A stretch of DNA of 33,810 nt from Acidobacteriota bacterium (GTDB lineage Bacteria; Acidobacteriota; Terriglobia; Terriglobales; Acidobacteriaceae), in the NCBI GenBank assembly GCA_003225075.1, contig QIAP01000033.1:1-33810 (forward strand), written 5' to 3'. Under the pieces are notes generated by a model. The model saw nothing but the letters and a program-made list of their open reading frames with translations. It searched no databases and was not told where the DNA came from. The position numbers and the translations under genes are program-made. Below are positions 1 to 33,810 of the stretch, piece by piece; the stretch's first letter is position 1; each line of letters opens with the position of its first letter.

Positions 1-50
1 TGAGATGCAATCGTTCCGTCATAGTCCGTTGCAACCAGCAGGAATCTCAT
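1..50 (-). CDS. HAD-family hydrolase, N-terminal fragment (cut by window edge)
   Basis: Only the first 16 codons are visible on the minus strand, from an ATG at 50-48; they read MRFLLVATDYDGTIAS. The segment TDYDGT matches HAD motif I (DxDGT), whose first Asp (D9) forms the phospho-aspartyl intermediate and whose second (D11) acts as acid/base. Hydrophobic residues just before it fit the first beta strand of the fold, and a motif this close to the N terminus suits a HAD phosphatase of the Cof/IIB kind. The substrate cannot be judged from this fragment. It lies in the same direction as the TPR gene, 200 bp further downstream. The ribosome-binding site is weak (GACAGACGA). Confidence 0.6.
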   Translation of the reverse strand, partial: MRFLLVATDYDGTIAS

Positions 51-250
51 TCGTCTGTCATTTGGATGCTTTGACAACGCTAAGGTTGTGCTGCATACGA
101 GGATCCCAATAGACCACGCCACGCACCTCAGGCAGACTTTGGCGCTTACTGAGCTTATCAAACGTCTCTTTCTCCAGAGATCAATAGCGTCATTACGATC
201 GGCGATCGCTGCTTCTAACCGTTGTGGCGCGCCGAGAAGAGCGGTGGTTC
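51..250. other. Intergenic spacer, nothing recognised
   Basis: About 200 bp lie between the TPR gene stop and the start of the HAD gene, both on the minus strand. I see no convincing protein, RNA gene or terminator. Short open frames exist but lack family resemblance. The spacer must contain the leader, and perhaps the promoter, of the HAD gene. Confidence 0.4.
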
Positions 251-1492
251 CTATTGCGGCTCCCTGGTAAGCTCCGGATTCGGTAATGGCTCCGAACCCA
301 ATTGCTTCTGCCGCTCAGTCCGGCTGGCGTTCAGCATACGGGTGGCAACGTCCAATTCTTCGCGTCCTTCTTTGGTGCGGCCGAGGCGCAACAGCACTTG
401 CCCGCGCAAGTAACGAATAGTGTAAGCATTGGGATCCATTTTCGCCGCCAGGTTCAGTTCAGCAAGAGCTTGCGCAAATTTAACCTGACGCTGGTAAAGC
501 TTGGCCAATCCCAGGCGAGAACTTATCAAGTTCCCGTCGAGGCGTAACGCATGCTGATAACTATTTTCCGCTTCACGATCCTGCTGCAGCAGCGAATACA
601 CCGAACCCAATTCATCGTAGTTATAAGCAACGTCCGGCTCCACCGCGACGTCTTTTAAGAATTCTGATTTCGCGCCCGGGTAATCCTGTTTGCGTAGGTA
701 AGCGAGGCCAAGATAAAAGTGAACAAAGGGAAGCGCCGGATTCTTCTGAGCGGCCGTCTGCAATTCCAAAACTGCTTTGTCGTACTCCTGGCGCTGTAGA
801 TGCGCTTTCCCAGTGAACAAGTGAAATTCGGCGGAATTCTCTCCCACCTCGACCATGCGTGCCAGTGCGCGATCCTCAAGCGCGGTGAGGTGGGCGTTGC
901 CAGCGGCAATATATAAAACGTAGAGATAATTGAGTTGGTCTGACTCCTTTCCCCAAAGCGGTTCCAGCATCTTGGCGGTGTCGGCCCAACGCTCGGCAAA
1001 AAAATAACAAAGTCCCAGCAGATGGCGCGCTTGGAGGGAGTCAGGTTGATCGCGCACCACCGATTCGAACGGCGAAATCGCAGAACGAAAATCATTTTGC
1101 CGGTAGTACGCAAGTCCAATATTCAGGCGAATGCCGGGAACCTTCGGGGCCAGTCGTTCAGCTTTGCCAAGCATCGTCAAGGCTTTGTCCCACTGTTTCC
1201 GCCGCATATAGATCACGCCCAAATTCGCGTAGGCTCCAGCGACCTTCGGATTTAAAGCCAGGACGCTTTGAAAGTTTCGCTCAGCCCCGTCGAGGTCTCC
1301 ACTACGAAGCGCCGATTCTCCCTGGGTGAACAACTCCTGCAGATTTTGGTCGCCTGGCAAAGCAGCGCCAGGCCGCTGTTGGCCAACACCCGGCGCACGG
1401 GCATTCTGCATTGGCGCGGCAACACCCGGGGCTGTCAATAAGAGGACAGCCCCCAATCCAATTCTCCTCGCGATGCTTGACTCCGGTTTCAC
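251..1492 (-). CDS. Secreted/periplasmic tetratricopeptide-repeat protein
   Basis: This is a 413-residue protein with a GTG start at 1492 and a TAG stop at 251. Residues 1-26 look like a signal peptide (Arg-Arg, hydrophobic GLGAVLLLTAPGVAA). From about residue 50 to 395 it is built of nine or ten 34-residue TPR units with the usual G/A-Y-G-A-P pattern, for example around AYANLGVIYMRRKQWDKAL and VHFYLGLAYLRKQDYPGA. There is no catalytic domain, so it is most likely a protein-interaction scaffold in the periplasm. It is divergent from the LacI-type regulator, with 158 bp between starts. In Acidobacteriota TPR proteins often neighbour Oar-type receptors, so a shared regulon is possible but is inference. 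No specific partner can be named. Confidence 0.85.
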   Translation of the reverse strand: MKPESSIARRIGLGAVLLLTAPGVAAPMQNARAPGVGQQRPGAALPGDQNLQELFTQGESALRSGDLDGAERNFQSVLALNPKVAGAYANLGVIYMRRKQWDKALTMLGKAERLAPKVPGIRLNIGLAYYRQNDFRSAISPFESVVRDQPDSLQARHLLGLCYFFAERWADTAKMLEPLWGKESDQLNYLYVLYIAAGNAHLTALEDRALARMVEVGENSAEFHLFTGKAHLQRQEYDKAVLELQTAAQKNPALPFVHFYLGLAYLRKQDYPGAKSEFLKDVAVEPDVAYNYDELGSVYSLLQQDREAENSYQHALRLDGNLISSRLGLAKLYQRQVKFAQALAELNLAAKMDPNAYTIRYLRGQVLLRLGRTKEGREELDVATRMLNASRTERQKQLGSEPLPNPELTREPQ

Positions 1493-1650
1493 TCTGCTGT
1501 AGTGTCCGCCAGCATCAGCCCGAATTCAAGGGCGGTACGATTCGCATATGTAACGTAGGCCTCGTGATTGGACGACAAAGTCTGTCCACCTTCGCGGCCA
1601 AGCGGACTCCTGCGAGAAAATTATCTGTGACTCGCAATGCAAAGGGCTCG

Positions 1651-2607
1651 ATGATCACCATTCGCGACGTAGCGAAAGAAAGCGGTTTTTCGTCCACCAC
1701 AGTTTCCATTGTGCTCAACAATGCTCCCCTGGCTCGCTACATTCCTGCTGTGACCAAAAAGCGGATCGAACGGGCAGCAAAGAAGCTGGGGTACCGTCCT
1801 AATCTCTTCGCACGCTCGCTACGGAGCAAACGAAGCCATACCGTTGGCGTCATGGTCTTCGACATGACCGATCCCTTTTGTACTTTGATCCTGCGGGGCA
1901 TCGAGAACTCCCTGTACCAATCTTCATATCTGCCCATTCTCACGCTTTTCCTCGATATCAACCTGCTCGCCGATCTGGAAAAGAGCAGCATTCCCACCGC
2001 GATGATTGGCTGTGAGCTGAAAAATGACTCCATCAGTTCCGTCATGGTAGACAATGAATTAGGTGCGCACCTCGCCCTTGAACATCTGTATACGCTGGGG
2101 CATCGCAAGATCGCTTTTATTCGCGGGCCTAAGACCTTAGCCGATAGCGCTCCGCGTTGGAAAGGTGTCCGCTTATTCGCGCAAGCCAGTGGGCTGGAAC
2201 TGGATCCTAAGTTGATTGTGGACCTGCCGGAATCGCGAGACCCGATTTCAGGTTTTGAAGATGGCTACAAATTAACGGAGGATTTGGTCAAGCGGAAGCG
2301 GCAATTTACAGCAATCATGGCATTTGACGACATGACGGCGTTTGGCACAATACGTGCACTCGCGAAAGCAAGTATCCGTGTGCCCGAGCAGTGCTCGGTT
2401 TTGGGTTTTGACGATGTTGCACCATCGGCCCTTTACACCCCGTCTCTCACGACGGTTCGGCAGCCGATGGAGGTCATGGGAACCATGGCCGTAAGCATCG
2501 TTGTTGAGGGGATCAACGCCCTTCTCGAGAAGAGGGAAGTGGGCGCTGTACATCGCAAAGTGGCACCGGAGTTGGTGGTCAGGGAATCTACTCGAAGCTT
2601 GTTGTAA
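1651..2607 (+). CDS. LacI/GalR-family transcriptional regulator with an internal in-frame deletion
   Basis: The protein has 318 residues from the ATG at 1651, chosen because MITIRDVAKESG is the canonical LacI N terminus and AAAGGG precedes it; the frame is open further upstream but without family resemblance. Residues 1-60 form the helix-turn-helix and hinge (TIRDVAKESGFSSTTVS, then GYRPNLFARSLRSK). Residues 63-318 form the periplasmic-binding-protein-like sensor domain, with LGHRKIAFIRGP near 150 and the C-terminal CSVLGFDDVAPSALYTPSLTTVRQP. Between T98 and L99 (about 1944/1945) roughly 35 residues usual for the family are missing: the helix and strand between the first sugar-cleft loop and the 'DLEKSSIPT' segment. 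The DNA-binding part is intact; effector binding or folding may be lost. It probably controls the receptor gene downstream. Confidence 0.88.
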   Translation: MITIRDVAKESGFSSTTVSIVLNNAPLARYIPAVTKKRIERAAKKLGYRPNLFARSLRSKRSHTVGVMVFDMTDPFCTLILRGIENSLYQSSYLPILTLFLDINLLADLEKSSIPTAMIGCELKNDSISSVMVDNELGAHLALEHLYTLGHRKIAFIRGPKTLADSAPRWKGVRLFAQASGLELDPKLIVDLPESRDPISGFEDGYKLTEDLVKRKRQFTAIMAFDDMTAFGTIRALAKASIRVPEQCSVLGFDDVAPSALYTPSLTTVRQPMEVMGTMAVSIVVEGINALLEKREVGAVHRKVAPELVVRESTRSLL

Positions 2608-2632
2608 GGAGCCACGCTTCATAAAAGAACGC

Positions 2633-2661
2633 TTGACACAAGTGAGCGTGTACCTCACTAT
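2633..2661 (+). promoter_or_regulatory. Probable sigma-70 promoter for the first Oar-like receptor
   Basis: A perfect -35 box TTGACA lies at 2633-2638, followed by a 17-bp spacer and a weak -10 CACTAT at 2656-2661, which keeps the key A2 and T6. It sits 26 bp after the LacI-type stop and about 220 bp before the receptor start, so it would give a long 5' leader. It is a by-eye prediction. Confidence 0.45.
2641..2659. promoter_or_regulatory. Operator-like palindrome between -35 and -10
   Basis: AGTGAG and CTCACT form perfect 6-bp arms around a 7-bp centre, lying in the spacer of the predicted promoter. Position and symmetry suit a repressor site, and the nearest candidate is the LacI-type protein encoded immediately upstream. 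The GTGAGCG half resembles half-sites used by LacI-family proteins, but the assignment is inference. Confidence 0.4.
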
Positions 2662-2879
2662 TCATACGTTTTAATGAAAGGTTTAAGCCGAATTCTATCA
2701 CCCGGTCTTGCCGCCGCTTCCACCCACGAGGTGGCTCAGCGTTGGGATTCGCGCCGCCGCAGTAACCTTATCGGTTCGCGTATTTGTTGTGCCGGTCCGG
2801 TTTTGGATTATCATGCTGGACCAAGTTTCCATCTCAGAAAACTCAGTGCTGCGTTAGGAAATACGAAGGGAGTAGACCA

Positions 2880-5800
2880 ATGAAATTCCGTTTCCTGCTG
2901 CCGTCAATCCTACTGTCGATCTTGGTCGCGGCCACTGCTTTCGCTCAGGACACCGCGTCGATCACTGGAACAGTTACCGACCCCAGCGGCGCAGCTATCG
3001 CCAAAGCACAGGTTACGGTGAGCAGTCCGGATCGGGGCATAGATCGGCCCACCTCCACCAACGATAGCGGTGATTACCTCGTTGCTGGACTGCCACCGGG
3101 GCCGGTCAATGTTGCGGTCACAGCGCCGGGCTTCAAGAAGTACGAAGTAAGGGGCGTGATCCTGCGCGTAGGCCAAAAAATCACACAGCTTCAATTGAAC
3201 GGCCGGAACTTTACCCAGCTTGTCACGCTCGCACCCGGCGTCAGCAATCAGACAGGACAGGACGAAGGCACAGTTGGCGTTTACGGCAATGTCGCGTTCA
3301 GCATCAACGGCGGTCGTACCGAGTACAACAACTGGGAACTCGACGGCGGCGACAACATGGACAACGGCAGCAACGTCACCTTGAACGTGTATCCCAGCTT
3401 GGAGGCGATCTCCGAGTTCAAAGTGCTCACTTCCAACTACGGCGCGCAGTACGGCCGCAATGGCTCCGGCACGGTGGAAGTTGAAACCAAGTCCGGTACC
3501 ACCCAGTTCCACGGCAACGTCTATGAGTTCGTGCGCAACGACACTTTCAATGCCACGAAAAACTTCCAGACGACCGTTCCGCCATACAAGAAAAACGACT
3601 ACGGCTATACCATCGGCGGACCCGCGTACATCCCCGGCGTTTACAACACGGACAAGAAAAAAACCTTCTTCTTCTGGTCGCAAGAATGGCGCAAGGACCG
3701 GGTTCCGGGACAGGATTTTAATCAGGCAGTGCCATCTGTCGAAGAGCGCGCCGGCGACTTCAGTGATCAGTGCAACACGGGCGGCTTCTGCCCGATTGTG
3801 AATGGCAATCCAACACCCGACTTGACCACTGTGGGTTTCAACCCGAATGATCCCACTGTGCAGGCACTACTAACGGAAATCTCGCCGCCGAACACCGGGA
3901 GTGGCGTCGATTCCCGCTATATTGCTTCCCCGGTTCAGCCTACGAACTGGCGAGAGGAACTGATCCGGGTGGACCACAATTTCACGGACAAGCTTCGCGG
4001 CACCTTCCGCTACATCCATGATTCCTGGGATACGGTAGTTCCAGTCCCCCTCTGGACGAACGCTGGGAGTTTTCCAACGATCCAGACCGCATTCAAAGGC
4101 CCAGGCGTCAGCTTGGTCACCCGGTTGAATGCTACTTTCTCTCCCACGTTGCTGAACGAGTTTGTATTCAGCTACACCACGGACCACATCATCCTCAACA
4201 ACGTCGGCAATTGGAAGCGGCCGTCGAACTTTGCCTTCACTGACATCTTCCCCGGCAACGGTGATGGCATTCTGCCCGGTATCAACCTGGTTGGAGACGC
4301 ATACGACGGTGGCTTCGGAGAGGATGCTGGATACATCCCCAACGGCATATACAACTCCAACCCGACCTACACCTACCGCGACAACGTCAACAAGATCGTC
4401 GGCAGGCATAATCTCCAGTTCGGCGCCTATGCCGTTTTCGGCCAAAAGAATGAACTCGGTGGCGAGCTCGGTCCCGGATCGATTCCCGGGTTCTTAACCT
4501 TTGACGCCTCCAACAATCCGGGGACGTTCTCCACCGGAAATCCGTTCGCCGACTTGTTGTTGGGAAGAATTTCCAGTTTCGGGCAGCAGGACAGACGGCT
4601 CAAGTATTACAACCGCTACAAAATTCTGGAGCCTTACTTCCAGGATGACTGGCACGTCACCAGTCACCTCACGCTCAATTTGGGGCTGCGCATCAGCCTG
4701 CTCGGTACGTATCGGGATAAACAGAAGTTTGCCTTCAATTTCGATCCGGCTCACTATGTGTTTGGTCAGACAGTGGTTAATTCGGATGGTAGCGTGACGG
4801 GACTTGGGACAGACCCAACCCAGCCAGTGTCAGTCAGCAACCTTCCTAACGGAATGGTGCAGTGCGGAGTGACGGCTGGCGTTCCTGTGAGCTGCATGCA
4901 GGGCCACCTGTTCAATCCCGCTCCCCGCATCGGGTTTGCCTGGGATCCGTGGGGCAATGGCAAGACCGCCATCCGGGGCGGATACGGGGTCTTCTTCGAG
5001 CATGCCAACGGCAATGAGGGCAATACAGAATCGTTAGAAAACTCGCCGCCACTGGCCAATGCTGTCCAGATAAACAATATTATCGGATATACAGGAAGTG
5101 GAAGCGCATCCGGAGTATTCCCGCTGAGTGTGAACGCAATTCCGACGAAGGCGCGCTGGCCGTATATTCAGCAGTGGCACCTCGATCTGCAGCATGAGGT
5201 ATTGAGAAATACTGTGGCCACCGTTTCGTATGTGGGCAGCAAAGGTACACACCTGAACCGCCAAACCAATTTCAATCAGTTGCCATCGGTGCCGCTTTCT
5301 CAAAATCCCTATGCTCCGGGCGAATTCATTGACACCGATCCAACATCGCCGACGTTCAACACAGACTGCAACACGATGACAGTAGATGGCGTTCCGGTCA
5401 CCGGCCAGGCCCTCATCGACCTCGGGGTTGCGGCCTGCGGTACCAATCCCGATATCTTCCGGACGTACCAGGGCTACGGGGATATCAACCACTTGGAGTA
5501 CGCTGCCTCCTCGATCTATCATGCGTTCCAAACCTCGGTGAGGCGCAGTGTGGGCAGCCTGACTCTTGGCTTCGCCTACACCTACAGCCACTCAATTGAT
5601 GATTCTTCCGATCGTTTCGACGGAAGCTTCGTTGACTCATTCAATCCCGGCGCAAATCGCGCCAGTTCTAACTTCGACCAGCGACACATCCTCAACCTCA
5701 GCTACGTTTGGGATCTGCCGTTCTTCAAGAGCCCGGGTTTTGCCAACAAGGTCTTGGGCGGATGGCAGTTCTCCGGGATCACCACTTTCCAGACCGGTAC

Positions 5801-6251
5801 GCCTTACAGTGCCGTCGTTTCCACAGACAACGCCGGTGTGGCTAACGGCTTGGGCTCCGCCGCCCGTCCAGCCCTGGTGGGCGACCCGAGGTCGGGCATC
5901 GTGCAGCAATTCGTGGAAGGTTTCGGACCTGCCTTCGGCAACGCCGCGGCTTTTGCGGAGCCGCGCGGTTTGACGTTTGGCACGGCTAGCCGGAACATCC
6001 TGAACAACCCGCGCCGCACCAATTTTGACTGGGCGTTGTTCAAGCGCTTTACGATCAAGGAGCAGGTGGGATTCGAGTTTCGTGCGGAGGCCTTTAACGT
6101 CTTCAACCACACCCAGTGGGGAAACATCGCCGGCGATAGCGGCTCGGCCGGCGGCGTCGGCAACAACACGCTGGGTAGTAATGGCTTTCTGCATGTCAGT
6201 TCGGCGCACAACGCGCGCATCCTGCAACTCGGCGCGAAGTTCTTCTTCTAG
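2880..6251 (+). CDS. Oar-like TonB-dependent outer-membrane receptor (carboxypeptidase-regulatory domain, plug, barrel), plug-proximal segment deleted
   Basis: This outer-membrane protein has 1123 residues from the ATG at 2880, with an AAGGGAG ribosome-binding site about 7 nt upstream. Residues 1-22 are a signal peptide ending AFA. Residues 24-95 form a carboxypeptidase-regulatory-like beta-sandwich (SITGTVTDPSGAAIAKAQVTV...TAPGFKKYEV). A plug with LNGRNFTQLVTLAPGVSNQ, ELDGGDNMDNGS and GAQYGRNGSGTVEVETKSGT follows, then a long beta-barrel ending in Phe residues as expected for Bam assembly. Compared with the second receptor here (11434-15066), about 40 residues are missing between K100 and I101 (3179/3180): the linker into the plug. 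Such receptors are thought to import large or unusual organic substrates. It probably belongs to the upstream LacI-type regulon and ends at a clear terminator. Confidence 0.9.
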   Translation: MKFRFLLPSILLSILVAATAFAQDTASITGTVTDPSGAAIAKAQVTVSSPDRGIDRPTSTNDSGDYLVAGLPPGPVNVAVTAPGFKKYEVRGVILRVGQKITQLQLNGRNFTQLVTLAPGVSNQTGQDEGTVGVYGNVAFSINGGRTEYNNWELDGGDNMDNGSNVTLNVYPSLEAISEFKVLTSNYGAQYGRNGSGTVEVETKSGTTQFHGNVYEFVRNDTFNATKNFQTTVPPYKKNDYGYTIGGPAYIPGVYNTDKKKTFFFWSQEWRKDRVPGQDFNQAVPSVEERAGDFSDQCNTGGFCPIVNGNPTPDLTTVGFNPNDPTVQALLTEISPPNTGSGVDSRYIASPVQPTNWREELIRVDHNFTDKLRGTFRYIHDSWDTVVPVPLWTNAGSFPTIQTAFKGPGVSLVTRLNATFSPTLLNEFVFSYTTDHIILNNVGNWKRPSNFAFTDIFPGNGDGILPGINLVGDAYDGGFGEDAGYIPNGIYNSNPTYTYRDNVNKIVGRHNLQFGAYAVFGQKNELGGELGPGSIPGFLTFDASNNPGTFSTGNPFADLLLGRISSFGQQDRRLKYYNRYKILEPYFQDDWHVTSHLTLNLGLRISLLGTYRDKQKFAFNFDPAHYVFGQTVVNSDGSVTGLGTDPTQPVSVSNLPNGMVQCGVTAGVPVSCMQGHLFNPAPRIGFAWDPWGNGKTAIRGGYGVFFEHANGNEGNTESLENSPPLANAVQINNIIGYTGSGSASGVFPLSVNAIPTKARWPYIQQWHLDLQHEVLRNTVATVSYVGSKGTHLNRQTNFNQLPSVPLSQNPYAPGEFIDTDPTSPTFNTDCNTMTVDGVPVTGQALIDLGVAACGTNPDIFRTYQGYGDINHLEYAASSIYHAFQTSVRRSVGSLTLGFAYTYSHSIDDSSDRFDGSFVDSFNPGANRASSNFDQRHILNLSYVWDLPFFKSPGFANKVLGGWQFSGITTFQTGTPYSAVVSTDNAGVANGLGSAARPALVGDPRSGIVQQFVEGFGPAFGNAAAFAEPRGLTFGTASRNILNNPRRTNFDWALFKRFTIKEQVGFEFRAEAFNVFNHTQWGNIAGDSGSAGGVGNNTLGSNGFLHVSSAHNARILQLGAKFFF

Positions 6252-6276
6252 CCTGGCTGCGTCGCAGTCACCCAAG

Positions 6277-6301
6277 CCTGGCCCTTACGGGCCAGGTTTT
6301 T
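6277..6301 (+). terminator. Rho-independent terminator of the first receptor gene
   Basis: A perfect 8-bp stem, CCTGGCCC (6277-6284) and GGGCCAGG (6289-6296), encloses a TTAC loop and is followed directly by five T residues. It starts 26 bp after the receptor stop codon. Confidence 0.9.
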
Positions 6302-6484
6302 CTCTGCTTACTTTTGTCTTGACTTCATTGTGGCAGGACAGCTAACAATTGTTATCGTCGCCTTGGATATTTGACAATTAAATAGCGTAAGTCCCTTTAG
6401 ATGGAAGATTTTGACTTTAAGCCCTTTAAACTCTAAGATTTGCAGTCTTTTTCGCGCGCTAACTTGATGAATCCAAAAGATCGA

Positions 6485-6507
6485 GGGGGAAGGGGAGAGG
6501 GGAGGGG
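6485..6507 (+). other. G-quadruplex-forming motif
   Basis: Four G-runs of five, four, four and four bases are separated by loops of 2 (AA), 3 (AGA) and 1 (A) bases. Short loops and runs of at least four G predict a very stable parallel quadruplex on the plus strand. It lies between convergent genes, where it could hinder transcription or replication; that role is inference. Confidence 0.6.
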
Positions 6508-6556
6508 TCTGTAGCGACGCAGCTAGTTGCGTCTCACAGCCCGTCGGCTTGCTGAT

Positions 6557-6694
6557 CTCAGTTCATTCGAAAGCTCGGGTCCGCCAGGACCGCTCACGAA
6601 GGCGCGTTCGCCTCTCCGGCCGTTCCCGTTCGGCAGAGTTTTTGGGTGGCGCAACGCTTAAAGCGCTTGCGATAAGCGCTCTCGAATGAATGAG
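6557..6694. repeat. Inverted-repeat-bounded element of about 138 bp (MITE-like or structured RNA)
   Basis: The left end is CTCA-G-TTCATTCGA (6557-6570) and the right end is TCGAATGAA-TGAG (6682-6694): a 13-bp inverted repeat with one bulged G, the inner 9 bp perfect. Inside are a hairpin GGTCC-GCCA-GGACC (6578-6591) and a perfect 7-bp hairpin AGCGCTT-GCGAT-AAGCGCT (6662-6680). There is no open frame of note. It could be a small non-autonomous mobile element, a REP-like repeat or a folded transcript end; one copy cannot decide between them. Confidence 0.4.
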
Positions 6695-6744
6695 GGCTCA
6701 GCCCCTGTCGGGGCAGGGCGAGGGTTTCCCAGACCCATTTAGCA

Positions 6745-7884
6745 TCACACCTTCACCCATCTTCGTTCCCGCGCACTGGCCGCGATAGCATCGCACAATA
6801 CGAGTTCTTCATGGCCGGTTTCAAACGTGGGGAAACGGCGAGGCGCTTGGAAATCGCCGGCAGAAATATACCCGTAGAAATCGTTGAACAACTGCACAAA
6901 TGTATCGGGATAACCCTCGATATGTCCTCCGGGATAGGCTGCATACCCGCGCGCCTCCGGACTCATAAGCGCCGGATCTTTCATCATTCGTTGATTTGCT
7001 TCATTACGATGCCCGATCCACAGCACGTTCGGCGACTCGGAGTGCCAGGCTAGAGATCCCTCTGACCCATCCACTTCGAACCACAGCCGCGCCTTGCGTC
7101 CGGCGCTCACTTGCGAAACCGTCATCACACCCCGCAGCGAATTTTCAAAGTGCAGAAGGACTGAACCATAATCGTCCGTGTTGATCTTTACTTCGTCAAA
7201 GGCGCCATCGCTCTGCTCTTGAAAAGTCTCGACGCGCCCGCGCGGTTTGCGCCGCACTGGTATGACAGTCGCCAGATCGGCGCAGACTTCGGTGACTTTG
7301 CGTCCCGTAATCCACGTCATCAAGTCCAACCAGTGTGTGCCAATGTCGGAAATCGCCCGCAACTCACCGCCCAGATGTGGCTCCAGACGCCAATTCCAGT
7401 CAGTGGGATAAAAAAGCCAGTCTTGCAGGAAGCTTCCGTACACCAACCGCGGCTCTCCGATCAATCCGTGTCCAACCAAGGCTCTCGCTTCCTGGCAAAG
7501 CGGGTAGTAGCGAAGGTTGTAAGTAACGCCCCCGGCTCGGTTCTGCTGCCGCGCCGCTTCGATCAACGCAGCACTCTCCTTGATATTCATGGCCAGCGGT
7601 TTTTCGCACATGACGTGCTTGCCCGCTTTCAACAGGGTATCCGCCTGTTCGTGGTGTAGGTGGTTCGGTGTGCAGATGTGCACCACATCAACTTCCTTGT
7701 CCCCGACCACTTCTTCGAGGGAACCGTATGCGCGGCTGAGACGAAGAGAGTTAGCGCCGTCCTTTGTTCTGTCTGGAGAACTCCCGAGAACTCCCTCCAC
7801 CGGCACGCCTAGGCGTCGCAGAGCTTCCACATGAGCCCTACCGACAAAGCCAATCCCGATCACTGCCGCCCGCAGGTTTACCAT
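6745..7884 (-). CDS. Gfo/Idh/MocA-family NAD(P)-dependent oxidoreductase
   Basis: This 379-residue cytosolic enzyme starts at the ATG at 7884, with AGGTGA about 4 nt upstream. Residues 6-30 form the Rossmann strand and dinucleotide loop (VIGIGFVGRAH, GxGxxG at 10-15). CEKPLA (EKP 94-96) is the family motif bearing the catalytic Lys95, and GTHWLD (182-187) supplies His184 of the substrate site. The C-terminal half is the alpha/beta substrate-binding domain. Members oxidise or reduce sugars, inositols and related polyols. The substrate here cannot be read from the sequence. The gene stands alone, with 180 bp of upstream DNA holding a strong palindrome, so it may be regulated on its own. Confidence 0.9.
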   Translation of the reverse strand: MVNLRAAVIGIGFVGRAHVEALRRLGVPVEGVLGSSPDRTKDGANSLRLSRAYGSLEEVVGDKEVDVVHICTPNHLHHEQADTLLKAGKHVMCEKPLAMNIKESAALIEAARQQNRAGGVTYNLRYYPLCQEARALVGHGLIGEPRLVYGSFLQDWLFYPTDWNWRLEPHLGGELRAISDIGTHWLDLMTWITGRKVTEVCADLATVIPVRRKPRGRVETFQEQSDGAFDEVKINTDDYGSVLLHFENSLRGVMTVSQVSAGRKARLWFEVDGSEGSLAWHSESPNVLWIGHRNEANQRMMKDPALMSPEARGYAAYPGGHIEGYPDTFVQLFNDFYGYISAGDFQAPRRFPTFETGHEELVLCDAIAASARERRWVKV

Positions 7885-7989
7885 CCGTCACCTCAGGTAG
7901 TTTTGAAATGAAGTAGAAGTGTACCGGAAGGAGAAAGACTGGGATATCGCCTGAATTCGATGGGACTGCGTGTAACGGTTCTCGCACGT

Positions 7990-8009
7990 GAAGAATACTG
8001 GTATTCTTC
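7990..8009. promoter_or_regulatory. Perfect 9-bp inverted repeat upstream of the oxidoreductase gene
   Basis: GAAGAATAC and GTATTCTTC flank a 2-bp TG centre, giving a compact 20-bp palindrome. It lies 105 bp upstream of the oxidoreductase start and 55 bp beyond the stop of the cystathionine gamma-synthase-like gene. There is no T-tract, and a 2-base loop is unfavourable for an RNA hairpin, so a dimeric transcription-factor site is the better reading. The cognate regulator is unknown. Confidence 0.5.
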
Positions 8010-8064
8010 GACAGGGCGTGTCTTTTCGGAAGCTCGTACAGGATTGCAGAGCTTTCAAAGTACA

Positions 8065-9267
8065 CTATCCAACTTGGGCATGTTGCCGGGTCGTACTTAC
8101 CACGGCGAGTCCCTGTTCCAGATCAGCAATCAGATCATCAGCGTTCTCAATACCCACCGACAACCGGATCAATTGTTCCGTGACGCCCATCTTCTGCCGC
8201 GCCTCGGGCGAGATCATGGCATGAGAAGTGAGTACCGGAAGGCTGACCAGTGAGTCCACTCCGCCCAGGCTGGGCGCAAGCGTGAAGAGGTGCAGCGCCT
8301 CGGAGAGATGGCGGGCATCTTCTCCCGTGCCATCAACTTCAAAGCTCAACACGCCGCCGCCACCAGCCATCTGTTCCATCGCCAGGGCGCGTTGCGGATG
8401 ACCTTCAAGGAATGGATAATGCACTCGTTTGACCTTGGGATGAGCACGGAGAAATTCCGCCACTCGCAACGCGTTTTCATTCTGCCTTTGGACGCGCACC
8501 GCCACCGTCTTAATTCCGCGCAGCAGCAAAAACGCGGCGTGAGGATCCATGCAGCTTCCCAGCACGGTCCGGCTTTCGTGAATGTTCTCAATCATGTCAC
8601 GCCGTCCCGCAACGATGCCGCAGATTAGATCAGAGTGTCCACCGAAATACTTCGTCCCAGAATGCATTACCAGGTCGATGCCAAATTCCGCGGGACGCTG
8701 GTTGATCGGTGTGGCGAAAGTACTGTCAATCATGGTGATTAAGCTGTGCTGCTTTGCCAACGCCGCAGCCTTTCGCAAATCCACCACCTTCAAAGTAGGG
8801 TTGGTCGGTGATTCAAGATAGAGAAGCTTTGTATTTGGCCGGATCGCGCGTGCGTGCTGCTCGTACTCTGTCGTGTCCACAAACGTGGTTTCGACGCCCA
8901 TCTTTGGGAGCCATTGGCTGAGGAACTTGGTGGCGCCTCCGTAAATATCCCGCTGAGCGACGATGTGATCCCCGCTCTTCACCAGCGCAAATATTGACGT
9001 CGTAATCGCCGCCATGCCGGATGCGAAAAGAAGGGCAGCATCCACGCCTTCCAGTTCAGCCACTGCAGCCTCGGCGACCGTATGGGTCGGATTGCCATAC
9101 CGCGTGTAGAACATGTCAGTGTGCGTTGCCCGCACCTGTTGCTCACTGTCTGTCACTTCGAAAGTCGAGGTCTGATAAATCGGAGTCGCCAGCGGCCCAT
9201 TCTTTTTCGTGAGATCGGTCCCGCCGCGTACGGCTTCGGTTTCCTGACGACGCTGATGCTTCTTCAT
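8065..9267 (-). CDS. Trans-sulfuration PLP enzyme (cystathionine gamma-synthase/gamma-lyase family)
   Basis: The 400-residue protein has a strong ribosome-binding site (AAGGAGGGAG) before its ATG at 9267. Family landmarks are YTRYGNPT (54-61, phosphate-binding Tyr and Arg from the partner subunit), SGMAA (83-87), LESPTNP (151-157), D181 pairing with the pyridine nitrogen, and SGTKYFGGHSD with Lys206 forming the internal aldimine. The family makes or cleaves cystathionine or related gamma-substituted homoserines in methionine and cysteine metabolism; sequence alone does not separate synthase, gamma-lyase and sulfhydrylase. It follows ilvE with a 20-bp gap on the same strand, so the two are probably co-transcribed. 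Confidence 0.92.
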   Translation of the reverse strand: MKKHQRRQETEAVRGGTDLTKKNGPLATPIYQTSTFEVTDSEQQVRATHTDMFYTRYGNPTHTVAEAAVAELEGVDAALLFASGMAAITTSIFALVKSGDHIVAQRDIYGGATKFLSQWLPKMGVETTFVDTTEYEQHARAIRPNTKLLYLESPTNPTLKVVDLRKAAALAKQHSLITMIDSTFATPINQRPAEFGIDLVMHSGTKYFGGHSDLICGIVAGRRDMIENIHESRTVLGSCMDPHAAFLLLRGIKTVAVRVQRQNENALRVAEFLRAHPKVKRVHYPFLEGHPQRALAMEQMAGGGGVLSFEVDGTGEDARHLSEALHLFTLAPSLGGVDSLVSLPVLTSHAMISPEARQKMGVTEQLIRLSVGIENADDLIADLEQGLAVVSTTRQHAQVG

Positions 9268-9287
9268 ACTCCCTCCTTAGTAGGCAC

Positions 9288-10232
9288 TCACGCTTTAGCA
9301 ACCGCAGTGTCGAAGGCGGGTACAAGGGAAAGCCATTCCGCCGATCGAGGGTGCCGTCCACTTGTGACTTGCTCGAAAGACTCCTGCAACAAGCGCGCAA
9401 CCGGGCCAGTCTTACCGTCGCCAATCATTCGAAAATCAATTTCCCGTAGCGCGATCACTTCAGCCGCCGTGCCGCAAACGAAAACCTCGTCAGCAATATA
9501 AAGTTGATCCCGCGAGATGGGTTCCTCGAGTACGGTATAGCCCAGGTCACGAGCCAACGTAATCAAGCTGTCGCGGGTAATCCCTTCCAGAATTGAAGCC
9601 TTCGGCACGGTGTAGATCACATTGTCGCGCACCAGAAATATGTTCTCGCCCGAGCACTCGGCTACGTATCCCTGGGGATCAAGCATGATGGCCTCATCGA
9701 ATCCCAGGCGTTGCGACTCCGTCTTGGCCAGGATCGAGCCCACATAATTTCCCGAGACCTTGGCCTTGGTCATCATGATATTTGGGTGCAGGCGCGTATA
9801 TGAGGAAATATTGGCGCGAATACCGCGTTCCCGTGCTTCTGCGCCTAGAAACGAAGTCCACTCCCAGACGGCGATCATCAACCGCGGTTTGCCGCTGTCC
9901 ACTACCAGGTTCATCGCCCCATCCAGATAGATCAGCGGCCGGATGTAGCAGGCGGAAAAGCCATTCGCTGCGACCGTCTTGTGAATCGCCTCCAGGAGTT
10001 CAGCCCGTGTGAAAGATAGATCTCGAAAACCGACAATGTGCGCCGAATCGAGCAGGCGATCAACGTGCTCCTCCAACCGGAAAATGGCGGCTCCAGTATC
10101 AGTTGCATAGCAGCGTATGCCTTCGAATACGCTAAAGCCATAGTGCAAGCCGGCATTCACAAAAGGAATTTTTGATTCGGACGAGTCTTTCAGTTCGTGC
10201 TCAACCCAAACGTAACGCGATTTAGATGCCAT
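9288..10232 (-). CDS. ilvE: Branched-chain amino acid aminotransferase
   Basis: The 314-residue fold-type IV PLP enzyme begins MASKSRYVWVEHELKDS, with GAGGAT before the ATG at 10232. It shows the class-IV pattern: GLHYGFSVFEGIRCY near 28-42, the catalytic lysine K158 in AKVSGNY, E192 in GYVAECSGENIF, and ASILEGITRDSLITLA. It transfers the amino group between glutamate and Leu, Ile or Val 2-oxo acids in the cytosol. It is first in a two-gene unit with the trans-sulfuration enzyme and divergent from the SDR gene. Length and motifs are ordinary; a D-amino acid transaminase role is less likely given EGIRCY and total length. Confidence 0.9.
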   Translation of the reverse strand: MASKSRYVWVEHELKDSSESKIPFVNAGLHYGFSVFEGIRCYATDTGAAIFRLEEHVDRLLDSAHIVGFRDLSFTRAELLEAIHKTVAANGFSACYIRPLIYLDGAMNLVVDSGKPRLMIAVWEWTSFLGAEARERGIRANISSYTRLHPNIMMTKAKVSGNYVGSILAKTESQRLGFDEAIMLDPQGYVAECSGENIFLVRDNVIYTVPKASILEGITRDSLITLARDLGYTVLEEPISRDQLYIADEVFVCGTAAEVIALREIDFRMIGDGKTGPVARLLQESFEQVTSGRHPRSAEWLSLVPAFDTAVAKA

Positions 10233-10331
10233 AGAATCCTCGATCCACGACTAGATAATTATTCAAGAGTAACTGTCAGAACCCGACTGAGCAAGAGCCT
10301 TCGCGGTCTTAACCTTCCGAATAGCGTCGAT

Positions 10332-10361
10332 TTATCACGACCCCCGGACTCGATTTATAAT
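10332..10361 (+). promoter_or_regulatory. Promoter giving a near-leaderless SDR transcript
   Basis: A perfect -10 TATAAT (10356-10361) lies 18 bp after a -35-like TTATCA (10332-10337). Transcription would begin near 10367-10369 and the SDR ATG is at 10371, so the mRNA would have almost no 5' leader. No Shine-Dalgarno is visible before that ATG, which agrees. Confidence 0.55.
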
Positions 10362-10370
10362 CGCCCCCTT

Positions 10371-11159
10371 ATGGATACAGGCCTAAAAAACCGGGTTGCC
10401 ATCGTCGCCGCGTCCAGCCAGGGAATCGGTCGGGCCGCGGCCGAAGCCTTTGCCGCTGAGGGATGCCGCGTCGCTATGTGCGCCCGCAATCCGGAAGCGC
10501 TCCAAACCGCCGCCAAGAAAATACAAAAACAATACAGTGCCGAAGTGTTAGCCGAGGCTTTGGATGTCACCGATCCGAGTGCCGTGCACCGTTTTGTCGA
10601 AGCTGTCGTTAGTAATTTTGGCGGGGTCGATATCTGCGTCACCAATGCCGGAGGTCCGCCGGCCAAGGGCTTCCTCGCTGCTTCGCTGGAAGACTGGCGA
10701 AAAGCCGTAGACCTCAACTTTCTAAGCACGGTCTATTTCGCCCGTGAAGTCATTCCTCACATGCAGCGCAAACATTGGGGTCGAATCATCACCATTACCT
10801 CAATCACTACCAAGCAGCCGGTGGCCGATCTGGTCCTCTCAAATGCCGTGCGAGCCGCCGTGGTTGGTCTGGTCAAGAGTCTTGCCAACGAATTCGGGAA
10901 AGATGGAATCCTGGTTAACAACGTAGGACCCGGGTATACGGCCACCGATCGCCTGAAGGAACTTGCCAAGTCCCGTTCCGCGGTGCTAGGCAAGAATGAA
11001 AATGAAATCTTCGAAAGCTGGGCGATGGATTCTCCGCTCAAACGTCTGGGCGAACCTCGCGAGGTCGCGGATACCATTGTGTGGCTCGCCTCGGAAAGAG
11101 CCTCGTATATTACCGGTCAGACCGTCCTGGTGGATGGGGGGCTTTATAAGGGTCTATAA
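10371..11159 (+). CDS. Atypical short-chain dehydrogenase/reductase (FabG-like fold, canonical YxxxK absent)
   Basis: The protein has 262 residues from the ATG at 10371, chosen because homology (KNRVAIVAASSQGIGRA) starts there and a TATAAT box lies just upstream. A Rossmann fold is clear: AASSQGIG (13-20) in place of TGxxxGIG, TNAGG (91-95), SITS with S144, and NNVGPGYT (183-190). Where YxxxK should lie, 13 residues after S144, the sequence is S157-N-A-V-R161, so both catalytic residues are changed. A known subgroup of beta-ketoacyl-ACP-reductase-like SDRs lacks the perfect tetrad, and this resembles it. It may use different chemistry or be non-catalytic. It is divergent from ilvE and 274 bp ahead of the second receptor. 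Confidence 0.88.
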   Translation: MDTGLKNRVAIVAASSQGIGRAAAEAFAAEGCRVAMCARNPEALQTAAKKIQKQYSAEVLAEALDVTDPSAVHRFVEAVVSNFGGVDICVTNAGGPPAKGFLAASLEDWRKAVDLNFLSTVYFAREVIPHMQRKHWGRIITITSITTKQPVADLVLSNAVRAAVVGLVKSLANEFGKDGILVNNVGPGYTATDRLKELAKSRSAVLGKNENEIFESWAMDSPLKRLGEPREVADTIVWLASERASYITGQTVLVDGGLYKGL

Positions 11160-11190
11160 CACTAACTAAAGCAAATTGTGGAACCTTTCC

Positions 11191-11224
11191 AAGGATTGCT
11201 AATCCTTTCGGTTTCGAGTAATCT
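11191..11224 (+). promoter_or_regulatory. Possible promoter with overlapping inverted repeat before the second receptor
   Basis: AAGGATT-GCT-AATCCTT (11191-11207) is a perfect 7-bp inverted repeat overlapping a -35-like TTGCTA (11196-11201), which is 17 bp from a weak -10 TAATCT (11219-11224). The repeat could equally be a weak transcript end for the SDR gene. A further small hairpin, CCTGC-AACC-GCAGG, is at 11264-11277 in the leader. Confidence 0.3.
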
Positions 11225-11433
11225 GTGGCTCACTTTCAATAAGTTAGTTTGCTTGGGGACGTGCCTGCAACCGCAGGATCAGGACTCGTTCATGTGGGCC
11301 ACTGCTCGTCTCGAAAACGCAATTATTTTTACAGTCGGGCAGAGCCGGTTCGTCGCGCTGTTTCAGGTCTTGTCCTTTCATCGTTCCGAGACGATAGCGG
11401 AAACAGACCCGTCGTTTCTCAGGGGAGGGGTGT

Positions 11434-14400
11434 ATGTCCAGGTCGGTCAATAAATTCCTTTGCTGCGCACTGTTGGCAATTTCACTGGTAGGCATGACCT
11501 TTGCCCAGGGCGGAGCTACGGGAGCCATCACCGGAACTGTGCAGGATTCAAGCGGTGCGGTGGTAGCCAATGCTGAGGTCCGCATCGTGAATCAGGACAC
11601 CGGCGCTCTCACCCGCACCACCAGGACTGATGGCAACGGCTCCTTTGCGGCAACCCTGCTGCCGGTGGGAAATTACACGGTCTCGGTCCACAGCCCGGGC
11701 TTTCGCGAAGGCAAGTTCCCCGACATCGCGGTGCGCGTAACCGAAACCACGCGCATGACCGCCAAGCTGGTGCCGCTACAGGTCCTGGAAAAAGTTGAAG
11801 TCCAGGCCCAGGTGCAGGCGGTAGATACGACCACCGCTACCACCGGAGAAAGCGTCGAAGCCAGGACAATTCGCAACCTGCCGCTGTCGACCCAGAACTT
11901 TCAGCAACTCCTGACTCTCTCTTCGGGTACTAACTCTGACCTGAATGCTTCCGCATCACTGGGGCGGGGAGATGTCCGCATAGAAGTAAACGGCCAGCGC
12001 GAAGACAATAACAACTACTTGATCGAGGGCATCAGCGCCACCGACTACAACGTCGCCGAGCTGACCAATACTCCATTACCCAGTCCCGATGTTGTTCAGG
12101 AATTCAAAGTCCAAACCAGTATGTACGACGCCACCCAAGGCCGAAATGGCGGTGGGAACATCAACGCCATTCTGAAGACTGGGACCCGCAACTTTCACGG
12201 TAGCTTGTTTGAGTTTTTTCGCAATACGGACTTGAATGCGAATGAGTTCTTCCTCAAGCGAAGTCAAACGAGATTAGGCCTCTCCAACCGCCGGCCCGAT
12301 ATCAAGCAGAACATTTTCGGCGGTAGCCTGGGCGGACCGGTCGGAAAGGAAGGCAAGGGGGGCTTCTTTTTTGTGAATTATCAGGGCACTCGGCAGCGCA
12401 GCGGTCTTTCCCCGGGAGCAATCATCAGCACTACGCTCCCTGTTCTGCCAGCAGATCGCTCCCCAGGCTCGCTGGCCGCGACCATGTTCCCCGGAAACCC
12501 TAGTGTCACGGCTGCTACGATCGACCCGGTAGCGGCGAAGCTGCTCGCTTTCAAAAGTAATCAGTTCAATGATGCGAGTGGATTTCTGTTTCCTGGCGCC
12601 GACCCTTCCTCTGGTGGCCAATTCGTGCTCAGTAAAGCTGGAACTTACACGGATGACCAGTTCACCGCCAATTACGATCGCGAGTTCCACAACAGTGCCG
12701 ACAAGATCTCAGCGCGCTTTTTCTTTTCCAATTTCGAGTCGGTGTTGCCCTTCGGAGCGGGTGGTTTGACCGCGACCCTGGGTGGCACCATCAGCCAGAC
12801 AGATCTTAATTTCCCTCTCGACCTGCCGGTGCACGATCGTTTCTTCAGCATCGCCGAGACTCATCTTTTCAACCCCCGGCTGGTAAACGAGTTTCGCTTC
12901 GGCTACGTGCATATAGACAACAAGGCAATCAACAAGCCCATCATCACCGTGGACGACCTGGGCATCAACCGGCCCAACAATAATCTCTTTAAGACGATTT
13001 ACAAGTTCACCTTTTCCACCTTTCAGCTTGGCCCCACCCCGGGTGCGGACCAAAGCCAACTGCAAAACAACCTCACTTTTTTGGATACCGCCAGCTATAC
13101 CGCAGGGAAGCATTTGCTTCGCTTTGGCGGCGAGTATGACCGGGTGAACCTCGACAAGAACTTTCCGCAAACCTTTAATGGAGAGTTGTTCTTCTTTCCT
13201 TCACCAGCCAATCCCAGCGACCCGAATGATCCTTGTGCAGCCACCGCGCAAAATCCCAACGGTGGATGCTCGGACTTTCAAAATTTCCTTCGAGGTGCGC
13301 CCGGATTCTCCTTTGGCGGCAGCGGCGTATTCAATCATCAATATAGGATCAACGACTACGGTCTTTTCCTGCAGGACGACTACAAAGCGACCCCCAACCT
13401 GACGATCAACGCCGGCCTGCGATGGGAGTTATTCGGCGCCGCTAAAGATAACCGGTGCCATATCGGCAATACGATCTCGGCGCTCGCCAATCAGGGCATC
13501 GAGCCGTTCGTATATCCCAAGTGCGTCGGCAAACTCGGAGTGCCGGGCTTTACCGGTACTCTTAGCGATAGCACCATGAAAAATGGCTACGCTTCCAATT
13601 GGGGACCCCGTCTCGGTTTCGCTTACGACCTGTTCGGCCATCACACCACCGCAATCCGCGGTGGATATGGCATCTTTTATGTGCGTGAAGATGTGGGTAC
13701 TGTGGACCAGCTATCGTTTACGACTCCGATTCTTCCTATTACGACGCCAGTTGGAACTCCAGGAGACATGGCGGACGTCTTCGCCGTCGGTCCCGGCAGA
13801 CTGCCGACCGGAGGAGTCATTGATCCAGCCTTCATTCCCGTCTATTCGCCCTTTCTCGGCTTTGCCGATTGCGCAACCGGCGCGCCCACCACGGACACTA
13901 GCCAGTGCGCCGTTTTCGATAATGGACAGCCCAATGCCTTCGGGGATGCTACGCATCCCAACGGCATTTTCGGAGGCAACAGCATTAACCTGTTCGGACT
14001 GGAAGTCCCGCGGCACTTTGTCTCGCCCAGCACGCAACAGTGGAACCTGAGCATTCAGCAACAACTGCCTCGAAACTGGATATTGGAAGTAGGCTACGTC
14101 GGCACCAAGGGCACGCACCTTCGTGAAACTCGTGATTCCATTCAGCCTTTCGACGCGACCACTCATCCCGTGACGCTAACCGCTCTGAACGGAACGGTTT
14201 ACACGGTTAACCAGAACACATTCTTTAATGCCAACGCGCGCTCCCGCGCCCTCGGACTGGCAACCCAGAACTATCAATTATTCGCCAGCGATGCCTGGTC
14301 GAATTACCATTCCTTGCAGGTGACCGCCTCGCATCGCTTCTCTAGATCCCTCTATTTCCAGGCGGCATACACATGGTCGAAGGCGCTTGATGCCACCTCC

Positions 14401-15066
14401 AGTGGCAACACGGCATTCAACACTGCCATTAACGATCAGACGAATTTGCGAAACTCCTATGGTCCAGCCGACTTCGATCGCCCTCACCGGTTTGTGATCA
14501 GTTACAACTGGGATATGCCCTTCTTCGCAAGCGGCACCGGTGTCGTCGGCGCTGTGTTGAGCCATTGGACACTCAGCGGAATTACAACATTTCAATCTGG
14601 CACCCCATTTACGGTCATCGACGCGGGTGGTGGACTTGGCTTCAACCTGAGTAGTCCGAACACCAGTACTGCAACCTTGAACCCGGGATTCACCCTGTCT
14701 TCGGTGCAGACCAGCGGCGATGTCCACAACCGACTTGACAGTTGGTTCAAAGTTGACTCCCTGGGTGTGCCGCTGGGCATTAGTGGAGCGCCCGTGATTG
14801 GACCAAACGGCGAAACGGGTTTCGGCAATTTGAGTCGCAACGATTTCCGTGGACCCCGCCAGCAAAACTGGGATGTCTCCATTGGTAAGAACTTCCGCAT
14901 TACGGAGGGCAAAACCTTCAAGTTCGCAGCCGACTTCTTCAATATTTGGAATCACCCGATTTTTGCCAGTCCCAACAGCATCTTCAACGGTCTGGGTTTC
15001 GGTACGATCACCAGTACCAAAGGCACTCCACGGCTGATCCAGCTTTCTGGAAGGTTCTCTTTCTGA
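11434..15066 (+). CDS. Oar-like TonB-dependent outer-membrane receptor, second copy (intact)
   Basis: The protein has 1210 residues, with a purine-rich AGGGGAGGGG just before the ATG. Residues 1-24 are a signal peptide (CCALLAISLVGMTFA). Residues 28-105 form the carboxypeptidase-regulatory domain (GAITGTVQDSSGAVVANAEV...VHSPGF). The linker LVPLQVLEKVEVQAQV follows, then the plug with NLPLSTQNFQQLLTLSSG, EVNGQREDNNNYLIEG and DATQGRNGGGNINAILKTGT. The barrel ends LIQLSGRFSF, whose terminal Phe suits Bam recognition. It probably imports an organic substrate with TonB energy. Its TGA stop overlaps the ATG of the AhpD-like gene by one base, so translation is coupled; in its own frame a second TGA follows the first. 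It is the natural intact comparison for the deleted first receptor. Confidence 0.92.
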   Translation: MSRSVNKFLCCALLAISLVGMTFAQGGATGAITGTVQDSSGAVVANAEVRIVNQDTGALTRTTRTDGNGSFAATLLPVGNYTVSVHSPGFREGKFPDIAVRVTETTRMTAKLVPLQVLEKVEVQAQVQAVDTTTATTGESVEARTIRNLPLSTQNFQQLLTLSSGTNSDLNASASLGRGDVRIEVNGQREDNNNYLIEGISATDYNVAELTNTPLPSPDVVQEFKVQTSMYDATQGRNGGGNINAILKTGTRNFHGSLFEFFRNTDLNANEFFLKRSQTRLGLSNRRPDIKQNIFGGSLGGPVGKEGKGGFFFVNYQGTRQRSGLSPGAIISTTLPVLPADRSPGSLAATMFPGNPSVTAATIDPVAAKLLAFKSNQFNDASGFLFPGADPSSGGQFVLSKAGTYTDDQFTANYDREFHNSADKISARFFFSNFESVLPFGAGGLTATLGGTISQTDLNFPLDLPVHDRFFSIAETHLFNPRLVNEFRFGYVHIDNKAINKPIITVDDLGINRPNNNLFKTIYKFTFSTFQLGPTPGADQSQLQNNLTFLDTASYTAGKHLLRFGGEYDRVNLDKNFPQTFNGELFFFPSPANPSDPNDPCAATAQNPNGGCSDFQNFLRGAPGFSFGGSGVFNHQYRINDYGLFLQDDYKATPNLTINAGLRWELFGAAKDNRCHIGNTISALANQGIEPFVYPKCVGKLGVPGFTGTLSDSTMKNGYASNWGPRLGFAYDLFGHHTTAIRGGYGIFYVREDVGTVDQLSFTTPILPITTPVGTPGDMADVFAVGPGRLPTGGVIDPAFIPVYSPFLGFADCATGAPTTDTSQCAVFDNGQPNAFGDATHPNGIFGGNSINLFGLEVPRHFVSPSTQQWNLSIQQQLPRNWILEVGYVGTKGTHLRETRDSIQPFDATTHPVTLTALNGTVYTVNQNTFFNANARSRALGLATQNYQLFASDAWSNYHSLQVTASHRFSRSLYFQAAYTWSKALDATSSGNTAFNTAINDQTNLRNSYGPADFDRPHRFVISYNWDMPFFASGTGVVGAVLSHWTLSGITTFQSGTPFTVIDAGGGLGFNLSSPNTSTATLNPGFTLSSVQTSGDVHNRLDSWFKVDSLGVPLGISGAPVIGPNGETGFGNLSRNDFRGPRQQNWDVSIGKNFRITEGKTFKFAADFFNIWNHPIFASPNSIFNGLGFGTITSTKGTPRLIQLSGRFSF

Positions 15067-15635
15067 TGAAAGGCCAAAAGCCTCGCATCCCCCTGCTAGA
15101 GCGCGATCAGGTCTCGTCCGAGGTCGGCGCCATCTACGACGCTCTCCTTCAGCAGCGGGGCGTAGTGCCCAACATGTTCAAAACCATTGCGCATACTCCG
15201 GCGCTGGCGCAAGGTATTGCCGCGTTCCTCAAGCCGCTCATGGGAGATGGCGCGCTGCCCGGCTCCTACAAAGAACTGGTTGCAACCCGCGTCGCCTGGC
15301 TTCAGGATTGCGATTATTGAATCACCGCGCACTCTGTTTCGGCGAAACAGAAGGGTGCTACCGAGGATCAAATCGAAGCCGTGAAGGGCAACTTCGAAAA
15401 GGGACCGTTCACCGAGGCGGAAAAGGTCGGTCTGCGCTGTGCCGACAAACTTCATCGCTCGCCTCACGAACTCGACGACAACTTCTACGCGCAACTGAAG
15501 AGTTTCTATAACGATCAGCAGATAATCGAACTGACCGCCACCGCTGCCGCTTTCGATTTCTTCCCGCGCTTTGTGGACGCTCTGCGCATCCCCACCACTC
15601 CCGTGCCCGAAGGAGTTTTCGAAAAGAAGGATTGA
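15066..15635 (+). CDS. AhpD-like (carboxymuconolactone decarboxylase family) protein, candidate selenoprotein with Sec at codon 85
   Basis: The frame runs 190 codons from the ATG at 15066 to the TGA at 15633, interrupted by one TGA at 15318-15320. Both sides match one AhpD-like/CMD protein in the same frame: KELVATRVAWLQDCDY before it, ITAHSVSAKQKGATEDQI after, ending VFEKKD. AhpD uses Glu, CxxC and His with spacings 12, 3 and 4; here E70, C82, TGA85 and H89 fit exactly, so the TGA replaces the second catalytic Cys. A hairpin resembling a bacterial SECIS lies just downstream. Sec-containing AhpD-like proteins are known from selenoproteome surveys. The likely role is thiol/selenol peroxidase or disulfide reductase chemistry in the cytosol. 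It overlaps the receptor stop and abuts the aminotransferase ATG. The alternative is a nonsense mutation or base error. Confidence 0.8.
15321..15358 (+). promoter_or_regulatory. SECIS-like hairpin downstream of the in-frame TGA
   Basis: An upper stem TCTGTTTC (15333-15340) / GAAACAGA (15344-15351) of 8 perfect pairs carries a GGC loop. A lower stem GCAC (15329-15332) / GTGC (15355-15358) adds 4 pairs, with a 3-base AGG bulge on the 3' side. The loop starts 20 nt after the TGA. Bacterial SECIS elements lie within the coding region right after the UGA, with the loop about 16-37 nt away and G in the first loop positions; these criteria are met. The structure was paired by eye. Confidence 0.65.
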
Positions 15636-16823
15636 ATGCGACCCTTGGCTTCCCGAATGTCGGTGATGAGTGGCGAAGGCGCGCTCTCAGTCTTTGCCCA
15701 TGCCAGGGAACTGGAGCGCCAGGGTCGTTCCATTATTCATCTGGAACTGGGCGAACCGGATTTTCATCCCGCCGAGCCGGTCATCGACGCTCTTCACAAG
15801 GCCGTCAAAGAAGGGAAGGACCGTTATTGCCGCGTCGCCGGCGTCCCTGCGCTTTGCGAGGAATTAGCGACCTACCTTCGCCGGACACGGAATTTAAACA
15901 TTTCGCCAGAGAACGTCGTTATCGCGCCCGGCTGCAAGATCGCGCTATTCCTCGCCATGATGGCGCTGATCGAGCCCGGCGACGAAGTTCTTTTTCCCGA
16001 TCCCGGTTTTCCTGGATATCCCTCGATCACGCTGGGCCTCGGTGGCGTTCCCGTTCCTTTCCAGCTAGCAGAACGAAATCGCCTCCAGCCCGATCCCGAC
16101 GAGATCGCCGCGAAAATCACGCCGCGTTCCAAGATCCTGATTACCAATTCGCCGGGTAATCCCACGGGAAGCGTTTACACGGACGACGTCCAGCGTCGCA
16201 TCGCAGAGCTCGCCGTCAAACACGATCTCTATGTTCTCTCCGACGAAATCTACGCTCGCATTATCTACCGCCCAAACTACTTATCGATGCTCACCTATCC
16301 CGGGATGGAAGAGCGCACGCTGATCATCGATGGCTTTTCCAAAAGCTTCGCCATGACCGGATGGCGCCTGGGTTACACCGTTGCTCCTGCGCACATCGTG
16401 CCTGCCTTGGTCATGCTCGCCATCAACAGCTACACCTGTGTCACCGAGTTCACTCAATATGCCGCAGTGGAAGCTTTGCGTGATCGAGCCCAAGCCACGC
16501 CTCGGATGGTGAAGGAGTTCGCGCAACGCCGCGAGCAGTTTGTCCGCGACTTGAACCGTGTGCCGGGATTCCGCTGTGCTCCTCCGGAAGGGGCGTTCTA
16601 TGCCTGGGTCAACATCAGTGATACTGGTAGCCGCGCCGAGGAAATTTGCCGCATTATGCTGGATGATGCCGGCGTCGCTGCCATTCCCGGCGCAGCTTTT
16701 GGCGCCTCCGGCAAGGATTTCGTGCGATTTTCCTTCGCATCTTCAACCGCTACCTTGCAAGAAGCGGTGGAGCGCATTCTCAAAGTTTCCAGCGCCTGGC
16801 AGGGAACACTAGCAAGAAGATAG
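15636..16823 (+). CDS. Class I/II pyridoxal-phosphate aminotransferase
   Basis: The 395-residue enzyme has its ATG directly after the TGA of the AhpD-like gene, with AGAAGG upstream. Fold-type I landmarks: ELGEPDF near 37-43, NSPGNPTG with N175 contacting PLP, SDEIYARI with D203 and Y206, DGFSKSFAMTGWRLGY with the Schiff-base lysine K236 and R244, and a C-terminal FVRFSFA with the substrate-carboxylate arginine. It resembles aspartate-aminotransferase-like enzymes of broad specificity. The usual glycine-rich YTxxxG segment reads RYCRVAGVPAL. No leader peptide, so cytosolic. Zero spacing indicates an operon with the redox protein and receptor; the amino acid used is not evident. Confidence 0.9.
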   Translation: MRPLASRMSVMSGEGALSVFAHARELERQGRSIIHLELGEPDFHPAEPVIDALHKAVKEGKDRYCRVAGVPALCEELATYLRRTRNLNISPENVVIAPGCKIALFLAMMALIEPGDEVLFPDPGFPGYPSITLGLGGVPVPFQLAERNRLQPDPDEIAAKITPRSKILITNSPGNPTGSVYTDDVQRRIAELAVKHDLYVLSDEIYARIIYRPNYLSMLTYPGMEERTLIIDGFSKSFAMTGWRLGYTVAPAHIVPALVMLAINSYTCVTEFTQYAAVEALRDRAQATPRMVKEFAQRREQFVRDLNRVPGFRCAPPEGAFYAWVNISDTGSRAEEICRIMLDDAGVAAIPGAAFGASGKDFVRFSFASSTATLQEAVERILKVSSAWQGTLARR

Positions 16824-16848
16824 ATCGAACAACCTTACGGAGACTTCC

Positions 16849-18189
16849 ATGAAGTTCAGGTGTCGCTGGTGGCAATGGTTTGTGATCCTCACAGCAGCAT
16901 CGAGCAGTTTAATGGTGTTCGCCCAGGCCCGTCCTTTTCCCGGGCCTGATGTGCAGCAGATCTATCAACGGCTTTTGCCGCAAGTAGAAAAGATTCCCAT
17001 CTTCGATCACCATGCTCATCCTGGTTTTCCCGACGATCCCGACGTTGACGCCATGGCCGCTCCTCCCGGCAGCGCCGCTCTGCGTGAGCGTGACAGCAAT
17101 CTCGAACTAGTCGCGGCCGCCAAGGCTCTGTTTGGCTATCCCTACAACGATTTCTCCCCTGAGCACGCCAAGTGGCTGGTCCAGAAAAAAGCCGAGTTGA
17201 AGAAGTCGCAGGGCAACGCCTACTTCTCCAATATTCTCGACAAGCTAAATATCGAGCGCTCGGTCGCGAACCGCGCCATGATGGCCGGCTATCTCGATCC
17301 CAAGCGCTTTCCGTGGGTCTTTTTTGCCGACGCCTTCATGTGGCCATTCGACAACCAGCAGCAGCGCTCCCGTAATCCTGACGAACAGGTTTACATTCCC
17401 TTACAGGAAAAAATGCTGCACCGTTGGATGCAGCAGGCGCAGCTCAACAGGCCCCCCGCTGACTTTGCAGGCTATCTCTCATTCATCAGCAGCACCCTCG
17501 AGGAGAACCAGAGGCGGGGCGGTATCGCTATGAAGTTTGAAGTAGCGTATTTCCGCTCAACCAAATTCAGCAATCCGCCTCGCCAACAGGCGGAACAGAT
17601 TTACCAGCATTATGTCAATGGGGGCGTGCCGGCTGCCGATGATTACCGCATCTTTCAGGATTACATTTTCCGTTACTTGATTAGTGAAGGCGGCCGCCTC
17701 CATCTTCCTGTCCATATCCACTCGGCGGTCGGCATCGGCGATTATTTCAACATCTCCGAGGCCAACATAATGAACCTGGAGAATATTCTCCGCGATCCCC
17801 GCTATTCCGCTGTGACGTTTGTGATGATTCACGGCGGATATCCGCTGGAACGCGAAGCCATCTGGTTGGCCGCGGTGAAGAACGTCTATATGGATTCCTC
17901 GCTGATGGAAATTGCCATGTATCCTTCAGAGTTTAAGAATTCGCTCAAGCAATGGCTGGAAACATTTCCCGACAAGATCACATTCGGTACTGACGCTTTC
18001 CCTTACAATGATGTTCTCGGCGCCGAAGAGAGCTATTGGCTGGGCGTGCAGTCGGCGAGACAGGGCCTGGCTGCTGCGCTTGCCGAAATGGTATCCATGG
18101 GAGAGGTAAGCGAATCCAAGGCGCTGGAGATGGCCCACGGCTACCTCCACGATAATGCGATTCGCATCTACGAAGGCAAGGTTCAGTGA
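16849..18189 (+). CDS. Exported amidohydrolase-family metal-dependent hydrolase
   Basis: The 446-residue protein has a signal peptide (Arg/Trp-rich start, VILTAASSSLMVFAQA, cleavage near 26) and a TIM-barrel amidohydrolase-2 pattern. DHHAHPG gives the HxH metal pair (H55, H57); HIHSAVG and MIHGGYP supply later histidines, and FGTDAFP gives the catalytic or metal Asp D382. The relatives act on C-N or C-C bonds of ring or carboxylated compounds; the substrate is unknown. It starts 25 bp after the aminotransferase and ends 1 bp before the cupin ATG, so it belongs to the receptor-led operon. Periplasmic location would let it process material brought in by the receptor, which is inference. Confidence 0.85.
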   Translation: MKFRCRWWQWFVILTAASSSLMVFAQARPFPGPDVQQIYQRLLPQVEKIPIFDHHAHPGFPDDPDVDAMAAPPGSAALRERDSNLELVAAAKALFGYPYNDFSPEHAKWLVQKKAELKKSQGNAYFSNILDKLNIERSVANRAMMAGYLDPKRFPWVFFADAFMWPFDNQQQRSRNPDEQVYIPLQEKMLHRWMQQAQLNRPPADFAGYLSFISSTLEENQRRGGIAMKFEVAYFRSTKFSNPPRQQAEQIYQHYVNGGVPAADDYRIFQDYIFRYLISEGGRLHLPVHIHSAVGIGDYFNISEANIMNLENILRDPRYSAVTFVMIHGGYPLEREAIWLAAVKNVYMDSSLMEIAMYPSEFKNSLKQWLETFPDKITFGTDAFPYNDVLGAEESYWLGVQSARQGLAAALAEMVSMGEVSESKALEMAHGYLHDNAIRIYEGKVQ

Positions 18190-18190
18190 T

Positions 18191-18682
18191 ATGGCAAGAA
18201 CTGGCATGTCAAGTAAGAGGGTTTCCGCTAACAAGAGCGGCAGCAGCAAAAACAGCGCCATGAGAAAGAAGCCGATGGCGCCGGTCTTCCGCCAGAAGGG
18301 TGTGGAGAAAAAACGAGGCGCGACTGCCACCTTGAAACACGTCCCCTGGAACACAGTGGAATTAGAGAGCTTGAACCCGCTGCTCCAGCGTCAGTTCGTG
18401 GTCGGCCATGACGTTATGCTGGCGCGCGTCCTGCTGAAGAAGGGCTGCATCGTGCCCCACCATAGCCACGTCAATGAGCAGATCACCTACATTCTGGAAG
18501 GTGCGCTGAAGTTCTGGATCGACGGCCGCGAGATCACGGTCCATGCCGGGGAAGTGCTGACTATTCCTCCGAACATGCCGCACAAGGCAGAAGCGCTCGT
18601 GGACACCGTGGATCTGGACGTTTTCAATCCGCCACGCGCTGACTGGATTAATAAGGACGACAAATATCTGCGTGGCAAATAG
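18191..18682 (+). CDS. Cupin-domain protein with a basic N-terminal tail
   Basis: The protein has 163 residues from the ATG at 18191, one base after the amidohydrolase stop; later ATG codons (for example residue 24) are possible starts. Residues 1-45 are rich in Lys, Arg and Ser and look disordered. Residues 65-150 are one cupin barrel: PHHSHVNEQITYILEGALKF gives motif 1 (H91, H93, E96/Q97) and PPNMPHKAEA gives motif 2 His131. The metal-binding set is therefore present. Such small cupins act as dioxygenases, isomerases or sensors. It is the last gene tightly coupled to the receptor-led group, 50 bp before threonine synthase. Confidence 0.85.
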   Translation: MARTGMSSKRVSANKSGSSKNSAMRKKPMAPVFRQKGVEKKRGATATLKHVPWNTVELESLNPLLQRQFVVGHDVMLARVLLKKGCIVPHHSHVNEQITYILEGALKFWIDGREITVHAGEVLTIPPNMPHKAEALVDTVDLDVFNPPRADWINKDDKYLRGK

Positions 18683-18732
18683 ACCAGAAATAGATCGCAG
18701 CAATAATTCAAGTTCCGTTGCCGCGTACTCAC

Positions 18733-20118
18733 ATGACCAATCGCACGATTTCCATTCCGACTGCCGCCCCGGTGTCGAGTTTTCGCTGCATTGCATGCGG
18801 CGTCATCCGTGACAACGTTAGTCATGATTTTCGTTGTACCGATTGCGGCGATCTATTGGAGATCTTTTACCCCGCCTGGCACAGCGAACAGATGGCGACC
18901 AACGCGCCAGGCTTCAAGGCGCTATGGCAGCAAAGGAAGACTTCTCGGCGGGCAATCGATGAAAGCGGCGTTTGGCGTTTTCGCGAACTTCTGCCTGCCC
19001 TTCGCGACTGGGATCAAGCCGTCACCCTGCGCGAAGGCAATACGCCTCTCTACAATCTTCCTGCTTGTGCCCGCATCGCCGGCGTAAAACAGCTTTACGC
19101 CAAGCATCAGGGCATGAATCCGACAGGCTCGTTCAAGGACACAGGCATGACCGTAGCCGCATCCTTTGCCCTGCAGGAGGGCTTCCGCTGGGTCGCCTGC
19201 GCTTCCACGGGAAATACTTCTGCCTCCATGGCGGCCTATGCTGCGAGGTCTGCCATGCGAAGTCTGGTGGTCATTCCCGAAGGCAAAGTTTCCTGGGCGA
19301 AACTTTCTCAGGCACTGGACTACGGTGCCCTTACCTGCGAGCTACGTACTGACTTTGATGGCTGCATGCGAGTGCTCAATGAAGTCGTGAAGCAGTGGCC
19401 CGTTTGCCTGCTAAATTCCGTCAATCCTTATCGCATTGAAGGACAGAAAACTGGCGCCATCGAACTCCTTGAGCAATTCGATGGGCAGGTGCCCGATCAC
19501 ATCATCGTTCCCGGCGGGAATTTGGGAAACTGCTCGGCGCTCGGCAAAGCTCTTCTCGAACTGCTGGATCTGGGTCTGATTACACGAACGCCGAAAGTCT
19601 CGGTCATTCAGGCGGAGGGCGCTAATACACTGCTGCGCAGTGTTAGAGAACACGGTGGAAAGAAATTGATTCCCATGCAAGCTCAGACCGCCGCCACTGC
19701 CATCCGTATCGGCAGTCCTGCATCCTGGAAGAAGGCAGTGCGTGTGTTGCAGGCCACTGGCGGGACCGTCGAACAAGCCAGCGAAATTGAAATAGCCCAG
19801 TCTAAAGCCGAAATCGGCGCTGATGGAATCGGCTGCGAGCCGGCCTCCGCCGTCACCCTGGCCGGACTGAAAAAGCTGGTAAAACAAGAATTCGTAAAAC
19901 AAGATGACATCGTGGTACTTATCTTGACCGGTCACTTGCTCAAAGATCCTGAGTTCACCCTCAAATTTCATCGCGGAGACTTATTCAAAGGCACAGAATA
20001 CGAGCAACAAGCCGCTGCTCTCCGCTTACATCAGCGTGCTCGCGTCACTTTGGAGCCCACGGCGGATGCCGTCGTGAAGGCGCTCGAACAGGCCGAAAAG
20101 AGCACCCCGCCCAATTAG
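18733..20118 (+). CDS. thrC: Threonine synthase with N-terminal zinc-ribbon-like segment
   Basis: The protein has 461 residues from the ATG at 18733; a TTG 15 bp upstream in frame is an alternative start, and neither has a good Shine-Dalgarno. Residues 19-38 hold CIACG...CTDCG, four Cys as in the rubredoxin-like knuckle of one threonine synthase branch. The PLP lysine is K135 in GSFKDTG, and STGNTSASMAAYAA, PGGNLGN and the C-terminal LTGHLLKD are typical of the fold-type II family. It converts O-phosphohomoserine to threonine in the cytosol. thrB follows after one base, giving the last two steps of threonine synthesis together. Confidence 0.93.
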   Translation: MTNRTISIPTAAPVSSFRCIACGVIRDNVSHDFRCTDCGDLLEIFYPAWHSEQMATNAPGFKALWQQRKTSRRAIDESGVWRFRELLPALRDWDQAVTLREGNTPLYNLPACARIAGVKQLYAKHQGMNPTGSFKDTGMTVAASFALQEGFRWVACASTGNTSASMAAYAARSAMRSLVVIPEGKVSWAKLSQALDYGALTCELRTDFDGCMRVLNEVVKQWPVCLLNSVNPYRIEGQKTGAIELLEQFDGQVPDHIIVPGGNLGNCSALGKALLELLDLGLITRTPKVSVIQAEGANTLLRSVREHGGKKLIPMQAQTAATAIRIGSPASWKKAVRVLQATGGTVEQASEIEIAQSKAEIGADGIGCEPASAVTLAGLKKLVKQEFVKQDDIVVLILTGHLLKDPEFTLKFHRGDLFKGTEYEQQAAALRLHQRARVTLEPTADAVVKALEQAEKSTPPN

Positions 20119-20119
20119 A

Positions 20120-21079
20120 ATGCCGAGTATCAACCGCTCTGCCCAGCGCCGCAGCAGTTCATTACAGCTAAGTCTTCCCGCAACCTCCGCCAATCTTGGA
20201 CCGGCATTCGATGCGGCAGCCCTGGCGCTGCAACTGTTTCTGAAAATCAAGGCTAGTTCTGCCGCGGAGTTCTCGATCGTTGCCCGGGGCCGCGACGCCG
20301 CCATCTGCAATCAGATCAACAACCACCTCATCCTGGATACCTACCGCGACGTGCTGCGCTCACAGGGCAAAAAGATCATGCCTCTCGGTCTGCGCATCGA
20401 AAATGAAATTCCCATCGGCAAAGGCCTCGGTTCTTCGGCAGCCGCCCGTCTTGCAGGGATCGCTCTGGCCGTCCATTTTGGAAAATTGGATTGGACCGAA
20501 AGCAGGATCATTGGCGAGGCCTCGCGCCGCGAGCACCATCCCGATAATGCCGCTGCCTGCTGGATGGGAGGCTTGGCCGTGGCCCGCATGTCCTCGGAGT
20601 TCGAAGCTCAGGTATTGCGCGTGAAACCAAAAGGCAAGTGGCCCCTGCTGGTTGCAGTTCCAAATGAGAGTCTGCCGACGGAAGAAGCGCGGCGCGCACT
20701 GCCTGCTCAATACTCGCGTGCCGATGCTGTCGCCAATGTCCAAAATTCGATGCTTCTGTTAGCCGCGTTTGTCGAGGGACGATCCGATCTTCTCGCCTCC
20801 GCTCTTAAAGATCGCTTCCACCAACCTTATCGTGCCAAATTGTGTCCATTGCTGCCGGCCGTTACCGAACTTGTAGGAAAACCTGGAATTTTAGGCGTAA
20901 GTTTGAGTGGCGCCGGCCCGTCAGTCCTGATTTTTCTTGATCCGAAAATTCCTAAGAATAAAGTGCGGCAGGCGCTCATCTCTCACTTGAAGATCCACAG
21001 GCTCGCGGCAGAATTGCTCGATACCGCTATTTCTCTTCACGGAGCGCGAGGAGAAGAGAACCGAACGGGCAAGCGATAA
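20120..21079 (+). CDS. thrB: Homoserine kinase (GHMP family)
   Basis: The 319-residue enzyme starts one base after the thrC stop. GHMP landmarks are LPATSANLGPAFDAAALAL (19-37), the ATP loop PIGKGLGSSAAA (98-109) and the C-terminal GVSLSGAGPSVLIF. It phosphorylates L-homoserine to O-phosphohomoserine, the substrate of the upstream enzyme. The order thrC-thrB in one transcript is common. Homoserine also links to the cystathionine gamma-synthase-like gene on the other strand. No terminator is visible after it. Confidence 0.93.
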   Translation: MPSINRSAQRRSSSLQLSLPATSANLGPAFDAAALALQLFLKIKASSAAEFSIVARGRDAAICNQINNHLILDTYRDVLRSQGKKIMPLGLRIENEIPIGKGLGSSAAARLAGIALAVHFGKLDWTESRIIGEASRREHHPDNAAACWMGGLAVARMSSEFEAQVLRVKPKGKWPLLVAVPNESLPTEEARRALPAQYSRADAVANVQNSMLLLAAFVEGRSDLLASALKDRFHQPYRAKLCPLLPAVTELVGKPGILGVSLSGAGPSVLIFLDPKIPKNKVRQALISHLKIHRLAAELLDTAISLHGARGEENRTGKR

Positions 21080-21115
21080 GTCTCACCCGCTGAAAGGATT
21101 AAACTTGTGAAGAAT

Positions 21116-21337
21116 TCAAGGCTGTCGGCGCGAGTAATTTCGCCGGCCACCATTTCGTTGCGCCGACGCGATCACGCTGAATAGGTGCTCCTCAAAACTC
21201 AGATCGCGATCTTTAGCGACCCTGTCGGGATACGAGTTCATAGCGCTGAGGAAATTTTGAACTTCCATGCGGAAGTCATCTTGTTCTGAAGAACGCGCGA
21301 GGGTAAACATGCGCGCACGAAGCTGGCTGGTTTTCAT
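21116..21337 (-). CDS. Small protein of unknown function
   Basis: The 73-residue protein starts at the ATG at 21337, preceded by a GGGGAG ribosome-binding site. The sequence MKTSQLRARMFTLARS...FLSAMNSYPDRVAKD...LSFEEHLFSVIAS is helix-forming and mixed in charge, with a basic C terminus (GGRRNYSRRQP), and looks like a real small cytosolic protein rather than an antisense shadow. I do not recognise a characterised family. It stands between the thrB end and the DinB gene, 242 bp downstream of the latter, and may have its own promoter. Confidence 0.5.
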   Translation of the reverse strand: MKTSQLRARMFTLARSSEQDDFRMEVQNFLSAMNSYPDRVAKDRDLSFEEHLFSVIASAQRNGGRRNYSRRQP

Positions 21338-21579
21338 TTACTCCCCCCCACAACCGTTCGCCATTTCGCAACTGGCAAACAATCCGTCAGCCACCGCGGT
21401 GCAAAGTCGCCTGTGCTGTCCGGCACCTTTTTCTCTGGAAACGGTTTTGTAAGCCTACTACTTTCGCCCTATCCCTGTAAATGGCCCTGTGGGATGGGGA
21501 AGTCTCTTGGCGGGTCAGCGCTTCCCAGGCAGTGAAGAACTTCAAAATGAGGCTCTTGGCTCCGGGTCCGCCGTCTTCC

Positions 21580-22146
21580 TTAGCGGCTGGCAGGCGGAAT
21601 AATCCCATTCATCCGCAGATACTCCACCATCTGGCCGTAGTGGTCCATACAGTGTCCCACCGTCAGTGTCGCCATACCTAAGCGGGTGACTGTGCCCTCT
21701 CCGAACGGACTTTTGACCGGTTCGACGACATTCTTTTCGTCAATCGTCGCGACCGCTTTATGCACATAAGCGAACGAGTCCTTCAGGTAGTTGAGGATGT
21801 CAGCTTTGCTCTTCACCGAATCGGGCCCCTTTTCCTCGTTGCCTTCCACCGGCGGCTTTTCCCCGATCATGGCAGCAGCGACTTCATAATTCACCGCCGC
21901 CACGTGTTTCACCTGTTCTCCGAAATTGCGCACGCCCTTAAATTCACCATTTGTAGGAGCGAAGGAGTACTTATCTTCCGGCATGGCATCGGCTGCGGAC
22001 ACAAATTCCTGTTCAGTATTCTTGACCGCTCGATCGAGAACCTGCTGGATCGTGCGGCGTTCCGGCGGCTTTACGGGCGCCTGCGCGATGGCCAATCCAC
22101 TGCAAGCTAGCAGCAACATCAGCGAAGCAACATACATTTTCTTCAT
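21580..22146 (-). CDS. Secreted DinB-family protein
   Basis: The protein has 188 residues from the ATG at 22146, with AAGGAGAT 6 nt upstream; the frame is open further upstream into the MFS gene, but the signal peptide fixes this start. Residues 1-22 (KKMYVASLMLLLACSGLAIAQA) form a signal peptide. The rest is a four-helix DinB bundle with the metal-binding pattern: a His in EQVKHVAAVNYE and two in VGHCMDHYGQMVEYLR. DinB proteins are often thiol S-transferases or metal hydrolases; the exported version's substrate is unknown. It follows the MFS gene by 41 bp. Confidence 0.85.
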   Translation of the reverse strand: MKKMYVASLMLLLACSGLAIAQAPVKPPERRTIQQVLDRAVKNTEQEFVSAADAMPEDKYSFAPTNGEFKGVRNFGEQVKHVAAVNYEVAAAMIGEKPPVEGNEEKGPDSVKSKADILNYLKDSFAYVHKAVATIDEKNVVEPVKSPFGEGTVTRLGMATLTVGHCMDHYGQMVEYLRMNGIIPPASR

Positions 22147-22187
22147 GCCAATCTCCTTAACCAATGACGCTATAACAAACTTCCCAA

Positions 22188-23462
22188 TCAATCGCGAACC
22201 ACCGCCGGCGCCATTTCCAGTTGCTGCGTAGTAAGCCGATGCCGCCGGATTGTAGAAAGTCCCAGGATCAGCGCAAAGGAGGAGTACATGAGCGCCGTCG
22301 GAACACCCACTCGCGTGGCCAGCGCTCCCCAAAGCGCGCTGCCCAGCGCCATTCCTCCCTGCAATACCAGCAGGTACATGGATAGCGCTCGGGCTCGCAG
22401 CCATGATGGAGACATCGTCTGCGCCGCCATGTTCAAGCACGCTAGTATACCGATCCAGGCCATTCCAGCCGCGAAGAATACGGCGCATAACCCTTCAAAA
22501 ATCTTTACTTGTCCGGCTGCGAATGTCATTCCCGCGAACAGCAGAATGGCAAACGCCACAATTCCGTCGATCGAGAGCCTCTCCTTTAATCTGGGCAGCG
22601 CCGCCGCTCCCGCCAACGCGCCCAAGCCAAAGCTGGTCAGTAACACGCCATACCCCGTCGCTCCGTGCGGACGTGCAATAATCGGCAGCAGCGCCAGCAC
22701 CGAGGTGGCGGCAAAACTGAAAGCACCGGTTCGAATCAGCACCGATTTCACCAGCGGCGCGCCGCGCACATAACGGATTCCCGTCAGCATCGCTTCCAGG
22801 ACCCGTCCCGTTTCCACCTGTTCGGCGTGCGGTCTTTTCCAGCGGTAGAGAAAAAAGATCACGCCGAAAAAAGACGCCGCATTCAGCAAAAACGCCAGTC
22901 CCGAACCCGCGACCGCCACAACCATTCCACCCAGCGCGGGACCAACCGCACGGGCCACATTAAACCCGGCTGAATTCAAAGCCACCGCCGAAGCGTGCTG
23001 GTCCGGCGAAACGATTTCCGGAGTAATCGCCTGCCATGCCGGATCGTTCATGACCGACCCCAGTCCCAGCAGAAAGGTGAACAATAAAAGCGTCCATGGA
23101 GTGACCGAACCACGCAGCGTCAAAAATCCCAGTATGCCCGCTGCCAGCACCATCCAACCTTGCGTGATCAGCAAAAGACGTCGACGGTCCATCATGTCGG
23201 CCAACGCCCCTGCGGGCAAGACCACCAGGAACACAGGCACCGTCGCCGCTGCCTGCACCAAGCCCACCATCAGCGGCGACATCGTGAGTTGCGTCATCAA
23301 CCAACCCGCACCCACGTTCTGCATCCAGGTGCCGGTGTAGGAGATCACCGCGGCAATCCAAAGCGACCGGAACAGCGGTTCTCGCAACGGGGCCAGCGCA
23401 GAACCATTCCGTCGCTTGGCGCGCAGGCTTTCCGATAACGACACGTTGAACGAATCCGCCAT
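22188..23462 (-). CDS. MFS transporter (EntS/MFS_3-like exporter)
   Basis: The protein has 424 residues from the ATG at 23462 (MADSFNVSLSESLRAKR); open frame continues upstream but inside the APC gene. There are about 12 hydrophobic helices. The TWMQNVGAGWLMTQLT start, ADMMDRRRLLLITQ loop 2-3 signature and MNDPAWQAITPEIV segment are typical of the enterobactin-exporter-like MFS_3 group. Homologues I know of often carry a further C-terminal cytosolic domain; here the protein stops at APAVVRD right after the last helix, so that part is lost or naturally absent. It begins 2 bp after the APC stop, implying coupled translation. The substrate is unknown. Confidence 0.85.
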   Translation of the reverse strand: MADSFNVSLSESLRAKRRNGSALAPLREPLFRSLWIAAVISYTGTWMQNVGAGWLMTQLTMSPLMVGLVQAAATVPVFLVVLPAGALADMMDRRRLLLITQGWMVLAAGILGFLTLRGSVTPWTLLLFTFLLGLGSVMNDPAWQAITPEIVSPDQHASAVALNSAGFNVARAVGPALGGMVVAVAGSGLAFLLNAASFFGVIFFLYRWKRPHAEQVETGRVLEAMLTGIRYVRGAPLVKSVLIRTGAFSFAATSVLALLPIIARPHGATGYGVLLTSFGLGALAGAAALPRLKERLSIDGIVAFAILLFAGMTFAAGQVKIFEGLCAVFFAAGMAWIGILACLNMAAQTMSPSWLRARALSMYLLVLQGGMALGSALWGALATRVGVPTALMYSSFALILGLSTIRRHRLTTQQLEMAPAVVRD

Positions 23463-23464
23463 TG

Positions 23465-24964
23465 TCAATTGCTCGATGCGCTCTGCAGCACCACCGGAAT
23501 GCTCTGCCCAAAGGGCCACTCCCGGCTTCGCCACGCGCGAATCAGGTAAATCACTAAACCGACGATCAGGATCACCGCTGCGTATCGGATTTCGTTCAGC
23601 GGATTCGGTCTCTTAATCAGTACGAACAGAAATCCCAGGCTTGCCAGCAGCGCCGGCAGGGGGTAAAGCCACATGCGAAAAGGACGCGGCATGTCGGGTC
23701 GGCGAATCCTCAGCACAATCACTCCAATCGCCTGTATCAGAAACTGCAACATGATCCGAATCACTACCAGCGCGGCAATCACATCCGCCAGCCGCAGAAA
23801 ACAGAATGCCGCTGCTACCAGTCCCAGCGCCAACAGAGAAACATGCGGGAAGCGATATTTGGGATGCACCCTCGCAAACGCCTTGAAATAATTGCCATCG
23901 AGTGCCGCCGCGTACGGCACTCTGGAATACCCCAGCATCAGCGAGAACACTGATGCGAAGGCCGTCCACATGATTAATCCGGTCACCAGCCGGGCGGCCC
24001 ATGTCCCATAGATCCTCTGCATGAACACTGAAACGACATACAGGCTACTGTTGGATTTCCCGCTCCGCACCATATCCTGCCACGGCACCACGGCGAGAAT
24101 GCTGATGTTCATCACGACATATAGACAGGCGACGAGCAGAATGGAAAGCAGCAAAGCTCGAGGAATTGTTCTACCTGGGTCCTTAATTTCGTCTCCAAGG
24201 AAACAAACGTTGTAGTAACCCCAGTAGTCGTAAGCCGCGATCAGCATCGCCCCGCCCAATCCATTGAAGAAGTTTCGCGAGAGGGTGAAGGCCCCGGGAG
24301 GAAAGCTGAATGCCTGGGCCGCGTTGAAGTGTGTGAGCCCCGCGAAAATGATCCAGGCAATCGTGCCCATCACCCCAACCCAGAGCAATTTCGACAGCCG
24401 ACCAATCGTGGTGATGCGCCGGTAAAGCAGCAACACCGCAACAACGCAAATCAGAATGGCGACGAAAGTCCCCCCAGTCACCACCCAACTCACCTGTAAC
24501 GCTCCCAGAAAAGGCAGTTGCATGCTGGCATTGCGCCCGGCGTAAGTATGCTCCAGACCCGGCCAAAAGAAACCTGCATATTGAGCCAGACCGATTGATC
24601 CCGAAGCAATGGAGAGCGGAGCGCTGAATGAAAGTTGCCAGATAAATAAAAACGAAATCAGCCGGCCTAAACTTCTCGGCCCATAAATTTCTTTCAAATA
24701 CCCATACGAGCCGCCCGACCAGGGCATCGCCGCACCCAGTTCCGCCCAAACCAGCCCGTCACACATGGCGAACCCTGCCCCTAAAATCCAGCCCAGCATG
24801 GCCTGCGGTCCGCCCATCGCGCTCACGATCAGCGGCACGGTGATGAACGGCCCCACCCCAATCATGTCAATCATGTTCAGCGCCGTAGCACTGCCCAGTC
24901 CCACGCCGCGGATAAGTTTCGGCGAAATTGAATCGTCTGCGGTTTGGATTGAGTCGGGATCCAT
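23465..24964 (-). CDS. APC-superfamily amino acid permease
   Basis: The protein has 499 residues with about 12 membrane segments. The N-terminal GLGSATALNMIDMIGVGPFITVP is the APC substrate-binding helix 1 with its broken GxG region, and GAAMPWSGGSYGYLKEIYGP is the conserved helix 2-3 loop. Later segments such as YDYWGYYNVCFLGDEIKDPGRTIPRALL match helix 6 to the following loop. It should import or exchange amino acids or amines across the inner membrane. It sits 34 bp after the PIG-L gene and 2 bp before the MFS gene, in one minus-strand transcript. Confidence 0.9.
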   Translation of the reverse strand: MDPDSIQTADDSISPKLIRGVGLGSATALNMIDMIGVGPFITVPLIVSAMGGPQAMLGWILGAGFAMCDGLVWAELGAAMPWSGGSYGYLKEIYGPRSLGRLISFLFIWQLSFSAPLSIASGSIGLAQYAGFFWPGLEHTYAGRNASMQLPFLGALQVSWVVTGGTFVAILICVVAVLLLYRRITTIGRLSKLLWVGVMGTIAWIIFAGLTHFNAAQAFSFPPGAFTLSRNFFNGLGGAMLIAAYDYWGYYNVCFLGDEIKDPGRTIPRALLLSILLVACLYVVMNISILAVVPWQDMVRSGKSNSSLYVVSVFMQRIYGTWAARLVTGLIMWTAFASVFSLMLGYSRVPYAAALDGNYFKAFARVHPKYRFPHVSLLALGLVAAAFCFLRLADVIAALVVIRIMLQFLIQAIGVIVLRIRRPDMPRPFRMWLYPLPALLASLGFLFVLIKRPNPLNEIRYAAVILIVGLVIYLIRAWRSREWPFGQSIPVVLQSASSN

Positions 24965-24985
24965 CGAAATGCGCTTATCTACCTT

Positions 24986-25003
24986 CTACTCACTCTACTC
25001 ACT
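24986..25003. repeat. Tandem duplication of a 9-bp unit at the PIG-L gene end
   Basis: CTACTCACT occurs twice head to tail, at 24986-24994 and 24995-25003, covering the PIG-L stop codon. It is most likely a slippage product with no functional effect. Confidence 0.5.
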
Positions 25004-27827
25004 GACCACTTCCCTCATGTCCCGCGCTCAACAGATTCACATACAGCCGAATCGCCCCCGGCACTCCCGCCGGTAACTGCCGGAAAAACGCGTATCCCGC
25101 ATAGATGTACGTGCCCTTGCCATACTGCGCCCGAAGCAGTCCACCCTGCTGCGGTTGTTCTCCCGGATCATGAGACGCCAGCAGCGGCTTGAAATGACCA
25201 TCCCACTGGTCCATGAAATACAAACCGCGCTCCTGCACCCAACCATCGAAGTCCCGCGGCGTGATCGCATTCGGAAAATGAAAGACACTATCCTCGGGCG
25301 CCAGAATTTCCACCGGCGCCTCTTCCACCGAAACCCGCGCCCGGCTCAGTTGTGCGGGATACGGAGTGAAGCGCCCGCCATTAAAATCTCCCACGCCGGT
25401 GTTGTACTGCGCAATCAATGTTCCACCCGCCGACACGAAATCCAGCAGCCGCTTATTGTTCGCGGCAACCTCTTTATGGGTGTCATACGCGCGGATTCCC
25501 AGCACGATGGTTCCATAGCGGCTCAAGTCCTCGTTGCCCAGCTTCTCCGCTGGAATCAGCGCCACGTTCATCCCTAGCTGGCTAAGTACTGTAGGAATGT
25601 CGTCGCCAGCCCCCATGACGTAGCCCACTTTTAATCCAGCAGGGACTTTCACATCTACAATGCTCACCCGCTGAATTGCCGGCTGATAGTAATAAAAGGC
25701 ATCGAGATCCTCGCGCGTGACGACGGTATAGCCTTCGCTGTACGTCGAGCCGCCTGCGTCAAGAACTGCCCGCATCTCTGCCCGGCCTTCTTTCAAACCT
25801 GCGGGAAATACTTTGAACTGAAACTCCTGTTTCTCACCGCGCTGATGAAATTCCACCGGCAACTGAGCAGGCTCGACACGCCAGTTCGGCGGAACTTCCA
25901 GGTGTAAGGTTCCCTTTGCAGGCGCCGAAAGGTTATAGCTCACGCCAACCTTCACGTTGCATCCCGGATCGCCCTCCACTCGGATAGTCTGAGTGCCCGG
26001 TTCCAGCATGACAGAAAATGCGGGAGCCACCGCCAGGGTCCGCCTTTGCTCGTGCCCAGTTTCATCAAGGAATGGAACTGTGACTGGAATGGATATGCGG
26101 CCGCCCTCCGTTGAGCCACGCTTTATCTCATGGCCAAGAAGATTCAAGCCGGCCGCCTTTGCAACCATTAAGTACTCGAGGCTGACGTGTAGCAAAGCGG
26201 GTTGGAAGGGAAGCGTCGCGTACCGCGGATCATCCACCGTGTTGACGCTTTCTGTTTCCGGTTCCCTGCGATGCCAGTAGGGACGGCTATAGCTCACTTT
26301 CGATGGCACCTGTAACAGGAAGTTAGCGTAATAATCTTCACGAGGCGAAATCGCGCCCGTTTGGCCTTTGTAAATGTTTTTAATCCATCCCGGAGGCGCT
26401 TCCATCGAGACGTTTTGCACTTCCATGGGAAACTTCGATCCGTTGTGAAACTTCGCGACCACCGTAAACTTTTGTGTGGGCGAAACGATCGTCAGAGCCC
26501 CTGGTTCAGGTGGAATGCCTGCCCCCGGACCCTTGGTCGCTACGACGTCCGCTCTTAACGAAGCGTTCAGCGCCAGGTTCACCGCCACTTCACACTGCTG
26601 TTGCTTGTCGCGAAGAATAGTCAGCAGATCCGATTTAGCTGGCTCAATAAGTTGGCTGTGTTCCAATCGGTCCGTTACATCGTCAAGTAATCGCAATGCC
26701 ACCAAGAGCGGCGTGGCAGCGCGACTCGGATCTTTGTCGATGCTTGCGTCTGCCTGATTGACCTCTTTCGCGATCTCCGCCAGCGCTGGCCGCAAAAACG
26801 GGACTTTCGCTTCCTCTGCGCCGAGCCTCGACGCCAACCCCGGCAAACTGGTATCAATCCCGTCAAAGAAATCCTTCTCATCTCCGTCTTTGTCGGTCGT
26901 ACGCGGCAGCACCGACTCCACCAGTTTGTAGTAAGTAAAGCGATCGCCCGGTTCCACCGACCATCCACCCGCGCCCTGCGATAGCTGGTGTTTCAGACCT
27001 TGCATGGCGAACTGCACGTACGACATACCTAGCTGCGGATCCTGCTGCCCCGTATTCATCTTCACCGTGTAATTTTCCGCAGGACACGTACTCGCCCCAA
27101 ACCCGCATACGTTGCCTACATACAGTTTCTTAGCCTGCCACGGTTGCAATCCTTCTGCGACTTGTTCGGGAAAGCGCTTCGGATCGGCGGCCGCCCGAAA
27201 CGCCTCTTTCGTAAGCATTGCCGACGCCTGATGATGTCCATGTCCATCACGACTTGTCCCCGAAAATCGAGCCACCAGGACGTCCGGACGGGACGTCCGA
27301 ATCACCCGCACCATATCTCCCAGCGCCACGTCGTGGCCTTGCCATTTCTGAAACGTCTCTTCCGGGCTCTTGGAATAGCCAAAATCCGCCGCCCGAGTGA
27401 AGCGTTGCTCGACTCCGTAATAGCGGTCCGAGGCCAGCAGTTCCAGTGTTCGTACCACGCCCAGCACGTCAAACAAGTTGCTGCCAATTTTGTTCTGCCC
27501 ACCCTCGCCGCGGGTCAGCGTAAGCAGAGTCACGTTGACGCCTTTTCCTCTCGACTCTAGTGTCAACATCCCGCCATCTTCGTCATCCGGATGAGCCGTG
27601 GTTTGCAATAGCCGGGCGGTCGTTTTCAGGCGAAGCAACACCTGCTTCAGTCCCGGAACTCCTGAATCCTGGGGAAGCGGATCGACCGGGCTGACTTTAT
27701 CGCCGGCAGTCTGGGCTGTTCCCGATACCAGCAGGAGTGTCGCCAGAACAATGGCCAGCAGGGCTCGTACCGCAGCACACCGCCGCAAAAGCAGATACCA
27801 AATACCTCGTGGTTCAGAATTTGTCAT
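24999..27827 (-). CDS. Large exported PIG-L-family (LmbE-like) deacetylase
   Basis: The protein has 942 residues from the ATG at 27827; a TTG at 27863 in the same frame has a better AGGA site and is a possible start. A hydrophobic segment at about 22-40 is a signal peptide. Residues 70-300 form the PIG-L Zn-hydrolase: TAHPDDEDGG (H79, D81, D82) and DGHGHHQ (H196, H198, H199) supply zinc and catalytic residues. Residues 470-700 look like beta-sandwich modules, and the C-terminal 200 resemble a glutamine-amidotransferase-like flavodoxin fold (VLGIRAYDTH...GGTLIAQYNTG). Relatives deacetylate N-acetylglucosaminyl compounds; the acceptor is unknown. It leads the run to APC, MFS and DinB, 113 bp after the kinase gene. 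Confidence 0.88.
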   Translation of the reverse strand: MTNSEPRGIWYLLLRRCAAVRALLAIVLATLLLVSGTAQTAGDKVSPVDPLPQDSGVPGLKQVLLRLKTTARLLQTTAHPDDEDGGMLTLESRGKGVNVTLLTLTRGEGGQNKIGSNLFDVLGVVRTLELLASDRYYGVEQRFTRAADFGYSKSPEETFQKWQGHDVALGDMVRVIRTSRPDVLVARFSGTSRDGHGHHQASAMLTKEAFRAAADPKRFPEQVAEGLQPWQAKKLYVGNVCGFGASTCPAENYTVKMNTGQQDPQLGMSYVQFAMQGLKHQLSQGAGGWSVEPGDRFTYYKLVESVLPRTTDKDGDEKDFFDGIDTSLPGLASRLGAEEAKVPFLRPALAEIAKEVNQADASIDKDPSRAATPLLVALRLLDDVTDRLEHSQLIEPAKSDLLTILRDKQQQCEVAVNLALNASLRADVVATKGPGAGIPPEPGALTIVSPTQKFTVVAKFHNGSKFPMEVQNVSMEAPPGWIKNIYKGQTGAISPREDYYANFLLQVPSKVSYSRPYWHRREPETESVNTVDDPRYATLPFQPALLHVSLEYLMVAKAAGLNLLGHEIKRGSTEGGRISIPVTVPFLDETGHEQRRTLAVAPAFSVMLEPGTQTIRVEGDPGCNVKVGVSYNLSAPAKGTLHLEVPPNWRVEPAQLPVEFHQRGEKQEFQFKVFPAGLKEGRAEMRAVLDAGGSTYSEGYTVVTREDLDAFYYYQPAIQRVSIVDVKVPAGLKVGYVMGAGDDIPTVLSQLGMNVALIPAEKLGNEDLSRYGTIVLGIRAYDTHKEVAANNKRLLDFVSAGGTLIAQYNTGVGDFNGGRFTPYPAQLSRARVSVEEAPVEILAPEDSVFHFPNAITPRDFDGWVQERGLYFMDQWDGHFKPLLASHDPGEQPQQGGLLRAQYGKGTYIYAGYAFFRQLPAGVPGAIRLYVNLLSAGHEGSGQ

Positions 27828-27940
27828 TTCAGGTGAGATGGTTTTCTTCGGAATAGGCAGCAAAATGTTTCCTGGTCGTGTGGTCTATGATTGGACTACT
27901 TTTCGGCCCAAGCGTTAGCACAACTTCAGCCCGGACCTAT

Positions 27941-30364
27941 TCAGTGGAGCGCCGCATTTTGTGACGCCACAAACTTCCTCTGGCACTCGCTGGCGGCGGA
28001 AACCACTTGGTCAAATTCTACGTCCCCCCGCAGCTTCGCCAACATCGGATCCGTCTGTAACGCGCTATAGGCGCAGTAATTCTGCGCCACCGCCCGTCGC
28101 AGGAACTTCAATGCTTCTGATCTCTTACCGCAATAAGCCAAAATTGTTCCTTGATAATACTTCAGTTCGGGATCACGCTCCGGCAGCAGATTGGTTTCGG
28201 CCAGCGTTGCCAGTCTGTCGGTCTCCCCGCTGGGACGGTTATCCAGGCAGGCTCGCAGGAACTCTCGCATCCATGTGGGATTATCCGTCATCCGCTGCAA
28301 GGCCACGCGCGCCTCTTGTACCTTGCCCGCCCGCAATAGCACAGCCACTGTCACAGCATTGGACAACTCGGAGTTCGCATCCAAACGCAGGTATTCCAGG
28401 GAGCGCTGATTCTTGCCGGCTTCCATGAATGCAAAAGCACAAGAGCGGAAGATGAAGTTTCCGGGATCGATGCCTGTGGCGATGTCGCACTCGCGCTGTG
28501 CTTCGTCCAGCTTGCCTGCATAGCGCAGCACAAACGACAGAGAAAAATGCGCCATTGCATTCTCCGGACGTCGCCGCACCAGGTCCATCGCGGCTTTATA
28601 AGCCTTCGTCAATTCCCCATGCTCCACGTGATTCTGCAATAGATAACCCGCCGCGGAGACGCGGCTGGGCTCGAGTGCCAACGCATGTTCATATGCGGCG
28701 TCGGATTTCTGGTAAGAGTCTTCTCCGCCGCCGGCGTAAACCGCGTCGAAATAATAGCGGAGTCCTAACGCTTCCCAGGCCGGCGCATACGTAGGATCGA
28801 GCTTGACGGCTTGTTCCAACATCGCAATCGCATCTTTATTAGGCCCCGGGTCATGAGACACGGCCAGGCTGCGCAAATAGAGGTCGTAAGCTTGCTGGTT
28901 CACCGGGTAAGTACTGGTATCCAGCGCTCCTCCCGCGGCTCCCAGCGCCGGCAGCAAACCTTCGCGAACCTTGGTGGCAAGGTCGGCTTGCAGGCCGATC
29001 AAATCGTTCGCCGCCGCATTAACAGTCGTTTGCCACAGCAGCCTGTTGTCTTTTACTTCGATGTCCTCCAGGGTCACAATCAGCTTGTCGCCCTCGCGCA
29101 GAAAATGACCGGTGAGGACGTTTGAAACGTGCAGCTCTCGTCCGACCTTCTGCGGGTCAACATCTCCTCCCGCGTATTTCTGGGTGGTAGTCGTCGGACG
29201 AATTTCCAGATACCGGGTGTAGGTAAGCGCGTTCGCGATCTCATCTGCCAACGCGAAACGAAGATACTCGCTGCTCGGATCGTGACTCATGTTGCGCAGT
29301 GGCAACACCGCAATTGTGTTCCGGCTGGCAGTTGCCGCGCTTCCCGCCGAACGGTGCTTGAGCCACCACGCTCCCACCGCCGCCAGCACCATGAGAAGGA
29401 CCGCCGTCACCCCCAGCAGAAGATACATCTGAAGCCGGCTCGAACGCTGGAAAGTGCTGGTGACCACATGCAGCCGCGAACCTTCTTGGGCTCCCGTTTT
29501 TACCAATCCGGACTCGGTCTCTTTCTTCAGCTTCTGCAAATCTGCTTTGATTTCGGCGGCACTCTGATACCGCTTAACGCGGTCCTTCTCCATGGCCTTG
29601 CCGATGATGCCCTCAAGGTCCTTCGGCAGATTCGGGTTAATCATTCTCGGTGCCGGAGGCTTCTGGTGCAGCACCGCATCCAGCGTGGTCACTACGTTTT
29701 TTCCGGTAAATGGTTTTTTACCGGTCGCCATCTCATACAGCACTACACCAAACGAAAAAATGTCGCTCCGCGGGTCGAGGCTGTCGCTGCGTGCCTGCTC
29801 CGGGGACATGTACACGGCAGTGCCCGGAATCACCCCTACCGCAGTCAGAGAATCTTCGATTGGAGTGTCGGTCTCGGTTCCCACCGATTTGTCGTGCGCC
29901 AGCTTGGCCAGCCCGAAGTCCAGAATCTTTGCCTGTCCGTGTTTCGTCAGAAAAATATTCGCAGGCTTAATGTCACGGTGGACGATGCCTTTGGCGTGTG
30001 AAGCCATCAGCGCGTCTGCCGTCTGGATTGCAATTTCGAGGAGTTGATCGAGGTCTATCGCCTGCCCTCGCATGCGATCCCTCAGGCTTTCCCCCTCGAG
30101 CTTCTCCATCACAATGAACGGGTGCCCGTTGTTGTCCTGGACGTCGTGAATAATGCAGATGTTGGGATGGTTCAATTGCGACGCAGCCCGGGCTTCGCGC
30201 TCGAAACGGTCAAGCGACTTGCGATCTCCAATGAGATTTTCGGGGATGAACTTTAAAGCGACGCGGCGTCCCAGGCGAGTGTCTTCAGCCTCATACACAA
30301 CTCCCATACCACCGCCGCCCAATTTCCCAACAATGCGATAGTGGGAGATCGTCTGGCCAATCAT
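27941..30364 (-). CDS. Receptor-type Ser/Thr protein kinase with TPR sensor region
   Basis: The protein has 807 residues, ATG at 30364 with AGGAG 11 nt upstream. Residues 9-275 form a Hanks-type kinase: glycine loop GKLGGGGMG (13-21), K38, HRDIKPAN (D131), DFG (149-151) and MSPEQ (186-190); all key residues are present. A basic stretch, then one membrane helix (313-335). The outer part begins with [20 protein letters not shown], as in FlgO/adenylate-cyclase-associated domains, followed by TPR repeats from about 480 to 780. This architecture is very common in Acidobacteriota. It would phosphorylate cytosolic targets in response to outer signals. The neighbouring exported PIG-L operon is a possible but unproven target. 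Confidence 0.92.
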
Positions 30365-30443
30365 GGACCGACCACTCCTGTCGGCGGCTATGTTAGGCCC
30401 CGTCCATTTGTCAGGTCAACCTATAGATTAGGGCGCGATGTAG

Positions 30444-30461
30444 GCGGGCGTCCCCGCCCGT
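30444..30461. other. GC-rich hairpin between the ATP-grasp and kinase genes
   Basis: CGGGCG (30445-30450) and CGCCCG (30455-30460) pair around a TCCC loop, with a G-T pair outside. No T-tract follows on either strand, so it is not a standard terminator; it may be a repeat unit or attenuate transcription out of the ATP-grasp gene. The rest of the 154-bp gap shows nothing clear. Confidence 0.4.
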
Positions 30462-30518
30462 GCCACCCTCGCCGTGCTACGTTGCTCCACCTGGCGCAAT
30501 CCTGAGCTGGCGCAAAGA

Positions 30519-31709
30519 TTATTCTTCCAAATACAGTCCCGCCGACGACCCCACCCATTCCATGTTCCGGTTGTGATCCACGCCCATCATCAACCCACGC
30601 CCCATCCGCAAAATCGTCAATACCGGAAGAAGCTCATCCACCCAGACATACATCACGCGAACTTCCACCTTCGTTCCCCCGAACGGAGTCTCGATCACCG
30701 GTTCAAAGTGCAACCGCTCTTGCAGGATGTACTGCGATCTTCTGTCAGCAGGAACTGCGTCAATATCCTTTTTCGTAGGCGCAATAATCACCCCCAGACC
30801 GGCGAACGAGTACAGCGGCTTCAAAGCGTAGTTCTCCAGATCCTCCGGAATGTGATCCAGCTTGTCGAGAAACCACGTCTTCGGTACCGACTCATGTCGA
30901 AGGTAGGGGATGGAATACTTGCTGATACGAAAATACCAGTTCGGATGTCCCGCCCATTCCACCTCCAACTCATCCCGCAAATCGAATCCCAGCTTGACTC
31001 CCTTCCGCTCCAATTCATCAACAATCGCCCGGTTGTAAATTCGTCGGATCGGCACCCGCTTGCCCTTGCTCTCATAAAACAGCTGCTTGCCTTTCTCCTT
31101 TATTTCTGTGATGCATACAGTTTTGATCCCGAGCATCTTCTCCGTAAGCAAAAAGTCCGGCAGCGTCTTCTGATCCATGGGATCGATTTCCATTAGCACC
31201 ACATTCTCCGGATCGTGATCGCCCACAATCGCCTGCCGCAGAAGACTGACATATGCAGTCTCCTCCAATCCGCTCAGCAGGTACCTCAAGCGGCGGTCTA
31301 ACCCGAACACATCAATGTAAGTCTGGGCGAGTACATTTTGATACGCGTACAGGGAAGGGAAGGCCTGTAACTCAACTAGCTTAGGTCGCAGTTCTCCTTG
31401 TTTATCCCGTACCAGGCCGAAGTCCACCTGGATAAACATGGGATGGGCCGTCTCGCCCGGCACCCTGAACTCCGCGGGGATAGACTCGCTGGAGATCGCC
31501 CGGTACTCAGAACTGTCCACCAACTGGTGAATCAATTCCTTGCCGTAGCCCGACATCTGATCGATTAGCGGCTTGGGCAGAAAACAGGGAGTTTCTGAAA
31601 GCCGGAACTTAATCGGCACGCCGCAACGCTTCTCCATCCGTTTCAGAAGCGCCTGATACTTTTCTGACTTGTAATTAGCGTTGAACTGCCGTCGCAGGCT
31701 GGGAATCAT
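30519..31709 (-). CDS. ATP-grasp-like protein, probable carboxylate-amine/amide ligase
   Basis: The protein has 396 residues, ATG at 31709. I know no characterised name. The C-terminal 110 residues carry ATP-grasp-like features: KPLYSFAGLGV (297-307, Lys plus small glycine loop), YILQERLHFEPV (327-338, hinge with acidic residue), KVEVRVMYVW (347-356) and MGVDHNRNMEWVGSS (375-389, Asp/Asn metal ligands). The middle part (VQVDFGLVRD-like at 94-102, KLVELQAFPSLYAYQ at 110-124) looks substrate-binding. No signal peptide. It lies 141 bp after the M29-like peptidase and follows a GCS2 ligase in the same direction, suggesting a second ligation step in a peptide-like pathway. Instead of a Shine-Dalgarno, a CA-repeat precedes the start. 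Confidence 0.6.
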   Translation of the reverse strand: MIPSLRRQFNANYKSEKYQALLKRMEKRCGVPIKFRLSETPCFLPKPLIDQMSGYGKELIHQLVDSSEYRAISSESIPAEFRVPGETAHPMFIQVDFGLVRDKQGELRPKLVELQAFPSLYAYQNVLAQTYIDVFGLDRRLRYLLSGLEETAYVSLLRQAIVGDHDPENVVLMEIDPMDQKTLPDFLLTEKMLGIKTVCITEIKEKGKQLFYESKGKRVPIRRIYNRAIVDELERKGVKLGFDLRDELEVEWAGHPNWYFRISKYSIPYLRHESVPKTWFLDKLDHIPEDLENYALKPLYSFAGLGVIIAPTKKDIDAVPADRRSQYILQERLHFEPVIETPFGGTKVEVRVMYVWVDELLPVLTILRMGRGLMMGVDHNRNMEWVGSSAGLYLEE

Positions 31710-31713
31710 GAGA

Positions 31714-31732
31714 CTGTGTGTGTATGTGTGTG
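31714..31732. repeat. GT/CA dinucleotide tract in the ATP-grasp gene leader
   Basis: On the coding (minus) strand an almost pure CA repeat with one TA interruption lies 5 to 23 nt upstream of the ATG, where a ribosome-binding site is expected. Dinucleotide tracts can change length by slippage. Confidence 0.6.
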
Positions 31733-31850
31733 GAGCGGACCTGCCCTGAGTGTAATCGAAGGGGCCTCGCCCGCTGCTTCTATGACTCCCCGCAGAGCCT
31801 TCGTAGCGTCCGCGACAGAGTCTGCCCTCATCGAAGCCGAACAGTGCCTC

Positions 31851-32924
31851 TTAAGCCTCGATTAAGAACTTGCCCCCTCGCATGATCTGCTCGCCATCCA
31901 CCCAGATATCGAAATTCCTCCCCACCACATCAATGTGCGTGGAGGAATACCACTCCGCTCCAGTATGTGCGCCATATGGATTGCCGAAGGCGATGTGGAC
32001 TCCAGGATATTTCTCATCCTGCAGAATCTGCCCAATCACATCCTTCAACTCAATATTGGTTCCAATCGCGAATTCTCCCACCAGGTCGCTATTCTCATCG
32101 GTATGGGTGTAGCGCCAGAAATCGGCTTCCAGTTCGCGATTATCCGAATGGGCTTCCGTAAGCCGGTTACCCTTTATATGAATGGTCAGCGGATTCTCCC
32201 GCAGGCTGCCGAACTTTGCGCACAGGTAGTCTCCCACCACGCCATCGATCACAAACGTTCCGTTCACTTCGCCGGGAGTAGTAAAGACTTCGCCGCCCGG
32301 CAGGTTCCCCCATTTTTCGGGACTGATAATGCCGCTGGTCTTCAGCCAGCGATAATTCGGATTCAGATCGGCCACCAGATCAGTGCCCGCGGAAGTCTTG
32401 GCGCGAATCTGCTTCGCTCTGCGCACCGTATCCACCACTTTCGCGCTGATGCGGTCCACTTTCAGAAAATCCGCCCGCATGCCTTCCATCATGATTTGCC
32501 GGTTGATGTTCACCATGTGCGCATGCCGGATTCTGCGCCGGTTGACTACGTCTGTGATCTCCATGCGGGACTGCAATTCATTCGCCTGCGCCTGCACCGC
32601 AAAGACGCTCACCTGGCTGGTTTCCAGATCATCCAGAATCTCCTGCGGCACCCTCGTCAGCGGACGTGGCGCCAGATCCTCCAGCACCCATGCTTTGTAG
32701 CTCGCGCCCACCTGCTCCAGTTCATGCGCTATAGCGGCAGCAATTTCCCTGGTGACTTCATCAGTGATGATGCACACCTTTTCGCCGGACGCCACTCGCA
32801 GGCAAACATTCACCGCATTGCGCGCCCCCGGAATGAGTTCAGGATCAAATGAGATTGTGTTCAGCTGACGGCTGCCGTGACTGATGCTGGTTTGACTATT
32901 GGTACTGCCGATTTGAATATTCAA
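31851..32924 (-). CDS. M29-like (thermophilic aminopeptidase family) metallopeptidase
   Basis: The protein has 357 residues from a TTG at 32924 that directly follows the TAA of the GCS2 gene; no ATG lies near the conserved start (FDPELIPGARNAVNVCLRV at 26-43), so a non-ATG start is needed. The family's N-terminal domain precedes a C-terminal metal region: GEFAIGTNIELKDVIGQIL, HIAFGNPYGAHTGAEW and SSTHIDVV, carrying Glu, His and HxD ligands typical of the cobalt/zinc peptidases in this group. It would remove N-terminal residues from small peptides in the cytosol. Adjacency with no gap indicates coupled translation with the ligase, pointing to a product- or precursor-trimming role. Confidence 0.78.
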   Translation of the reverse strand: MNIQIGSTNSQTSISHGSRQLNTISFDPELIPGARNAVNVCLRVASGEKVCIITDEVTREIAAAIAHELEQVGASYKAWVLEDLAPRPLTRVPQEILDDLETSQVSVFAVQAQANELQSRMEITDVVNRRRIRHAHMVNINRQIMMEGMRADFLKVDRISAKVVDTVRRAKQIRAKTSAGTDLVADLNPNYRWLKTSGIISPEKWGNLPGGEVFTTPGEVNGTFVIDGVVGDYLCAKFGSLRENPLTIHIKGNRLTEAHSDNRELEADFWRYTHTDENSDLVGEFAIGTNIELKDVIGQILQDEKYPGVHIAFGNPYGAHTGAEWYSSTHIDVVGRNFDIWVDGEQIMRGGKFLIEA

Positions 32925-33810
32925 TTACCCTGCTTTTTGTTCGGAAACGGTGGCGGCAGTTGTTTCGCCCAGGCCCACTTCCGTTTCCTCGATAATATAG
33001 TCCACTACTTTCTTCAGATCGTTGGTTTCCCGGAACACGCGAAGCTGCCGGTCCGCCCCCGATCCCATTTCCAGAATCTTCCGGATGTAACCAATCTCCT
33101 CGCGTGAATCGAGTTCATCCACCACGTCATCCACGAATTCCAGATACTCCTGGATCAAATCGCGCGCTGCAACCTCTTTCTGCTTGCCAAAATCGATCAT
33201 CTTTCCGTTCAATCCATAGCGCGCGGCTCGCCATTTGTTTTCCATGATGAGCGCCCGCCGGTACAGCCGGAACCCCTGGTTGGCGGAGTGCAACTTGTAG
33301 AGCTTCGCAATCGTGGCCTGAATGAGCGCCGCCAGCGCGATGGTTTCGTCCACCCGCATGGGAATATCGCACACCCTGAATTCCAATGTATTGAAGAACG
33401 GATGCGGCCGGATATCCCACCAGATTTTCTTGGCGTTATCAATACACCCCGTCTTGATCAGCAACTTGATGAAATTCTCGTATTCTCCCCAGCTTGGAAA
33501 GTAATCGGGAATGTTAGTGCGCGGGAATTTGTCGAATACTTTACAACGATACGAATGCAGCCCGGTATTCATCCCCAGCCAGAAAGGGGAGTTCGTAGAA
33601 AGCGCCAGAATGTGTGGCAGGAAATACCGTGCATGATTCATCAGGTGAATTGCCGTCTCGCGATCCTCCACTCCAATATGCACGTGCAGCCCGAAGATCA
33701 AATTGGCCCGCGCCACCAGTTGCAAATCTTCCACAATATTCTTGTACCGCTCGTCAGCCGTAATCTCCTGCATCCGCCAATCTGCGAACGGATGTGTCGC
33801 CGCCGATGCC
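32925..33810 (-). CDS. GCS2-family glutamate-cysteine ligase / carboxylate-amine ligase, C-terminal part
   Basis: The frame is open to the right window edge; 295 codons are visible and the N terminus is outside. The first visible residues, ASAATHPFADWR, precede QEITADERYKNIVEDLQLVARANLIFGLHVHIGVEDRE, characteristic of the YbdK/GCS2 group; HVHIGV with its two His lies in the active site. Later NTLEFRVCDIPMRVDETIALAALIQA and ENKWRAARYGL match the C-terminal part of the fold. The family joins the gamma-carboxylate of glutamate, or another carboxylate, to an amine using ATP; not all members make gamma-glutamylcysteine. It heads the three-gene run with the peptidase and ATP-grasp protein. Confidence 0.88.
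   Translation of the reverse strand, partial: ASAATHPFADWRMQEITADERYKNIVEDLQLVARANLIFGLHVHIGVEDRETAIHLMNHARYFLPHILALSTNSPFWLGMNTGLHSYRCKVFDKFPRTNIPDYFPSWGEYENFIKLLIKTGCIDNAKKIWWDIRPHPFFNTLEFRVCDIPMRVDETIALAALIQATIAKLYKLHSANQGFRLYRRALIMENKWRAARYGLNGKMIDFGKQKEVAARDLIQEYLEFVDDVVDELDSREEIGYIRKILEMGSGADRQLRVFRETNDLKKVVDYIIEETEVGLGETTAATVSEQKAG

Follow-up and report, generated by a model that had tools for sequence, protein, structure and literature searches.

A reading frame of the AhpD/CMD type with a stop codon at its predicted active site raises the question of whether it is a broken gene, a gene that simply ends there, or one intact gene in which UGA is decoded as selenocysteine (Sec). Such a frame lies at 15066–15635 of the stretch of acidobacterial DNA analysed here, the 33,810-nucleotide window, which is contig C61 of a draft genome (4.79 Mb, 259 contigs, 97.6% complete). 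The features of the window that bear on this question are collected in Table 1.

Table 1. Coordinates of the CMD gene, its internal elements and its neighbours within the window.
Feature	Position	Strand	Remarks
Short-chain dehydrogenase (SDR), recurrent upstream neighbour	10197..11159	+	Profile match
Outer-membrane receptor-type protein, CarboxypepD_reg + OMP_b-brl_4	11434..15066	+	Stop overlaps CMD start
Predicted AhpD/CMD-like selenoprotein gene	15066..15635	+	189 aa + stop; predicted active site C82-D-Y-U85
In-frame UGA, codon 85, predicted to be read as selenocysteine	15318..15320	+	Translation and orthologue alignment
Predicted bacterial SECIS hairpin	15334..15350	+	7-bp stem, 15334-15340 with 15344-15350; GGC apical loop 15341-15343; loop starts 20 nt after UGA
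Class I/II aminotransferase	15636..16823	+	Start abuts CMD stop
Amidohydrolase (PF04909), recurrent downstream neighbour	16849..18189	+	Profile match
Cupin protein	18155..18682	+	Listed start overlaps previous gene; true start may be later
Threonine synthase	18718..20118	+	TIGR00260 over cut-off
Homoserine kinase	20120..21079	+	TIGR00191 over cut-off

Translation of the frame gives a single internal stop, the TGA of codon 85, which occupies the second Cys position of the AhpD/CMD CxxC motif. E70, C82, codon 85 and H89 are spaced by 12, 3 and 4 residues, and 104 codons follow codon 85 in frame before a terminal TGA (15633–15635) that is abutted by the next ATG. All of these points, on which an earlier note made from the sequence had based its proposal of a selenoprotein, held when the translation was checked. 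The four residues presumably correspond to E118, C130, C133 and H137 of M. tuberculosis AhpD, and the protein has the Glu, Cys-x-x-Cys/Sec and His set of AhpD-like proteins together with the AhpD spacing and fold. The CMD profile PF02627 matches residues 45–106, across the TGA, with 64 bits (cut-off 23), and TIGR01926 gives 74.2 bits, below its cut-off of 81.8. Two related NCBIfam families of AhpD-type (seleno)proteins with Sec-bearing members, NF053654 GroundWater_YciW (77.4 bits, cut-off 310) and NF041238 AhpD_rel_CFYUT (42.6 bits, cut-off 175), are matched significantly, but at scores so far under the cut-offs that the protein is a member of neither.

One explanation for the TGA is genuine termination, or a regulated switch, yielding an 84-residue product, with the downstream part being a separate protein or the outcome of leaky readthrough; standard annotation would indeed read it as a stop, and a GTG-started ORF follows at 15381. 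However, the CMD domain spans the TGA, and the AlphaFold2 model (44-row alignment, C substituted for U; mean pLDDT 93.7, pTM 0.89) is a single fold across codon 85, with residue 85 placed inside helix 83–95. The hairpin just downstream, described below, also has a G-starting loop like that of a bacterial SECIS, and we consider termination at codon 85 very improbable. Sec decoding generally yields some truncated product as well.

A search of 100 genomes (the source genome and its relatives) with the protein found matches in 93, and loci were taken for the best 30 of the 93, one per genome; with L001 these form a 31-locus alignment in which column 85 is TGA in 19 loci, Cys in six and Ala in five, with one locus frameshifted. 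Scanning GTDB contigs with two short peptide patterns gave 48 loci, 46 of them named as Acidobacteria or groups of it and two as Planctomycetes. (We take Terriglobia, Terriglobales and Acidipila to belong to the Acidobacteria phylum.) Together with the window these make 49 rows, with TGA in 10, Cys in 18, Ala or Gly in 20 and a frameshift in one, proportions that are not frequencies in nature since only genes with one of the two patterns are found. The two sets overlap, in that the main-family loci of the protein search recur in the pattern scan except L031, L037 and L038. Homologues with Cys at codon 85 and relatives keeping the same TGA, both anticipated by the earlier note, are thus found in each set, and the scattered frameshifts in relatives that it had named as evidence against its reading amount to one frameshifted copy (L120) in 49 rows. 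K69, E70, Y84 and H89 are invariant in 44 sequences.

The alternative that the TGA arose by nonsense mutation or through a sequencing error, the gene being dead or the codon truly one for Cys, draws some encouragement from the fragmented state of the draft, from the frameshifted relative, and from a second CMD gene of the same genome, adjacent to selB, which has a further stop and lacks an in-frame start. Against this, genomes from several genera, assembled independently of one another, have the TGA in this column, as the sole internal stop in main-family Sec rows, and dN/dS remains low beyond it. Comparison of the window gene with L075 gives 0.063 before the UGA and 0.028 after it, and with L076 0.061 and 0.023; these values are rough, with dS near or above 1, and for rows that begin at residue 2 the boundary between the two parts is displaced by a single codon. 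With dN/dS of 0.02–0.03 after the UGA in both comparisons, the part beyond it very probably is translated and has a use. The conservation of the TGA and this selection count clearly against a pseudogene or assembly error, as does the covariation of the hairpin, and we give this explanation very little credence.

Just 3′ of its UGA the window gene has a hairpin whose small apical loop contains a G, as is characteristic of bacterial SECIS elements. SECIS-like elements downstream of the Sec codons of AhpD-like and CMD-like genes have been described, with a small loop containing a guanosine as their common feature (PMC1088965, in its accessible portion). Within the tree set, all seven pairs and the GGC loop at +20 are present in each of 15 Cys-x-x-TGA rows, eight from the main family and seven from a sister family whose members are 34–42% identical to the CMD protein of the window. 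Five further Sec rows outside the tree set, L031 and four of the 11 sister loci (L045, L052, L055 and L056), were checked separately, and four of the five have 7/7 pairs, the exception being the sister-family row L045 with 2/7 in the +20 register. Overall the hairpin is complete in 9/9 Cys-x-x-TGA rows of the main family and 10/11 of the sister family. Non-Sec rows (n = 43) reach at most 4/7 pairs, and the two Planctomycete Ser-x-x-TGA rows have 4/7 and do not use the +20 register.

Four of the seven pairs are altered on both sides, in 26 cells as compared with a shuffled mean of 10.2 and with 0–9 in slid controls, although two of five covariation measures are not above shuffles (both-side-changed pairs, 4 versus 3.3; further pair types, 4 versus 7.9). 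Of the four covarying pairs, two differ consistently between the main and sister families, so that each may reflect a single event, and two are variable inside a family as well. Folded alone, the window stretch is moderately better than its shuffled versions (z –2.5; 3 of 200 shuffles equally good). Folding z-scores of 48-nt stretches separate Sec from non-Sec rows (Mann-Whitney p 6e-5), but the rows share ancestry and z is close to 0 for several of the Sec ones, so we prefer the pair counts as evidence. Among 151304 positions on both strands of the window and of three further stretches of its genome, 199 carry a fully paired 7-bp stem in the SECIS register; such stems follow seven of the 2332 TGA triplets there, two of these seven being in CMD genes. 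A covariance model of the hairpin run on the source genome recovered the window copy and one weak hit (E 5.84), which was rejected as a SECIS as no TGA precedes it. The frame at that hit is transposase-like by the look of its translation alone. Three other TGA genes of the genome, described next, were missed by the model, which is evidently too sequence-specific for a general SECIS search.

The source genome encodes the full Sec machinery, the presence of which the earlier note had singled out for checking: selA (545 bits, cut-off 267.9), selB (369 bits, cut-off 242.25), selD (350 bits, cut-off 125) and selC, the tRNA-Sec (70.2 bits, gathering score 47), which ARAGORN also reports as tRNA-SeC with anticodon tca. 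Family searches identified three further genes with in-frame TGA codons in this genome: SelD itself (in KAAG-U-ASK), a CMD-type gene on C72 (NRCVY-TGA-IESH) and a CMD-type gene on C153 that adjoins selB (NRCNY-TGA), the TGA being at the second motif position in both CMD genes. Hairpins with 3-nt loops are present at +20 in SelD and the C153 gene, and at +17 in the C72 gene; the additional stop in the C153 gene is an in-frame TAA. Selenocysteine genes and selB do not coincide in every assembly, as the genome of the Sec row L083 is without selB over the cut-off, and genome G029 has TGA genes and selC but likewise no selB over the cut-off; both absences are likely to be assembly gaps. A different code, in which the UGA would be read through as Trp or Cys, was set aside given the hairpin and the complete machinery.

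Taken together, the conserved UGA, the SECIS, the machinery, the selection after the UGA and the fold argue that 15066–15635 is one intact selenoprotein gene in which UGA 85 is decoded as Sec, a reading from sequence to which we assign a probability of about 0.94–0.95. SelB carrying Sec-tRNA (anticodon UCA) would bind the hairpin that follows codon 85, and insertion of Sec would give a 189-residue protein of the AhpD/CMD fold. The Cys82-x-x-Sec85 pair would adjoin Glu70, Tyr84 and His89, and the Sec85 selenolate could reduce an oxidised small molecule such as a peroxide; Cys82 would then resolve Sec85 as a selenenylsulfide, with a cellular thiol system resetting the pair.

The closest structural match to the model in the PDB is 2prr (Z 22.4, 186 residues aligned), followed by 6k40, 2pfx, 2oyo and 3c1l (Z at least 21.4), the top five aligning over 179–186 residues at 20–25% identity. 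These solved AhpD-like, peroxidase-related proteins share the full-length fold (Z 21.4–22.4), and two aligned chains, 2pfx and 3c1l, have CxxC where the window protein has CxxU. More distant are the debrominase Bmp8 (Z 19.2–19.3), on which a literature search found nothing, chains of sestrin-2 (Z 11.8–14.3) and M. tuberculosis AhpD (Z 11.1–11.4). We lean towards AhpD-like redox chemistry for the CMD protein of the window, although a peroxidase role is weakened, and is uncertain for the family, because 20 orthologues lack both Sec and Cys in column 85.

These 20 are among 47 orthologues in a tree of 60 rows that was built with columns 82 and 85 blanked. The clade sharing the operon (24 rows, support 98/93) includes five Cys-Sec, 16 Ser-Ala, two Phe-Gly and one Cys-Ala row, and 19 Cys-Cys rows form a separate group (support 92/96). 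Eight changes are needed for the eight labels, seven being the minimum possible. The frameshifted G059 copy (L053/L120) was excluded from both the tree and the selB comparison, and L038, a Ser/Ala row with selB present, is absent from both. Scored by main-family gene row, selB is over the cut-off in 7/8 Sec rows (one genome contributing two of the Sec rows), in 18/20 rows with neither residue, and in 3/19 Cys rows. The difference between Cys and the rest is marked (Fisher p 4.6e-7, on related rows), but well-supported branches provide only two independent pairs for Cys and three for Sec, too few for significance in a sign test, and we regard the link between state and selB as a pattern rather than a proven dependence.

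The orthologues with neither residue are not decaying. Whole-gene dN/dS is 0.06–0.14 in seven pairs of them, six of which come from two trios, indicating purifying selection on those copies, and all 20 retain E70 and H89. That the sister family has a homologous hairpin suggests an old, or ancestral, presence of Sec in both families. Assuming that it is ancestral, Sec may have been lost at the orthologous site without becoming Cys while the gene remained under purifying selection, leaving a second, non-redox job for the protein; we put this at a little below even odds. Such orthologues point to a function that needs no redox pair, perhaps the binding of an amino-acid-like ligand of the operon, by analogy with the leucine-binding domain of sestrin (PMC11429811, in part).

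A related possibility, compatible with Sec decoding of UGA 85, is that the selenoprotein is not mainly a peroxide reducer and that its AhpD fold serves as a ligand-binder, a signaller or another reductase to which the Sec/Cys pair is accessory. The proportion of tree orthologues with neither residue, their purifying selection and the retention of E70 and H89 all favour it, as does the presence of Bmp8 and sestrin-2 among the fold neighbours. The AhpD-like fold of sestrin SESN-A has a C-x-Y-x4-H set (C125, Y127, H132) with the same spacing as C82, Y84 and H89, although sestrin is a two-domain eukaryotic protein with a single Cys in the quoted motif, unlike the window protein (PMC11429811, accessible portion). 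Conversely, Cys82 and the full hairpin are kept in all nine main-family Sec rows, which argues for selection on the redox pair in those lineages, and we view a mainly non-peroxidase role as a serious but less probable account of the selenoprotein.

The position of the gene may bear on its substrate. The order in the window is SDR, receptor-type protein, CMD, aminotransferase, amidohydrolase, cupin, threonine synthase and homoserine kinase, and the CMD gene, whose ATG overlaps the stop of the gene before it, is probably co-transcribed and translationally coupled with the receptor-type and amino-acid metabolism genes. If so, the CMD protein may act on a compound handled by the operon, and a substrate tied to the operon is a tentative suggestion. 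The earlier note had described the gene as coupled to a TonB receptor; the upstream protein is of the receptor type (OMP_b-brl_4, 570.6 bits, cut-off 30), but its match to the TonB-receptor barrel profile falls under the Pfam cut-off (TonB_dep_Rec_b-barrel, 23.9 versus 27).

Neighbourhoods were compared by tblastn matches to the window genes anywhere in a locus, irrespective of order, and contig ends hide some neighbours. An aminotransferase homologue is present in 24 of the 49 rows, of which five have Sec, 18 have neither Sec nor Cys and one is frameshifted; it is present in none of the 18 Cys rows. With 18 of 24 aminotransferase-bearing rows lacking a redox residue at column 85, the receptor-linked context is not tied to Sec. 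Individual loci vary: the receptor occurs without the aminotransferase in L093 (Sec) and L091 (Cys), the two Sec loci L083 and L108 lack both genes, and in L084 (no Sec or Cys) the receptor is present and the contig ends.

AhpD-like (COG2128/TIGR01926) and CMD-like (PF02627) selenoproteins with CxxU motifs are listed in several papers (PMC13188914, PMC9312934, PMC1088965 and PMC2398784), and judging from their accessible portions these are of the same family as the window gene and have Sec at the same, second motif position, although the window protein scores under the TIGR01926 cut-off. Neither an acidobacterial operon nor an orthologue lacking both Sec and Cys is named in the accessible portions of these four papers. 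AhpD-like CxxU selenoproteins are thus known as a class, as the earlier note had recognised, and the window gene adds a further member. The hint of novelty that the earlier note saw in the receptor-linked context stands in that this context is real and recurrent, but not in its connection with Sec. Other partly accessible reports describe four acidobacterial selenoproteins in three families (PMC1794560) and, with deep-Sep, an acidobacterium with three selenoprotein genes as well as a TonB-dependent receptor predicted to be a selenoprotein itself in a Desulfosarcina (PMC12013277), a situation that differs from the window, where the Sec gene adjoins the receptor-type gene.

The unexpected part is that orthologues in the same gene neighbourhood, mostly in genomes that have selB, carry neither Sec nor Cys. 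Literature searches, largely confined to open-access journal papers, found no account of this operon or of AhpD-like orthologues that lack both residues. A precedent for replacing Sec with a residue other than Cys while keeping the gene is metazoan SPS1, a selenophosphate synthetase with neither residue and with another function (PMC4561486, in part). SPS1 arose through gene duplication, whereas the acidobacterial exchange appears at the same place in the operon.

An annotation that takes the TGA only for a stop would split 15066–15635 at its active site. Read as a single gene, it belongs to a family that provides a natural three-way comparison of Sec, Cys and neither on one fold, with the Sec forms and those having neither residue in the same gene neighbourhood. 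Swaps among these natural variants could ask what advantage Sec confers on an AhpD-like protein, and what role the protein has without it.

Twenty orthologues of the window CMD gene, the AhpD/CMD-like gene predicted to encode a selenoprotein, carry neither Sec nor Cys at alignment column 85, the position of the window TGA, and the residue pairs found are Ser/Ala, Phe/Gly, Cys/Ala and Cys/Gly (loci L079-L082, L084-L090, L092, L094-L096, L098, L102, L104, L111 and L117). The outer-membrane receptor-type gene or the aminotransferase gene, which flank the window CMD, is present in the locus in 19 of the 20, and the seven pairs tested show purifying selection. Three minus-strand genes lie upstream in the window, and at some loci homologues of two of them, those for IlvE and the Cys/Met-metabolism PLP enzyme, again adjoin the operon.

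Other CMD copies vary among the relatives. The selB-adjoining copy contains an in-frame TGA, counted at any position, in genomes G004, G005, G012, G053 and G040, and lacks one in G007, G010, G011, G036 and G049. One relative has two copies (L075 and L076, on G001:C342 and G001:C674), both with a TGA and each followed by the aminotransferase gene. The operonic CMD of G059 is apparently frameshifted, while for the genes next to it the homologues match across most of their length. Two Planctomycete CMD genes have Ser in place of the first Cys of the motif, and pairing in the acidobacterial register (a 7-bp stem with its loop at +20) is absent from the stretch following their UGA.

Only part of the Sec set was detected in five genomes. 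In G029 selC was detected and no selB was found over the cut-off, nor was one found over the cut-off in G104, the source of the Sec-containing row L083. In G051, G002 and G067 selB was detected, but the tRNA-Sec matches are only weak, and similar weak matches occur also in genomes that lack selB.

Features of the window, its own genome (G000), G059 and Planctomycete loci; hairpin positions are nucleotides from the UGA to the start of the loop
Feature	Location	Strand	Details
IlvE branched-chain aminotransferase, Cys/Met-metabolism PLP enzyme, Gfo/Idh/MocA dehydrogenase	window 6745-10232	minus
CMD adjoining selB	L001 about 1384-1914 (G000:C153)		TGA at Sec position; triloop hairpin at +20
Further CMD-type gene	L003, G000:C72:60159-60320	minus	NRCVY-TGA-IESH; 7-bp triloop hairpin at +17
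SelD	L024 1501-2526 (G000:C227)	minus	in-frame TGA in KAAG-U-ASK; hairpin loop at +20
Planctomycete CMD	L121 130-651		Ser-x-x-TGA
Planctomycete CMD	L122 6001-6516		Ser-x-x-TGA
Operonic CMD of G059	L120 6001-6464

Three other genes of the window's own genome contain an in-frame TGA, one of them a further CMD-type gene. The CMD gene beside selB has an additional in-frame TAA and no in-frame start, and looks broken or misassembled. The SelD of this genome is itself likely to be a selenoprotein, because of its in-frame TGA and the hairpin that follows.
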